From contig JAQXIY010000032.1 of the NCBI GenBank assembly GCA_029008035.1, positions 1 to 64,000 of the forward strand: DNA of 64,000 nucleotides, in the 5' to 3' direction. Under the pieces are notes generated by a model, which searched no databases, had not been told where the DNA came from, and was given only the letters and a program-made list of their open reading frames with translations. A program made the position numbers and the translations under genes. The stretch comes from Lachnospiraceae bacterium. Lineage in GTDB: Bacteria; Bacillota; Clostridia; Lachnospirales; Lachnospiraceae. Positions 1 to 64,000 of the stretch are shown here, in pieces. Each line of letters starts with the position of its first letter. The stretch's first letter is position 1.

Positions 1-725
1 ATACGACCTTTCTTTGTCATACCTCCAATTTCTATCACTCTGATCTTGCCATACCCACGCAAAGATATGATATTACCTACTGATAATTTTGCACTGTAGT
101 TGGAAATCATTTTACCATCAATAAAAACATTTTCTCCCAAAATATAATCGGTTGCCTTTGCTCTGGACAGCTTACATACCTGGGATACGAAGGCATCCAA
201 ACGGTTTGACGAGATGTTTCCCTGAGCATCCTCATATTGAGGAGTGATAGAAAGCTCCTTTGGCATAAACAGTTGTCCCATCACTTGGGTATGCTTGATT
301 TTAGAAAGCTCCTGTAGGAGATACGGGGCAATTTTTTCATGACAAAACACAAGAATGTTTTTCTCTTGAAACAAAATATCTCCTATAAGAGAACGCTCTA
401 TTCCCAGATGCATCAAAGCCCCTAACACATCCCTGTGGGATAAATCCTGGGAAAATCTATCGCTTATGGGCTTATACTTTATACAGGCAATAGGAAATTC
501 CCAATTATAATAAAGAGCATCAGGCTGGAATGCTACCATCTGACGCTCTGCACATTCATAACCGCCATACAGTGTGTAGGCTGTGGCAAGCACATCCTCA
601 CATTGATGTAGCAGGTCAATCTCATTCATATTTAAAAAATCGCTAAATAAGACGATTCCTTTCCTGTCAGCCTGATTAGATAAATCTTCAAATCTGCGAG
701 TAACAGCATAATCATCTCGATTCAT
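1..725 (-). CDS. ylmH: YlmH-like S4-domain RNA-binding protein (C-terminus at or beyond window edge)
   Basis: Reading frame from ATG (rc 723-725) MNRDDYAVTRRFEDLSNQADRKGIVLFSDFLNMNE... with S4-like C-terminus (SSNRLDAFVSQVCKLSRAKATDYILGENVFIDGK); sits next to sepF and yggS as in Firmicute division clusters. Confidence 0.85.
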   Translation of the reverse strand, partial: MNRDDYAVTRRFEDLSNQADRKGIVLFSDFLNMNEIDLLHQCEDVLATAYTLYGGYECAERQMVAFQPDALYYNWEFPIACIKYKPISDRFSQDLSHRDVLGALMHLGIERSLIGDILFQEKNILVFCHEKIAPYLLQELSKIKHTQVMGQLFMPKELSITPQYEDAQGNISSNRLDAFVSQVCKLSRAKATDYILGENVFIDGKMISNYSAKLSVGNIISLRGYGKIRVIEIGGMTKKGR

Positions 726-727
726 TT

Positions 728-1291
728 CTAGAAACCTGTCTGAATTCCTGAAAAATCGAAAGCGTCTACAATCCCCTGTAAATCTCCTGAAATGTCTACA
801 GAAGCAGGTGTGATAATAAAGATATAGTTACTTACCTTTTGTAGATTACCATCAATGGCATAACAAGAACCTGAGGTAAAATCAATGATTCTTTGAGCCA
901 GTCCCAAATCCAGACCTTCCATATTTAAAATTACGGTACGATCTGCCAACAATGTCTCTGAAATCTCCCTTGCATCCTCAAAGGAAGATGGCTTAATTAC
1001 ACATACTTCCATACTAACGCTATTCCCCTTTCTGCCACCTCTCATTGGTGTTATCTTTGGTGATGGCTTAGCCACAGGGCGTTCCTTCGCTGGAGCTGCA
1101 GCACGTGGCGCTTTCTCCACAGGTTCATCATCTATATCCTTTTTCTTTCCAAACATATGGAAGATGGATTTGGACTCGTCGTCGTAGTCATCGTCATCAT
1201 CGTACTCATCATCGTACATCTCGTCATCATAATATTCTTCATCATCTTCCGGAAGCTTCATTACATCCAACATACGATCAAAAAATGCCAT
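728..1291 (-). CDS. sepF: Cell division protein SepF
   Basis: C-terminal SepF domain (EVCVIKPSSFEDAREISETLLADRTVILNMEGLDLGLAQRIIDFTSGSCYAIDGNLQKVSNYIFIITP); AAGGAG 7 nt before the second ATG, so start set to 1291. Confidence 0.93.
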   Translation of the reverse strand: MAFFDRMLDVMKLPEDDEEYYDDEMYDDEYDDDDDYDDESKSIFHMFGKKKDIDDEPVEKAPRAAAPAKERPVAKPSPKITPMRGGRKGNSVSMEVCVIKPSSFEDAREISETLLADRTVILNMEGLDLGLAQRIIDFTSGSCYAIDGNLQKVSNYIFIITPASVDISGDLQGIVDAFDFSGIQTGF

Positions 1292-1309
1292 GATCATTCT
1301 CCTTCATGC

Positions 1310-2026
1310 CTATGCATTGTTATAATCTCTTTTGCCAAAGATTCCTGTGCCAACACGAACCATAGTAGCTCCTTCCTCAATGGCAACCTGATAATCTCCT
1401 GTCATACCCATAGATATGACATCCATACATACATTATCAATGTTTTGCTTCATAATGTCAACAGATAAATCCTTTATTTTGCGAAAAAACGGGCGATTTT
1501 CCTCGGAATCCACAACATATGGTGCTATGGTCATAAGCCCCTTAATGTGTAATCCATCCAGTGTGGCAATCTGTTTAACCAGTTCTATGGCATCTTCTCT
1601 TGTCACACCATATTTCGTTTCTTCCTCAGCAATATTTACTTCCACCAAAATTGGAACTACAATGCCCCTCTTTTTTGCCTGAATATTAATCTCCTCTGCC
1701 AGGCGGAAACTGTCCACGGAGTGAATCAGAGCCACCTTGTCCACAATGTACTTTACCTTATTGCGCTGTAGATGACCAATCATATGCCATTTAACGTCTG
1801 CTGGCATTTCCTCCATCTTATCACACATTTCCTGAACTTTGTTCTCCCCGAAAGTGCGAATGCCGGCATCATAAATTTCCATCAAATCTTTTACCGGCTT
1901 TGTCTTACTCACTGCAATGAGAGTAACTTCGCTGCGGTCTCTTCCCGCACGCTCACAGGCCATTTGAATATTCTTCTCAACTTGCTGTAAATTTTCTTTT
2001 AACATACCTAATGTCTCCTCCATCAA
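1310..2026 (-). CDS. YggS family pyridoxal phosphate-dependent protein
   Basis: LIAVSKTKPV..FGENKVQE...WHMIGHLQRNKVK...SMGMTGDYQVAIEEGATMVRVGTGIFG motifs. Confidence 0.93.
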   Translation of the reverse strand: MMEETLGMLKENLQQVEKNIQMACERAGRDRSEVTLIAVSKTKPVKDLMEIYDAGIRTFGENKVQEMCDKMEEMPADVKWHMIGHLQRNKVKYIVDKVALIHSVDSFRLAEEINIQAKKRGIVVPILVEVNIAEEETKYGVTREDAIELVKQIATLDGLHIKGLMTIAPYVVDSEENRPFFRKIKDLSVDIMKQNIDNVCMDVISMGMTGDYQVAIEEGATMVRVGTGIFGKRDYNNA

Positions 2027-3411
2027 TCATTTATCATTTCGTTTTCGCTGATTTGATCTCCCTGCAAGGCTATGTGATCATAACTTGCCACGCCATAAGG
2101 CGTACCTTTTTCTATAATGGCATAGTCCTCATTTTGATATAAAATCTCTATCTGTTTGAATACAGCATATCCTTTGTTAACATTAAAAACACCTTGCAAT
2201 TTTGCAGTTTTGGAACCAATGCGGTAGGTATCCGAGGAATCCGGTTGCAAAATCATGGTATCCGCGGATACTTTTTCGGAATCAATGTAATAAGCATCAT
2301 CGCTCTCGTAATAAACGGTAGGTATCACAAGCTCCGTTTTACCGTTGTCTCCTTTCACCATGAGTCCGGACTGTTCCGAATCATTTCCTTTAAAGAAGTA
2401 AGCCTTTGGCACGGTGAAAAAGGTCTTCTCCACAATTGCGGAATTTGGAATTTTCAAACCTGACTGCTCATCCAGCATAAGTGCTATATGAAGAAAACGG
2501 GAGCCGGCATAACGGGAGACACTATCATCCAGTGATAAAATCATGTAGTATTGCCCATCTTGTTTTTGAATTTCACAGGCGGCCCATGTGGATGCATTAT
2601 CCTCTAAGAAACGAATCTGAACATACTCTGTCTCATCCATAATGAATTTTTTGGCAGAATCTTTGTCAATCTTAAAAACAAGATTCCATCGGTCGGACGT
2701 GACAATCTTGTATACAGCCTGTCCCTCTTTCACTTGTTTTTGATGCTTCAGGTTCGTAATTTTAACATTTTTGCTGTCAAAAGAATCAGCTGTTATATTT
2801 TCAAGCGTTGTCCCCTCCATTCCATCCGTCTGGTAAACAATGGTTCCGGGAACCGGTGCCTTATAGTAGGTAAATTTACCCTGCTGTTGTGCTTGGGCTA
2901 TCTCGCCTTCCATCTCCTGCAACATATTTACGCTATAGTACTGTTGTAAGTCCGAATCCAAATCTGTCTTATAGGCATATACCTTTTGAAATTGATTGCT
3001 GTCATAATCATAGATAAAATCTCGAATGGATGTGGTCAGTTTGGACAAATCGGATTTGGTAAGGACCTCCAAATTTTGATTGGAACCTTTTAGTTTTTCC
3101 GTAATGGTTCCTGTGGTGTCAATGGAATAAATATTGGTTCGCACACCAACCTGATCAAAATTTGCTGCATAGTAAAAGATATCTCCTGATGTAGGTGCCG
3201 TCACTACTTCCTCCTGTCGAAGCGCCAAGGCACGATAAGAGGTATCTTTGGCAATCGTTCCCTCTGTCACCTCATACACGGTGATGCTGTCTGAAGTCAG
3301 GTAGGAAAAAATGTGAAACAATACATAAAGCACAATAATGCCAAAAATAATCAATCCTATATTAATTTGTATTTGTCTGTGAAACTTGATAATATTATTG
3401 TCTTTTTTCAA
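2023..3411 (-). CDS. HlyD-like membrane-anchored periplasmic adaptor-type protein
   Basis: Single N-terminal TM, lipoyl/barrel-sandwich-like segments (APTSGDIFYYAANF, APVPGTIVYQTDG); adjacent to yggS. Confidence 0.6.
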   Translation of the reverse strand: MKKDNNIIKFHRQIQINIGLIIFGIIVLYVLFHIFSYLTSDSITVYEVTEGTIAKDTSYRALALRQEEVVTAPTSGDIFYYAANFDQVGVRTNIYSIDTTGTITEKLKGSNQNLEVLTKSDLSKLTTSIRDFIYDYDSNQFQKVYAYKTDLDSDLQQYYSVNMLQEMEGEIAQAQQQGKFTYYKAPVPGTIVYQTDGMEGTTLENITADSFDSKNVKITNLKHQKQVKEGQAVYKIVTSDRWNLVFKIDKDSAKKFIMDETEYVQIRFLEDNASTWAACEIQKQDGQYYMILSLDDSVSRYAGSRFLHIALMLDEQSGLKIPNSAIVEKTFFTVPKAYFFKGNDSEQSGLMVKGDNGKTELVIPTVYYESDDAYYIDSEKVSADTMILQPDSSDTYRIGSKTAKLQGVFNVNKGYAVFKQIEILYQNEDYAIIEKGTPYGVASYDHIALQGDQISENEMIND

Positions 3412-3504
3412 ATCGAAAACCTCACGTTGACTACTAAACCATGAAATAGTGAGTATATATTACTTTGGAATGCACATACTACCTTTTATAAAGGAGGTAT
3501 AAAA

Positions 3505-3702
3505 ATGAAAGGCTTGGATTATACATTACTTACTTTAGTGATTATCGGCGCAATAAATTGGGGACTCATCGGCTTCTTTCAATTTGACCTGGTAGCCTTT
3601 ATCTTTGGAAATATGTCTTGGCTTTCAAGGATTATATATGCCCTGGTTGGTTTAAGTGGCCTGTATATGATCAGTGCATACGGTCGCATCCGCTCCAACT
3701 AA
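3505..3702 (+). CDS. DUF378 family small membrane protein
   Basis: MKGLDYTLLTLVIIGAINWGLIGFFQFDLVAFIFG pattern; RBS AAAGGAGG upstream. Confidence 0.88.
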   Translation: MKGLDYTLLTLVIIGAINWGLIGFFQFDLVAFIFGNMSWLSRIIYALVGLSGLYMISAYGRIRSN

Positions 3703-3709
3703 TTCTCAC

Positions 3710-3740
3710 AAAAAGGTGTTCCAACGGGAACACCTTTTTT
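3710..3740. terminator. Bidirectional rho-independent terminator
   Basis: AAAAAGGTGTTCC-AACG-GGAACACCTTTTTT between convergent genes. Confidence 0.9.
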
Positions 3741-4722
3741 ATGCCTCGCCATAAGTATATAGCAACTCATTCATTAAATAATATAAATTAAGGGCGCAAT
3801 CCGCATTATAGACAATGGAAATGATGGGCTGATTATGATCGTTAAGGCTATAAAGCACCAGACAATAGCCTGCTTCATAGGTGGTCCCTGTCTTTCCTCC
3901 CACAACGGTAAAGCCCGCAGGTGCTTTCTCTTTCCCCAAAAGATAGCGGTTGGTATTGTTCCAATCCTGCGCTTTTGTAGAGCCGTCAACCCCGGTATAA
4001 GTCACATGATAGGACGGTGAACTCATAATTTGAACAAAAGTGTCGTTTTTGAGTGCCTCCTGAAAAATCAAATACATATCATATATGGTGGTATAATGAT
4101 CATCCTGATGAAGGCCATGAGGTGTGACAAAGTGAGAATTGGTGGCCCCAATGGAATTGGCTCGCTCATTCATTAGCTTTGCAAACCCTTCTTCATCTCC
4201 ACCAATAGCTTCTGCGATGGCAATCGCTGCATCATTGCCGCTTCGAAGCATCAATCCATACAACAAATCTTCCAGACTCATCACATCTCCCGTGGACAAG
4301 TTGGCCACGGAAGAATCCGGGGTCTGATCTGCCGCATGAGAACTGACGGTAATCATCTGAGATAAATCTCCTTGCTCAATCGCTACCAGACAAGTTAATA
4401 TCTTAGTTGTGCTGGCCGGATACATGCGACCAAAAAGATTCTGTCCATAGGTACATTCTCCCGTAGCAAGATTGAATACGCCACCTCCTTGGGCCACGTG
4501 GGCATCCACCTGCTCCAACCCGAAATTATCCCGATCTGTAATACAATACCCTGAGGCAAAAAAATCTGCTCCGCCGGTCTTTGCCGTCTCTGTAATTTGA
4601 AATTGATTGGATGTCTCCTCCAAATCATAGGTGCCTGTGGTTTCCTTCTTACAACCGGTAAGTGAAACCAAAAGCGTAACCATAATCAATATAAAGGAGA
4701 AAAATTTATCGGTACATTTCAC
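3739..4722 (-). CDS. D-alanyl-D-alanine carboxypeptidase (S11, lipoprotein-like signal)
   Basis: LLVSLTGCKK lipobox-like; PASTTKILTCLVAIE (SxxK), SGNDAAIAIAE (SxN), GGKTGTT (KTG). Confidence 0.9.
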   Translation of the reverse strand: MKCTDKFFSFILIMVTLLVSLTGCKKETTGTYDLEETSNQFQITETAKTGGADFFASGYCITDRDNFGLEQVDAHVAQGGGVFNLATGECTYGQNLFGRMYPASTTKILTCLVAIEQGDLSQMITVSSHAADQTPDSSVANLSTGDVMSLEDLLYGLMLRSGNDAAIAIAEAIGGDEEGFAKLMNERANSIGATNSHFVTPHGLHQDDHYTTIYDMYLIFQEALKNDTFVQIMSSPSYHVTYTGVDGSTKAQDWNNTNRYLLGKEKAPAGFTVVGGKTGTTYEAGYCLVLYSLNDHNQPIISIVYNADCALNLYYLMNELLYTYGEA

Positions 4723-5101
4723 GCCACTCTAAATCTCCTCTATCCAATGATTTGATCAGCAACTCAGCCGTTGCCAAATTGGTTGCCAATGGTATGTTGT
4801 TGGCATCGCAAATTCGGACAATACTGTTCACATCCGGCTCATGGGATTTAGCTGTCAAAGGATCTCTCAAAAAAATCACCAAATCTATTTCGTTGTGTTC
4901 AATCTGGGCGCCCAACTGTTGTGTGCCCCCCAAATGACCTGCCAGATATTTGTGCACAGAGAGATTCGTTACTTCCTCTATCAATCTTCCGGTGGTTCCT
5001 GTTGCAAATAATTCGTTTTTACAAAGAATTCCCCGATAAGCAATGCAAAAATTCTGCATCAACTTCTTTTTGGAATCATGTGCTACTAATCCGATATTCA
5101 T
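4706..5101 (-). CDS. mgsA: Methylglyoxal synthase
   Basis: MNIGLVAHDSKKKLMQNFC...ATGTTGRLIEE...GHLGGTQQLGAQI...DLVIFLRDPL. Confidence 0.95.
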   Translation of the reverse strand: MNIGLVAHDSKKKLMQNFCIAYRGILCKNELFATGTTGRLIEEVTNLSVHKYLAGHLGGTQQLGAQIEHNEIDLVIFLRDPLTAKSHEPDVNSIVRICDANNIPLATNLATAELLIKSLDRGDLEWREMYR

Positions 5102-6219
5102 GATAAAATTCCTCCCCTTTTTAAATTTTTGCCCTGCAATCCAACGTTAAGTACAAATCCCATTCCAAAATATAATGTCACCAGAGAAGTCAATCCATAA
5201 CTGACAAAGGGCAACGGAATGCCGGTATTGGGCATCAAGCCGGTAACTACACATATATTAACAAAACTCTGAAATCCAACAAGAGCACCCATACCGGTAC
5301 ATATCAACTTGCCTGACAAATCCTTAGCGGACTTTGCAGTTCGAAAGCACTGATATGTGATGAACAGCAACAGCAAAACAATGAGAACCGCACCCACAAA
5401 TCCCATTTCTTCGCCCGCTACGGCAAAAATGAAGTCTGTCTGAGGTTCCGGAATATAGTTACCATTCTTCACTGAGTCAACGCTGTTATTGTACAAACCC
5501 TTACCAAGAAATTGGCCGGAACCGATAGCCATTATGGAATTCTGCTGTTGAAAAGCAGCCCCAGGATATTCTTCCGGCTTCAGCCATGCCAAAATACGCA
5601 TTCCCTGATAGTCCTGAAGTACCGTTGCTCCCTTTTTAAGAATCAGAAGGATGGCTCCTATCACCGTGGGTATAGCAATTCCCAAAACAATACCTACCAG
5701 CTTGTAACTGATTCCTGTCACAAACATCAACGATGCAATGATGAGAAAAGTTACAATAGTGGTAGACAAATCCGGCTCTTTCAATATCAAGAAGAGCGGT
5801 ATGGCGGCTAAAATAGCCGTCTTGATAATGAATCTTTTCTCGTTAATCTCATCCTCATATTGCATAAAATAGTTGGCAAAGAAAAGTATTAGGAGTATTT
5901 TACCTAATTCTGAAGGCTGAAATCGAATACCAAGATCAATCCATCTGGTAGCGCCCCCGGAGTCATCGCCAAATAACAGCACCATAACAAGAAGTCCAAC
6001 CACTCCCGCATAATATAATTTGGTGAATTGTAACACAAAGTCATAATCTACAAGTGCAACAACACCCATAACAAAGATTCCCAGAATCATTCCCAAGATC
6101 TGTTTGGACTGGTATTCATAATTGGCACTTCCAATCACAAGGATGCCCACAATATTAAGCATAACAATCCCGATAATCAATTTGTAGTTAAGATTTTTAA
6201 GCTTATAGGTGCGAAACAT
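5098..6219 (-). CDS. rodA: FtsW/RodA/SpoVE family peptidoglycan polymerase
   Basis: Multi-TM; FQPSELGKILLILFFANY, GKGLYNNS, QTDFIFAVAGEEMGFVGA, GIPLPFVSYG. Confidence 0.92.
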   Translation of the reverse strand: MFRTYKLKNLNYKLIIGIVMLNIVGILVIGSANYEYQSKQILGMILGIFVMGVVALVDYDFVLQFTKLYYAGVVGLLVMVLLFGDDSGGATRWIDLGIRFQPSELGKILLILFFANYFMQYEDEINEKRFIIKTAILAAIPLFLILKEPDLSTTIVTFLIIASLMFVTGISYKLVGIVLGIAIPTVIGAILLILKKGATVLQDYQGMRILAWLKPEEYPGAAFQQQNSIMAIGSGQFLGKGLYNNSVDSVKNGNYIPEPQTDFIFAVAGEEMGFVGAVLIVLLLLFITYQCFRTAKSAKDLSGKLICTGMGALVGFQSFVNICVVTGLMPNTGIPLPFVSYGLTSLVTLYFGMGFVLNVGLQGKNLKRGGILS

Positions 6220-6236
6220 AATAATCTCTTTTCTGT

Positions 6237-6911
6237 CTATAATTTAGAACAAATCTTTTGCATTGATTTATTTGTTTTACGGTTATCAGAGAGAATCCAA
6301 TGCTTCTGAAAGGGAATACATCCCACAAATTCACTCTCCAGCGTGTTTTCACAAAGATGTTGCATCTCCTGATTGGCAAAATATCGCCGATATGCCGGGC
6401 TCTGCTCATTGAGCAGGGTCTTCAAAGGAATATCTCTGGTATGCATCAGTCTGCTCATTGCTATGGCATCAGAGATGGAAGCCTTGTCCCATGTCATAAT
6501 GAGAACCCCCTGGGTAACAGAAGGCAAAATCATATGATGGGTCCTGCCTATCCCTGCCGGAGTGTCTATAATGATATAATCATAAATCCCTGATAACTCC
6601 TCAAGCATTCCGGCAAACCTGTCCGAAGTTTCGGAAAAATCCGCATCCTTAGTGCCGGGAATCACCGACAAATTATGATTCAACGGAATGCAGGCTTGCT
6701 TGGCACAGCAAGTTCCTCTCAAAACATCTGCCACATTGTAGCGAATCTGATTCTCTATACAAAATAGTATGTCCAAGTTGCGCAATCCAAAATCAGTATC
6801 AATGAGCACAACCTTTTTATCCATTCGTGAAAATTGAATCCCCAGCAATGCCGTGGCGGTGGTTTTGCCAACGCCTCCCTTGCCGGAAGTAATCATTACA
6901 ATTTCACTCAA
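6237..6911 (-). CDS. minD: MinD-like septum-site ATPase (short C-terminus), TTG start proposed
   Basis: SEIVMITSGKGGVGKTTATALLGIQF deviant Walker A, IDTDFGLRNLDILF; AAGGAG 10 nt upstream of TTG at 6911; the ATG-initiated ORF (6965) would overlap minC. Confidence 0.85.
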   Translation of the reverse strand: MSEIVMITSGKGGVGKTTATALLGIQFSRMDKKVVLIDTDFGLRNLDILFCIENQIRYNVADVLRGTCCAKQACIPLNHNLSVIPGTKDADFSETSDRFAGMLEELSGIYDYIIIDTPAGIGRTHHMILPSVTQGVLIMTWDKASISDAIAMSRLMHTRDIPLKTLLNEQSPAYRRYFANQEMQHLCENTLESEFVGCIPFQKHWILSDNRKTNKSMQKICSKL

Positions 6912-6925
6912 ATGACCATAGCTCC

Positions 6926-7600
6926 TTATATATGTTTTAACAAACCGCTTTGCAATGGTTCGCAAAGCAATTCACTCTGCCAGACCACTATTGCTACAGG
7001 CTCCTGCCCCTTCCGTTTCGTGCGTTGAAACCATTTGCTCTCCATACTGACTTCACCGGACACTCCACCGATGGTGGCCTCTGTCCCCTCCCAGCTTCCT
7101 GCAATAATATAGCAATGGGAATCATGTGGGTACCCGGCATAGACAGCTCCGTGAACCGTTCCCATTACGATAACATTTCCGGCTGCCTGCACTTTGGCTC
7201 GGGATTTTACATCCCCCAAAATGATAATACTGGAATCAGAAGTAATTACTTCCTTATTGGCTATATTTCTTTTCAATATTTTAGCATTTTCATATGTTTT
7301 TTCATAGTAAAACCTGTCGATTTTATCCATCATTTGGACATCTTTTAGTTCCTGTTTCTCCTCCACCAGAAGAATAGAAATATTGGAATTCAACTGTATG
7401 GCTTCTACTATGACACCGGCTTCTTCCCCGGTAATCGGTCGTCCCTCAATGGACAGAACCATATTTGCTGTTCCAAAGAAGTCTCTGGCCTTCGCAAATT
7501 TGGCACAAATATCCCTCACCAGTTGTTCAAAGGAAATCTCTTTGTCCAAAACAAGGGTGATACCATATTGATTGCTTTTAATGACAACAGATTCTTTCAT
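6926..7600 (-). CDS. minC: MinC-like septum-site protein (divergent)
   Basis: SSIIILGDVKSRAKVQAAGNVIVMGTVHGAVYAGYP matches MinC C-domain (GDVNPGAEV..GNIIVLGTLRG..HAG); synteny between PBP2 and minD. Confidence 0.85.
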   Translation of the reverse strand: MKESVVIKSNQYGITLVLDKEISFEQLVRDICAKFAKARDFFGTANMVLSIEGRPITGEEAGVIVEAIQLNSNISILLVEEKQELKDVQMMDKIDRFYYEKTYENAKILKRNIANKEVITSDSSIIILGDVKSRAKVQAAGNVIVMGTVHGAVYAGYPHDSHCYIIAGSWEGTEATIGGVSGEVSMESKWFQRTKRKGQEPVAIVVWQSELLCEPLQSGLLKHI

Positions 7601-7612
7601 GTGAACTCCTAA

Positions 7613-10492
7613 CTAGTCTGTTACTGCGTTTGTTGATGTGGAGGTGGTAATCTCACTTCCCATCAATGACTCCAGAGAAGTCTCTCCAAAATAGTAAGAC
7701 ATAATATCCGCCGCAACCTTGGATGCATTGCCGGAACTATAACCAAAAGCAATACGGGTTGCCACAGCAATTTCCGGAGAATTATATGGTGCATAACCTA
7801 TAAATAAAGCGTGGTTTGGTCTTGTCTTATCCTGCTGAGCCGTACCTGTTTTACCTGCGGCAGGAACAGATAATCCATCAAATGCTGTCAAATCCTCCAC
7901 TACGCCTCGCAATCCGCTGGAAATACTTGACCACTCCTCCCCTGTGAGAACTGAAACCTGATTCCGCACCTTGGGCTTGTATGATTCCATCACATCACCT
8001 GTCACTGCATTCTGTACATGATCCAGAAGTGTCAAATCATACACGGTGCCACGATTGGAAACGGCGGTGGCATAGCGAGCCAAAGAAATGGTCGTAAAGT
8101 TGTTGTTTGACTGTCCAATGGCGGCCATAACGGGATATTCTGTGGCAATAGAAGGCTTTGCCTCTTCAATTTCAATACCGGTTTTTGCATCCAATCCATA
8201 CATCGCTGCATATTTCTGCAGTTTCTGTATGCCGGATTCATCCTGATAATTTGAACCGCCTGCTAAGTCGTATCCCACCTGATAAAAGAAATAGTTACAG
8301 GAAACACGCAGGGCCTGAGAGACATTAATCAGGCCGTGGTTACTGGGATATGCCCAACATTTTGGCTTGTTACTCACCAATTCAAACTGCCCCAGGTCAT
8401 CAATCTGAGTAGACGTGGTAATTGTATTTTCGGCAAGACCTGCTGTTGCACTGATAATCTTATAGGTAGAACCGGGCGCTGTCTTCTGCTGTGTTGCATA
8501 GTTATACAGCGGGTTGGACAAGCTTGTGCTGAGATAATTATAATACTCTGCATCCACTGCATTGGCCAGGCGATTATTATCATACCCCGGGTAGGTGACG
8601 CATGCCAACAATTCTCCACTCTTAGAGTCGATGACAACGGCAGAGCCGGAACAAGGATCCAGAGCTAACTGTGCCGGTGTAATCTTTGAGTTTTTAATAC
8701 TATCCAACACAAAACTGTAAGCACTGATTCCGCCGGATAAAAGAGCTTCTTTCGTTCCGTCTTCATCCTTGAGTACGCCTTGCTCGAATAATATGGCACA
8801 AAGTTCATTGCCGCTTACGGAATCCTCCTGGATCAGATACTTATAAACCTTCTTTTGGAATGTACGGTCGGATTGCAAATTGGTCAACCCATAAGAAATC
8901 AATTGGTCATATAGTTCTTCCGTATCTGCATATTTTGATGTGTTGGAGTATTTGGTAATGTCAATCCAATTTTGTTCGATGGCATACATCAAATATTCAT
9001 TGACACTCAACTCTTCGTTGGTCCATTTCTGATACATTTCATCAGAATTGTCGATGGCATCAGCATCAAAGATACCTTGGGATTTTAAGGTGGTCACTAA
9101 ATAAGTGGAATACTCCTGATATTCCTTAGGCAAATCCTTGTACGCTGTAGGCGAACTTGCATGCAACTGCCCCTTTAAGGTTGCTATGACACTGTCTGCT
9201 TTCTTATTGTAGGCATGCAATACCTTCTTTTCTGTGGCAGAGGCACTTTCCTTCTCAAAGTCATCAATTTTAATTAGGTTATTATTGATGAAAGCGAAAT
9301 ACACATCATATATCGGAATTACAATGTCTGCCTCGTCACTGGTGGCATCATAAGTCTTAATGTTGGCAATTTTAGAGTACAGGATACCGGCAATTTCTTT
9401 CTCCAATGCCTTGTAAGTGGCAATCTGCAGGTTCTTATCTATGGACAGATATACATGATTTCCCGGAATGGAATCCTTCTGATCAGATACCTGAATCAAA
9501 TTACCCATGTTGTCAACATAGATTGTCTGTTCTCCTTTTTCTCCGGATAAGTATTCATTCATGTATTGTTCAATACCTGATTTACCAACAACGTCCGTTA
9601 GTTCTACCGTCTTATCCTTTTTGGACTTCTCCTTGTACTCCTCTGTAGAAATGGTTCCTGTATACCCGATAATATGAGCAAAATATTCACTGTCTACATA
9701 GTAGCGAATCGATTTTTCTTCGATATTGACACCGGTCAGCTTGTTCATGTTCTCCTTAATATAGGCAACAGAAGCATCACTCACATCGCTGGCAATTGTT
9801 GTGGCAATGTACTTTTGGAAGCTGTTCTGACCGATGTTGTAGCGCACAATGCAAATCTTATAGCGCATTTCCTCACTATAGTCTCTGGAAATATCATATC
9901 GATGCTCGCCCATAAGATAGGACATAATCTCGTCGGCAGATGCACTTTTTTCGTCAATCTTCAACTTGGAGTTATATTTCAAATCCTCTATGCTGGCGTA
10001 GCCAAAGACATCCGCACGAAAACGCTGCAATGCCGTTCCTTCTCCCTGTACAAATTCATACTTTCCCGTGGAAGAACGAATGATTCCAAAATCATTGTCA
10101 ATCTTATCTCCGTTTTTCTCAATATGATTGATGATAGTTGCTATTTCGCTGTTCAGCTTTTCATTACGGTCATCAGAACTCTCATAAGATCCGCTGTCTT
10201 CAATGGTGATGGCATATGCCAACTTATTATATGCCAAAACCTCTCCGTTTCTGTCATAAATACAGCCTCTGGCAGCATCAATAGACTCTGTCTTTTCCAC
10301 CTTCAGGTCATAGTTTGCCTGATACTGCGAACCATTGACAATCTGTAAAATAAAAAGGCGAATAATCAAGACACACGAAAAAAGAATCATGACACAGGTC
10401 ATAACCCGAAGACGGGACGAAAATATTCTGTTGAAAAAATCTCTTATCATATCAAACAAGGTCTCTTCCACTCCTTTTCTCGTCCTTGTCAA
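7613..10492 (-). CDS. mrdA: Penicillin-binding protein 2 (class B, elongasome) with large insertion
   Basis: Dimerisation-domain start (IDAARGCIYDRNGEVLAYN), PGSTYK (SxxK), SCN, AAGKTGTAQQ; mre-linked. Confidence 0.93.
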   Translation of the reverse strand: MTRTRKGVEETLFDMIRDFFNRIFSSRLRVMTCVMILFSCVLIIRLFILQIVNGSQYQANYDLKVEKTESIDAARGCIYDRNGEVLAYNKLAYAITIEDSGSYESSDDRNEKLNSEIATIINHIEKNGDKIDNDFGIIRSSTGKYEFVQGEGTALQRFRADVFGYASIEDLKYNSKLKIDEKSASADEIMSYLMGEHRYDISRDYSEEMRYKICIVRYNIGQNSFQKYIATTIASDVSDASVAYIKENMNKLTGVNIEEKSIRYYVDSEYFAHIIGYTGTISTEEYKEKSKKDKTVELTDVVGKSGIEQYMNEYLSGEKGEQTIYVDNMGNLIQVSDQKDSIPGNHVYLSIDKNLQIATYKALEKEIAGILYSKIANIKTYDATSDEADIVIPIYDVYFAFINNNLIKIDDFEKESASATEKKVLHAYNKKADSVIATLKGQLHASSPTAYKDLPKEYQEYSTYLVTTLKSQGIFDADAIDNSDEMYQKWTNEELSVNEYLMYAIEQNWIDITKYSNTSKYADTEELYDQLISYGLTNLQSDRTFQKKVYKYLIQEDSVSGNELCAILFEQGVLKDEDGTKEALLSGGISAYSFVLDSIKNSKITPAQLALDPCSGSAVVIDSKSGELLACVTYPGYDNNRLANAVDAEYYNYLSTSLSNPLYNYATQQKTAPGSTYKIISATAGLAENTITTSTQIDDLGQFELVSNKPKCWAYPSNHGLINVSQALRVSCNYFFYQVGYDLAGGSNYQDESGIQKLQKYAAMYGLDAKTGIEIEEAKPSIATEYPVMAAIGQSNNNFTTISLARYATAVSNRGTVYDLTLLDHVQNAVTGDVMESYKPKVRNQVSVLTGEEWSSISSGLRGVVEDLTAFDGLSVPAAGKTGTAQQDKTRPNHALFIGYAPYNSPEIAVATRIAFGYSSGNASKVAADIMSYYFGETSLESLMGSEITTSTSTNAVTD

Positions 10493-10988
10493 ACCATTGA
10501 TTGATTTTCAAGATGATATAGTATAGAAAAATGGACACTAATACAGTATAGACAGCTTCCGGCATGATGACATTGAAAAAATAATAACCGAAAGCAAATT
10601 GTTTGCGCACCAGAAACCAAATACCATAGATAATCAGCCCGTAAACAATGTCGCAGGTACCGATAAGCGCCAACGGAAGTTTGAGGTCATCCCCATAAAA
10701 AATCCTTTTAAACAAACCACTGAGAAAACCTATATAAAGATAAATCAAAATATACATTCCCAGATAGGAGCCGCTAAAGAAGTCAGCAAGAAGGCCACAG
10801 GAAACACCAACCCCCATACCATACTTTGTCCCACGCATCAGGCCAAAGGATGTGGTGAGAATTACAAGAAAATTAGGAACTACACCAGCCAATTCCATAT
10901 GAGGAAAGATCGTTGTCTGCAACAAATAACATGCTACAACCAACAGAAAGACAACGATAATTTGTTTAAGGAATGTTTTGATTTCCAT
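10452..10988 (-). CDS. mreD: Rod shape-determining protein MreD
   Basis: Small multi-TM protein between mreC and PBP2; FLVILTTSFGLMRGTKYGMGVGVSCGLLADFF. Confidence 0.88.
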   Translation of the reverse strand: MEIKTFLKQIIVVFLLVVACYLLQTTIFPHMELAGVVPNFLVILTTSFGLMRGTKYGMGVGVSCGLLADFFSGSYLGMYILIYLYIGFLSGLFKRIFYGDDLKLPLALIGTCDIVYGLIIYGIWFLVRKQFAFGYYFFNVIMPEAVYTVLVSIFLYYIILKINQWFDKDEKRSGRDLV

Positions 10989-11842
10989 TATTTCCCGGTC
11001 TCCTTTAAATCCAGAATAACCAGTACATCCTGCAAATGCTTAAAATCAGCCACCGGAGTTAACTTGCCGGACTTGGTCAATTTATTGGTATCATTTGAAA
11101 TCTCAGACACATATCCAATCAGCAAACCCGGAAGATACTGGTCGCTTATATTTGATGTGACCACGGAATCCCCCACAGAAACCTTGTTACTCTTATCTTC
11201 AAGTCCCGAAAACAGAATAACATTCGCGGAAGTCATGTATTTCAAACTACCTGATACAATACAATTGTCGTCTGTGGATAAAATCATTCCACTGACATTA
11301 TTGGTGTCGTCAATAATGGAGCGAACAACCGCATAGTTTTTACCGACATCTGTGACAATTCCAACAAGGCCACTGCCGGCAATCACATTCATACCCTCTT
11401 TAATGCCGTCAGAGGATCCTTTATTGATGGTAAAGGTGTCAAACCAGTTATTACTGCTACGACCAATCACCCTGGCACCGGTCTTCTTATAGTTGGAATA
11501 TTGCTTATCCAAATCATAGAGTTCCTGAAGGGTCTCCAACTCAGACTGTTCCAAACGAGTGGTGGTTATCTGACTGGAAAGTTCATCCACCTTGGCTTGT
11601 AGCTGTTCATTCTCCGCAATCAACTGTTCTTTTGTCTTGGTATCATTACTGTTGATGGAAATGATATCTCCAACGTAATCCAACCCCTTTTGCATAGGGA
11701 CAAAAATATAATTGCAAACGGAACGCAAAGGCTCACCTGCATATCCCGTAGCATAACTGGCAAACAAGAGCATAACACAAATCAATGTCAAAAACATTAA
11801 AACATATTTACTTGGTAAAGAAGATTTTCCTTTACGACGCAT
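10988..11842 (-). CDS. mreC: Rod shape-determining protein MreC
   Basis: N-terminal TM, coiled coil, VIGRSSNNWFDTFTINKGSSDGIKEGMNVI. Confidence 0.93.
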   Translation of the reverse strand: MRRKGKSSLPSKYVLMFLTLICVMLLFASYATGYAGEPLRSVCNYIFVPMQKGLDYVGDIISINSNDTKTKEQLIAENEQLQAKVDELSSQITTTRLEQSELETLQELYDLDKQYSNYKKTGARVIGRSSNNWFDTFTINKGSSDGIKEGMNVIAGSGLVGIVTDVGKNYAVVRSIIDDTNNVSGMILSTDDNCIVSGSLKYMTSANVILFSGLEDKSNKVSVGDSVVTSNISDQYLPGLLIGYVSEISNDTNKLTKSGKLTPVADFKHLQDVLVILDLKETGK

Positions 11843-11886
11843 TACTTACTTGAATCTCCTTTTCTCGGATTTTCTACTATAAAATA

Positions 11887-12900
11887 TTATTTAAAAATTC
11901 GGGCCTTCATCTCATAGCCAAATTTCTTAAACTTACTGTCGGACAAAACTTTGTTTAAGCCTAGAACAGATGTCTCATCAGCATGTTCACTGATATTGAC
12001 CTTAATGTTGGTCACTTCTGTAAACAATTCAGCCAACTGCTGAATCTGTGCGCTTCCTCCTGTCAGATAAATACCGGAATGCACAATATCTCTGGCAAGT
12101 TCCGGAGGAACTTTCTCCAGCGCAATCTTAATGGCATTACAAAGATTGGTTAAATCGCTACGAATCCCCTCGTAAACCACAGAACTATCCACTTCCATCT
12201 CAATCGGCAAACCGCTGACCACATCACGCCCCACAATCACCATGGAGTCTTTGCGTCCAGGCATGGCACTTCCAATTTGTTCTTTTAACTGGCAGGCCGT
12301 CTTTCTTCCAATCAACAGATTATACTTGCGTTTCATATGAGTCACAATGGAATCATCTAATTGATTGCCACCGAAGGGACAAAGTTCCGTCAATACCAAT
12401 CCACCCAGAGAAATCACGGAAATCTCTGTGGTGTCTGCTCCAAAATCCACCACCATAATACCGGTGGGTTCTGTAATATCCAGTCCCATTCCCAAAGCAT
12501 CCGCCAGTGGTTTCTCGCAAAGCATCACGCTGTGTGGTCGTTGCTTAGACTTGGCAAACATATCATAGAAAGCTTTTTTCTCCACTTCTGTAATATCCGT
12601 AGGCACACATACAACAATATCTGCCCCCTTTAATTTCGCTTTGGCATTCTTTTCCAGAACTTCAAATAACATAGTCTGCATATTATCAAAATCGGCAATT
12701 ACTCCGCTGACAATAGGAAATGAAACCTGAATGGACTCCGGTGTTTTCTCATACATAGAATATGCATCATCACCATAGGCATACATCTTGTCATTATCAA
12801 CAATCGCAATGGTGTTTTTTACATTGATGACGTTCTTGGTGTTGTTACTGTAAATTTTGAGATTGTTAGTCCCCATATCGATTCCATAGCAATTACTCAT
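11887..12900 (-). CDS. mreB: MreB/actin-family rod shape-determining protein
   Basis: YGIDMGTNNLKIY; IMVVDFGADTTEISVISLGG; GIYLTGGSAQI; upstream of mreC. Confidence 0.88.
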   Translation of the reverse strand: MSNCYGIDMGTNNLKIYSNNTKNVINVKNTIAIVDNDKMYAYGDDAYSMYEKTPESIQVSFPIVSGVIADFDNMQTMLFEVLEKNAKAKLKGADIVVCVPTDITEVEKKAFYDMFAKSKQRPHSVMLCEKPLADALGMGLDITEPTGIMVVDFGADTTEISVISLGGLVLTELCPFGGNQLDDSIVTHMKRKYNLLIGRKTACQLKEQIGSAMPGRKDSMVIVGRDVVSGLPIEMEVDSSVVYEGIRSDLTNLCNAIKIALEKVPPELARDIVHSGIYLTGGSAQIQQLAELFTEVTNIKVNISEHADETSVLGLNKVLSDSKFKKFGYEMKARIFK

Positions 12901-12936
12901 GGATTTATCCTCCGTTTGGCTTTAATCGTACCTATT

Positions 12937-12965
12937 ATTCTAGCATAACTATATAGTGTTCACAA
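12937..12965 (-). promoter_or_regulatory. Candidate sigma-A promoter for mreB
   Basis: Minus strand TTGTGA-N17-TAGAAT, overlapping the 3' end of the upstream ORF. Confidence 0.5.
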
Positions 12966-14226
12966 GATTTCTGTCGCAAAGTTTTTGCAGCGATTTCAGT
13001 ATCCCCAATTTGCCGTGATACCAGGTCAAACCGCCCTGGAAGAAAGCCGTATAAGGCTCCCGCAGCGGGCCGTCTGCGCTCAGTTCAATGGAGGAACCCT
13101 GCACAAAAGCTCCTGCAGCCATGATAACCTTGCTGTCATATCCGGGCATATCCCATGGCTCCGGTGTCACATAGCTATCCACCGGCGCAGCCGCCTGAAT
13201 CCCCTCACAAAAAGCAATCAGTCCCTCCGGTGTACCAAAGGTGATGGCCTGAATGATGTCATGTCTGGACTCGGTTCCGTTGGGGACCACACAAAAGCCT
13301 AATCGCTCATATATATTTGCCGCAAAAATAGCCGTTTTCAACGCACTATTTACAACAGTAGGCGCCATAAACAATCCTTGATAAAAGGATGAAATCACAC
13401 CAAGGGATGCCCCCACCTCCTTGCCCAATCCCGGAGATGTAAGGCGATACGCCGCATTTTCTACACATTCTTTTGTTCCCACAATATAGCCGCCGATAGG
13501 GGCCAAGCCACCGCCCAGATTCTTTATCAGGGAACCCACCATCATATCTGCTCCAACTTCCAAGGGCTCTCTCTTTTCCACAAATTCGCCGTAGCAATTG
13601 TCAACCATACAGATTACATCCGGTTTGATGCCTTTGATAAAGGCAATCAACTCTTCAATGCGGGCAATGGAAAGGGTCGGCCGAGAAGCATATCCCTTGG
13701 ATCGCTGAATGGTAACAAGCTTTGTTCTCTCATTGATTGCATTTCTGATTCCATCGAAATCAAAGGAACCATCCTCTGACAAATCCACCTGAGCATATGT
13801 CACACCATATTCTGCCAGAGAACCCTTAGAGGGGCGAATTCCAATGACTTCCTCCAGAGTGTCATAAGGTTTTCCAACCGGAGATAAAATCTCGTCTCCG
13901 GGTCTCACATTTGACATCAGTGCCAGCGCAAGAGCGTGGGTGCCACAGGTAATCTGAGGCCGAACAAGGGCAGCCTCCCCGTGAAAGCAAGTAGCGTACA
14001 CCTCCTCTAAGGTGTCCCTGCCCAAATCATTGTAGCCATATCCTGTTGTTGCCTGAAAGCACTCTGCACTTACTCGATGCTTTTGCATGGCAGCTATCAC
14101 CTTCATCTGGTTGTATTCTGCCACCTCGTCCAAGGCCTCAAAGCGCTCTTTCAACTCTTTTTCTACGTTCTGTCCAAAATCTATAACGGCATCTGAGATG
14201 CCAAGTTCCTGATACATTTTTCTCAT
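12949..14226 (-). CDS. PLP-dependent aminotransferase-like protein (methionine gamma-lyase / YnbB family)
   Basis: TTGYGYNDLGRDTLEEVYATCFHGEAALVRPQITCGTHALALAL...VQRSKGYASRPTL...VDNCYGEFVE...GSLIKNLGGG; next to miaA and mutLS. Confidence 0.88.
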   Translation of the reverse strand: MRKMYQELGISDAVIDFGQNVEKELKERFEALDEVAEYNQMKVIAAMQKHRVSAECFQATTGYGYNDLGRDTLEEVYATCFHGEAALVRPQITCGTHALALALMSNVRPGDEILSPVGKPYDTLEEVIGIRPSKGSLAEYGVTYAQVDLSEDGSFDFDGIRNAINERTKLVTIQRSKGYASRPTLSIARIEELIAFIKGIKPDVICMVDNCYGEFVEKREPLEVGADMMVGSLIKNLGGGLAPIGGYIVGTKECVENAAYRLTSPGLGKEVGASLGVISSFYQGLFMAPTVVNSALKTAIFAANIYERLGFCVVPNGTESRHDIIQAITFGTPEGLIAFCEGIQAAAPVDSYVTPEPWDMPGYDSKVIMAAGAFVQGSSIELSADGPLREPYTAFFQGGLTWYHGKLGILKSLQKLCDRNLVNTI

Positions 14227-14244
14227 GTTCTGTCTTCCTTTTAT

Positions 14245-15201
14245 TTATGAAATAATATTCTTTTCATGTAGTTGCTCTAACATATAGGACAATATCTGAT
14301 CCTTTTGATAGCCAAATTCATCTTTGGAAACCCATGTCACCTCCGGTTTATTGCGAAACCATGTGAGTTGGCGCTTGGCAAAATGCCTGGTGTCTCGCTT
14401 TATTTTGTAAATAGCCTCATCTAAGCTGATATCCCCCTCCAAATACTCCAAAAGTTCCTTGTATCCCAATCCTTGCATAGATACCAAATCTCTGGAATAT
14501 CCCATTTGATGAAGTTTTTGAACCTCCTCCAAAAGGCCTGCCTGAAGCATCAAATCCACCCGCTTATCAATATTCTCATACAGGTGTTCTCGACTGTCGT
14601 TTAAGACAAAATAGCAAAAATGATACGGGGATTCCTTCCTTCGCTCTTGTTCATTGTGCTCAGAAATCGGTCTTCCATGAAGTTCATAGTACTCTATGGC
14701 ACGTATCACCCGTTTGACGTTGTTGGGATGAATTTTTTCTGCAGAGGCAGGATCAACTTCTTTCAATCGGCGAAACAGAGCATCGCCGCCTTCCGTTTGG
14801 GCAATCTCCTCTAACCTGTGACGAATCTGATTATCCTCTTCCGCCGTAAATTCTGTGTCATATAGTAAAGCCTGAATGTAAAATCCGGTCCCACCCACAG
14901 CAATGGGAATGTGGCCGTTGGCGTAAATGCTCTCCAATGCCTTCTTGGCTCGCGCCATAAAGACAGCCACATTGAAATCTTCCGTGGGTAGCAATTCGTC
15001 CACAAGGTAATGTGGGACTCCTTGCATCTCCTCCGGGGAAATCTTGGCAGATCCAATGTCCATATAACGATATGCCTGCATGGAATCACAGGAGATAATT
15101 TCTCCTCCCACAGCCTTAGCTAATGCAATTGACAAATCTGTTTTTCCAACAGCGGTTGGTCCCGCCAAAATAATCAAAGGTGGTTTTTCCATATTACACA
15201 A
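14245..15201 (-). CDS. miaA: tRNA dimethylallyltransferase
   Basis: PLIILAGPTAVGKTDLSIALA; SCDSMQAYRYMDIGSAK; GGTGFYIQALLY; RDTRHFAKRQLTWFRN. Confidence 0.97.
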   Translation of the reverse strand: MCNMEKPPLIILAGPTAVGKTDLSIALAKAVGGEIISCDSMQAYRYMDIGSAKISPEEMQGVPHYLVDELLPTEDFNVAVFMARAKKALESIYANGHIPIAVGGTGFYIQALLYDTEFTAEEDNQIRHRLEEIAQTEGGDALFRRLKEVDPASAEKIHPNNVKRVIRAIEYYELHGRPISEHNEQERRKESPYHFCYFVLNDSREHLYENIDKRVDLMLQAGLLEEVQKLHQMGYSRDLVSMQGLGYKELLEYLEGDISLDEAIYKIKRDTRHFAKRQLTWFRNKPEVTWVSKDEFGYQKDQILSYMLEQLHEKNIIS

Positions 15202-17029
15202 TCCTTCTAAATTTCTTTTCTAATTCATATTGCGAAAGAGAAATGATGGTAGGTCTGCCGTGAGGACAATGGTACGGATTGTCCAAAGAAAGCAAATCCT
15301 GAATGAGCTGTTCCACTTCCGGCATGCTGAGTCGTTGATTTCCTTTTACGGCAGCCTTACAGGACATAGACGCAACTTTTTCTAATATTACAGTGGCATC
15401 CAAACCTCTTTTTTGCCCATTGCAGTCTGATAAAATTTCCATAAAAATCTGACGATAATCCAGAGAAAACAAATTTCCGGGAACTGCCGTCAAGGCAAAC
15501 TCACTGCCGCCAAAGGAGGAAATCGCAAAACCAATCTCCTCAAAAATGTCCTGATATTCATTCAAAACCTGCTGTTCCATTTGAGATAGCGACAGGATAA
15601 CAGGAGGACTGATTTGTTGTGACGTCATAGATTTGTGATCTAATGCGTGAATCATCTTCTCATATAGTACTTTCTCATGGGCAGCATGCTGATCGATGAT
15701 ATATAATTTGTTATCGTATTCTACCAGCCAGTAGGTGTCAAACACCTGACCGATAATTCGATGTGTTTTCTTTGCCTCCTCCGACAAAAACGTAGTCTGT
15801 TCATAGGTTGTGTCCTGTCCGGATTGCTCTATTCCGGCGTAAAAATCCTGATATTTTCTCTCATAGGGAGTGTCCTTATGGATTTCTGCCGTAACTCGTT
15901 CCCTGATTTGCTGTAATTTATTTTTCTCGAATGGTTCTGCCTGTGTCACAGGAGTTTTTTTCTCCGCAACAACGACTTCTTTCACTACTTCTGTATGTGT
16001 TTGCTGCTCCTCCACAGTAATTTCAGCAATATCCTCCTTCTGAGACAGATGCTCCTTGATTGTCTCCGTAAGCATAGAGACAATGGTTGCCTCGTCATCA
16101 AAGCGCACCTCCTGTTTGGTTGGGTGTACATTTACATCCACCTTAGATGCCTTTGTATTAATAGACAACACGCAGAAAGGATATTGATGTTGCATCAAAA
16201 ATCCTGCGTAACCGGATTCTAAAGCTTTTGATAAAAGCGGACTTTTCACATAGCGCCCATTGACAAAGAAATTTTCCAGAGAACGATTTCCTCTGGCTAC
16301 TGTGGCATTTCCCATAAATCCCTCAATGTGATATTTATCATTTTCCACCGATACCGGAATGATATTGGCCGCTATCTCCTTGCCGTAAACTTGGTAAATG
16401 GTATCCCACAAGTTCCCGTTTCCGGCTGTGTGAAGCCGCTCCTTTCTGTTGGAAATAAAGGAAAAAGACACGTCTGGATTGGAGAGAGCCAGACGCTCCA
16501 TCAACTCACCGATATATCCGCCTTCTGTTATATCTGATTTAAGGAATTTCTGTCTGGCAGGGGTGTTGTAGAATAATTGATGAACCATAATGGTAGTGCC
16601 GTTGGGCGCCCCTACCTCCTCTAAGGACTTCTCCTGTGATCCCTCAATCACATAGCGACATCCCATCAACTGTTCTTCCGGTTTTGTGATCATTTCCACC
16701 ATAGAAACAGCACTGATGCTGGACAATGCCTCTCCTCGGAAACCAAGAGACTGAATATTGATAAGTTCTTCCGGCTGACGTAGTTTGGACGTGGCATGAC
16801 GCATAAAAGCCACCGCTAATTGTTCCTTGGGAATGCCACAACCATTGTCGGAAATTCGAATGTAGGATTTCCCTCCATCCTTTATCTCCACAGTAATGGC
16901 ATCCGCCCCTGCGTCTACTGCATTTTCTACCAGTTCTTTCACCACGGAGGCCGGGCGCTCCACCACTTCTCCTGCCGCAATCTGATCAATTGTCTCCTTG
17001 TCTAACAGTGCTATCTCTCGTCTTACCAT
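15194..17029 (-). CDS. mutL: DNA mismatch repair protein MutL
   Basis: IALLDKETIDQIAAGEVVERPASVVKELVENAVDAGA; GFRGEALSSI; CPHGRPT. Confidence 0.97.
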   Translation of the reverse strand: MVRREIALLDKETIDQIAAGEVVERPASVVKELVENAVDAGADAITVEIKDGGKSYIRISDNGCGIPKEQLAVAFMRHATSKLRQPEELINIQSLGFRGEALSSISAVSMVEMITKPEEQLMGCRYVIEGSQEKSLEEVGAPNGTTIMVHQLFYNTPARQKFLKSDITEGGYIGELMERLALSNPDVSFSFISNRKERLHTAGNGNLWDTIYQVYGKEIAANIIPVSVENDKYHIEGFMGNATVARGNRSLENFFVNGRYVKSPLLSKALESGYAGFLMQHQYPFCVLSINTKASKVDVNVHPTKQEVRFDDEATIVSMLTETIKEHLSQKEDIAEITVEEQQTHTEVVKEVVVAEKKTPVTQAEPFEKNKLQQIRERVTAEIHKDTPYERKYQDFYAGIEQSGQDTTYEQTTFLSEEAKKTHRIIGQVFDTYWLVEYDNKLYIIDQHAAHEKVLYEKMIHALDHKSMTSQQISPPVILSLSQMEQQVLNEYQDIFEEIGFAISSFGGSEFALTAVPGNLFSLDYRQIFMEILSDCNGQKRGLDATVILEKVASMSCKAAVKGNQRLSMPEVEQLIQDLLSLDNPYHCPHGRPTIISLSQYELEKKFRRIV

Positions 17030-19701
17030 CGATTCCTAACCTTTACCTGTAATTCATTCAATGCATTCAACGCCTCAATAGGGGTCATTTGACTGATATC
17101 CAAACTGCGAAGTTCCTCAATGATATCATCATCCTTAACTGTGTCCAGAAAGGACATCTGAGCCAGATCAACCTCATCCAAAGGCTTTTGTCTTCGATTA
17201 AGGGAAACCGTCTGCCCTTCCACCGCAATGTTTTTAGCCAAATCAACAATGTCATTTTCACAAAGCTGTGTCACAATACGGTTTGCTCTCTCAATAACCT
17301 CATCCGGCAATCCTGCCAGTTTTGCCACGGCAATACCATAACTCTTGTCCGCTCCACCGGGGACGATTTTACGCAGAAAAACAATATCATCTCCGTTTTC
17401 CTTAACTGCAATACAATAATTATGTACCCCCTCCAGCTTGCCCTCCAGTTCTGTCAATTCATGATAATGGGTAGCAAATAAGGTTTTGGCTCCCAGGAGT
17501 TTCGTATTGCTGATGTGCTCCACCACAGCCCAAGCAATGCTGAGTCCGTCAAAGGTGGAAGTTCCTCTTCCTATTTCGTCTAAAATCAAAAGAGAGTCTT
17601 TGGTGGCATTACGCAAAATATTGGCCACTTCATTCATTTCCACCATAAAGGTACTCTGTCCCGAAGCCAAATCATCTGAAGCACCTACACGGGTAAAAAT
17701 CCGATCTACCATGCCAATATTGGCAGATTTAGCCGGGACAAAGCTACCCAACTGCGCCATTAATACAATCAGTGCGCTCTGGCGCATATAGGTGGATTTC
17801 CCCGCCATATTGGGTCCGGTGATAATGGATACCCGTTGCTTTTTGTTGTCCAGATAAGTGTCATTGTCGATAAACAGCTTGTTTTCAATCATCAGCTCCA
17901 CCACAGGATGACGACCGCCCTTTATGTCAATGATACCCTTTGTATTTAGTTTCGGTCGAACATAGTGATTCTTTTCGGCCACATGCGCCAGTGAAGCATA
18001 CACATCCAATCGGGCAATGGCCTTGGCGGTCTGTTGCACCCGGGTAACCTGGCTTGCAATTTGTTGTCGGATTTCTTTAAAAAACTCATATTCCAGAGAA
18101 ATCAACTTGTCCTCAGCTCCCAGAATGGTGTCCTCCAGTTCCTTGAGCCGAGGGGTGAAATAGCGTTCTGCATTTGCCAAAGTCTGCTTGCGCTGATAAT
18201 CCGATGGAACCAAATCCTTATAGGAATTGGTAACCTCTAAATAATATCCAAATACCTTGTTGTACTTAATCTTAAGATTTTTGATACCGGTGCGTTCCCT
18301 TTCCCGGGCCTCCAACTCAGCCAGCCATTGCTTTCCTTCCGTCTTTGCTCTGCGCAGTCTGTCAATTTCTTCGTGAAATCCATCTCTGATGATTCCCCCA
18401 TCTCTGGAAGAAATAGGAGGTTCTTCACAGATGGCATCATCCACCAGATGATACAGGTCGGACAAATCGTCAATCTCCTGTTCCAGCTGTTGTAGGTGAT
18501 CGGATTTGCAGTCCTTTAAAATCGCTTTTATGTATGGCAACATACCGATAGAGTTCTTAAAGGCCAGCAAGTCTCTGGGGTTGGCCGTCTGATAAACAAT
18601 ACGGGTATTCAATCGCTCCAAATCATAAATCGGCGCAAGGTACTCCCGCAATTCTTCACGTAGAACCATGTGAGAGAAAAATTCTTCCACTGCATCCAAT
18701 CGTCTTTGAATCATATCCATATCCGTCAAGGGCTGCTCAATGTCATTTCGAAGCATTCTGGCACCCATAGCGGTCTTTGTCTTGTCAAGAACCCATAGCA
18801 GGGAGCCCCTTTTTTGCTTTTCCCGAAGTGTTTCCACCAATTCAAGGTTTCTTCTTGTGGAGGAATCTAAAAGCATATAATTGCCGTTGAGATATGGTTT
18901 GATGGTATGAATCTGTTCCAGGCTGTTCTTCTGGATTTCGTACAGATACTTCATCAATGCACCGGCAGCAATGCTTCCCAATGGGAATTCCTCCAAGCCA
19001 AGACCGGAGAGTTGACTGGTGTGAAAGTGTTCCAGCAAAAGGGCAACTGCCAATTTTTCGTCAAAATAATGGGCATCTACCTTAGAGATGGATATTTGCA
19101 TTCTCTCCCGTAAGTCCCGCATATCAATGCCACTGATTGCAAAATTCTCATTGCACACAATTTCTGAGGGGTGATATTTGTTGATTTCATCCATACAAGT
19201 ACGATTGGAATCCACCTCTGTGACAAAAAAATCTGCCGTGGAGACATCGGCAATGGCCAATCCATAGCGCTCACCGTCATAGAAAATCCCCATAATATAA
19301 TTGTTTTTCGTCTCATCTAACGACATGGTATCCATATTGGTTCCCGGGGTGACAATGCGTGTCACCTCGCGTTTCACCATGCCTTTTGCCTCTTTGGGAT
19401 CCTCCACCTGTTCGCATACAGCCACCTTATAGCCCTTGTTGATCAAGCGGGTAAGATAACTCTCCGCCGCATGGTAGGGCACTCCACACATGGGCGCACG
19501 CTCCTCCAAGCCACAACTTTTCCCGGTAAGTGTGATTTCAAGTTCACGGGACACTGTCTCTGCATCCTCAAAAAACATCTCATAAAAATCGCCCAAACGA
19601 TAAAACAGAATGTAATTGGGATACTCCTCTTTTGTCTGCAAATAGTGCTGCATCATTGGTGTTAATTTATTAAAATCAATTTCTTTACTATTCATATTCA
19701 A
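17023..19701 (-). CDS. mutS: DNA mismatch repair protein MutS
   Basis: RLGDFYEMFFEDA; TGPNMAGKSTYMRQ; LDEIGRGTSTFDGLSIAWAVVEH. Confidence 0.98.
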   Translation of the reverse strand: MNMNSKEIDFNKLTPMMQHYLQTKEEYPNYILFYRLGDFYEMFFEDAETVSRELEITLTGKSCGLEERAPMCGVPYHAAESYLTRLINKGYKVAVCEQVEDPKEAKGMVKREVTRIVTPGTNMDTMSLDETKNNYIMGIFYDGERYGLAIADVSTADFFVTEVDSNRTCMDEINKYHPSEIVCNENFAISGIDMRDLRERMQISISKVDAHYFDEKLAVALLLEHFHTSQLSGLGLEEFPLGSIAAGALMKYLYEIQKNSLEQIHTIKPYLNGNYMLLDSSTRRNLELVETLREKQKRGSLLWVLDKTKTAMGARMLRNDIEQPLTDMDMIQRRLDAVEEFFSHMVLREELREYLAPIYDLERLNTRIVYQTANPRDLLAFKNSIGMLPYIKAILKDCKSDHLQQLEQEIDDLSDLYHLVDDAICEEPPISSRDGGIIRDGFHEEIDRLRRAKTEGKQWLAELEARERERTGIKNLKIKYNKVFGYYLEVTNSYKDLVPSDYQRKQTLANAERYFTPRLKELEDTILGAEDKLISLEYEFFKEIRQQIASQVTRVQQTAKAIARLDVYASLAHVAEKNHYVRPKLNTKGIIDIKGGRHPVVELMIENKLFIDNDTYLDNKKQRVSIITGPNMAGKSTYMRQSALIVLMAQLGSFVPAKSANIGMVDRIFTRVGASDDLASGQSTFMVEMNEVANILRNATKDSLLILDEIGRGTSTFDGLSIAWAVVEHISNTKLLGAKTLFATHYHELTELEGKLEGVHNYCIAVKENGDDIVFLRKIVPGGADKSYGIAVAKLAGLPDEVIERANRIVTQLCENDIVDLAKNIAVEGQTVSLNRRQKPLDEVDLAQMSFLDTVKDDDIIEELRSLDISQMTPIEALNALNELQVKVRNRW

Positions 19702-21286
19702 CCTTATATCTCTTTATAATTTCTTCTGCAATCTTCACACCATCCATGGCTGCCGACATAATTCCGCCGGCATAACCGGCCCCTTCACCACAGGGAAATA
19801 AACCTTTCATACTGCTCTCAAAACCATCGTCTCTGTGAATGCGCAAGGGAGATGACGTCCGACTCTCAATGCCGGAGAGAATGGCATCCTCTCTGTCAAA
19901 TCCTTGTATATATTTTCCAAACAATCCCATTCCCTCCAAGAAGGAACCGCGCATAGCATCCGTAAACAATGGATTCAAATCCGCAAATCCACAATCTCCT
20001 TTGGTCTCTGAGTGAAATGCACCATAGCCCGTAGATTCCTTTCGGGCAACAAAATCCCCAAACAACTGTTGCGGAATTTTCCCCCGGCATAAATCATAGG
20101 CCTTTTTTTCCAGCTGATTTTGAAACTCCACAGCACCCATAGGATCATCAAGAGCATATTCATCCTTTCCTACAGAAACGACAATAGCGCTGTTTGCATT
20201 GGCTGAGTCACGCTTGGAGTAGCTCATGCCGTTGACAACCAATTGCCCCGGTGCCGAAGATGCATTTACCACATATCCCCCGGGACACATACAAAATGAA
20301 TACACTCCCCTGCCGTTGGCCAGCTTGGTTGCCAATTTGTAGGGAGCCACCGGGAGATGGGCAATATTACCTTCCCCATACTGTGAACGATTGATCATCT
20401 CCTGAGGATGTTCCACCCGAAAGCCCACAGCAAATTCCTTGGCAGACATGGGAACACTCCTCTCATACAACTTACGAAAGGTATCCCTGGCGCTGTGACC
20501 AATAGCCAGAATACATATATCTGTCTTAATATAGGTATCCTCTGCATAAATTCCCTGCAGCCTTTGATTCTCAAAGACAAAATCAGTCACACATGTGTCA
20601 AAAAGGAATCTGCCACCCAGAGATATGATTACCCGGCGCATATTCTTTATCACATTTACCAAAATATCTGTGCCGATATGTGGCTTTGCGTCCCATAAAA
20701 TCTGCTCAGGTGCGCCAAATTTCACAAATGTTTCCAAGACAAATCGATTCTTCCCCGTCTTATCCTTTACCAAGGTATTAAGCTTTCCATCGGAAAAGGT
20801 TCCCGCTCCGCCTTCTCCAAATTGTACGTTGGAATTAGAAGAAAGTATATTGCTTTGCCAAAACTTTTCCACATCTTTGGTTCGCTGTTCCACTGACGAG
20901 CCCCTCTCAATGATCAGTGGCGCGTACCCGGCCATTGCCAGTACATATGCACAAAATAACCCGCCGGGACCGGCTCCGACAATCACCGGGGGGTTGTTTA
21001 AATCCTTTTCCCCGGAAGCAGGAATCTGAAACAAAACCTGCTGATACAGGGAAATATTTGCATTGTTTTGATATCGTTTTAGAATCTGGCGTTCCCCCTT
21101 GCCAAAATCTACCGCTACAGAATAAACATAATAAATATTGGGCTTCTTCCTGGCATCCACAGAACACTTTAAAATCTTGTAGGACTTTATGTCTTCTTTT
21201 TTGGTACGGACAGCATCTGCAATGTATGTAGTCAAGTCCGCGTTTTCTATTGTTGATGGTACTTTCAACTGATTGATTTGAATCAT
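19688..21286 (-). CDS. NAD(P)/FAD-dependent oxidoreductase
   Basis: PVIVGAGPGGLFCAYVLAMAGYAPLIIERG; GEGGAGTFSDGKLNT; GEGAGYAGGIMSAAMDG; start at MIQINQ chosen to follow an AAAGGA RBS. Confidence 0.9.
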   Translation of the reverse strand: MIQINQLKVPSTIENADLTTYIADAVRTKKEDIKSYKILKCSVDARKKPNIYYVYSVAVDFGKGERQILKRYQNNANISLYQQVLFQIPASGEKDLNNPPVIVGAGPGGLFCAYVLAMAGYAPLIIERGSSVEQRTKDVEKFWQSNILSSNSNVQFGEGGAGTFSDGKLNTLVKDKTGKNRFVLETFVKFGAPEQILWDAKPHIGTDILVNVIKNMRRVIISLGGRFLFDTCVTDFVFENQRLQGIYAEDTYIKTDICILAIGHSARDTFRKLYERSVPMSAKEFAVGFRVEHPQEMINRSQYGEGNIAHLPVAPYKLATKLANGRGVYSFCMCPGGYVVNASSAPGQLVVNGMSYSKRDSANANSAIVVSVGKDEYALDDPMGAVEFQNQLEKKAYDLCRGKIPQQLFGDFVARKESTGYGAFHSETKGDCGFADLNPLFTDAMRGSFLEGMGLFGKYIQGFDREDAILSGIESRTSSPLRIHRDDGFESSMKGLFPCGEGAGYAGGIMSAAMDGVKIAEEIIKRYKVEYE

Positions 21287-22575
21287 ATGATATCCTTTGC
21301 CGCATGTCTTCCAGCCACAGCGCCGCTGGACCATGCCCATTGTAAATTATATCCCCCGCAGATGCCATCTACATCCACAATTTCCCCGGCCATATAAAAT
21401 CCCGGGCAAAGAAGTGACTCCATGGTGTCCGGACAAATGTCATCTGTAGAAACGCCACCAGCCGTTACCTGTGCATGTTTAAATCCATGTGTCTTTGTGA
21501 TGGGAACGATGAATGATTTGAGAATATCCCTCAGACGAACAATCTCTTCCCTGTCACAATCCTTTACGGATTGATTGGTTGAAATGCCACAGGCCATCAG
21601 AACACCCTCTATCACCTTGTCATTGAGAAGTCCCCACAACGCTTGTTTCACAGAAGGTGATACGGGAGTATACTCAAAGCGTCTCAGAAGAATTTCCTCC
21701 ACATCCGTTTTGGTGTATTCCGGCATAAAATCTATAGACATCTCCACTTGCATATTTCGCTCCAATCCAATTGATGCCATCCTGCTTAATTGAAACACTG
21801 CAATGCCGGAGATGCCATAGTCCGTCAATTGCAGTTCTCCGGACTCCTCTCCCACACATTCTCCCTGGACAAAAAGGGATAATCGACAGTCGCACCGGGC
21901 TCCCGCCATGGCTGAAATGCCCGGATGATTTGTATGTAATTGCACCAGAGCCGGAACCAGAGGCGTTATATTGTGACCAAACATTTTTGCATAATAATAG
22001 CCGTCCCCATTGCTACCTTTGATAGCGGACGCCTTCCCACCTGTGGCCAATATCACTTTCTTGCAACGTAACCGGCCACCGGTATGGGTCACAGTAAAAA
22101 GATTATCTGAGTCCTTTGAAATGCTCCGCACTCTTGTCTCCAACATAACAGGAACCGATAATGCCAAAAGTCTCTCCCTCAACAATGCCACTACAGCTCC
22201 TGCCTGACGACATCGGGGATAGTAGTAACCTTCCTGTTCCACAGGTGCCACGCCAATATCCTCAAAAAAGTCGAGGGTATCCTCCAAGGTAAAACCTTGC
22301 AGCACACGCTGCAGGAACGCGGCATCAGCCCCGTAATAGCATTGCTCTGATATCCTTTGATTGGTCAAATTACATTTGCCGTTACCGGTGGCAAGAATCT
22401 TCTTTCCCAGGCATTCATTTCCCTCAAGAATCACCGTATCTGCGCCTAATTGAGCAGCTTGAATTCCGGCCATCATTCCGGAAGCGCCTCCACCTAAAAC
22501 AGCAACATCATATATGTCTTTTGTCATGTCTTTCCTCTTTTCTACCACAAGATATTGTAGCATAACAAAGGGCAA
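21283..22575 (-). CDS. HI0933/YhiN-type flavoprotein
   Basis: DVAVLGGGASGMMAGIQAAQLGADTVILEGNECLGKKILATGNGKCNLTN; GGVSTDDI; GEIVDVDGICGGYNLQWAWSSG. Confidence 0.93.
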   Translation of the reverse strand: MPFVMLQYLVVEKRKDMTKDIYDVAVLGGGASGMMAGIQAAQLGADTVILEGNECLGKKILATGNGKCNLTNQRISEQCYYGADAAFLQRVLQGFTLEDTLDFFEDIGVAPVEQEGYYYPRCRQAGAVVALLRERLLALSVPVMLETRVRSISKDSDNLFTVTHTGGRLRCKKVILATGGKASAIKGSNGDGYYYAKMFGHNITPLVPALVQLHTNHPGISAMAGARCDCRLSLFVQGECVGEESGELQLTDYGISGIAVFQLSRMASIGLERNMQVEMSIDFMPEYTKTDVEEILLRRFEYTPVSPSVKQALWGLLNDKVIEGVLMACGISTNQSVKDCDREEIVRLRDILKSFIVPITKTHGFKHAQVTAGGVSTDDICPDTMESLLCPGFYMAGEIVDVDGICGGYNLQWAWSSGAVAGRHAAKDII

Positions 22576-22595
22576 TTCTCAAGAAAGAGATACCA

Positions 22596-22976
22596 CTAAC
22601 TGCTGTAATTCTCCAAAAAATCATACAGAGATTTCTCATCCACAAAATTCAATCCCTCTTTGATTTGTTTTTGTACATCCTCCGGCAGACGATTTGTGGG
22701 TATATCCGTGGAAAGATATTTGATTTTATTTTCCAAATAATACACCACCAGATTCCCCGATTCCTCAACAACCACAAATTGATATTCGCTTTTTTTGTTG
22801 CTTTGAATTGCTTTTTGAGGCACTGCACCATCCGGTGTTTCTTCTATCATATTGTCCCGATACAACGCTAAAGACAAAGCACTCATCAACACAAGACATA
22901 ATATACCATACAAAAAAATACAAATACGATTAGTCCTCTTCATAATATCTCCTTTACAAGAAAAATATTGAAACAC
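22596..22976 (-). CDS. Small membrane-anchored protein, possibly BofC C-terminal-like
   Basis: N-terminal TM then YQFVVVEESGNLVVYYLENKIKYLSTDIPTNRLPEDVQKQIKEGLNFVDEKSLYDFLENYSS. Confidence 0.5.
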   Translation of the reverse strand: MFQYFSCKGDIMKRTNRICIFLYGILCLVLMSALSLALYRDNMIEETPDGAVPQKAIQSNKKSEYQFVVVEESGNLVVYYLENKIKYLSTDIPTNRLPEDVQKQIKEGLNFVDEKSLYDFLENYSS

Positions 22977-22998
22977 TAAAAGTATTTGTATTTGTAAA

Positions 22999-24660
22999 TT
23001 ATTTATGCAAAAGTCCGCATTTCTTGGCCAGACGGACTATGAGATATCCCTTGGGAATGCGGTTTAATTCTTCTTCTGTCAACCCTTTCATCAACAATAG
23101 CACAACAAAGTATATGACAATTCCAACGCAAATACTCACCAGCACAGCCAAAACATTGGAGTCCACAGCCAGCATAAGAACTTTATATACCACATATACT
23201 CCGATGCCCATGGTAAGCGACGCCAAAAATGGTATGATGTATGTTTTACCTATATCCACATATGCACCACTATAGCGGCGCAGTGCCAAATCATTCAAAA
23301 TGCACACGCAAAGGCCATACACATTATTCGCAATGACAACTGCGTAGATATGCAAATGGAAGTATTCCATCAGCACAAACAAAACCACGAGATGAATCAC
23401 CAAGGAAATCACCGCGTTAATCACAGGAGTTCTCATACGGTCAATCCCCTGCAATAGTCCATTGGTCAAGGTAGACAAGCCAAATAATACAATGGAAATC
23501 GTCCCCAGCATCATAATCATCATGGTTGTGTTATCTCCATCCTGGAACAAAAGCATATTCAAGGGTTTGCCCAGAATCCCCATACCAATTGCTGACGGTA
23601 TGGATACTACCATAATAAACCTTGTGGCCAGTGATATCTGATAGTTCACGCCATCATAATCCTTTGCGTGAAATGCTTTGGACAAACTTGGCACACTGGA
23701 TGCTGCCAACGAGGATGCAATGGAAATGGGTACGTTGGTAAGAACAATAAACTGTCCCGAATACACTCCCCACCACTCGCTTATCTGCTTGGCTGAATAC
23801 CCCTGCATAACGGCAATATTCTTAAACACACCCTGATCTACAATGGTACTGATGCTGTAAACAGTGGTACTTAGAAGTATGGGCAAAATGGTTAAAAATA
23901 AAGCACTCATGATTTCCCCATAGCTCTCCGATTGACGATGGCGATCCCGCTTCAGACGTTTTTTTAGCCGTTTTCGATAAGCGAAATAAACAAAAAGCAT
24001 AAACAAGAGAGCCAATAACGCCCCGGAAGCCGTACCAATGGTTCCACCGGCTGCTCCATAAGCCGCAGCATAATTGTCCGGGTCACCAATCATTTCTCCC
24101 ACATTTTTTCCGTAGGAAAACAGCATGTAGGCTGCCACAATGCTGACAACAGCATTGAGAATCTGTTCTGCCACCTGAGAAAATGCGCTGGGTATCATGG
24201 TATTAAGCCCTTGAAAGAAACCTCGAAAAACTCCAAGTATGGCAACCACAAATAACGTAGGTGCCAGAATCTTAAGGGCAATGGCACTCAACGGGGTCTT
24301 TAATAAGGTTCCCGTAAAGAAATCTGCGCCAAAATATAGTAACAGTCCACCGGCACCGCCACTGACAAATGCAAAGAACAGCGCGCCCTTAAAAACCCGG
24401 TAAGCATCCTTCACATGGCCTTTCCCCATTCTGGCAGCCACCAATTTAGAGACAGCCAGCGGGATGCTGTAGGATGATATAATCAATATGATATTGTAAA
24501 TGCTAAAGGCTGTTCCGTAATAATCATTGCCAACTTTACCGATGATGGCCTTTAGGGGCATACGATATAGCAAGCCCACAATACGACTGATAAAAGAGGC
24601 AATGGCAAGTATTGAACCTTGTAGCAAAAAACTTGCGTCACTGTTTTTTGATTTGCCCAA
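22999..24660 (-). CDS. MOP-superfamily polysaccharide/oligosaccharide flippase (SpoVB/MurJ-like)
   Basis: About 14 TM segments; FLLQGSILAIASFISRIVGLLYRMPL; PSAFSQVAEQILN. Confidence 0.88.
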   Translation of the reverse strand: MGKSKNSDASFLLQGSILAIASFISRIVGLLYRMPLKAIIGKVGNDYYGTAFSIYNIILIISSYSIPLAVSKLVAARMGKGHVKDAYRVFKGALFFAFVSGGAGGLLLYFGADFFTGTLLKTPLSAIALKILAPTLFVVAILGVFRGFFQGLNTMIPSAFSQVAEQILNAVVSIVAAYMLFSYGKNVGEMIGDPDNYAAAYGAAGGTIGTASGALLALLFMLFVYFAYRKRLKKRLKRDRHRQSESYGEIMSALFLTILPILLSTTVYSISTIVDQGVFKNIAVMQGYSAKQISEWWGVYSGQFIVLTNVPISIASSLAASSVPSLSKAFHAKDYDGVNYQISLATRFIMVVSIPSAIGMGILGKPLNMLLFQDGDNTTMMIMMLGTISIVLFGLSTLTNGLLQGIDRMRTPVINAVISLVIHLVVLFVLMEYFHLHIYAVVIANNVYGLCVCILNDLALRRYSGAYVDIGKTYIIPFLASLTMGIGVYVVYKVLMLAVDSNVLAVLVSICVGIVIYFVVLLLMKGLTEEELNRIPKGYLIVRLAKKCGLLHK

Positions 24661-24677
24661 TCTACTTCCCCAAAATG

Positions 24678-25748
24678 TTACTTCTCTTCTTTGCTGTCAA
24701 AAGTGTTCTTTTCAGCGTGTTGCTTTTCAATAATACATACCCATGTCTTACCCGGATTCAGCGTGATTTCTTTACCTTTCAAATCATAGTAATGGGTAAT
24801 GCCGTCAGATTCTTTTTTCCAAGTTACGTCAATCATCTTTCCATTGGTAAAGAACTTACCCTCTCCGGAACCGTCGATACCCAGATTTAAGTATTGTGTT
24901 CCCTCATATTCTGAACTGGAAACATTCTGAAAAATAATATTGCTCACTTCAACCTGCTTACCATCAACTACATCGATGTGCTCTTCCCCGAACTGGAATC
25001 TCTTATATGTCTTTGTCTTCTCATCATAGACAAAGGATGGCTTATTGTAGAAGTAATATGGCTTAATCAGAACACTGTCTTCACCATCTTTTAAAGTATT
25101 AAGCTCATCCTCATCAGCAAACTGATAATGTCCCTGATATGACTTTGGATAAGTAGTTGTAAATCCCTTTGTAGCAATGCCACTGGCAATACCCTCTGCA
25201 CTGGTATAACAGTTGTGGGGTGCCGGATGTTCATCTGTTCGATAGAAGGTGCTATTAACAGCGCCGTCTAATCCGCTGAGATGATCTACCACACCGGAAT
25301 CAAGCAACGATTCTGCGTGAACACTCTGTCCCACATGAACATAGATTGCGTCAAATTCCTTTGCAAAATATGCATAGTAAGGACGGCAACTGCGCACGGT
25401 ACCAATCTGTGTCAAATCCTTGTAATCCTCATAGATTGCCATCAATCGAGTGATTCCACCCTCAACAGGTGCCTCATAAATGACACCGGCAGAATTCAAG
25501 CCGTATTGAGGAAGCGCCTCCTTTGTATTACCGTTCATAACAGCAATGGGTCTGTTCTGTCCGATTTTCTCGTCAACCCACTCCCCTGTCAAAAAGCTCT
25601 TCATCTCACCCTCATGACCGGATTCGACTGCATCGGCTGTCTGATTCTCTTCTGATTTCTTGCCATTGCTTACAGCAACAACTACACCGACAACAGCCAG
25701 CACTGCCACGATAGCACATACAATTCCGATGATTTTCTTCTTAGACAT
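24678..25748 (-). CDS. DUF3048 domain-containing (YerB-like) protein
   Basis: RPIAVMNGNTKEALPQYGLNSAGVIYEAPVEGGITRLMAIYEDY...IGTVRSCRPYYAYFAKEFDAIYVHVG. Confidence 0.88.
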   Translation of the reverse strand: MSKKKIIGIVCAIVAVLAVVGVVVAVSNGKKSEENQTADAVESGHEGEMKSFLTGEWVDEKIGQNRPIAVMNGNTKEALPQYGLNSAGVIYEAPVEGGITRLMAIYEDYKDLTQIGTVRSCRPYYAYFAKEFDAIYVHVGQSVHAESLLDSGVVDHLSGLDGAVNSTFYRTDEHPAPHNCYTSAEGIASGIATKGFTTTYPKSYQGHYQFADEDELNTLKDGEDSVLIKPYYFYNKPSFVYDEKTKTYKRFQFGEEHIDVVDGKQVEVSNIIFQNVSSSEYEGTQYLNLGIDGSGEGKFFTNGKMIDVTWKKESDGITHYYDLKGKEITLNPGKTWVCIIEKQHAEKNTFDSKEEK

Positions 25749-26253
25749 CTTCTCTTTCCTCCCGTGTTATATTTAGTAAATCTAAGATTGTTCTCTGCTT
25801 TTGTTCCATGATTTCAGCTTCTTCATGCTCCATGTGATCATATCCCATCAGGTGAAGCATGCTGTGAGCAATCAAAAATGCATACTCTCTTTTCACAGAA
25901 TGACCGTACTCTCTGGCCTGACTCATAACATGATCTACAGAAATCACAATATCCCCCAGAACAACCTCTCCCGTCTCCGGATGAAAAATCTCATCCATAT
26001 CTTCCAGATGTGAAAAGTCTCCCGGGTTCTCATAGTCTATCATAGGAAAGGACAACACATCTGTGGCACTGTCCTTTTCACGAAACTCTTTGTTTATTTG
26101 GCAAATGGCAGTATCGTCTGTCAGCGTCAATCCCACCTCAACCTCATAGGGAAAGGATTCCGTTTCCAACGCTTTTTCAATTACCGCAGTGGCAATTGCT
26201 CTGTAATCAAAGGAAAATGGAATCTGCGTTTCCTCTTCAAATAATATTGTCAT
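25741..26253 (-). CDS. ybeY: Endoribonuclease YbeY
   Basis: REKDSATDVLSFP...LGDIVIS...AFLIAHSMLHLMGYDHMEHEE. Confidence 0.95.
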   Translation of the reverse strand: MTILFEEETQIPFSFDYRAIATAVIEKALETESFPYEVEVGLTLTDDTAICQINKEFREKDSATDVLSFPMIDYENPGDFSHLEDMDEIFHPETGEVVLGDIVISVDHVMSQAREYGHSVKREYAFLIAHSMLHLMGYDHMEHEEAEIMEQKQRTILDLLNITREEREDV

Positions 26254-27449
26254 AGCAAGGATTCCTCCTGAACAAGTTTTTCTCGAATGGTCAAAAATTG
26301 GTTGATGCTCATTTTGGATTCATCATAGAAACCTTTCTGAGACAACTCATTTAGCGTCTGATATATGACCATATCCTGATTCCATGTACTGGACATGGTA
26401 TCTCTATCCAACAACTCAATTTTGGTCACTAAAGTATCGACCATATGTACAATAGCAGATTCCGGCGTTTGTGGCAAACGTATCACACCGCCATATTCCT
26501 CCATAATCTCCATTACATCCGTGGGGAAGCAGTGATTATTGGCCAATTTAAGAGCGTTGTCAATCTCCGGCTCCCCTTCCATTTTGCCAAGGCGATAATA
26601 AAAGCCACCACATGCTGCACAGTCGGCATTGGCGCCAATAGCTGATGCACAAAAAGCCGCCAACTTGGATACACGTCTGGCGTGGCGGTATTCTGCCATA
26701 GAAAACTTCTTGATATCATCTACCAGGGGATATCTCTCATCAATAAATTTAAGGTAATCTATGGTGGCGCTTTCCTTCGTTCTCTCGCTAATCATACTGT
26801 AAAATACAATGATGACAGCACAGTTACACAAACCGTTTAATGTGGCATACAAAAATACCTTGCTATCGATTTCCAGATAGGCAATGTAATAAAATACGAT
26901 AGGCACCAACATATTCACCAAGAAATAAATAATGTAAATATGGAAGGATTCCGCCCTCTGGCGATTGCTAAGAAAGGACGAAAGCAAAATCCCCAGCATA
27001 GCAAGTATGCAATAGCAATAAAAAACATTGACGCTCAATCCGCAGGTTACGCATTGTATGATGATAAAGTAGATGCCGAGGGACAATGCCATGACATCAT
27101 CTAATACTGTTGTAAGCAAAACTCCAATGATCATGACCGGAGCAAAGTAGTCCGGCAGGTAGGAAAAAACAATGGTAAAAACCCAGGCCAGCAACAACAT
27201 GAGAAAGATGGAGCGATAGCTGGTAGCATCTCCTACCGGAAGACGATGCTCCGTTCTCTTTTTCATTAAAGCAATAATCAAAACCAGAAGAAACACCAAA
27301 TTAATCGTCATCAGACATAAAAGTTCATCCAATAACAATTCGGACTGGTATGCCATAAAAGATATGCCCAGCAAAAAAAGAATCACTATGGCCACCACGT
27401 ATCCCAGTCTCTTCTTCGATATATTATTTTCTATTTGTTCCCTTTTCAT
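26250..27449 (-). CDS. 7TM-HD (PgpH/YqfF-like) membrane protein with degenerate HD motif
   Basis: Multi-TM followed by HARRVSKLAAFCASAIGANADCAACGGFYYRLGKMEGE; between phoH and ybeY; start MKREQ preceded by AGGA. Confidence 0.75.
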   Translation of the reverse strand: MKREQIENNISKKRLGYVVAIVILFLLGISFMAYQSELLLDELLCLMTINLVFLLVLIIALMKKRTEHRLPVGDATSYRSIFLMLLLAWVFTIVFSYLPDYFAPVMIIGVLLTTVLDDVMALSLGIYFIIIQCVTCGLSVNVFYCYCILAMLGILLSSFLSNRQRAESFHIYIIYFLVNMLVPIVFYYIAYLEIDSKVFLYATLNGLCNCAVIIVFYSMISERTKESATIDYLKFIDERYPLVDDIKKFSMAEYRHARRVSKLAAFCASAIGANADCAACGGFYYRLGKMEGEPEIDNALKLANNHCFPTDVMEIMEEYGGVIRLPQTPESAIVHMVDTLVTKIELLDRDTMSSTWNQDMVIYQTLNELSQKGFYDESKMSINQFLTIREKLVQEESLL

Positions 27450-28440
27450 TTCGTTTTCCTGATTTTTTTGTATTTTTCTGTTGTTCTTTCTTCTCGTATA
27501 TCTCGTAGGCATGGACAATTTTCTGAACCAATGGATGTCGCACCACATCTTGTCCCGTTAGCTTACAAATGGCAATCTCCGGTACATTCTTCAGCACTTC
27601 CATAGCCACATCCAATCCGGATTTGACATCGGCCGGTAAATCCTTCTGGGTGGCATCTCCTGTAATCACTGCTTTAGAGCCAAATCCAATTCGCGTCAAG
27701 AACATTTTCATCTGTGCCGGCGTTGTATTCTGGGCCTCATCCAATATAATAAATGCATTGTCAAGCGTACGACCTCTCATGTAGGCAAGCGGCGCCACTT
27801 CGATTAAGCCCTTCTCCATGTTTCTGGTAAAACTCTCACTGCCCATAATCTGATACAGCGCATCATAGAGTGGTCGCAGATAAGGATCCACCTTACTCTG
27901 CAAGTCACCCGGTAAAAAGCCCAGCTTTTCCCCGGCCTCGATGGCAGGTCTGGTAAGAATAATACGGCTGACCTCCTCACGTTGAAAGGCAGTAATAGCC
28001 ATGGCCATAGCCAGGTAGGTTTTACCTGTACCTGCCGGGCCAATGCCAAAGGTAATCATCTGCTGACGTATGGCATCCACATAATTCTTCTGCCCCAGGG
28101 TTTTGGGTTTTATGGGTTTTCCCATGGTAGTATGTGCAATACAATCATCCTGCAAATCAGCCACGGACCCTTTCTCTAATTCCTTCTCCTCCATTCCAAG
28201 TAAGTATGTTACCTCCTGAGAAGTAATGACAGCACCTTTTTTTGACATCTGCAAAAGTTCCTTCATTACAACAGAAGCACTCTTAATCTGCTCCGGTTCA
28301 CCCATGATTTTTACCACATCATCTCGGACCACAAAAGTTACATTAAGAGTGCGTTCAATCATCTGCACATTGGCATCAAATTGCCCAAATATATTCTCCA
28401 GGTGTTCCACCGGTATATTTAAGATCAGTTCTTCTTTCAT
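27424..28440 (-). CDS. PhoH family ATPase
   Basis: TFGIGPAGTGKTYLAMAMAI; RPAIEAGEKLGFLPGDLQSKVDPYLRPLYDAL; FIILDEAQNTTPAQMKMFLTRIGFGSK. Confidence 0.95.
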   Translation of the reverse strand: MKEELILNIPVEHLENIFGQFDANVQMIERTLNVTFVVRDDVVKIMGEPEQIKSASVVMKELLQMSKKGAVITSQEVTYLLGMEEKELEKGSVADLQDDCIAHTTMGKPIKPKTLGQKNYVDAIRQQMITFGIGPAGTGKTYLAMAMAITAFQREEVSRIILTRPAIEAGEKLGFLPGDLQSKVDPYLRPLYDALYQIMGSESFTRNMEKGLIEVAPLAYMRGRTLDNAFIILDEAQNTTPAQMKMFLTRIGFGSKAVITGDATQKDLPADVKSGLDVAMEVLKNVPEIAICKLTGQDVVRHPLVQKIVHAYEIYEKKEQQKNTKKSGKRNEKGTNRK

Positions 28441-29678
28441 AAAGTATCGTTCCTTGTATTTATTACCTCAGGAATTGTGGAAGGTGCGTATTCGGAAGCC
28501 GGATATAAGCAATGCAGTTCCCCGTCCATCACACTCCCATTCTTCCCATAGGATATCATAACATTTTTGTCTGTTATTTGAACACCTTTTTCTGCTAATT
28601 TCTCTATGAAATCCTGACAGAACCGGTTTTGTAACGCCCTGAGTTCATCATTGGTGTAATCCTCATCATAAAAGGTAAACTCCCTCTCTCTTACTATATT
28701 GCGATAGATGGGAAGGGGGATGGTATCCATCAGGTAAACCTGTCGAATGGAGTTCATAGATGTATGTTGTATTTTGCCATAAAGGATGGGGATTACATTA
28801 TATTGGTGTTGCAGGCTGCCATAGTAGATGTAACGCCGTTCTTTACCGGAGTATAGGCGATTCTGATGACGCCTGTTAATCTCATTGTGTATGGAGATTT
28901 TTCCTGTCACGTACACATCAGCATCTGCATCTGCTCCATAATATTTCACAATTTCCGTTCCGCTATCGTTGTAAATAGGAATCCAGCCATACACAAGGGG
29001 ATCACCTTTTTTTACCTTATCTCCCACAGCGACCGCCGCCGTTCCGCGACGAACATAAATGCTTTGGACCGTGCCACGAATGGGAGCTACCAAATCCCGG
29101 TCAATGGTATCCTCCTCCTGCCGTATTTCATCCTCAGGAATCTGCTCCTTAATAGAGATATGCAACGTTGTACCGTGTATGGAAATAGAATTCCATATAA
29201 TTTCCGGAAAATCCTTTAACATCATTTTTTCCAATTCCGGTGGATTTATTCTCTGCTTTTTTATACCTACTCCACAAGTGTTATCCTCCAGATATGTAAT
29301 CAGGCGTTCTTCACTGAGATAGGAATTTCCCACAATCTCAATTCTCCAAATATATTGGGACAAAAGCATTAACACAATGATAGCCGCCACAACACTCCCA
29401 AAGTAAACCACTTTTTTGCGATAACGAAACACCAAAAAAGGTAGTCCATCTCTCTTGACTATCTTTATTTGAGTCCTTGTTTTCCTCAGGGCCTCCTTTG
29501 CCAGAAAAATATCCGATTTGCGCATACAGACTTGTATTTCGTTCCAGTCTCTGTGACAAACATTCCAAACAAGCAACCCTTTGTTACTACAAAGCCGCAA
29601 AAAACGAGGTAATTCATCTCCTCGTAACACAATGGTGACAAATCCCAGCAACCAGTTCCATATCATCATACACAACAA
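28437..29678 (-). CDS. yqfD: Sporulation protein YqfD
   Basis: IWNWLLGFVTIVLRG; RRGTAAVAVGDKVKKGDPLVYGWIPIYND; upstream of phoH. Confidence 0.88.
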   Translation of the reverse strand: MLCMMIWNWLLGFVTIVLRGDELPRFLRLCSNKGLLVWNVCHRDWNEIQVCMRKSDIFLAKEALRKTRTQIKIVKRDGLPFLVFRYRKKVVYFGSVVAAIIVLMLLSQYIWRIEIVGNSYLSEERLITYLEDNTCGVGIKKQRINPPELEKMMLKDFPEIIWNSISIHGTTLHISIKEQIPEDEIRQEEDTIDRDLVAPIRGTVQSIYVRRGTAAVAVGDKVKKGDPLVYGWIPIYNDSGTEIVKYYGADADADVYVTGKISIHNEINRRHQNRLYSGKERRYIYYGSLQHQYNVIPILYGKIQHTSMNSIRQVYLMDTIPLPIYRNIVREREFTFYDEDYTNDELRALQNRFCQDFIEKLAEKGVQITDKNVMISYGKNGSVMDGELHCLYPASEYAPSTIPEVINTRNDTL

Positions 29679-29932
29679 TCCTTTACTTCGATTGTCTCAA
29701 TCGCCCCTAAAACTTTCATTTCATCCCGGGTGTAATATGGAATTTGCAATCCTGTGCCCCGCAGCGTAAGTCTCTCTTTTCTCGATTGAATAATCACCAT
29801 TTCATCGTTGTATTCTATAATACCTTTGAAGTTTTCCACCAAGGCACAATGGGTTCCTGTCAGTGTGAGGCGAATGGTTCCCAACAACAAAGGATTCTCT
29901 ATCTCATTGATTGCCAATCGTTTTTCCTTCAT
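29666..29932 (-). CDS. yqfC: YabP/YqfC family sporulation protein
   Basis: GTIRLTLTGTHCALVENFKGIIEYNDEMVIIQSRKERLTLRGTGLQIPYYTRDEMKVLGAIETIE; precedes yqfD. Confidence 0.85.
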   Translation of the reverse strand: MKEKRLAINEIENPLLLGTIRLTLTGTHCALVENFKGIIEYNDEMVIIQSRKERLTLRGTGLQIPYYTRDEMKVLGAIETIEVKDCCV

Positions 29933-29977
29933 ACTATACTATATGACCCAAAGAAGCCACTAGACCAGAAAACATGC

Positions 29978-30472
29978 CTATTTGTGATAGGGTTCGTTGT
30001 TCATAATGCGAAAACTTCGATATATTTGCTCCAACAATATAACACGCATCAATTGATGCGGAAATGTCATTGCCGAAAAACTCAAAGCCAAATCACTTCG
30101 TTTTTTGATGGACTCATCCAGTCCTAAAGAACCACCAATTACAAATACAATATTACTTTGTCCCATCACTCCCAAATGCTGTAAATGGTTGGATAGTGCC
30201 ACAGAATCCAGCGTTTTCCCCTCAATTTCCAGGGTGATGCAATAATCATTTTCTCTGATGTGTTTTATAATGCGCTCACCCTCTTTGCGCAACACCGCTT
30301 CTATCTCAGCGGAAGATGCATTTTCCTTTGTCTTTTCATCAGCCACTTCGATGATGTGCAACCTGCCATAACGAGAAAGTCGCTTGCTGTATTCAGCTAT
30401 GGCATCCCGATAAAATTTTTCCTTGACTTGTCCCACGCAAAGAATTGTTATATTCATCATATCTCTTACCAA
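29978..30472 (-). CDS. rlmH: 23S rRNA (pseudouridine-1915-N3) methyltransferase RlmH
   Basis: MNITILCVGQVKEKFYRDAIAEYSKRLSRYGRLHIIEVADEK; NIVFVIGGSLGLDESI; FPHQLMRVILLEQIYRSFRIMNNEPYHK. Confidence 0.96.
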   Translation of the reverse strand: MVRDMMNITILCVGQVKEKFYRDAIAEYSKRLSRYGRLHIIEVADEKTKENASSAEIEAVLRKEGERIIKHIRENDYCITLEIEGKTLDSVALSNHLQHLGVMGQSNIVFVIGGSLGLDESIKKRSDLALSFSAMTFPHQLMRVILLEQIYRSFRIMNNEPYHK

Positions 30473-30476
30473 AAAT

Positions 30477-30506
30477 AAACAGGCACCACAAACGTAATGC
30501 CTGTTT
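30477..30506 (-). terminator. Rho-independent terminator after the zinc-ribbon/CHB_HEX gene
   Basis: Minus strand AAACAGGCA-ttacgtttgtgg-TGCCTGTTT followed by ATTTTT. Confidence 0.8.
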
Positions 30507-30511
30507 CATCA

Positions 30512-31648
30512 CTAATTTGCTATGTACTTATAATTACATTGGGTCACATCGCTTTTTTTGCCATGCTTGTCAACCAGAATAAGAGAAAGTATGTGATTAC
30601 CTTCCATCATCTCAAACGGTCCTGTATACTGGGTGGACGACTCACTAGGGGTTGTGCCATCCCAGGTATAATACACCTTAGCGCCCTCGGGAACGTTGAT
30701 GGTAATCATGGTTGGGGTGGTAAAAGTCCCTCCGGCCGGATCCACCTCCGCCATTTCAGGTTCCTCATAAGTAATACGGTACTTATTGGATATCACTTGG
30801 CTGTATTTTCCATCCTCACCCTTGCAAACAGCTTTGATGGTTGTAGTCCCCTCTGTAAGGAGAATGGATTCCTTGTATAATATACCGTTTCCTTTTTTCG
30901 ATGGATCAGAGCCATCATCGGAATAGTATATTTCATTTCCATCTTCCGAAACAAGGGTCAGATTAACATCATCCGAAAACTTACCACCTTTTTCAGAAAA
31001 CTGAGGGGCCACAATCACATTATCCTCAAACAATTTGAGAATCTTTTGGTTGGTGACATCCGCCTGTAATTCATTAAGAGAACTGTAGTCTCCCAAGGTC
31101 AAATACAATGTAATTAAACCCTTATAAGCCGATAGATTGTTGGAATCCTCTTCAATCACCTGCAGATATAACGCTTCGGATTTATCATACTCTTCCAGTC
31201 GAAGATAATCATCTGCCGCAAGTAGTTTGGCTTTGGTCTTCTCTCCATCCTTGCTGATAGCCTTCTCGTAGTAGGTGACAGCTTTTTGATATTCTTCTTT
31301 CTTGTCCAAGGCTAAGCCTTTATTTACATAGTGGCCATAAGATGTCTGGAACATTACGGTGCCGATGATTCCCACGGCAATTAAGACGATTCCCACAATG
31401 ATACCAATGCGAAATCTCATATCATTCCATATGTTTTTAGGCTTATCAGATTTTGATTGTTGCCGGCGAGCTTCCTCTGCATTCTGCTTATGCCCAGCTG
31501 CCTCTTCTTTTTTCTTTTCATCCAGAATGGAGACCAAAAAGTCATCCTCCAGAATATTATAATCCGGGACGATTTGTGCCGGCTCACCGCAACTTTCGCA
31601 ATATACACTGCCCACACGAATCTCTGCGCCACATTTACTACACTTCAT
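30512..31648 (-). CDS. Zinc-ribbon, TM, TPR-like, chitobiase-C-terminal-like repeat protein
   Basis: MKCSKCGAEIRVGSVYCESCGEP; single TM; KAVTYYEKAISKDGEKTKAKLLAADDYLRLEEYDKSEALYLQVI; NEIYYSDDGSDPSKKGNGILYKESILLTEGTTTIKAV and AKVYYTWDGTTPSESSTQYTGPFEMMEGNHILSLI. Confidence 0.75.
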   Translation of the reverse strand: MKCSKCGAEIRVGSVYCESCGEPAQIVPDYNILEDDFLVSILDEKKKEEAAGHKQNAEEARRQQSKSDKPKNIWNDMRFRIGIIVGIVLIAVGIIGTVMFQTSYGHYVNKGLALDKKEEYQKAVTYYEKAISKDGEKTKAKLLAADDYLRLEEYDKSEALYLQVIEEDSNNLSAYKGLITLYLTLGDYSSLNELQADVTNQKILKLFEDNVIVAPQFSEKGGKFSDDVNLTLVSEDGNEIYYSDDGSDPSKKGNGILYKESILLTEGTTTIKAVCKGEDGKYSQVISNKYRITYEEPEMAEVDPAGGTFTTPTMITINVPEGAKVYYTWDGTTPSESSTQYTGPFEMMEGNHILSLILVDKHGKKSDVTQCNYKYIAN

Positions 31649-31659
31649 ATCATTATCCC

Positions 31660-32508
31660 CTATTCGTTTGTCATGTTGGCTGATGCAACACAATTATACA
31701 TCAGCATAGCAATGGTCATAGGGCCAACACCTCCCGGTACAGGAGTGATAGCGGAACACTTCGGCGCCACGTCGTCATAATCCACATCTCCGCAAAGTTT
31801 GTTGTTCTCGTCTCGATGCATGCCCACATCAATGACAACTGCTCCATCCTTGACATAGTCTGCGGTAACGAACTTTCTCTTACCCATGGCAACAATCAAA
31901 ATATCTGCCTCTCTTGTTACGGAGGACAAATCCTTTGTTCTGGAATGTGTTACGGTGACAGTCGCGTTCTCCCGCAGCATAAGCAGAGCCATTGGCTTAC
32001 CCACAATATTGCTTCGGCCAATAATAACGCAGTTTTTTCCTTCCATAGGGATATTGCTTCTCTTCAAAAGCTGAATAATACCCGCCGGTGTACAGGATAC
32101 AAATCCCGGCAAGCCAATGGAAAGAGCTCCCACACTCTGAGGATGAAATCCATCTACATCTTTGGCAGGGTCAATGGCTTTGATAATCTTATCCTCATCC
32201 ATATGTTTTGGCAATGGTAATTGAACCAGAATACCGTTGACATCATTTTTCCCATTCAGTTCCTGAATAAGAGTCAACAACTCCTCTTCCGTGGTTGTCT
32301 CCGGCAATTCATAGGACAAAGACTCGATTCCAATATATTCACAAGCCTTCTTTTTGTTGCGAACATAAACACAGGATGCAGGGTCTTCTCCAACCAAAAT
32401 CACTGCAAGAGATACTTTCTTCCCCTGCTCCTTCAACAGCCGAACCTGTTCCCTTAATTCGTCTTTGATATCCTGGGATATCTTTTTTCCATCAATTATC
32501 GTCGGCAT
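31660..32508 (-). CDS. folD: Bifunctional methylenetetrahydrofolate dehydrogenase/cyclohydrolase FolD
   Basis: PASCVYVRNKKKACEYIGI; GILVQLPLPKHMDE; VIIGRSNIVGKPMALLML; TPVPGGVGPMTIAML. Confidence 0.97.
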   Translation of the reverse strand: MPTIIDGKKISQDIKDELREQVRLLKEQGKKVSLAVILVGEDPASCVYVRNKKKACEYIGIESLSYELPETTTEEELLTLIQELNGKNDVNGILVQLPLPKHMDEDKIIKAIDPAKDVDGFHPQSVGALSIGLPGFVSCTPAGIIQLLKRSNIPMEGKNCVIIGRSNIVGKPMALLMLRENATVTVTHSRTKDLSSVTREADILIVAMGKRKFVTADYVKDGAVVIDVGMHRDENNKLCGDVDYDDVAPKCSAITPVPGGVGPMTIAMLMYNCVASANMTNE

Positions 32509-32518
32509 AGCACTCCTC

Positions 32519-34189
32519 CTAGAACAAACCTGTAATTACACCTTCATCACTTACATCAATGCCGTATGCGGCCGGCTGCTTTGGAAGTCCGGGCATCGTC
32601 ATAATAGAACCGGTCACTGCAACCACAAAACCTGCACCGGCAGAAACATATACCTCACGTACATTCACCTCAAAATCCTTCGGACGGCCAAGTTTTGTAG
32701 CATCATCGGAAAGAGAATACTGCGTCTTAGCCATACAAACAGGGAAATCGCCCATGCCAAGAGCTGTGATGCGGTCCAGTTCCTTCTTGGCAGCAGGGGA
32801 ATATGTCACTCCTGAAGCACCATAAATCTCCTTGGCAACCGTCTCAATCTTATCAGTTAAAGACATCTCATCCGGATAAATAGGTGCAAAATTACTCTCT
32901 TTGTTATCCAGCACATCCAACACTGCATTAGCAAGTTCTATTCCGCCTTCGCCTCCCTTTTCCCATACTTCAGAAAGTGCGAATTCACAGCCTCTGTCCT
33001 GACAGAATCTGCGGACAAATTCTGTCTCAGCTTGTGTATCTGTAACGAAAGAATTCAAGGTAACCACAACGGGCACACCATACTTCTGTAGGTTTTCAAT
33101 ATGCTTCTCCAGGTTCACAATCCCCTTTTCCAAAGCATCCAAATTCTCCACGGTCAATTCCGCTTTTGGAACACCACCGTTATATTTCAGAGCGCGAATG
33201 GTTGCAACTAAAACAACAGCATCCGGCTTCAGACCTGCCTTACGGCACTTAATATCAAAGAACTTCTCTGCGCCAAGATCTGCGCCAAAACCTGCCTCTG
33301 TCACTACAATATCGGCCAGTTTCAAAGCCATCTTCGTAGCACGCACACTGTTACATCCATGAGCAATATTAGCAAATGGTCCGCCGTGTACCAGTGCAGG
33401 TGTATGCTCCAGTGTCTGAATCAAGTTAGGCTTCAATGCATCCTTCAAAAGAGCTGCCATAGCTCCTGTTGCCTGCAAATCGTCGGCAGTAACCGGCTTT
33501 CCATCAAAGCTGTAAGCCACAATAATTCGGCCAAGACGCTTTTTCAGGTCTGCCATATCATCTGCCAGGCAGAGAATGGCCATAATTTCTGATGCCACTG
33601 TAATCACGAAATGGTCCTCCCGAACCATACCGTCCATTTTATTTCCAAGACCTACAACCACATTTCGAAGAACTCTGTCGTTCATATCCAGACAACGTTT
33701 CCAAACAACCTGTCTGGGATCAATGCCAAGTTCATTGCCCTGCTGAATATGATTATCCAAAATTGCAGCGAGAAGATTGTTTGCAGATGTGATGGCGTGA
33801 AAGTCTCCTGTAAAATGGAGATTCAAATCTTCCATAGGTACAACCTGCGCATACCCGCCTCCGGCAGCCCCACCTTTGATACCAAAGCATGGTCCCAAAG
33901 AGGGCTCACGCAATGCCAAAATAGCATTCTTGTTCAACTTACCTAGCGCCTGCCCAAGACCTACACTTGTTGTTGTCTTCCCCTCACCTGCCGGTGTTGG
34001 ATTAATGGCAGTGACCAAAACAAGCTTTCCGTCCTTTTCCTTAGAAAGACGCTGCATACATTCGTCTGAGAGTTTTGCTTTATACTTACCGTATAGTTCC
34101 AAATCATCTTGACTCAGATTAATTTTCGCAGCAATTTCTTGGATTGGTAACATTGTTGCTTCCTGTGCAATTTGAATATCAGTTTTCAT
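32519..34189 (-). CDS. fhs: Formate--tetrahydrofolate ligase
   Basis: [55 protein letters not shown] before MKTDIQ. Confidence 0.97.
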
Positions 34190-34202
34190 CTTTTTCTCCT
34201 TA

Positions 34203-36833
34203 TTAAAAATCTTCACTTACAGGGTACTCTTCTTCCACCGTGGCAGATGCCGGACCGTTGGGATTGAGATATTGCTCAAACTCAGCCTCGCTCATCATGA
34301 CTGACCTTGGTTTTGTTCCAACTTCCGGTCCGACTACACCAGCCTCTTCCAGTTGATCCATAATTCGTGCCGCCCGATTGAATCCAATCTTAAAATAGCG
34401 TTGCAGCATTCCGATGGAGCCTTTTTCCTTGCTGATAATCAGTCTTCCCGCATCAGGGAAATAGGAGTCAACCGTCTCTTCAAAACCGCTTCCTCCTCCA
34501 ATGGTACCAGTGGCTGTATTTGCATCTCCACCGGCGTCAATCAGTTGCGTTACCTTATCGTCATAAACAACATTCTCGTTGTTACCCTTGATATAATCCA
34601 CCACCTTCTGCACTTCAGAATCCGAGACAAAGGCTCCCTGGACGCGAAGGGGTTTGGTGTATCCCTGGGGATAATAGAGCATATCGCCGTTACCCAAAAG
34701 TTTTTCCGCTCCAAACATATCTAAAATGGTGCGGGAGTCCACACCACTGTTCACAGCAAAAGCAATTCGAGAAGGCATATTCGCCTTTATCAGACCGGTG
34801 ACCACATCCACGGAAGGCCTCTGGGTGGCAAGAATTAAGTAAATCCCGGCAGCTCTTGCCTTCTGCGCCAGGCGGCAAATGGATTCCTCCACTTCCTTAG
34901 CTGCCACCATCATCAAATCTGCCAACTCATCTACAATGACAACCATCTCCGGCATCTTTTCAAATTCACCTAATTCACCGTTGGAATTGATAGGCATTTT
35001 ATAATTGTTTGCAACGAGCTTCTGGTTGTAGGACTTAATGTCTCTCACTCCTGCATCGGCGAACTTCTGATAACGATCATCCATCTCCATCACTGCCCAA
35101 TGAAGCGCTCCGGCTGCTTTCTTAGGCTCTGTAACCACAGGAATCAACAGATGTGGTATACCATTATAAATGCTAAGTTCCACCACCTTGGGATCAATCA
35201 TGATAAATTTTACCTCATCCGGCGTAGCTTTGTATAAGATACTCATAATGATGGTATTGATACAAACGGACTTACCGGAGCCGGTGGTTCCTGCAATCAA
35301 AAGATGGGGCATCTTGGCAATGTTGGCTGTAATGACATTCCCCGCAATATCCCGACCGGCACAAAAAGTGACTTTGGATTCACTGGCTTTAAACTCCTTC
35401 GATGCAGCAAGTTCCTCAAAGGAGACCATCACCTTATCTTTGTTTGGCACTTCGATACCCACTGCAGCTTTTCCGGGAATGGGAGCCTCAATTCTGATAT
35501 CTGTCACTGCCAAATTCAACTTAATGTCATCTGCCAGGTTGGTGATACGATTCACGCGAACCCCCACTTCCGGCAATAATTCATAGCGGGTCACCGTAGG
35601 TCCGCAGGTGACATCGGTAACCTCCACATTGATACCAAAATTACGCAGCGTCTGCTCCAATTTATCCGCTGTGCCCTCCAATTCTTCTTTGGAATTTGGA
35701 TTGGAGCCTGCAGGCTTTTTCGTAAGTAAGGACAAAGGCGGGAAAGCATACTTAGCAGTCCTCTTTTGTCTCTCCTTTACCACCTCACTTGCCACCACAT
35801 TGGCGTTATCTATCATCTCTCGGGTGCTGGCTGCCGTCTTTCTCGCTCTTCTCTGCTCCTGCCTCTCAGGAATTTCTTCTGCCTCCGTCACAGCCGGTGT
35901 ATTTTGTGGCATAATCTCTGAAGGTGTATCCGGGGTAGCCATGCTGATAATGCGGGAGGGTTTCTTCTTCTCCCCCTTGGAAGAAAGCGATACACGATTC
36001 ACCTTCTTCACATTCAATTGTTCATCCGGAGACATATGTACCTCATTCAACTCATCAGAGCTCAATTCCTTTGGCATCTCAGAAGCCGACACTGAGGTGT
36101 CAAAGGCAACACCGGAAATCTTGCGATTTCTGCGAGGTCCTTCGCTTACAGCGGCAGCCTTCTGCTGCCTTGCCTTATCCTCCTCAATCCGAGCCAATCT
36201 CGCATCGCGATTCTCATTGGGATCCACTGATTTTCTTCGATTCCGTCTGGCACGCTCTGCAGAGTGAAGCAATGATTTCTCCGTCACCAAAATAAAACAT
36301 ATAATGAGCAGAACCAGTGTAATCACATAGGCACTAATCAAACCAAATCCCTCTACAAGTGCCTTGGCAAGGAAACCGCCTATAAATCCACCCCCGGCTT
36401 TGTTCTCCCTGCCAAAGTAAAAAGCTTGTACCCCTCCGGAGGTATTGCCGCCGTGAGCTATCAGTTCCACTAAAACACTTAGTAGTATAACAAAAACAAT
36501 TCCCGCAACCAGTTTCACAACAGCAACCCGGTTGCCGGAATTTGAAATCGCAAAAAACACACCAATCAAAAGGAGTATCGGAAATAAATACGCAACAATG
36601 CCAAACACGCCAAAGAAGAAACCACTAACAGCGTTGCCCACAACACCGCCTATTCCTAAATTACTCACAAAAAGCAAAACACAAATAGCCAACATCATCC
36701 ACAAAACAATCTCTTTTATGGATTCCATCTTGGCTACATCAATCACTTTTGCATCTACGGAAACATTCTTTGTTTTTCCCTTGGTGGAAGTCTTTTTATT
36801 CTTAGTATTTGAAGTCTTTCTCTTTTCCGCCAT
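34203..36833 (-). CDS. ftsK: DNA translocase FtsK/SpoIIIE
   Basis: 4 [55 protein letters not shown]; winged-helix gamma domain [30 protein letters not shown]. Confidence 0.96.
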
Positions 36834-36868
36834 GACTGCTTCCTTTACATCAATAATTCAACTTTTTT

Positions 36869-36897
36869 ATTCTATCACATTTTACTCTATGTGTCAT
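36869..36897 (-). promoter_or_regulatory. Candidate sigma-A promoter for ftsK
   Basis: Minus strand ATGACA-N17-TAGAAT. Confidence 0.45.
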
Positions 36898-36978
36898 TAT
36901 CACATTTTATCAGAGAAAGGGAGTTTTAGCCCGGGGAAATATAAGCAATTTGTTCAAAATAAACTGATATAAAAAGAA

Positions 36979-37022
36979 AGGTGCTGAGCCGGTTGAAATA
37001 CATCAGCATGGCTCAGACACCT
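36979..37022 (-). terminator. Terminator of the FGGY kinase/flavoprotein operon
   Basis: Minus strand AGGTG-tc-TGAGCC...GGCTCA-g-CACCT followed by TTCTTTTTAT. Confidence 0.7.
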
Positions 37023-37029
37023 CTATTTG

Positions 37030-38592
37030 TTATAAGGATGTATCAGAAGGATGGTATATGTCATAAAGCCTCTCATATAGACCTGAAAGCTTTCCATAAA
37101 TATTTTTAAACACATCCTCATATAATCGCTCATAAATCTTATGTTGTTCTTTGTCCGGCTGGAAAACATCTTTCTTTTGCACCATAGAATCCACAGCCTC
37201 CTGGTAGTTTTCAAACACACCTAATGCAACAAAGGCTGACATGGCACAGCCGATTCCGGTCACCTCGTAAGTCTGGGTTCTTATGGTTGGTATGCCAAAC
37301 ATATCTGCTGTAATCTGGCAAATTTCACTGCTCTGAGAACCACCGCCCCCAAGATAAATTTCCTCGAACCTGTGGCCGGAACGTCGCTCCATTAACCGCA
37401 TACCATCCAGCAAGGCAAAATTGATCCCCTCTATGATTGCACGATAAATATGAATTCTGGTGTGTTGATCAGAGAATCCTATCACTGCCCCTCGGGCTGT
37501 GGGCATTGTAATATTAGGTGTAAAATATGGCTGAAACAGTAACCCTTCGCATCCGGCCGGGATTTCTTCTAATCGTTGGTTTAGAAGTTGTTCCGCAGAA
37601 ATCCCAAGTTCTCGCGCAAGTTTAACCTCTTTCTCTGCAAATTCTTTTTTGAACCACGAAATCAGCCAATATCCCCTGAAAATTTCAATTTCCGGTGTGA
37701 AACAGCCCTTAATGATAGAATCATATGGTGGTATAAAACGCTCCGGCTCTAAATAATGGTCTATGGTAAACGTAATCGTCGCTGTGGTTCCAAGTCCGAT
37801 TGCTGCCTTTTCCCGACTGATACAACCCAGTCCGAGAATCTCACACGCCTTATCGGATCCTGCTGCGATTACTTTCATGCCCTGCGGAAGACCGGTTTCT
37901 TCCGCAGCCTGCAACGTGATAGTTCCAAGCACTTCCCCTGATTCTTTCAGAACACACAGTTTTTCTTCTTCCACGTCAAAAACGGGTCGTGTGATTGCAC
38001 CCCTTTTCTGCCATGATCGACTTTGACTGTCAAAGGGAATATGTCCCACCTGACTGGCAACGGCGTCCACCATTTGTCCTGTCAGTTTAAAGATCAGATA
38101 TCCACTCAACAAAAGATATTTATACGTTTTTTCCCAAATATCCGGCTCGTTCTGCTTTATCCAGTTGCAATGGGATTTCTGATACTGCACATTGGCAGTC
38201 TCCTCCATACCTACAGCCTTTAAAAACATTCGTGCCATCTGTGATATTTCCGGTTTTCCTTTTGCTTTTCTCTTATCAAGCCACAGAATGGCCGGTCGAA
38301 GCGGTTTCCCCTGCCGATCCACACACACCACCGTATCCCGAATCGTGGTAATTGATATGGCTTCAATCTGTTGGAAAAGCTCGGGATATTCTTTCTTTAA
38401 TTCCTGTGATGTATGACAGAGATTTTCATAATAAAAGTCTGCATCCTTCTCCGCCCAGTCCGGATGAACAGATTCATACGGACACTCATGTTTGATCTGA
38501 CTTTTTGCCAAAATCTGTCCAAACTGATTAATCAAAAGTGCTCTTGTACTCTGTGTTCCCACATCGTATGCAAGCACAATTCTGTCAGTCAT
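37030..38592 (-). CDS. FGGY-family carbohydrate/polyol kinase
   Basis: LAYDVGTQSTRALLINQFGQIL; AAGSDKACEILGLGCISREKAAIGLGTTATITF; EEIYLGGGGSQSSEICQITADMFGIP. Confidence 0.88.
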   Translation of the reverse strand: MTDRIVLAYDVGTQSTRALLINQFGQILAKSQIKHECPYESVHPDWAEKDADFYYENLCHTSQELKKEYPELFQQIEAISITTIRDTVVCVDRQGKPLRPAILWLDKRKAKGKPEISQMARMFLKAVGMEETANVQYQKSHCNWIKQNEPDIWEKTYKYLLLSGYLIFKLTGQMVDAVASQVGHIPFDSQSRSWQKRGAITRPVFDVEEEKLCVLKESGEVLGTITLQAAEETGLPQGMKVIAAGSDKACEILGLGCISREKAAIGLGTTATITFTIDHYLEPERFIPPYDSIIKGCFTPEIEIFRGYWLISWFKKEFAEKEVKLARELGISAEQLLNQRLEEIPAGCEGLLFQPYFTPNITMPTARGAVIGFSDQHTRIHIYRAIIEGINFALLDGMRLMERRSGHRFEEIYLGGGGSQSSEICQITADMFGIPTIRTQTYEVTGIGCAMSAFVALGVFENYQEAVDSMVQKKDVFQPDKEQHKIYERLYEDVFKNIYGKLSGLYERLYDIYHPSDTSL

Positions 38593-38613
38593 GAAAACAC
38601 CCCCCTTCCACTT

Positions 38614-40356
38614 TTAACGAATATCGTCACGCAGGAATCGTTTATCGGATTCTTCCAAATCCAGCCCTAAAGTACCACCCGGATTCATATTGTATCCCGG
38701 ATCAAAATAGGCTTTTAGTGATTTAAATACGCCATATTCCGTTCGTCCCAGCTGGCCTTCCAACCAAGGTGCAAACATTTTACCGATGCCGTGATGGTGG
38801 CTCATGGCAGCACCGGATTTCTGAATCGCATCTAAGATTGTGGCATGGTATGCCTTGAACTCCTCCGCATCCGACATTCTGGTAATAAAAATAAAATACA
38901 AATTCGCACCCTGAGGATAACAATGGGACATATGTGTTGTGACAATGGTATTTGGCAGTGCATGGCAAACCTTTCTCACTTCGCTGTGAACCTTTGCCAT
39001 ATTTGACCAATTAACCGTACACTCCAGGGTATCCGTCATAATACCGAAATCAAGTAATGTGTCTCGCAAATACGGGTCATTGAATCGTCCTTTTTCCCAG
39101 CTGGATGTCACAAAGGAAGTCAAGCTCATTCCGCCATATTTATGTGCAATCCGCTTGATATTTTTTGCCACATTCTTGGAAAAACCTTTTTCACCATCAG
39201 TGAAACCAAGGAACAGACATCTTTCCATATCTTCAAAGCCACGCATATTCAGAAGGTTCCACAAAGGGGTTTCATCTACATTATACAAGCGAAGCATCAA
39301 GTTGGTCTCCTCCGGATCGGACAGACGAAATACAGAGGAATTTCCTGCTTCACATTGCATCATTTCCCTAGCTGCTTCCCGAGCAATTTCCCAATTCTTA
39401 AATATGTAAGAAAAACGTATCCTATTCTCCGGCATGTAACGGAATACCTTTAGCGTCACTTCGGTTAAGACACCAAAAGTACCCTCACTTCCCATCATAA
39501 TTTGATTTAAATTTGGTCCGGTGGCCTCTCTCGGATAATGACTTGTTGTGACATTTCCGATTGGGGTTGCATATTTCTGGGATAATACAATATCGGTTAT
39601 ACAACCATAATAGGTGCTGTTCTGCCCGGCTCCTCTGGTCACAACCCAGCCTCCCACACTGCTATACTCAAAGGACTGCGGGAAATGTCCGCAGGTATAG
39701 GCACGTTTTGCACCAAATAGCTTCTGTGCATTGTTAAGCGTCTCCTCTAATTTCGGACCCGACATTCCACTTTGCACAGTTATGGTCTGATCAACTTCAT
39801 TAAAATTCAGCACCTTATTAAAGTTTTTGCGCATATCAAGGGATACACCGCCCTTAACCGGTTCCACGCCTCTTGTAACGCTGCTTCCGCCGCCATAGAC
39901 ATAAAGCGGTATGTTGTACTTCGTACAATATGCAACAATTTCCTCAATTTGCTCAGTAGACTCCGGATACAATACCACATCGGGCAGGCTATCAATTTGT
40001 CGTTGACGCAGTCTTGCGGCATCATATCCTGTCTTTCCGTAAGCCACGGCAAGTCGCGGGTAATCTTCTGTGGTAATATTGTCTTTCCCCACAATCTTCT
40101 CAAAAGCATCCAGATGTTCCTTTGCCAATCTGCATGGAATATCCAATTTGACCGGATCCATGCCAATGTCCCCTGTATATGATTTAAAATCATCATCCGT
40201 CATTTGGAACTTCTCTTTCATTAACTTATACAGCGATTCCTTTGGATATTTCACAAAATTCGGATCGCCCCAGCGAAAAATAGAACGATAGCTGTTCTCC
40301 GGTGCCACTTTCTTTACCCACTTTGGTTCAAATCCTTTATACGGCTTTGTGCTCAT
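38614..40356 (-). CDS. FAD-binding oxidase resembling alkyldihydroxyacetonephosphate synthase (AGPS) / FAD-linked oxidase C family
   Basis: LPDVVLYPESTEQIEEIVAYCTKYNIPLYVYGGGSSVTRGV; GSEGTFGVLTEVTLKVF; SGAAMSHHHGIGKMFAPWLEGQLG; FDPGYNMNPGGTLGL. Confidence 0.85.
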   Translation of the reverse strand: MSTKPYKGFEPKWVKKVAPENSYRSIFRWGDPNFVKYPKESLYKLMKEKFQMTDDDFKSYTGDIGMDPVKLDIPCRLAKEHLDAFEKIVGKDNITTEDYPRLAVAYGKTGYDAARLRQRQIDSLPDVVLYPESTEQIEEIVAYCTKYNIPLYVYGGGSSVTRGVEPVKGGVSLDMRKNFNKVLNFNEVDQTITVQSGMSGPKLEETLNNAQKLFGAKRAYTCGHFPQSFEYSSVGGWVVTRGAGQNSTYYGCITDIVLSQKYATPIGNVTTSHYPREATGPNLNQIMMGSEGTFGVLTEVTLKVFRYMPENRIRFSYIFKNWEIAREAAREMMQCEAGNSSVFRLSDPEETNLMLRLYNVDETPLWNLLNMRGFEDMERCLFLGFTDGEKGFSKNVAKNIKRIAHKYGGMSLTSFVTSSWEKGRFNDPYLRDTLLDFGIMTDTLECTVNWSNMAKVHSEVRKVCHALPNTIVTTHMSHCYPQGANLYFIFITRMSDAEEFKAYHATILDAIQKSGAAMSHHHGIGKMFAPWLEGQLGRTEYGVFKSLKAYFDPGYNMNPGGTLGLDLEESDKRFLRDDIR

Positions 40357-40720
40357 TTTCTTGTCCTCCTTCTAAAACATTGCTGGTTACAATAATATCA
40401 ACGCCCAGGTTAAGCACATCGGGGAGCAATACCTCTCCCCTTTTTACAGGATGCTCAACCACAATTGTGTTAATCTCCTTCATCACATCAAAAATCATTT
40501 CTTTCGGTATCTCGCCCGATACACGAACCGGAATAACCGGCGTTCCCGCAAAAGCTGTCCGAACAGTGCTACAGATGGTACGCATTGGATGCTGTAATTC
40601 GGCCAAAGCAAATGTTTCGCCCCGCTTACATTTGTTTCCGCTAACCTGAATTTCTCCATCTTTTTCTTCAACCCTCAAGGTACACCCGTTCGGGCAAGTG
40701 ATACAGGTCATCTCCCTCAT
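40337..40720 (-). CDS. DUF1667 protein (Cys-containing, partner of GlpA/B-like oxidoreductases)
   Basis: MREMTCITCPNGCTLRVEEKDGEIQVSGNKCKRGETFALAELQHPMRTICSTVRTA. Confidence 0.9.
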   Translation of the reverse strand: MREMTCITCPNGCTLRVEEKDGEIQVSGNKCKRGETFALAELQHPMRTICSTVRTAFAGTPVIPVRVSGEIPKEMIFDVMKEINTIVVEHPVKRGEVLLPDVLNLGVDIIVTSNVLEGGQENEHKAV

Positions 40721-41991
40721 AGCGCAGCACCTCCTTTTTGAATGGAAACTTTCACCCGGGACCCCTCCGTCAGTTGAATCTTACTCAAATCTAATTCCAG
40801 ATGTTCCATCTCCGGAGGTTTTAGATTGCTGTATTTTTTTTCGTACACCGTTTTCCCATCTACTTCCATACGAAGGGTTCCCACCGGCAATGTCTCTCTG
40901 CTTCGGAAATAAAAAACAACCTTTTCTAAGCTATCATCCAGACATAATTTCTGTGGAACAATATATTGCACCGAATCATCTGTGATCAGTTGCACCTTTT
41001 TATCTCCGGGTTGCCATGTCTTTCGGTATTCGGCCGCCGCTTTCCCGGCAAGTTCGCCACTTTCCGAAACATAATCTACCAAATCGTTCACATGTAGTGC
41101 ATTGCCACAGGAAAAGACCCCTTCCACTCCGGTCATGAATCGATTGTCGCAAACCGGTCCTTTTGTATGTGCGTCTATGGCAACGCCTAGATTTTCTGCA
41201 ATTTCATTTTCCGGAATGAGTCCCACCGACAAAATCAATGCATCGCATTCCACAATTTCTTCTGTCCCTAAAATCGGCTGCATTTTATCGTCCACTTGCG
41301 AAATTTCTACTGCTGAGAGACGTTCTTCACCAAACACCCGTGTAACCGTATGGGACAAATAAAGAGGAATCCCATAATCATCCAGGCATTGTACCAGATT
41401 ACGAGTGAGACCTGACGGTTCCGGTTTAACCTCATAGACACCCAGTACTTTCGCTCCCTCTAAGGTCAAACGCCGTGCCATAATCAACCCGATATCACCG
41501 CTACCCAAGATTACACATTTTTTGGTGGGCATTTCACCCAAAAGATTCACAAAATGCTGTGCCGTACCCGCCGTAAAAACCCCTGCCGGACGGGTTCCAT
41601 GAATAAACACCTGCTTCGCCGTCCGTTCCCTGCAACCGGTTGCAAGAATAATGGTTGCTGTTCGATACTTATGTACACCATTTTTGTTTACGGCTGTAAG
41701 CAGAAACCCATCATCTTTCTTCTGAATACCCGTCACAAATGTTTGAACTTCATAGGCAATCTCCAACTCATGAAATTCATCTTCAAAGCGCTCCACATAC
41801 TCCGGACCGGAAAGTTTTTCGCCAAAGTGAAGCAAACCAAATCCGTCATGGATACATTGTTTGAGGATTCCTCCCAATCGTTCCTCTCTCTCGATCAGAA
41901 GAACCCGGGCGTTTTCTTTTTTTGCAGAAATTGCAGCAGCAAGGCCTGCAGGCCCTCCTCCAATTACAAGAACATCATAACTGTGCATCAC
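40717..41991 (-). CDS. FAD-dependent pyridine nucleotide-disulphide oxidoreductase
   Basis: DVLVIGGGPAGLAAAISAKKENARVLLIEREERLGGILKQCIHDGFGLLHFGEKLSGPEY; CVILGSGDIGLIMARRLTLEGAKV. Confidence 0.9.
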   Translation of the reverse strand: MMHSYDVLVIGGGPAGLAAAISAKKENARVLLIEREERLGGILKQCIHDGFGLLHFGEKLSGPEYVERFEDEFHELEIAYEVQTFVTGIQKKDDGFLLTAVNKNGVHKYRTATIILATGCRERTAKQVFIHGTRPAGVFTAGTAQHFVNLLGEMPTKKCVILGSGDIGLIMARRLTLEGAKVLGVYEVKPEPSGLTRNLVQCLDDYGIPLYLSHTVTRVFGEERLSAVEISQVDDKMQPILGTEEIVECDALILSVGLIPENEIAENLGVAIDAHTKGPVCDNRFMTGVEGVFSCGNALHVNDLVDYVSESGELAGKAAAEYRKTWQPGDKKVQLITDDSVQYIVPQKLCLDDSLEKVVFYFRSRETLPVGTLRMEVDGKTVYEKKYSNLKPPEMEHLELDLSKIQLTEGSRVKVSIQKGGAAL

Positions 41992-43712
41992 TTCGCCCCC
42001 TTTGTCTTTCCATAATTAATCACAGAACCATCTCCTGCTTTTTTCACCTGTTCTATGGGTACATTCAAATATTCGCTAATGATTCGCGTGACAAGCGGCA
42101 TACAGAAACCACCTTGGCATCTTCCCATTCCGGGTCGCACACGTTTTTTGATGCCATCTACAGTTGCCACAGGTATGGGTGATTGTAATGCATCAAGGAT
42201 TTCACCCTTGCTAATTTCCTCACAGCGACATACAATCACACCGTAATCCGGATTCTCTTGAATCAGTCGATCTTTTTCCTCTTCTGAGAGATTCTTTACC
42301 CTTGGAATACCTTTTCTTACAGGCTGAAAGTCTTTGTTCATCGGGATAGGTTTGTCTTTACTTAATTCCTTCACCGCCATCTCCGCCACATCCATTGCAA
42401 CAGCCGGAGCTGTGGTAAGTCCCGGGGACTGTATGCCTGCGCAATGAATTAGATTCTTTGTTTTGCGTCCCTGTTCGATAACGAAGTCTTCCTCAAATGT
42501 GGCAGGTCTCACCCCCGCAAAATAAGTGATGATATCTCTCTTGGAAATCCCCTCTGCAGTAAGCTTCTGTTTTTCAAAAACCGCATCAATGCTAGCCTGT
42601 TCCGTGGAAAAATTCTCTTTTTCATATGTTTCCACTGCGTTCGGGCCTACCAGCAAATTGTCATGAACTGTATGTAGAATGCCCCCACCCTTCGTATGGG
42701 TTTTATTGTTGGTTAATTTCTTAAGAGTTGAAATGCTTTTCACAAGGCTTCCCGACTTCTTATCCATAATAAAATCAGTTCCCTTTCGCGGATGAATCGA
42801 GTAAAAACGGTCTCCTGCCATTTCTGCAATATCATCAGCGAATACGCCTGCCGCATTGATGACTAGCTTTGGATAGATGGTTCCCCGGTTTGTCCTGACA
42901 CTCTGAATGGTCCCTTCGGCTACCTCCATATCCAGCACTACGGTATTCAGGCTCACTTTCGCACCATTACTCACCGCATTTTCCCCATAGGCGATTGTTA
43001 ATCCATAAGGACAGACACAACCTGCACTGGGATTATAAAGGGCAAATTTAAATTCCGGATTCAAATGGGGCTCTCTTTTATGTAATTCTTTGCCTGAGAC
43101 GAGACAAGTATCCGTCACCTTACAGATATGACGTCTCTGCCAAGCATAAAGCCATACAAAAGGATATGCCCACGCATCAGTAAATCCAACATACTGTCCG
43201 CACTGCTGAAAAGGCACATCCAATTCTTTGCAAATTTGGTCATACATCTGATTGCCACGTACTACATATTTCTGTTTCAAGGTGCCACGTCCCAAATCAA
43301 CGCCCGGATGTACTTCCCCATCATTTCTTCCTGAAGCATGTATGGCAAGATCGCACTCCTTATCTACCAGCAACACATCCAGTTTCCACTTCATCAACTC
43401 TCTCGCGATACTGCAGCCGGAAATACCGCCTCCAATAATCAATACATCCGGTTTACATCCTTCTAATTCCCGGTCTTCCAACGACGGTGTTCTCATTTTG
43501 GGCACTTCCGCACCATCCAGTAATACATCATTGACCACATGAATTCCTGCATGATTCACAACACACATGTTGCAAGCCTCCAGAATGTCTTCCCAACATC
43601 TTAAATGGCCTTTCACTCGAATGCAATCTTCTTCTACAGTCGCTGTTACTTTCCCACCAAACCGTTTTTGAAGTTTCCGATTCAGTTTTTCCTCCAATAC
43701 ATCTCTCTTCAT
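41988..43712 (-). CDS. Glycerol-3-phosphate dehydrogenase-like (GlpA-type) FAD oxidoreductase with BFD-like [2Fe-2S] C-terminus
   Basis: DVLIIGGGISGCSIARELMKWKLDVLLVDKECDLAIHASGRNDGEVHPG; IVCRCEEISKGEILDAL...RVRPGMGRCQGGFCMP. Confidence 0.9.
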   Translation of the reverse strand: MKRDVLEEKLNRKLQKRFGGKVTATVEEDCIRVKGHLRCWEDILEACNMCVVNHAGIHVVNDVLLDGAEVPKMRTPSLEDRELEGCKPDVLIIGGGISGCSIARELMKWKLDVLLVDKECDLAIHASGRNDGEVHPGVDLGRGTLKQKYVVRGNQMYDQICKELDVPFQQCGQYVGFTDAWAYPFVWLYAWQRRHICKVTDTCLVSGKELHKREPHLNPEFKFALYNPSAGCVCPYGLTIAYGENAVSNGAKVSLNTVVLDMEVAEGTIQSVRTNRGTIYPKLVINAAGVFADDIAEMAGDRFYSIHPRKGTDFIMDKKSGSLVKSISTLKKLTNNKTHTKGGGILHTVHDNLLVGPNAVETYEKENFSTEQASIDAVFEKQKLTAEGISKRDIITYFAGVRPATFEEDFVIEQGRKTKNLIHCAGIQSPGLTTAPAVAMDVAEMAVKELSKDKPIPMNKDFQPVRKGIPRVKNLSEEEKDRLIQENPDYGVIVCRCEEISKGEILDALQSPIPVATVDGIKKRVRPGMGRCQGGFCMPLVTRIISEYLNVPIEQVKKAGDGSVINYGKTKGAK

Positions 43713-43766
43713 CTTCTCACTTCCTTTTGGGTTTTGAGTCGCCCGCTTGACCGACTTTATGATTTT

Positions 43767-43795
43767 AGATTATCAAAAAAGTATATAAAAGTCAA
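43767..43795 (-). promoter_or_regulatory. Candidate sigma-A promoter of the GlpA-like/AGPS-like/FGGY operon
   Basis: Minus strand TTGACT-N17-TAATCT. Confidence 0.55.
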
Positions 43796-43812
43796 TATGA
43801 TATTCTGTTTTA

Positions 43813-43841
43813 TAGACAATTAGCACAAAAAACGTTATACT
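43813..43841 (+). promoter_or_regulatory. Candidate sigma-A promoter of the TetR regulator gene
   Basis: TAGACA-N17-TATACT. Confidence 0.55.
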
Positions 43842-43870
43842 ATACACGAATTTGAAAACATTTAAAATAT

Positions 43871-44437
43871 GTGAGGGATGTTATGGCTGCACCAAGAAAA
43901 GACAATGTAAAAGAATTAATCTTAACAACCACAGAACGATTGTTAGAACACAAGAAACTATCCGATATCTCCTTGGCAGAAATCGCCAGAGAGGCATCCA
44001 TTTCCAAAGGCACACTCTACTATCACTATAAAAACAAAAATGATATTTTATTTGATATTACCGATAAATACTTAGAGCAACAATACGAGGATTTGATTAC
44101 CTGGACAGAGGATGCATCCAAAGACACCTCGCTTCACCGACTGATTAAGTATGTTTTGGAACGTGACGTAGCCACTGCCAGTATGCGTCTTCATTTGTAT
44201 TACGATGCAATGATGGGTAATGAACAGATTCGTCAGAAGTTGATGAATCGCTACAGCGAATTTGCCAGTATTATCGCAAAAAAGATTGGAGAACGAACCG
44301 ACACTGTTTCACCGGAGTTTTTTGCATGGTTATTGCTTCTTCTTTCAGACGGACTTTTTATTCACAAAACTTTGGACAATCCTCAATTAGATATTGCTGA
44401 TTTTATTCAGGAAGCAGAAAAGTATCTAAGCAGGTGA
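43871..44437 (+). CDS. TetR/AcrR family transcriptional regulator
   Basis: N-terminal HTH LSDISLAEIAREASISKGTLYYHYKNKNDILFDI; divergent from the redox operon; start codon could be a later ATG (MAAPRKD). Confidence 0.92.
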   Translation: MRDVMAAPRKDNVKELILTTTERLLEHKKLSDISLAEIAREASISKGTLYYHYKNKNDILFDITDKYLEQQYEDLITWTEDASKDTSLHRLIKYVLERDVATASMRLHLYYDAMMGNEQIRQKLMNRYSEFASIIAKKIGERTDTVSPEFFAWLLLLLSDGLFIHKTLDNPQLDIADFIQEAEKYLSR

Positions 44438-45073
44438 CGTTCCCATCATGTCCTCCAGTTTTTTTATGGCATTTTCCAATCCTCCCACCTCGTCAATCAA
44501 GCCAACATCCACCGCTTCCTGTCCCACGAGAACCGTGCCCAAATCCTTTGCCATCATATTCTTTGATAGCATTAGCTCTTCAAAAACCGTTTTCTCTACT
44601 TTACAGTGCTTCACAATAAAATTCACAATGCGCTCCTGCATTTGATAAAACTGAAAATAGGTCTGAGGTGCTCCAACAACAGTACCGGACATTCTGACAG
44701 GATGCACCATCATAGTGGCTGACGGAACCAGAAAGGAGTATTTGGCAGACACCGCCAGAGGAATACCTATGGAATGACTTCCTCCAATCACCAGAGACAC
44801 TGTAGGCTTGTGCAAAGATGCCATCAATTCTGCAATGGCAAGACCACATTCCACATCCCCGCCGATGGTATTTAACACGAATAAAATGCCGTCTGTCATC
44901 TTATCGTTATCCACTTCAATTAGTTGCGGAATCAAGTGCTCATACTTTGTTGCTTTTGTATTCCCGGAGAGGACATCGTGTCCCTCGATTTCACCTATAA
45001 TAGTAACAATGCGCACCACTTTCCCACCGGCAGTTCCAAAACTTCCCTGTCCATATTCTTTTACTTCATCCAT
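44426..45073 (-). CDS. ClpP-class serine protease (TepA-like)
   Basis: DGILFVLNTIGGDVECGLAIAELMASL; VIGGSHSIGIPLAVSAKYSFLVPSATMMVHPVRM. Confidence 0.88.
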   Translation of the reverse strand: MDEVKEYGQGSFGTAGGKVVRIVTIIGEIEGHDVLSGNTKATKYEHLIPQLIEVDNDKMTDGILFVLNTIGGDVECGLAIAELMASLHKPTVSLVIGGSHSIGIPLAVSAKYSFLVPSATMMVHPVRMSGTVVGAPQTYFQFYQMQERIVNFIVKHCKVEKTVFEELMLSKNMMAKDLGTVLVGQEAVDVGLIDEVGGLENAIKKLEDMMGTSPA

Positions 45074-45121
45074 ATTTCACCTCGCACTACTTACTTTTAC
45101 CCATCTATACTCTCACAACAA

Positions 45122-45148
45122 AAAGAGCCTCCTATTCGGAAGCTCTTT
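45122..45148 (-). terminator. Terminator of glgA
   Basis: Minus strand AAAGAGC-TTCC-gaata-GGAG-GCTCTTTTTG. Confidence 0.75.
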
Positions 45149-45172
45149 GTAGTATATGTATTGTGTAAAAAA

Positions 45173-46624
45173 TTATTCGCCCAACAAATAACGGTACATA
45201 CCTTCGTATTGAGCCTTGGAGTTGGTCCAGGAATAGTCCTTTTGCATACCCCTCTCCACCATCTTATTCCACTCCGCTTTCTTGTTAAAGAAAACATGCT
45301 TGGAGTAGTTAACTGTGTTGAGAAGTTCATCTCCATTGTAGTTCGCAAAGGAGAATCCGTCTCCTGTATGCTCATACTCGTTATAAGGAACAACGGTATC
45401 CTTCAAACCACCTGTCTCCCGGACAATAGGCACCGTTCCGTAACGGAAGGAAATCAACTGCGTCAAACCACATGGCTCGAAGCGCGATGGCATAAGAAAT
45501 GCATCAGCGGCTGCGTATAGCTTGTGTGCCAAATCCTCAGAATAACAAATATTGGCTGAAATTTTATCCGGATACTTCCACGCATACTGGCGGAACATAT
45601 TCTCATACTGAGCCTCACCGGTTCCAATAACAACAAGCTGTGTATGGTCATCTACCAAGCGTTCAATACAATAATTCACCAAGTCAAGACCTTTTTGGTC
45701 TGTCAGACGTGAAATTAAGCCGATCATGTATTTCTTCTTGTTCACAGTTAGACCTAGCAGTTCTTGTAATTTCTCTTTGTTCACCTTCTTGTTGGTTCGG
45801 AAATTAGACTTGTCGTAATTCTTAAACAATGTTGTATCTGTGGCAGGGTCATACATATCATAATCAATACCATTTACAATACCACGCATGTCAAAATGAC
45901 GAGCTGACAGCAATCCCTCCATACCTTCACCATAGTAAACGGATTGAATCTCATTAGCGTAGGTCTCACTAACGGTAGTGATGTAATCTGCATACACAAG
46001 ACCACCCTTTAACATATTACCACACTTCTTAAACTCCAGCTTATCTGCTGTAAAGAGTTCTTGGGGCAATCCCGAAATACCCTGAATTGTCTTAATGTCC
46101 CACACACCCTGGAATTTCAGGTTATGAATGGTAATAACAGACTTCATCCCCCAGAAAAATGGATTGGCGGCAAATTCTGTCTTGAGATATACAGGAATCA
46201 ACCCTGTCTGCCAATCATGGCAATGAATGATATCCGGCTGGAATCCAATCACAGGCAGCATCGATAACACTGCCTTATCGAAGAAGGTAAACTTCTCGAT
46301 ATCATAGCGAGCATCGGAGTATGGGTAAAAGCACTCAAAATATTCCAAATTGTCAATGAAATAATATGTAATGCCCTGATACTTATACTGCATTACCCCC
46401 ACATACTTCTCACCTACATAATGCCCCAGTCCCATTTGAAAATGGCAAACATACTCAAAATTATCACGAAACTGTGGCGGAATACAGGTGTAGTCAGGGA
46501 TGACAACACGCACATCCCACTCCGCGGGGTCAAACTCCTTTGGCAAAGCCCCCACTACATCGGCCAATCCACCTGTCTTGACAAAAGGTACACACTCACT
46601 TGATGCGAAAAGAATCTTCTTCAT
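45173..46624 (-). CDS. glgA: Glycogen synthase
   Basis: MKKILFASSECVPFVKTGGLADVVGALPKEF; HCHDWQTGLIPVYLK; PSRFEPCGLTQLISFRYGTVPIVRETGGLKDTV. Confidence 0.97.
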   Translation of the reverse strand: MKKILFASSECVPFVKTGGLADVVGALPKEFDPAEWDVRVVIPDYTCIPPQFRDNFEYVCHFQMGLGHYVGEKYVGVMQYKYQGITYYFIDNLEYFECFYPYSDARYDIEKFTFFDKAVLSMLPVIGFQPDIIHCHDWQTGLIPVYLKTEFAANPFFWGMKSVITIHNLKFQGVWDIKTIQGISGLPQELFTADKLEFKKCGNMLKGGLVYADYITTVSETYANEIQSVYYGEGMEGLLSARHFDMRGIVNGIDYDMYDPATDTTLFKNYDKSNFRTNKKVNKEKLQELLGLTVNKKKYMIGLISRLTDQKGLDLVNYCIERLVDDHTQLVVIGTGEAQYENMFRQYAWKYPDKISANICYSEDLAHKLYAAADAFLMPSRFEPCGLTQLISFRYGTVPIVRETGGLKDTVVPYNEYEHTGDGFSFANYNGDELLNTVNYSKHVFFNKKAEWNKMVERGMQKDYSWTNSKAQYEGMYRYLLGE

Positions 46625-46640
46625 AATAGAATCCCCCTAT

Positions 46641-47369
46641 TTATTCATCCCAGTTATGATACACTTCCTGAACGTCATCATCCTCATCTAATAAGGTTAA
46701 AATCTTGTTGATGTTGAACAAATCCTGCTCGTCCGTCAATTCAACATAGGTCTGAGGAATCATAGTAACCTGAGCATCTGCCATTGGAATATTTTCTGCC
46801 TCCAATGCCTCTCTCACAGTCGCAAAATCCTCCGGCTGAGTGAGAATCTCAAAACTGTCCTCCTCCTCTGCAAAATCTTCGGCACCTGCATCCAAAGCAA
46901 TCATCATTAAATCGTCCGCCTCCAAGTCACACTCCTCTTTGGCAATCAGAATCTGACCTTTCTTGTCGAACATATAAGAAACGCATCCCTGGGTACCGAT
47001 GCTTCCCTTTCCTTTTGTAAACGCACTGCGAACATTGGCTGCGGTACGATTTTTATTGTCCGTCAACGCATCCACAATGATAGCCGTTCCATTTGGTCCA
47101 TAACCTTCGTATGTAACGGATTCGTAGTTCACAGAACCTGCATCGCCTGCAGCCTTCTTAATGCCACGCTCAATGGTATCGTTTGGCATATTGTTAGCTT
47201 TGGCTTTTGCAATAACATCACGCAACTTACTGTTGTTCTCCGGATCCGGTCCACCTTCCTTAACAGCAACTGCAATCTCTCGTCCAATGATTGTAAAGAT
47301 TTTGCCCTTTGCAGCATCATTCTTTTCTTTCTTATGCTTAATATTGGCAAATTTTGAATGTCCTGACAT
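46641..47369 (-). CDS. YebC/PmpR family regulatory protein
   Basis: [61 protein letters not shown]. Confidence 0.96.
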
Positions 47370-47411
47370 TTGTTATTTTCCTCTTTTCTAACTGTATTCT
47401 ATATCAGTTTA

Positions 47412-48299
47412 TCATTTTTCATCTGCGCTTTCAAGATTTGTATCATGGGAGTTTTCCACGGGTTGAGGGAGACATTCCACATCTACCTGCTGTATGATTT
47501 TCCCTTCTACATCCAAAATGTGAAATCTGTAACTCTCATAATCTGCAGTAAAGGATTCCTTCTCATCGGGAATACGCCCCAAAAGGGAAATCAAAAATCC
47601 GTTGAGCGTCTCAAACTCCTCCGGGAATGTGATGCCTAGCACATCACTAGCCTCCTCTAAGGTGGTGGCTCCGGTCATGGAATAATGGTCTTGGGATAAT
47701 TGTTCAATGGAAATCTCCTCATCGTCATGCTCATCCTGAATATTGCCCACGATTTCTTCCAAAATATCCTCCATGGATATAAGGCCACTGGTTTGTCCAT
47801 ATTCGTCCACCACAATCATCATATGATTCTTTTTGGACTGCATTTTGGCAAACAAGGTGTTGAGGCTGTGAGTTTCCGGAACAAATTCCGCCGGTTGCAG
47901 TAATTCATCAAAATCTCTTAGTTTCCTGCCATAGCATGTCTGATCCAGGGCATATGCCAATGCGTCTTTTATATGTAGCACGCCAATCATATGGTCTAAA
48001 TCCTGCAGATACACAGGATATCTTGAAAAGGTGGAGGTTCTCACTACCTCCAAGGCTTCTCCCAGACTCATATCCCCATCCAGACAAACCATTTGTTTTC
48101 TATGTACCATGATATCCTTTGCATCCTTGTCTCCAAACTCAAAGATATTCTGTATCATAGTTGCCTCGCTGGCCAGAAGGACACCATGTTCATGCCCTTC
48201 ATTCACCATTGAGATAATCTCGTCTTCAATCACATCATCCAACTCTTCTTTTGATTTTGTCTTGAAAATGCTTCCAAAACGATTTGTAATACGATTCAA
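47412..48299 (-). CDS. Hemolysin-family CBS-pair/CorC domain protein (no DUF21 TM domain)
   Basis: DIMVHRKQMVCLDGDMSLGEALEVVRTSTFSRYPVYLQDLDHMIGVLHIKDALAY; MMIVVDEYGQTSGLISMEDILEEIVGNIQDEHD. Confidence 0.92.
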   Translation of the reverse strand: MNRITNRFGSIFKTKSKEELDDVIEDEIISMVNEGHEHGVLLASEATMIQNIFEFGDKDAKDIMVHRKQMVCLDGDMSLGEALEVVRTSTFSRYPVYLQDLDHMIGVLHIKDALAYALDQTCYGRKLRDFDELLQPAEFVPETHSLNTLFAKMQSKKNHMMIVVDEYGQTSGLISMEDILEEIVGNIQDEHDDEEISIEQLSQDHYSMTGATTLEEASDVLGITFPEEFETLNGFLISLLGRIPDEKESFTADYESYRFHILDVEGKIIQQVDVECLPQPVENSHDTNLESADEK

Positions 48300-48339
48300 T
48301 TCTCTACTCCTTTATATCCCGTATCTCTCTCTTTATTCT

Positions 48340-48687
48340 TTATGTAAGTAACTCCAAACTTATCTCCAGGGCCTTATCCACCTCAAACAAAACCTGATGA
48401 TCCAGATGGCAGATTTTTTCTTTCAACCGCTTCTTGTCAATGGTTCGAAGCTGCTCTAAAAGTACTACAGAATCCTTTACCAAGTCATACTTCTCACTGT
48501 CCAAAGAAACATGTGTAGGAAGCTTTGCTTTGTTTAACTTAGAAGTAATAGCTGCACAAATCACCGTAGGGGAATGCACATTACCCACATCATTTTGAAT
48601 AATCAAAACCGGGCGAATGCCCCCTTGCTCTGAACCAACCACCGGCCTTAAATCTGCATAATAAATGTCGCCTCGTCGAACTGTCAT
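48340..48687 (-). CDS. PemK/MazF (NdoA-like) endoribonuclease toxin
   Basis: [60 protein letters not shown]; downstream of alr; start chosen at MTVRRGD. Confidence 0.93.
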
Positions 48688-48754
48688 AATACCACTCTCC
48701 AAAATTGATTTTAAAAATAGTATTTCCACAATTTTGAAAGCTATTCACATTATA

Positions 48755-49918
48755 CTATGCAAAAAAATCTAATTTGCCTATTAATTTTTCCCTGTGATAA
48801 TAGAATCTTGGAATACGATTTCCCAAGTCACATGCCAATTCGTAGTTAAATCGTCCGGAGATTTCTCCCACTTCCTCCATGGTAATTCTCTCTTTTCCAT
48901 CCTGTCCGATTAGCACAACCAAATCCAGCAACTCAGCCTGAGGAATGTCTGTCACATCCACCATCATCTGGTCCATGCAAACCCGGCCTAAAATAGGTGC
49001 TCTTTTACCATGAATCAGCACAAAACCTTTTCCTGACATTGCTCTCGGATATCCATCTCCATATCCCACAGGTACGGTGGCCACACGCCTCTTCTCCGTG
49101 GCCTGATAGGTACCCCCATAACTAATGCAATCCCCCTCCGAAATCTCTTTGATATGAACAATATGACTATAAAGAGAAAGAGCAGGTTGTAAATCATACT
49201 TCCTCCCCACTTCCTCCGACGGACAAAGTCCATATAGGGTAATACCCGCACGTACCATATCCATGGCGCATTCCGGCAATTCCAAAATAGCCGCACTGTT
49301 GGCACAGTGATGAATAGCGAAGGTGACACCTTGTTCCTTCAAAGTATGAATCATATCCAAAAATTTTGCAAACTGACACTGTGTGTATGATTTGTCTGTC
49401 TCATCCGCTCTGGCAAAATGAGTGAAAATACCTTCCATACAAATCCCTTTCAGTTTGGCTATTTCTATAATCTCTGAAACAGCATCGGCTCCGGGCACAA
49501 ACCCAATCCTACCCATTCCCGTATCAATCTTAATATGAACATAGGCTTTTTTATCCATTTCCACAGCCATATCCGAAATCTTTTTTGCCAAATCATATCG
49601 AAAGACACAAAATCGTATTTCATGCTCAATCAATCGGGCATAGTCCTTTTCAAAAACAAATCCGAGAATCAAAATCATTTTTGTAATTCCCGCATCTCTC
49701 AATTCCATGGCCTCCTCTGCCGTGGCCACTGCGAAACCGCAAATATCACTATTCTTTTCCAGCAAATGCGCAATCTCAACAGCTCCATGACCATAGCCAT
49801 TGGTCTTAATAACCGCCATCATGGGGACGGGATTGTCCTGAAGTTTTTCCATCTCATTGATATTATGTTCAATTGCGTCCAAATCTACTTTGGCGTAGAT
49901 TCTCATAGATTCTTCCAA
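48755..49918 (-). CDS. alr: Alanine racemase
   Basis: AVIKTNGYGHGAVEIA; HIKIDTGMGRIGF; RVATVPVGYGDGYPR; GRVCMDQMMVDVT. Confidence 0.97.
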   Translation of the reverse strand: MEESMRIYAKVDLDAIEHNINEMEKLQDNPVPMMAVIKTNGYGHGAVEIAHLLEKNSDICGFAVATAEEAMELRDAGITKMILILGFVFEKDYARLIEHEIRFCVFRYDLAKKISDMAVEMDKKAYVHIKIDTGMGRIGFVPGADAVSEIIEIAKLKGICMEGIFTHFARADETDKSYTQCQFAKFLDMIHTLKEQGVTFAIHHCANSAAILELPECAMDMVRAGITLYGLCPSEEVGRKYDLQPALSLYSHIVHIKEISEGDCISYGGTYQATEKRRVATVPVGYGDGYPRAMSGKGFVLIHGKRAPILGRVCMDQMMVDVTDIPQAELLDLVVLIGQDGKERITMEEVGEISGRFNYELACDLGNRIPRFYYHREKLIGKLDFFA

Positions 49919-49920
49919 TG

Positions 49921-51414
49921 TTAAAGACCTCTCTCTTTATATATCATTTTGATTCCCTTGATCAAATCAGATGCCAACATACTATGTACGCCGGTCTCTT
50001 TTACAGCCTTTTCTCCCGCAAGACCGTGAAGGTAAACCCCCAGCGGGACCCCTTCCGAGACCGATAATCCCATAGCAATCAGCGCAGCCAAAATACCTGT
50101 GAGCACATCCCCACTGCCCGCTGTAGCCATGCCTGCGGAGCCGGAAGTGTTGACATAACTAACCTCATAGGGTGCAGCCACTACTGTAGTGGCATCTTTC
50201 AACACACAAACCACCTGGTATTCCCGGGCAAACCCCTCACAAACAGACAGTCTGTGATCCTTTACATAGGAAATTGGGTTGCCTGTCAAACGTGACATTT
50301 CCCCTATGTGGGGTGTGACAATCATTTCTGTATGAGGTCCGCGCAATAACTCCGGATGCTTAGCCAGATAGTTAAGGGCATCTGCATCTGCCACCACCGG
50401 CACTGCCGCATTTTGTAATACACAGCGCACCAGAGAGCCTGCACTTGAGGACTGTCCCAAGCCCGGACCAATGGCGACTACGTCAGCCCACTGCATGAGG
50501 GAAATACACTCCTTTTCGTCAAACTTATCATAACAGACCAGAAGCGCTTCTGGAAGTCTGGATAAAATAATATCACGATTTTGTCTTGGAGTGTAAACTT
50601 TCACCAAACCGCATCCGGTGACCATAGCGCTGTGAGCCGCCAAATATGCTGCTCCTGCCATCTCTTCGCTGCCGGCAATCAAAAGAACTTTTCCCATACT
50701 GCCTTTATTGGCATCCACCGGGGCAAAGGGAAGTGTATCCAAATCCCCTTCCTCCAGCATCATATATTGAGGTTTATTCGTTCCAAAAGCACATTCCGCA
50801 ATTCCTATATCAACCAGCACTATCCTTCCGCAATACTCTCTGCCGGGATAAATGCGCTGTCCCACCTTACCAAAGGCAAATGTAATGGTACAATCTGCTT
50901 TAAAGGCACATCCCAAAACTCTGCCGTCATCTGCACAAATGCCGGATGGCATATCAACGGCAATTTTTTTTGCATTCAGTCCATTCATATAGGAAATTAT
51001 TTCTGTATATGTCCCCGTTATTTCACGAGATAATCCCACACCAAAGATGGCATCTACCACCACATGACACATTTCGATATCATGAACGTCACATGAAATA
51101 GGAATCTCATACTGTTGGCAAATATCTCGTTGAGCCCTACACTGCTCCGTCATTTTGTTCTCGTCTCCCACAAAACAGAGGATAACAGAATACCCCTTGA
51201 GATAAAGCAATCTGGCAACAGCAAAGCCATCTCCCCCGTTGTTTCCGGCACCGCATACAACACCTATGGTTTTGTTTCTCACATCCTCGTTTTCTATAAC
51301 CTCTACCACACCAAGAGCCGCCCGTTCCATCAAAACCATATCCGGCATATGAAAATGTTCTATGGTATTGTGATCTGCCTGTTTCATTTCCCGGCTGGTC
51401 AAAAGATATTTCAT
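49921..51414 (-). CDS. nnr: Bifunctional NAD(P)H-hydrate epimerase/dehydratase
   Basis: VVCGAGNNGGDGFAVARLL; VDMPSGI; GKVLLIAGSEEMAGAAYLAA; TPHIGEMSRL; AGSGDVLTGILAAL. Confidence 0.95.
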   Translation of the reverse strand: MKYLLTSREMKQADHNTIEHFHMPDMVLMERAALGVVEVIENEDVRNKTIGVVCGAGNNGGDGFAVARLLYLKGYSVILCFVGDENKMTEQCRAQRDICQQYEIPISCDVHDIEMCHVVVDAIFGVGLSREITGTYTEIISYMNGLNAKKIAVDMPSGICADDGRVLGCAFKADCTITFAFGKVGQRIYPGREYCGRIVLVDIGIAECAFGTNKPQYMMLEEGDLDTLPFAPVDANKGSMGKVLLIAGSEEMAGAAYLAAHSAMVTGCGLVKVYTPRQNRDIILSRLPEALLVCYDKFDEKECISLMQWADVVAIGPGLGQSSSAGSLVRCVLQNAAVPVVADADALNYLAKHPELLRGPHTEMIVTPHIGEMSRLTGNPISYVKDHRLSVCEGFAREYQVVCVLKDATTVVAAPYEVSYVNTSGSAGMATAGSGDVLTGILAALIAMGLSVSEGVPLGVYLHGLAGEKAVKETGVHSMLASDLIKGIKMIYKERGL

Positions 51415-51445
51415 GTTATCTACCCCTTCCACAAAAAATACAACA

Positions 51446-51470
51446 AAGAGTTTCGCCAGGCGAAACTCTT
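51446..51470 (-). terminator. Near-perfect palindromic terminator at the 3' end of the coiled-coil gene
   Basis: Minus strand AAGAGTTTCGCC-t-GGCGAAACTCTT then TGTTGTATTTTTTG; overlaps the stop codon. Confidence 0.7.
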
Positions 51471-52134
51471 ACTCTTTTGATAGCTTCTTGGAATCAGAGG
51501 TATCCCCTTCCGGGCGGTCCTCTCCGGTATCCAAATCCACATCGTTATTTTTAACATCAAACAAATTGATGATATCTTTACCAAAAACATCATGCATATA
51601 GGCATAAATCTCCCGGTTATTAATCTCCCGGTTCTGCTTGCGAATAATATTCTTTTTGAGTTCGACTCGAATTTGCTTAATCCAGTCAGAAATCTCCTCA
51701 GCCTCACGATAATTTACGCGAAGTTGCTCATAGCAAAAAGTCATCGTCTCCATCATAAGAGCATCGTTATATGTAGTAATCTCCCTTGGAATATCCAGCA
51801 GAGCATCCTCATTATCGGAAATCTTCTGATTAATCTCATCAATGAGACGGCGATCCTCCTCCATTTTCTTACTCTTAGCATCTTCTGAAGGGGCTTCTAT
51901 GGCATCCATATTGTCCACAATATTCTTCATCAGGTTGGATTTCAACCTTTTTAAATCTTTTAATTCCTGAGTGAGTCTTCCCTGGCGAGCCAAGGTATCA
52001 GACAACTGTTCCTCCAGCTCTTTCACTTTGTCCGGCTTACCTTGTAACGCAAAAAGCCGATGCCACTTCTGGTCCAATACAAGAACGGGAATTTTAACTT
52101 TTTTTAATGCCTCTGTAAAAGCCTTCTTTTCCAA
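51469..52134 (-). CDS. Conserved hypothetical coiled-coil protein
   Basis: Long ORF downstream of rex; PVLVLDQKWHRLF, helical charged repeats. Confidence 0.75.
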   Translation of the reverse strand: MEKKAFTEALKKVKIPVLVLDQKWHRLFALQGKPDKVKELEEQLSDTLARQGRLTQELKDLKRLKSNLMKNIVDNMDAIEAPSEDAKSKKMEEDRRLIDEINQKISDNEDALLDIPREITTYNDALMMETMTFCYEQLRVNYREAEEISDWIKQIRVELKKNIIRKQNREINNREIYAYMHDVFGKDIINLFDVKNNDVDLDTGEDRPEGDTSDSKKLSKE

Positions 52135-52149
52135 AAAATCACCTTCAAA

Positions 52150-52782
52150 TTAATTGTCATTGCCGTTGGCAATACTATAGGAAAGTCGCATAAGGCTATC
52201 AGACAAATGAACATTTTCCACAATCATATTGTCCACATTATCCAAGTCCACATGGGCGAAATTCCAGATTGCGTGAACACCTAAAGAAGCTAACATAACT
52301 GCCGTGGTTTCAGCGTTTTCCTTGGGAATGGTGAGCGCTGCAATGTCGATTCGGTTCTCCTTGGCAAATTCCGGAAGTTCCTCCAGCATTTTCACCGGAA
52401 TTCCGCGAATCTCCTTGCCTTCCAATGCCGGATTCACATCAAACAATCCCACGATACGAAATCCGAACTTTTCAAAATTCATGTAATTGGCAATGGCCTG
52501 TCCAAGATTACCAACACCGATGACAATCACGTTATGTGTGGTATTCAAGCCTAAAATGTTGCCAATTTCATCATGTAAATACTGCACATTATATCCATAT
52601 CCCTGTTGGCCGAAGCCGCCAAAATTATTTAAATCTTGTCTAATCTGTGACGCTGTCACGTGCATCCTGGCACTGAGTTCGTTGGAGGAAATACGCTCAA
52701 CCCCCGCCTCTAACAATTCGTTCAAATAACGATAATATCTAGGCATTCTTCGAATCACTGCCTGGGAAATCTCTTTTTCCAA
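52150..52782 (-). CDS. rex: Redox-sensing transcriptional repressor Rex
   Basis: AVIRRMPRYYRYLNELLEAGVERISSNELSARMHVTASQIRQDLNNFGGFGQQGYGYNV; VIVIGVGNLGQAIANY. Confidence 0.96.
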   Translation of the reverse strand: MEKEISQAVIRRMPRYYRYLNELLEAGVERISSNELSARMHVTASQIRQDLNNFGGFGQQGYGYNVQYLHDEIGNILGLNTTHNVIVIGVGNLGQAIANYMNFEKFGFRIVGLFDVNPALEGKEIRGIPVKMLEELPEFAKENRIDIAALTIPKENAETTAVMLASLGVHAIWNFAHVDLDNVDNMIVENVHLSDSLMRLSYSIANGNDN

Positions 52783-52822
52783 AACAATATACCCCTTTCA
52801 TTGGCGATACCTGCCTAAAAAA

Positions 52823-52851
52823 ATTATAGTAATTTCCCGGAAGGTTGTCAA
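52823..52851 (-). promoter_or_regulatory. Consensus sigma-A promoter upstream of rex
   Basis: Minus strand TTGACA-N17-TATAAT, exact consensus hexamers and spacing. Confidence 0.85.
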
Positions 52852-52855
52852 TGTG

Positions 52856-54787
52856 TCAAAAATTTAACAACTCATTTTCAGAGAGAGTTTCCCATTGTAA
52901 GTACAGGTCTTCCAGTTGCTCTTTCAACCCCTGTTGCTCTCCTGTAATCTCATTTAACTTAGCCGAATTGGTTGCCACGGCAGGGTCTTCCAGCCTGGCA
53001 TCCAATTCAGCAAGTTTTCCCTCAATCTTTCCTATCTCTTGCTCAACCTTTTGTAATTGGTTTTCTATCTTACGCTTTTCGCTCTGGAGTTTCTTTTGTT
53101 GCTGCCAGTCCATCTTTCCTTGGGAATCATCTTTTGCTTGATTCTCGCCGACAGCTTCGCTCAGAGATTCTATCTCTTTTGATGTGTATTTTTTTTCTAT
53201 ATAATAGTCATAGTTTCCAAGATAGTTTTCAAACTGCTGACCATTTAACTCCAAAACTCGATGTGCTGTTTTATTGATAAAATATCTGTCATGGGACACA
53301 TACAACAATGTGCCGGAATAATGATTCAAGGCATTTTCTAAAATTTCCTTTGATTCCATATCCAGATGATTGGTGGGCTCATCCAATATGAGGAAATTGG
53401 CCCCCGACAGCATCAGCTTTGCCAGAGAAATACGTCCACGCTCTCCACCACTCAAATCACCGATTTTCTTATAGCAGTCATCCCCCATAAACATAAACGC
53501 CGCCAAGACATTACGAATCTTGGTCTGGTTAAGATTCGGATACGCATCACTCATCTCTTCAAATAAAGTCTTGTCATCATCCAAAACTTGCTGTTCCTGA
53601 TCATAGTAGCCAATAGTCACATGGGAACCAAGACGAATCACACCTCCATCTGCATCCTTTCTCTGGGTAATAATCTTTAACAACGTTGTCTTGCCGGTGC
53701 CGTTATCACCTATGATTGCTACATGTTCGCCTCTGGTTAGAAGAAGATTCACATCTGTGAAAAGAGCCACTCCGTCATAGGCCTTTGATACATGTATCAA
53801 TTCCAACACATCATTGCCGCTGACGGTATCCGGTTCCAAATGAAGACGCATGTTCTGATTGTCTTCCACAGGTTTCTCTATCAATTCCACCTTATCCAGG
53901 GCTTTTTGTCTGCTCTCCGCTCGTTTGATGGATTTTTCTCTGTTAAACTGTTTTAACTTGTCAATCACCTCTTGCTGATGAGCAATCATTTCCTGTTGCT
54001 TTTCATATTCCCGCAGTCTTGTAAGCAAAAACTGCTCTTTTTGCTTGGCAAAGGCTGTATAATTGCCCTTGTACATATGTGCTTTGTGGTTGGATATATC
54101 CAGTACGCCACTGACAATCCGATCCAGGAAAAATCGATCGTGTGCTACAATCACCACAGTGCCCTTATAGTTTAACAGGTAATTCTCCAACCATTGAATG
54201 GAGGAAAGGTCAAGATGATTGATTGGCTCATCCAATAGTAAAATATCCGGTTTGGTCACCAACAGTTTGCCCAAGGAAACCCGGGTTTTCTGTCCCCCCG
54301 AAAGCATATCCATGGTTTTCGCAAAATCATCCTCTGAAAACCCAAGGCCTCGCAGCACGCCATTCACCTCAGATTCGTAAGAATTACCTCCCAGATGATT
54401 AAACTTGTCGTTGAGCTGATGATAGCGCTGAAGCAGTTGTTCCAATTCCTGGTCTCCGATGCGTTTCATCTCTTCTTCCATGTCATGAAGTTCCTGCTCC
54501 ATCCGGATAATCTCTTCACAGGAAGAACGGACAATCTCATAAATGGTTCCATCCGTCTCTGCCCCTTGATATTGGGCTAAATAACCAACAGTGGTGCCTT
54601 TTGCAAACACCACTGTCCCCTGATCCGCTTCCAATTCTCCGGTTATAATTTTTAGCAACGTTGATTTTCCGGCTCCGTTGCTTCCCACAATTGCAAGCTT
54701 ATCTCCCTCATTCACTTGGAAAGAAATATCTTTTAATATATCATCACTACCAAACGATTTTGATATGTTTTGGCAAGATAGTATCAT
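52856..54787 (-). CDS. ABC-F family ATPase
   Basis: Two ABC domains: GSNGAGKSTLLKII..LSGGQKTRVSLGKLL..LDEPINHLD; GDNGTGKTTLLKII..LSGGERGRISLAKLM..LDEPTNHLD. Confidence 0.96.
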   Translation of the reverse strand: MILSCQNISKSFGSDDILKDISFQVNEGDKLAIVGSNGAGKSTLLKIITGELEADQGTVVFAKGTTVGYLAQYQGAETDGTIYEIVRSSCEEIIRMEQELHDMEEEMKRIGDQELEQLLQRYHQLNDKFNHLGGNSYESEVNGVLRGLGFSEDDFAKTMDMLSGGQKTRVSLGKLLVTKPDILLLDEPINHLDLSSIQWLENYLLNYKGTVVIVAHDRFFLDRIVSGVLDISNHKAHMYKGNYTAFAKQKEQFLLTRLREYEKQQEMIAHQQEVIDKLKQFNREKSIKRAESRQKALDKVELIEKPVEDNQNMRLHLEPDTVSGNDVLELIHVSKAYDGVALFTDVNLLLTRGEHVAIIGDNGTGKTTLLKIITQRKDADGGVIRLGSHVTIGYYDQEQQVLDDDKTLFEEMSDAYPNLNQTKIRNVLAAFMFMGDDCYKKIGDLSGGERGRISLAKLMLSGANFLILDEPTNHLDMESKEILENALNHYSGTLLYVSHDRYFINKTAHRVLELNGQQFENYLGNYDYYIEKKYTSKEIESLSEAVGENQAKDDSQGKMDWQQQKKLQSEKRKIENQLQKVEQEIGKIEGKLAELDARLEDPAVATNSAKLNEITGEQQGLKEQLEDLYLQWETLSENELLNF

Positions 54788-54796
54788 TGTTTCCTC

Positions 54797-56005
54797 CTAG
54801 AGCATCTTCTCCAATGTTTCACGGATGGCTACGATGAAATCGCGGCTGTTTAACACCGTTGGATTTTCCAACGTAGTAATCAAAGCCAAATCCTTTGTCA
54901 TCTTACCTTCCTCGATGGTCTGAACGCATGCCCGCTCCAGTTTGTCTGCAAAATCACAAAGCTCAGGTGTACCATCCAATTCACCGCGCTTGCGAAGAGC
55001 TCCTGTCCATGCAAAAATGGTTGCAACAGAGTTGGTGGATGTCTCCTCCCCTTCCAAATGCTTGTAGTAATGACGCTGTACCGTTCCGTGAGCAGCCTCA
55101 TACTCATAAACTCCCTGTGGAGATACCAGAACAGATGTCATCATGGCAAGAGAACCAAATGCAGAGGATACCATATCACTCATCACATCTCCATCATAAT
55201 TCTTACAAGCCCAGATATATCCACCCTCAGACTTCATAACACGGGCAACCGCATCGTCAATCAAGGTATAGAAATAGGTAATACCTGCTTCCTCAAACTT
55301 ATCCTTGTATTCCTTATCAAATATCTCCTGGAAAATATCCTTAAAGGTGTGGTCATATTTTTTGGATATCGTATCCTTTGTTGCAAACCAAAGATTCTGC
55401 TTGGTATCAAGGGCATAATTGAAGCAGCTCTTTGCAAAACTTTCGATAGATTTCTCAATGTTATGCTGTCCCTGCACTACACCCGCACCCGTGAAATTAT
55501 GTACCAATTCTCTCATCTCAGTGCCATCTTCTGCTGTGTACACAAGTTCAACTTTACCTGCGCCGGGAATCTTCATCTCGCAGTTTTTGTATACATCACC
55601 ATAAGCATGACGGGCAATGGTGATTGGCTTTTTCCAATTGCGTACACAGGGTTCAATGCCCTTTACAATAATAGGTGCTCTGAAAACTGTACCGTCCAAA
55701 ATAGCCCGAATGGTGCCATTAGGGCTCTTCCACATCTCCTTTAAGTTATATTCTGTCATTCTGGCAGCGTTTGGCGTGATGGTAGCACACTTTACTGCAA
55801 CACCATACTTCTTGGTTGCCTCAGCAGAATCTACCGTCACCTGGTCATTGGTCTCGTTTCTGTGTTCCAATCCCAAATCATAATATTCTGTATTTAATTC
55901 AATAAATGGAGTCAGAAGTTCATCCTTAATCATTTGCCAGAGAATTCTGGTCATTTCATCTCCGTCCATCTCTACCAATGGTGTCTTCATCATAATCTTA
56001 GCCAT
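54797..56005 (-). CDS. icd: NADP-dependent isocitrate dehydrogenase
   Basis: [76 protein letters not shown]. Confidence 0.97.
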
Positions 56006-56098
56006 TGTTATATCCTCCTGTGATTCTTAGTCAACAAATTCATACCGCATTTTAGTATAGCAAAAGATTTCTTTCAGGTAAAGGAGGCTTTTTTTCAA

Positions 56099-56133
56099 AT
56101 TGTGTAACACAATGAGATTTCTCACATAAGATA
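56099..56133 (+). promoter_or_regulatory. Palindrome ATTGTGT-A-ACACAAT plus candidate sigma-K-like promoter (AC-N16-CATAAGATA)
   Basis: 7-1-7 perfect palindrome at 56099-56113; AC at 56107-56108 and CATANNNTA match at 56125-56133, ahead of RBS TTAGGAGG. Confidence 0.35.
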
Positions 56134-56160
56134 CATTGTAAATAGTTAGGAGGTTTCTTT

Positions 56161-56385
56161 ATGAGTGACCTAGTTGCAACAAACTGTGGATGTGGTGATA
56201 GAGACAACAACTGTTGTAGTTCTATTATCTGGATCATCTTGCTTCTCTGCCTGTGCGGCAATTCCGGCAGCACCTTCTCCGGTGACGGCTGTGGATGCGG
56301 CGGCGGAAACAACAGCTGTATCTGGATTATCTTGTTGCTGCTCTTCTGTGGCGGCTGCGACTCCGGATGTGGTAGCATTTTCTAA
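56161..56385 (+). CDS. Small Gly/Cys-rich protein (chorion-class high-cysteine type)
   Basis: MSDLVATNCGCGDRDNNCCSSIIWIILLLCLCGNSG...GCGCGGGNNSCIWIILLLLFCGGCDSGCGSIF; AGGAGG RBS. Confidence 0.8.
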   Translation: MSDLVATNCGCGDRDNNCCSSIIWIILLLCLCGNSGSTFSGDGCGCGGGNNSCIWIILLLLFCGGCDSGCGSIF

Positions 56386-56400
56386 TTTCATATTGTTACA

Positions 56401-56428
56401 GGCGCCTCAGTTGTGAGGCGCCATTTTT
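56401..56428. terminator. Rho-independent terminator
   Basis: GGCGCCTCA-gttg-TGAGGCGCC-aTTTTT. Confidence 0.9.
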
Positions 56429-56564
56429 ATGTTCTCCTTCGAGATGGATAACCTTTTTCCATAGACTTTGACTGTTTTCTCTTTTGTTCCTCTTTTTCTT
56501 TTTTCATCTTACAGTCCATATCGATTTCGTAACACTCATTATTTCTGAGAATCAGACGCTTCAT
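56427..56564 (-). CDS. 45-aa Lys/Arg-rich small protein (not in ORF track)
   Basis: ATG..TAA: MKRLILRNNECYEIDMDCKMKKEKEEQKRKQSKSMEKGYPSRRRT; AAGGAAAAAGGAAAAAT purine-rich RBS region upstream. Confidence 0.55.
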   Translation of the reverse strand: MKRLILRNNECYEIDMDCKMKKEKEEQKRKQSKSMEKGYPSRRRT

Positions 56565-56635
56565 ATTTTTCCTTTTTCCTTAGTATATGATAGTCTATCT
56601 TCTTGATTTCCACATAGAATAAATAAAAAACGCTT

Positions 56636-56971
56636 ATGGAAAACGAAACATTATCTCTATACGATAACAGATTACAGAGCAAAGAAATCAGTATTTTAAA
56701 AACCATTCTACCCTACTTAAACCCCACATCTCAGAAAAATATTTCCATGATAATCTCCTATATGCAACTGCAAAAAACCATGGAATTTTTTGAAAATCCG
56801 GAGAACACCATGCAAATTGTGGCTATGGAAAAAAAAGATAACGCAGCTGACATTTTAAATGCCATCAGAGTCCACTGCAATCAGCAGGAGCAGCAGCAAA
56901 TTGACCACCTGTTACACGCATTACAGATGGTATCCACCTACGAAATTCTATTTAACGGAGGCGCAGAATAA
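56636..56971 (+). CDS. Uncharacterised small helical protein A
   Basis: 111 aa; abuts the next ORF (stop at 56971, next ATG at 56972); no clear RBS at the annotated ATG. Confidence 0.65.
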   Translation: MENETLSLYDNRLQSKEISILKTILPYLNPTSQKNISMIISYMQLQKTMEFFENPENTMQIVAMEKKDNAADILNAIRVHCNQQEQQQIDHLLHALQMVSTYEILFNGGAE

Positions 56972-57250
56972 ATGGATAACTCTTTTCTCAATAACCCCTT
57001 ATTTCAAACTATTCCGCCGGAAAAGCAGGCATTTCTCAAAAATTTTGCCAGTCAAACCCCATCGGATAATCCAAATGATTTGGCAAATCAGCTCTCCTCT
57101 GCCGCAATGTCCGCCAAATCTCAAGGGCTATCTTTTTCCGATGCGGAGACTGCTCTTCTCATCAACATATTAAAGCAAAATATGTCCCCGGCAGAACAGC
57201 AAAAAGCAGATCGAATTATACAATTAGCTAAAACATTCAGACCACATTGA
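56972..57250 (+). CDS. Uncharacterised small helical protein B
   Basis: 92 aa; GGAGG RBS inside the end of the upstream ORF (AACGGAGGCGCAGAATAAATGG). Confidence 0.75.
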   Translation: MDNSFLNNPLFQTIPPEKQAFLKNFASQTPSDNPNDLANQLSSAAMSAKSQGLSFSDAETALLINILKQNMSPAEQQKADRIIQLAKTFRPH

Positions 57251-57257
57251 TAGTCAC

Positions 57258-57399
57258 GGGGCTATATAATAAACAATACTTTGTAGGGCACGCTTTCGCT
57301 ACTGCTCGCTGGTAACGGTACATAAGATGCCACTATCGTGCCATCAAGTACCGACCGCTCGCAAGTACCCCACAAAGTATATGTGTATTACATAGCCCC
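57258..57399. repeat. 142-bp structured inverted-repeat element (MITE/REP-like or structured RNA)
   Basis: Arms 57258-57288 and 57368-57399 pair over about 31 nt; inner stems CGGTAC (57316-57321)/GTACCG (57348-57353) and GATGCCAC (57326-57333)/GTGCCATC (57338-57345). Confidence 0.8.
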
Positions 57400-57442
57400 T
57401 TACCATGAAAAGGGTAAATCAAAGTATAACTATGGCACAAAA

Positions 57443-57477
57443 AAGTGGAATTCCCCCAACAAGGGCGAATTCCACTT
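57443..57477 (-). terminator. leuS rho-independent terminator
   Basis: Minus strand AAAGTGGAATTC-gcccttgttggggg-GAATTCCACTTTTTT. Confidence 0.88.
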
Positions 57478-57498
57478 TATACATATTACCTATTTATT

Positions 57499-59925
57499 TT
57501 ATTTGGCAACGATATTGATAATCTTGCCCGGCACATAAATTTCCTTAATGATGTTGCCGGTCAGCTTGTCACCCAAAGCTTCCTTGCCGGCAGCAAGAGC
57601 ATCATCCTTAGACACATCCTTGGGAAGAGAAACAACGGCTCTTGTCTTGCCGTTCACCTGAACAGCAATCTCAATCTCGTCATCCTCCATGGCCTTCTCG
57701 TCGTATTCCGGCCACTGTGCGGTAAAGACAGACTCCTCATGACCTAATGCTTCGTATAACTCCTCACTGATATGAGGTGCAAATGGTGCCAAAAGAACAA
57801 CAAAGGTCTCCAATGTCTTCTTATCAACGCTGTTGGACTTCGCCATATCACATAGTTTGTTGTTGTGCTCCATAAAGGCAGAGACAACCGTGTTCAAGCT
57901 GAAGGACTCCAAGCGAGTTGTGATATCGTATGCCAGTCGATTTCGCTCCTTAATGGTTTCTTTGGTCTCAGGAGCGTTGTCATCCTTATGATCCATTACA
58001 AGATTCCAAAATCTGGTAAGGAAACGGTAGATACCATCCATACCACGATCATCCCAAATGGAATCCAATTCCGGTGGTCCGATAAACAACTCATACAGAC
58101 GAAGGGAATCACAACCATAATCCCTTACGATATCATCCGGTGATACAATGTTGCCAAGGGACTTGCTCATCTTGGTAGCCGCACCGGTTTCTTTGTCACG
58201 ACCGCAAACCATTCCCTGATTAAACAGTTTCTTGAATGGCTCCTCAAAATCAATTACACCGATATCGTATAAGAACTTGGTGTAGAAACGGGAATACAGC
58301 AAATGCAACACCGCATGCTCCACGCCGCCAATGTACATATCCACCGGCAAATACTTTTCTGCCTTTTCCTTGGACACCAGTGCTTCGTCATTCTTGCTAT
58401 CCACATAGCGGAGGAAATACCAGGAAGAACCAGCCCACTGTGGCATGGTGTTGGTCTCTCTCTTTGCAGGCTTACCACAGCATGGACAAGTGGTGTTTAC
58501 CCAATCGGTGATAGCCGCCAGCGGTGACTCTCCTGTGCCTGTAGGCTGATATGACTCAACCTCCGGCAACAGCAAGGGGAGTTCTTCTTCCGGTACGGGA
58601 ACAGCTCCACAATCCGGACAGTGAACAATCGGAATCGGCTCACCCCAGTATCTCTGTCTGGAAAATACCCAGTCACGCAACTTGTAGTTGGTGGTCTTCT
58701 TTCCGTAGCCCATCTTCTCAATCATAGCAGGGGCTTCTTTCTTAAGCACAGAAGACTCCATACCATTCCATTCACCGGAGTTAATCATGGTGCCGGAAGC
58801 CTCTGTGTAGGCCTCTGTCATATTCTCAATTTCCTTGCCATCCTTAGCGATAACCTGAATAATCGGAATGTCAAACTTCTTGGCAAACTCAAAGTCTCTA
58901 TCATCATGGGCCGGTACACACATAATGGCACCTGTACCATAGTCAGCCAATACATAATCGGAAAGCCAGATAGGAACCTTTGCTCCATTTAACGGATTGA
59001 TAGCATAACTTCCTGTAAATACGCCGGTTTTCTCCTTATCCTGCAAACGATCAACGGAAGACTTCAGAGAAGTCTGATAAATATAATCCTCCACAGCAGC
59101 GGCTGTCTCTTCTGTTGCAAGTTCCTTCGCCATTGCATGCTCCGGAGCCAGCACCATAAAGGTGGCACCATATAAGGTATCCGGTCTGGTGGTATATACG
59201 GTAATCTCTTTATCACTGTTCTCCACCTTAAAGTTAACCTCAGCGCCGTAACTCTTGCCAATCCAGTCGGACTGCATCTTCTTAACCTTCTCCGGCCAAT
59301 CCAATGTGTCTAAATCATCTAACAGCCGGTCCGCATATGCTGTAATCTTAAGCATCCACTGTTTCAGATTCTTCTTGGTAACATCAGCGCCACAGCGCTC
59401 GCACTTACCGTTGACCACCTCTTCGTTGGCAAGTCCTGTCTTGCAGGAAGGACACCAGTTAATGGGCATCTCCTTCTGATATGCCAGTCCCTTCTTAAAC
59501 ATCTGAACAAAAATCCACTGTGTCCACTTGTAGAAAGCAGGGTCTGTGGTATTTACTTCCATATCCCAATCATAGATAGCTGCAATCTCGTTGATCTGAC
59601 GCTTAATATTTGCCACATTCTTGGCTGTGGAATCCGCCGGGTGAACTCCCATCTTAATGGCATAGTTCTCTGCGGGAAGTCCGAAAGCGTCCCATCCCAT
59701 TGGATGAATCACATAATAGCCGTGCATTAACTTGTAACGACTCCATACATCTGAAATGACATATCCCCGCCAATGTCCTACGTGCAAACCATTTCCGGAT
59801 GGATATGGAAACATATCCAGGCAGTAATACTTTTCTTTCTTGCCGTCATCCACATTGATTGGATGTTCCTCCCAATGCTTTCTCCACTTTTTTTCAACCA
59901 CTCTGTGATTGTATGGTACTGACAT
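57499..59925 (-). CDS. leuS: Leucyl-tRNA synthetase
   Basis: [53 protein letters not shown]. Confidence 0.98.
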
Positions 59926-59940
59926 GTTACATTCCTCCTA

Positions 59941-59989
59941 TTTCACAAGGGACACCTTGGCATCCCTCTTTATCTGCCAATATGTGAAA
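59941..59989 (-). promoter_or_regulatory. Candidate compact structured leader of leuS
   Basis: Minus strand TTTCACA-TA-TTGGCA-GATAAAG-AGGGA-TGCCAA-GGTG-TCCCT-TGTGAAA then T-AGGAGG. Confidence 0.45.
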
Positions 59990-59996
59990 ACACATT

Positions 59997-60025
59997 ATTA
60001 AAAGTTTAGCACACAAATTTGCCAA
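59997..60025 (-). promoter_or_regulatory. Candidate sigma-A promoter of leuS
   Basis: Minus strand TTGGCA-N17-TTTAAT. Confidence 0.5.
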
Positions 60026-60061
60026 ATACAACATTTTTCCAATACATACAAAAATGAAAAA

Positions 60062-60094
60062 CAGAGCAGTCCCCTGCCACAGGGTCTGCTCTGC
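60062..60094 (-). terminator. Terminator of the bacteriohemerythrin gene
   Basis: Minus strand CAGAGCAG-accctgtggcagggga-CTGCTCTG-TTTTTC. Confidence 0.85.
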
Positions 60095-60120
60095 CACCAC
60101 TCATTTTATGATAAGATTCT

Positions 60121-60543
60121 TTATAACCGTTCCGGATTATCCACGATATTAATATATTCTGCAATAGAACGGTCATAGGTCTTAATGTGTCCAAACAGCC
60201 AATCCACAACCTTGGTCTTAACCACCTGAGTAAATTTCTCGTCCGGTCCTTCAATATCGTCCAAGTACACATACAATGACTGAATGGTCTTCTTAAACTC
60301 CTCATGCTTCTCGTGATGCTTGGAAAGTTCCGGGTAGTTCACCTGCTTCTGCAGTTCTTCCTCGGCATTGAAATGAAAATTGGTGTATTCATCCAAATAA
60401 TCCAGCATCTTAACTGCTTTGATCTTGCTGTCCCCGGCCTCACAAGCCTTCACAAAATCAGAAATTCTGGAAATCAATTCCTGATGCTGCTCATCAATGG
60501 TATCATTGCCGGTAATTAAATTGTCATCAAATGTAATTGTCAT
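60121..60543 (-). CDS. Bacteriohemerythrin
   Basis: NDTIDEQHQELISRISDF; HFNAEEELQKQVNYPELSKHHEKHEEF; WLFGHIKTYDRSIAEYI. Confidence 0.95.
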   Translation of the reverse strand: MTITFDDNLITGNDTIDEQHQELISRISDFVKACEAGDSKIKAVKMLDYLDEYTNFHFNAEEELQKQVNYPELSKHHEKHEEFKKTIQSLYVYLDDIEGPDEKFTQVVKTKVVDWLFGHIKTYDRSIAEYINIVDNPERL

Positions 60544-60671
60544 GTCTCTTCCTCCTCATCTTCATCTACACCCGCGTATCCACATACAATATGGCACCCT
60601 TTTCTATATTTGAAATAGTACCACATTCCCCCATAATCAACAAGCAAAATCATCTAAATTCCCCAATCGTA

Positions 60672-61895
60672 TCAGTCAAAAAAAATACTGTCACAGTTAA
60701 CCATGAGAATTCTATCCAAGGGATATTTACACGCCCCTTTGCCATCTCCTCCCTCATAGTATTTGTAACTGGCAGTTTCAAAGAGAACATAACAGATGTT
60801 ATCTTCTACCACAATGGCCTCAGAACCCGGCGGCATTTCTACAGAGATTTCCGGAATCATAAATTCCTTTTTGAGAGAGGTAATATTAGAATAATACAAT
60901 ATATGAGAGGACCGGTTTCTGCCATAAGACTGGCTGAGCCAAACACCCCCTTTTTCATCAAAATAGATTCCCTGCACTTTTGATGGAAGAAGAAGTTTTT
61001 CCTTCAATTGAAGTGTATTATCTATCAATTCATAACAATACAAAACTCCCGGCGTATACACACGATGGGTTACAACATAAAGTTTATTTTCAAAACAAGT
61101 GATACAAGAAGGAATATTGTTCACCTTATACTTGGTAAAACAATTTGATATATCAATAAAATTTTGGTTACTCAAGCCTGCAATTTCTTCTACAAAATCA
61201 TAGGAAATACATTCGATCTCATTGGTTTTGGAATGGCATATCCACAGATTTTTCCCATCAAAGGCTACACCTCCCAAGTGACTTTCAGCCTCCATTCCCA
61301 AAGACACCACATATTCTCCGTTGTCCCTGCGATATAAGGTAAGTGCACCCTGCTTGTCATTTTCCATGGCATAAGAGGATACAATATAATATTCCGGGGT
61401 AATACAAAGCCCCTGGGGGCATTGAAATTCCGAGGAAAATTTTTTCTCCAGCAAATCTTCCACTCGGGTCTTTGGATTTCCGGGAGTGTCGATGGCATAC
61501 AAAAAATCGTAGGACAATTCTTTTAACGGGATCTCCGTACCAATATTTTTATATGGATAATCCTGCACATTTTGATTTGGATTGATATTTAAGTTCCATT
61601 TTGCATACAGATGATTCATCGAGACATCAGTCACATTGTAGACTCTGTGTTCGAAGCTTTCTTCCATGTACCATCCCCCAAAACTGTATCCTGACTTTCT
61701 TGGATTTTCCAGGGAAATCGGTAGCTGCTTTGCAGAAATATTTACCGGATTTAAAATGGAATTATATCCTCCATATAGCTCATATGTTATTTCTGTTTCT
61801 ATGTTATCCTTACTATTTTTTGCATAGATAGAATCTGTTATAATAAGGACGTACGATAGAACCATAACCCCTAAAATAAATAACTTTTTCTTCAT
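60672..61895 (-). CDS. Secreted protein with one Listeria/Bacteroides (InlB B)-like repeat and a propeller-like C-domain
   Basis: Signal peptide; ITYELYGGYNSILNPVNISAKQLPISLENPRKSGYSFGGWYMEESFEHRVYNVTDVSMNHLYAKW; then LGGVAFDGKNLWICHSKTNEIECISYDF and similar strands. Confidence 0.7.
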   Translation of the reverse strand: MKKKLFILGVMVLSYVLIITDSIYAKNSKDNIETEITYELYGGYNSILNPVNISAKQLPISLENPRKSGYSFGGWYMEESFEHRVYNVTDVSMNHLYAKWNLNINPNQNVQDYPYKNIGTEIPLKELSYDFLYAIDTPGNPKTRVEDLLEKKFSSEFQCPQGLCITPEYYIVSSYAMENDKQGALTLYRRDNGEYVVSLGMEAESHLGGVAFDGKNLWICHSKTNEIECISYDFVEEIAGLSNQNFIDISNCFTKYKVNNIPSCITCFENKLYVVTHRVYTPGVLYCYELIDNTLQLKEKLLLPSKVQGIYFDEKGGVWLSQSYGRNRSSHILYYSNITSLKKEFMIPEISVEMPPGSEAIVVEDNICYVLFETASYKYYEGGDGKGACKYPLDRILMVNCDSIFFD

Positions 61896-61961
61896 AAAAC
61901 TATTGTATCCTCACAACGAAATTTTAACAGATGATTTCCGGCACTTTTACGCTTTAAAGTG

Positions 61962-61990
61962 TTGACATAAACTTTGAAAATCGTTACTAT
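61962..61990 (+). promoter_or_regulatory. Candidate sigma-A promoter of aroF-tyrA
   Basis: TTGACA-N17-TACTAT. Confidence 0.7.
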
Positions 61991-62029
61991 TGAAAGAGTT
62001 ATAGAGTTAAAAGAAAAGAGGAAAATAAA

Positions 62030-63046
62030 ATGATTCTTGTAATGAAACCCCAGATTTCAGAGGACAGTTTGAACAATCTGGTGGGCGAAATTGAAAAAGC
62101 AGGCTTAAAGACGCACATCTCAAAGGGTGAGGAGGTCACCATCGTAGGCCTTGTGGGGGATAAAACCAAAATCGATTTGACCACCATTGAAGCGCACCCG
62201 GCTGTGGACAAGGTAATCCCTGTCACAGAGAGTTATAAATTAGCAAACAAAAAGTTTCATCCACAGCCATCCGGCTTTGCGGTAAAGAATACTTTTGTGG
62301 GCCCCGGAACAATGACCATTATGTCCGGCCCTTGCGCGGTGGAATCCGAAGAACAACTTCTTTGTATTGCCCGGGCTGTGAAGGCTCAAGGAGCAACCAT
62401 TCTCCGTGGAGGCGCCTACAAGCCAAGAACATCTCCGTACTCTTTCCAGGGTTTGGAGGAAGATGGTCTTCGCTATATGCAGACAGCCTCACAGGAGACC
62501 GGACTTGCAACTATCTGTGAAGTCACTTCTGCCCACGCTGTGGAATCCGCTTATAAGTACGTGGATATGCTTCAGATTGGTGCCAGAAACATGCAAAATT
62601 TTGAATTATTGAAGGAAGTTGGCAAAACCAATATGCCCGTTCTCTTGAAGCGTGGTCTCAGTGCCACCATTGACGAGTGGCTCAATGCCGCAGAATACAT
62701 TATGGCTGGCGGCAACACCTCCGTGGCACTTTGCGAGCGAGGTATTCGCACCTACGAGACAGCCACAAGAAACACCTTGGATTTAAGTGCGGTTTGTGTT
62801 CTGAAAGAGCGAACTCATCTGCCTGTTATTGTTGATCCAAGTCATGCCACCGGTGTTCGAGCATATGTGGAGCCATTGGCCAAAGCCGCTATCGCATGCG
62901 GTGCTGACGGATTGATGATTGAGGTTCACAATGATCCGGCTCACGCCTTATCCGACGGACCACAGTCTCTTGATTTTGACCAATTTGCATCTGTGATGAA
63001 TAACCTGAAGCCATACATCAATCTGGCTAACCGCACACTTTCCTAA
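62030..63046 (+). CDS. aroF: 3-deoxy-7-phosphoheptulonate synthase
   Basis: MSGPCAVESEEQLLCIARAVKAQGATILRGGAYKPRTSPYSFQGLEEDGL; VIVDPSHATG. Confidence 0.96.
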   Translation: MILVMKPQISEDSLNNLVGEIEKAGLKTHISKGEEVTIVGLVGDKTKIDLTTIEAHPAVDKVIPVTESYKLANKKFHPQPSGFAVKNTFVGPGTMTIMSGPCAVESEEQLLCIARAVKAQGATILRGGAYKPRTSPYSFQGLEEDGLRYMQTASQETGLATICEVTSAHAVESAYKYVDMLQIGARNMQNFELLKEVGKTNMPVLLKRGLSATIDEWLNAAEYIMAGGNTSVALCERGIRTYETATRNTLDLSAVCVLKERTHLPVIVDPSHATGVRAYVEPLAKAAIACGADGLMIEVHNDPAHALSDGPQSLDFDQFASVMNNLKPYINLANRTLS

Positions 63047-63056
63047 AGGAGTACAT

Positions 63057-64000
63057 ATGGATTTTCAAAAAATCGGATTTATCGGCCTGGGACTTATCGG
63101 AGGCTCCCTTGCCAAATCCATAAAAGCCAAATACCCCAATACAACCCTAATCGCCATGGCTTCTCGGGAGCAAACCCTGGAAATGGCTCATAAGGACGGG
63201 GTAATTGAAAACAACGGTTTTATACCGCTTACTGATTTTTCAGATTGCGACATAATTTTTTTGTGCAGTCCGGTGAAAATTAATGTAGAGTATCTGCAAA
63301 AATTAAAGCCTCTCCTCTCCCCAAACTGTCTGATTTCAGATGTGGGCAGTGTGAAGGGAGATATCACCAAGGCCGTTGCAGATTTACAACTGAATTCTCA
63401 GTTTGTGGGCGGGCATCCTATGGCCGGCTCTGAATCCACCGGATATAATAATGCCAACAAATACCTATTGGAAAATGCATACTACATTCTGACGGTAACA
63501 GAGGAATTTCCCAAGGATAAGTTAAAGGCTTTTGATGCTTACCTGCGCACCCTGGGTTGTCTTACCATGATCATGACGCCGGAAAAGCACGATTTTGCAA
63601 CGGCTTGTATCAGCCATCTTCCTCACATTATTGCCGCTTCTCTAGTGCGATTTGTGCAGGGGGCTGACGGTGAGGATGCCACCCTAAAAACCATTGCAGC
63701 AGGCGGTTTTCGCGACATCACGCGAATTGCCTCCTCCTCTCCTATTATGTGGCAGCATATCTGTTCCACCAACCGTCAGGAAATTTTAAATGCCTTCGGC
63801 CTTTATGAGCAAAGTCTGAGGGAATTTATTACTTCTGTGGAAAATTGTGACGAGGAGACAATGTTTTCTCTCTTCTCTTCCGCCAAGGATTACAGAGATA
63901 ATTTGCCGGTAAAGAAAAAGGGGGTATTGCCCTCTGCTTACGAGTTTTATTTGGATATTGCGGACGAGACAGGCGGTATTGCCACCATTGCCACCATTTT
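63057..64000 (+). CDS. tyrA: Prephenate dehydrogenase (truncated by window end)
   Basis: MDFQKIGFIGLGLIGGSLAKSIKAKYPN; ISDVGSVKGDI; FVGGHPMAGSESTGY; RBS AAAGGAG. Confidence 0.93.
   Translation, partial: MDFQKIGFIGLGLIGGSLAKSIKAKYPNTTLIAMASREQTLEMAHKDGVIENNGFIPLTDFSDCDIIFLCSPVKINVEYLQKLKPLLSPNCLISDVGSVKGDITKAVADLQLNSQFVGGHPMAGSESTGYNNANKYLLENAYYILTVTEEFPKDKLKAFDAYLRTLGCLTMIMTPEKHDFATACISHLPHIIAASLVRFVQGADGEDATLKTIAAGGFRDITRIASSSPIMWQHICSTNRQEILNAFGLYEQSLREFITSVENCDEETMFSLFSSAKDYRDNLPVKKKGVLPSAYEFYLDIADETGGIATIATI

Follow-up and report, generated by a model that had tools for sequence, protein, structure and literature searches.

The window analysed here, a stretch of 64,000 nucleotides from a Lachnospiraceae bacterium, carries at positions 57258-57399 an inverted repeat that is real by direct check of the sequence and is built as the first-pass annotation had described it (Table 1). 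Both inner stems named there, GGTAC/GTACC and, on the minus strand, GATGGCAC/GTGGCATC, are present, as is the motif GCGAGC, whose two copies pair with each other as one segment of helix P2 with tandem G.A mismatches, and the 142-base hairpin indeed contains neither an ORF of note nor a T-run. An apparent intrinsic terminator (57439-57478; a strong inverted repeat followed by a T-run) lies just past leuS on the minus strand, before the element. Because the copy sits beyond this apparent terminator, its minus strand may escape leuS transcription. On its other side, two overlapping small ORFs of 111 and 92 aa occupy 56636-57250. The start of the second has a Shine-Dalgarno sequence, and neither ORF gave a Pfam match above the family cut-off. 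The ORF that ends at 57250 is a weak gene call: its codon score is negative, and the Shine-Dalgarno sequence and the overlap with the preceding ORF were seen directly. Further away, at 56161-56385, a short ORF rich in Gly and Cys contains an internal repeat of the segment IIWIILLL.

Table 1. Coordinates of the element, its parts and the adjoining genes in the window
Feature	Position	Strand	Remarks
Whole element, F strand	57250..57407	(-)	covariance model R2, model positions 1-159
5' arm of F strand, GGGGCTATGTAATACACATATACTTTGTG, locus-specific sequence	57371..57399	(-)	
3' arm of F strand	57258..57285	(-)	pairs with 5' arm, including two G-U and zero A-C
Conserved 85-nt core, GGGTAC...GTGCCC, three-way junction	57286..57370	(-)	
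Helix P2, 5' strand, GCGAGCGGTCGGTAC	57348..57362	(-)	
Helix P2, 3' strand, GTACCGTTACCAGCGAGC, tandem G.A and 2-nt bulge	57304..57321	(-)	
Apical hairpin GATGGCACGATAGTGGCATC	57326..57345	(-)	varies among copies, changes compensated
Junction hairpin GC-GAAA-GC with GNRA tetraloop	57292..57299	(-)	loop is GNRA in almost every one of 76 copies
leuS (leucyl-tRNA synthetase)	57499..59925	(-)	Pfam tRNA-synt_1_2, E 8.9e-69; upstream on F strand
Small ORF	56972..57250	(+)	stop codon 8 nt from F 3' end; gene-proximal side, antisense configuration

The minus strand of the window, hereafter the F strand, folds at -82.9 kcal/mol over 57250-57410, compared with -43.9 kcal/mol for shuffled sequences (z -10.2; none of 200 shuffles was as low), and the plus strand of the same interval folds at -58.4 kcal/mol (z -6.5). 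In the predicted RNA fold, a three-way junction closes a long stem, and the parts follow one another along F as 5' arm, GGGTACTT, P2 with its apical hairpin, the GC-GAAA-GC hairpin, GTGCCC and 3' arm. The claimed asymmetry between the strands, by which substitutions between the arms become G-U wobbles on the minus strand and A-C mismatches on the plus strand, holds for the arms of this copy. It is the sole covariance-model match within the window (123.9 bits, E 6.5e-28).

The element is one of many. BLASTN gave 15 matches in the window's genome, nearly all confined to the 85-nt core, and the arms of these copies differ in sequence at every site, yet are complementary at every site; for example, the core of the window copy is 94-95% identical to that of copy L002, the arms of which are unrelated. 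We place the number of copies in this genome at about 17-20 (about 20 with the covariance model). One congener has 17 BLASTN matches, a second carries a diverged subfamily with 14 covariance-model hits, and two others have zero copies by the same model. Across Lachnospiraceae, 91 of 299 genomes contain members of the family according to the covariance model, the hit counts for many of these 91 being lower bounds. In an order-level sample of 295 genomes, 30 matched, all of them Lachnospiraceae, and no members were found outside this family. A 40-nt core pattern run over GTDB genomes found at least 120 stretches; among the matches listed, nearly all are titled Lachnospiraceae, including Coprococcus catus, Anaerocolumna, Butyribacter, Blautia and Acetatifactor, and the few MAG titles that name other groups may be mislabelled. 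Nearly all of the 70 pattern loci tested are full-length members, as are the only two matches on viral contigs, and the plasmid and phage collections searched gave zero matches. The element is present in about a third of the sampled Lachnospiraceae genomes, cultured gut species included, often in at least 10 copies per genome that adjoin housekeeping genes.

All 76 aligned copies share the three-way-junction core and closing arms of about 28 bp, the sequence of which is free and the complementarity of which is kept. Double-sided changes occur in 31 of 45 pairs in an RNAalifold analysis of 34 copies, a count from a MAFFT-based alignment without the bias of the larger one, and in 43 of 45 pairs, with 94.8% of cells paired, in the 76-copy alignment, which was fitted to the covariance model and whose counts lean toward structure. 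On every measure, none of 500 shuffles of the 76-copy alignment reached the observed value, and slid controls gave 30-41%. The loop of the small hairpin is a GNRA variant (GAGA, GAAA, GCAA, GGAA, GGGA or GCGA) in nearly all copies, and a bulged base is frequent in the 5' arm. No Rfam family was found at the element at the gathering cut-off, nor at E values up to 10 in eight loci. Multiple copies and covarying pairs speak against the chance palindrome that the first-pass annotation had considered, and both halves of its reading, a dispersed element and a structured one without a match to any known RNA family, are borne out.

The first-pass annotation also took the mismatches between the arms as a hint of selection on a minus-strand transcript. 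A symmetric count of arm mismatches agrees in the window's genus (32 G-U on F vs 7 A-C, p 7e-5), whereas in the rest of the family the excess does not reach significance alone (24 vs 15). In the paired columns of the model, G-U exceeds A-C by 80 to 26 in the arms and by 122 to 9 in the core, the latter coming mostly from three wobble-rich pairs (19 vs 9 without them). Because of the GNRA loop, the conserved U.G pair and the preponderance of G-U over A-C, we regard F as the strand that folds. It is kept as a folded single strand, and these marks fit RNA and single-stranded DNA alike.

Empty sites in close relatives establish that the element is inserted DNA. At one clean site, a 183-nt insert, composed of a 40-nt AT-rich 5' tail, the hairpin and CCCC and lying between TTTAAACC and AAAAAGAAAGG, is exactly missing from a relative of 92-94% identity, and this site of the TIR-less form has no target duplication. 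A second presence/absence site (L144) has an insert of about 280 nt with indistinct ends, and at the feoB and manC-like loci divergence is so great that the empty sites leave the ends undefined. Where two species carry the element at glyS and prfB, congeners show short gaps without it, and upstream of prfB in the window's genome (L343) the remnant of an older 5' arm precedes a complete, newer element whose arms differ. In two genera, the hairpin itself forms part of a MITE: in G152, G246 and others, it lies within a unit of about 210 bp that has the TIR AGGCnnTTGCGAAACTC and is mostly flanked by TA at either end, with closely similar copies in G152 and G246. These two genomes (for example, L098-L105 and L113-L117) hold MITEs with this TIR of about 64, 208, 260 and 345 bp, only some of which carry the structured hairpin. 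In G041 (L106-L112), two opposed hairpins, with identical arms around strongly different but compensated cores, lie in a near-identical multicopy unit with the TIR CTGTAGATTAAA. The window copy has zero TIRs, and AGGCnnTTGCGAAACTC is absent from its genome except for possible remnants. No autonomous partner was found for the TIR-bearing copies, and no transposase could be tied to the element. The family is short, non-coding, multi-copy and inserted, as MITEs are, and the MITE-like part of the early reading is upheld by the empty sites and by carriage inside a MITE in other genera.

Cores and arms evolve separately. Six sites are common to two species (ksgA, prfB, rumA, mntP, glyS and a transporter gene); at shared sites, cores are often closest to copies of the same genome, and arms can be unrelated at the same site. 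In two close species, the copies at one site (L149 in G265 and L162 in G359) have an identical core and wholly different, complementary arms. Core-confined gene conversion together with turnover is the simplest account of this pattern. Copies also have a polarity relative to genes: of 103 TIR-less copies, 84 have the F 3' end as their gene-proximal end (median gap 30 vs 124 nt; p 6e-11, an approximate value because gene calls came from a codon-usage script of our own and orthologous sites are among those counted). This polarity holds for start codons (sense copies) and stop codons (antisense copies) and is not seen for the 14 copies in MITE-form genomes; part of it arises because the inserted unit has a 5' tail. 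Among close pairs, counted over the match lists, about 19 independent ones face outward and 0 face inward. Coordinated rewriting of two arms at one site, combined with a fixed gene-proximal polarity, is unusual and directly testable.

The orientation of the copies relative to genes differs between the window's genus and the other genera. In two genomes of the former (G000 and G003), 23 of 26 called copies are codirectional with both flanking called genes, a count that includes the window copy only because the small ORF remained uncalled. Sense copies typically lie 20-60 nt before start codons, among them those of glyS, proS, ksgA, truA, rumA, prfB, mntP and cbiM. Outside this genus, copies occur in both orientations, many of them antisense beside stop codons. 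Some 5' tails, such as those at the prfB and glyS sites, look like good promoters, but over all sites promoter matches show no clear excess over shuffles. Two other features were seen near copies: an FMN riboswitch (Rfam RF00050, E 6.5e-21) at 674-821 (-) of L005, and, in G348 (L133-L141), another dispersed repeat, TGTGCAATTTGGGnCTGTCCCC, which recurs beside the elements.

Taking these observations together, we consider it likely that the window feature is a copy of a non-autonomous, MITE-like family of Lachnospiraceae that is kept as a folded strand and acts through leader and trailer hairpins of mRNA. The first-pass annotation had offered a dispersed MITE/REP-like element and a structured non-coding RNA as alternatives, and the feature is both a dispersed mobile element and a conserved structured nucleic acid. 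The unit, of about 150-180 nt, consists of one long hairpin and, in some insertions, an AT-rich 5' tail. A trans-acting transposase would recognise the folded core or the ends, and the element would insert into short intergenic gaps and survive where promoter and gene stay unseparated. A sense copy, co-transcribed with the neighbouring gene, would form a stable leader or intercistronic hairpin ahead of the start codon, whereas the complement of an antisense copy would form a trailer hairpin past the stop codon. The ERIC and NEMIS repeats suggest, by analogy, that such hairpins would change the processing, half-life or stability of the neighbouring mRNA, and an effect on the processing of the messages of neighbouring genes is probable. 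In the window copy, the plus-strand hairpin would be the trailer of the small ORF that ends at 57250, with F running on the leuS strand past the apparent leuS terminator.

The marks on the F strand could also have their origin in transposition, if a transposase or recombinase reads F as folded single-stranded DNA, as in IS200/IS605- or attC-like systems, and the fold serves mobility only. A GC-GNRA-GC hairpin is very stable in DNA too, the clean insertion site lacks a target duplication, and the marked strand, the frequent bulge in the 5' arm and the outward-facing pairs resemble strand-specific recognition. We nevertheless regard this explanation as somewhat unlikely, as no associated transposase gene was found, the TIRs and TA duplication of the MITE forms are those expected for DDE enzymes, and the conserved U.G pair and the excess of G-U fit RNA at least equally well. 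If instead the element were a cis-regulatory RNA class, riboswitch-like or a protein-binding leader, steering a regulon rather than moving, the codirectional copies of the window's genus with their typical distance to start codons, the six sites common to two species and the conservation of the core sequence in place would be accounted for. However, the target genes share no theme, two congeners lack copies, many copies in other genera are antisense beside stop codons, and the hairpin is also found within a MITE, all of which makes this a distinctly improbable reading.

We consider it very unlikely that the copies simply serve at gene ends as insulators or intrinsic terminators. Antisense copies do form long hairpins straight after stop codons, and some copies have A-runs before the 5' arm, that is, T-runs on the gene strand; however, among 37 antisense copies from genera other than the window's, only 8 have such a run of at least 4, which is too rare for intrinsic termination, and the window copy has none. 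In addition, sense copies sit within operons, before start codons, and termination has no need of an elaborate conserved core. We give even less credence to a palindrome kept perfect by template switching of DNA, with the fold unselected: the arms are mostly Watson-Crick paired (897 of 1010 ungapped positions) and can change jointly at one site, which speaks for it, but the covariation of the three-way core, the GNRA loop and the strand asymmetry are left unexplained.

Beyond the reading as MITE-like leader and trailer hairpins, we tentatively suggest, as a possibility that we do not favour, that the family represents a new class of mobile RNA element, in which a folded core recognised by a protein in trans is inserted or retained only with its 3' end toward a coding region, the arms are rewritten locus by locus, the cores are exchanged between copies and leader and trailer hairpins are seeded throughout the genome. 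If the elements do act on mRNA, gene control in dominant gut bacteria would include a layer that is widespread yet unannotated.

The papers searched give no account of the element, and the family is apparently undescribed. The bcr1 repeats of the Bacillus cereus group, which are dispersed, mobile and structured Firmicutes repeats of about 155 bp, resemble it in size, dispersal, mobility and structure. They belong to a different host group, and the present family has locus-specific arms. REP/BIME sequences are extragenic palindromes tagged with GTAG and CGTC (PMC3733652) and share high copy number, frequent opposed pairs and a location near gene ends with our element; however, REPs are 20-40 bp long with an unpaired tag, whereas the element is 150 nt long with a junction. 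Its core CGTC is paired inside helix P2, and we rejected a REP-tag reading (CGTC, GTAG) on that ground. The TIR-bearing units of G152 and G246 are similar to TA-flanked MITEs of the Tc1/mariner-IS630-like type, from which the window's genome differs in lacking their TIR apart from the possible remnants. Closest in presumed action are ERIC/IRU (127 bp, Enterobacteria) and Correia/NEMIS (Neisseria), for which changes in the processing or stability of mRNA have been reported, orientation-dependent in the case of ERIC; their transcripts affect mRNA stability or have been proposed as substrates of RNase III (PMC2229807). Like the present family, they are small, non-autonomous, dispersed intergenic elements of 100-200 bp that form long RNA stem-loops, in their case often co-transcribed. 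They are probably unrelated in sequence and belong to another host phylum; unlike them, our family has a conserved three-way junction with a GNRA loop, variable arms, mostly no TIRs and a gene-proximal F 3' end. It would seem to be a new family, absent from Rfam, that is probably akin in action to known structured MITEs and belongs to none of those tested.
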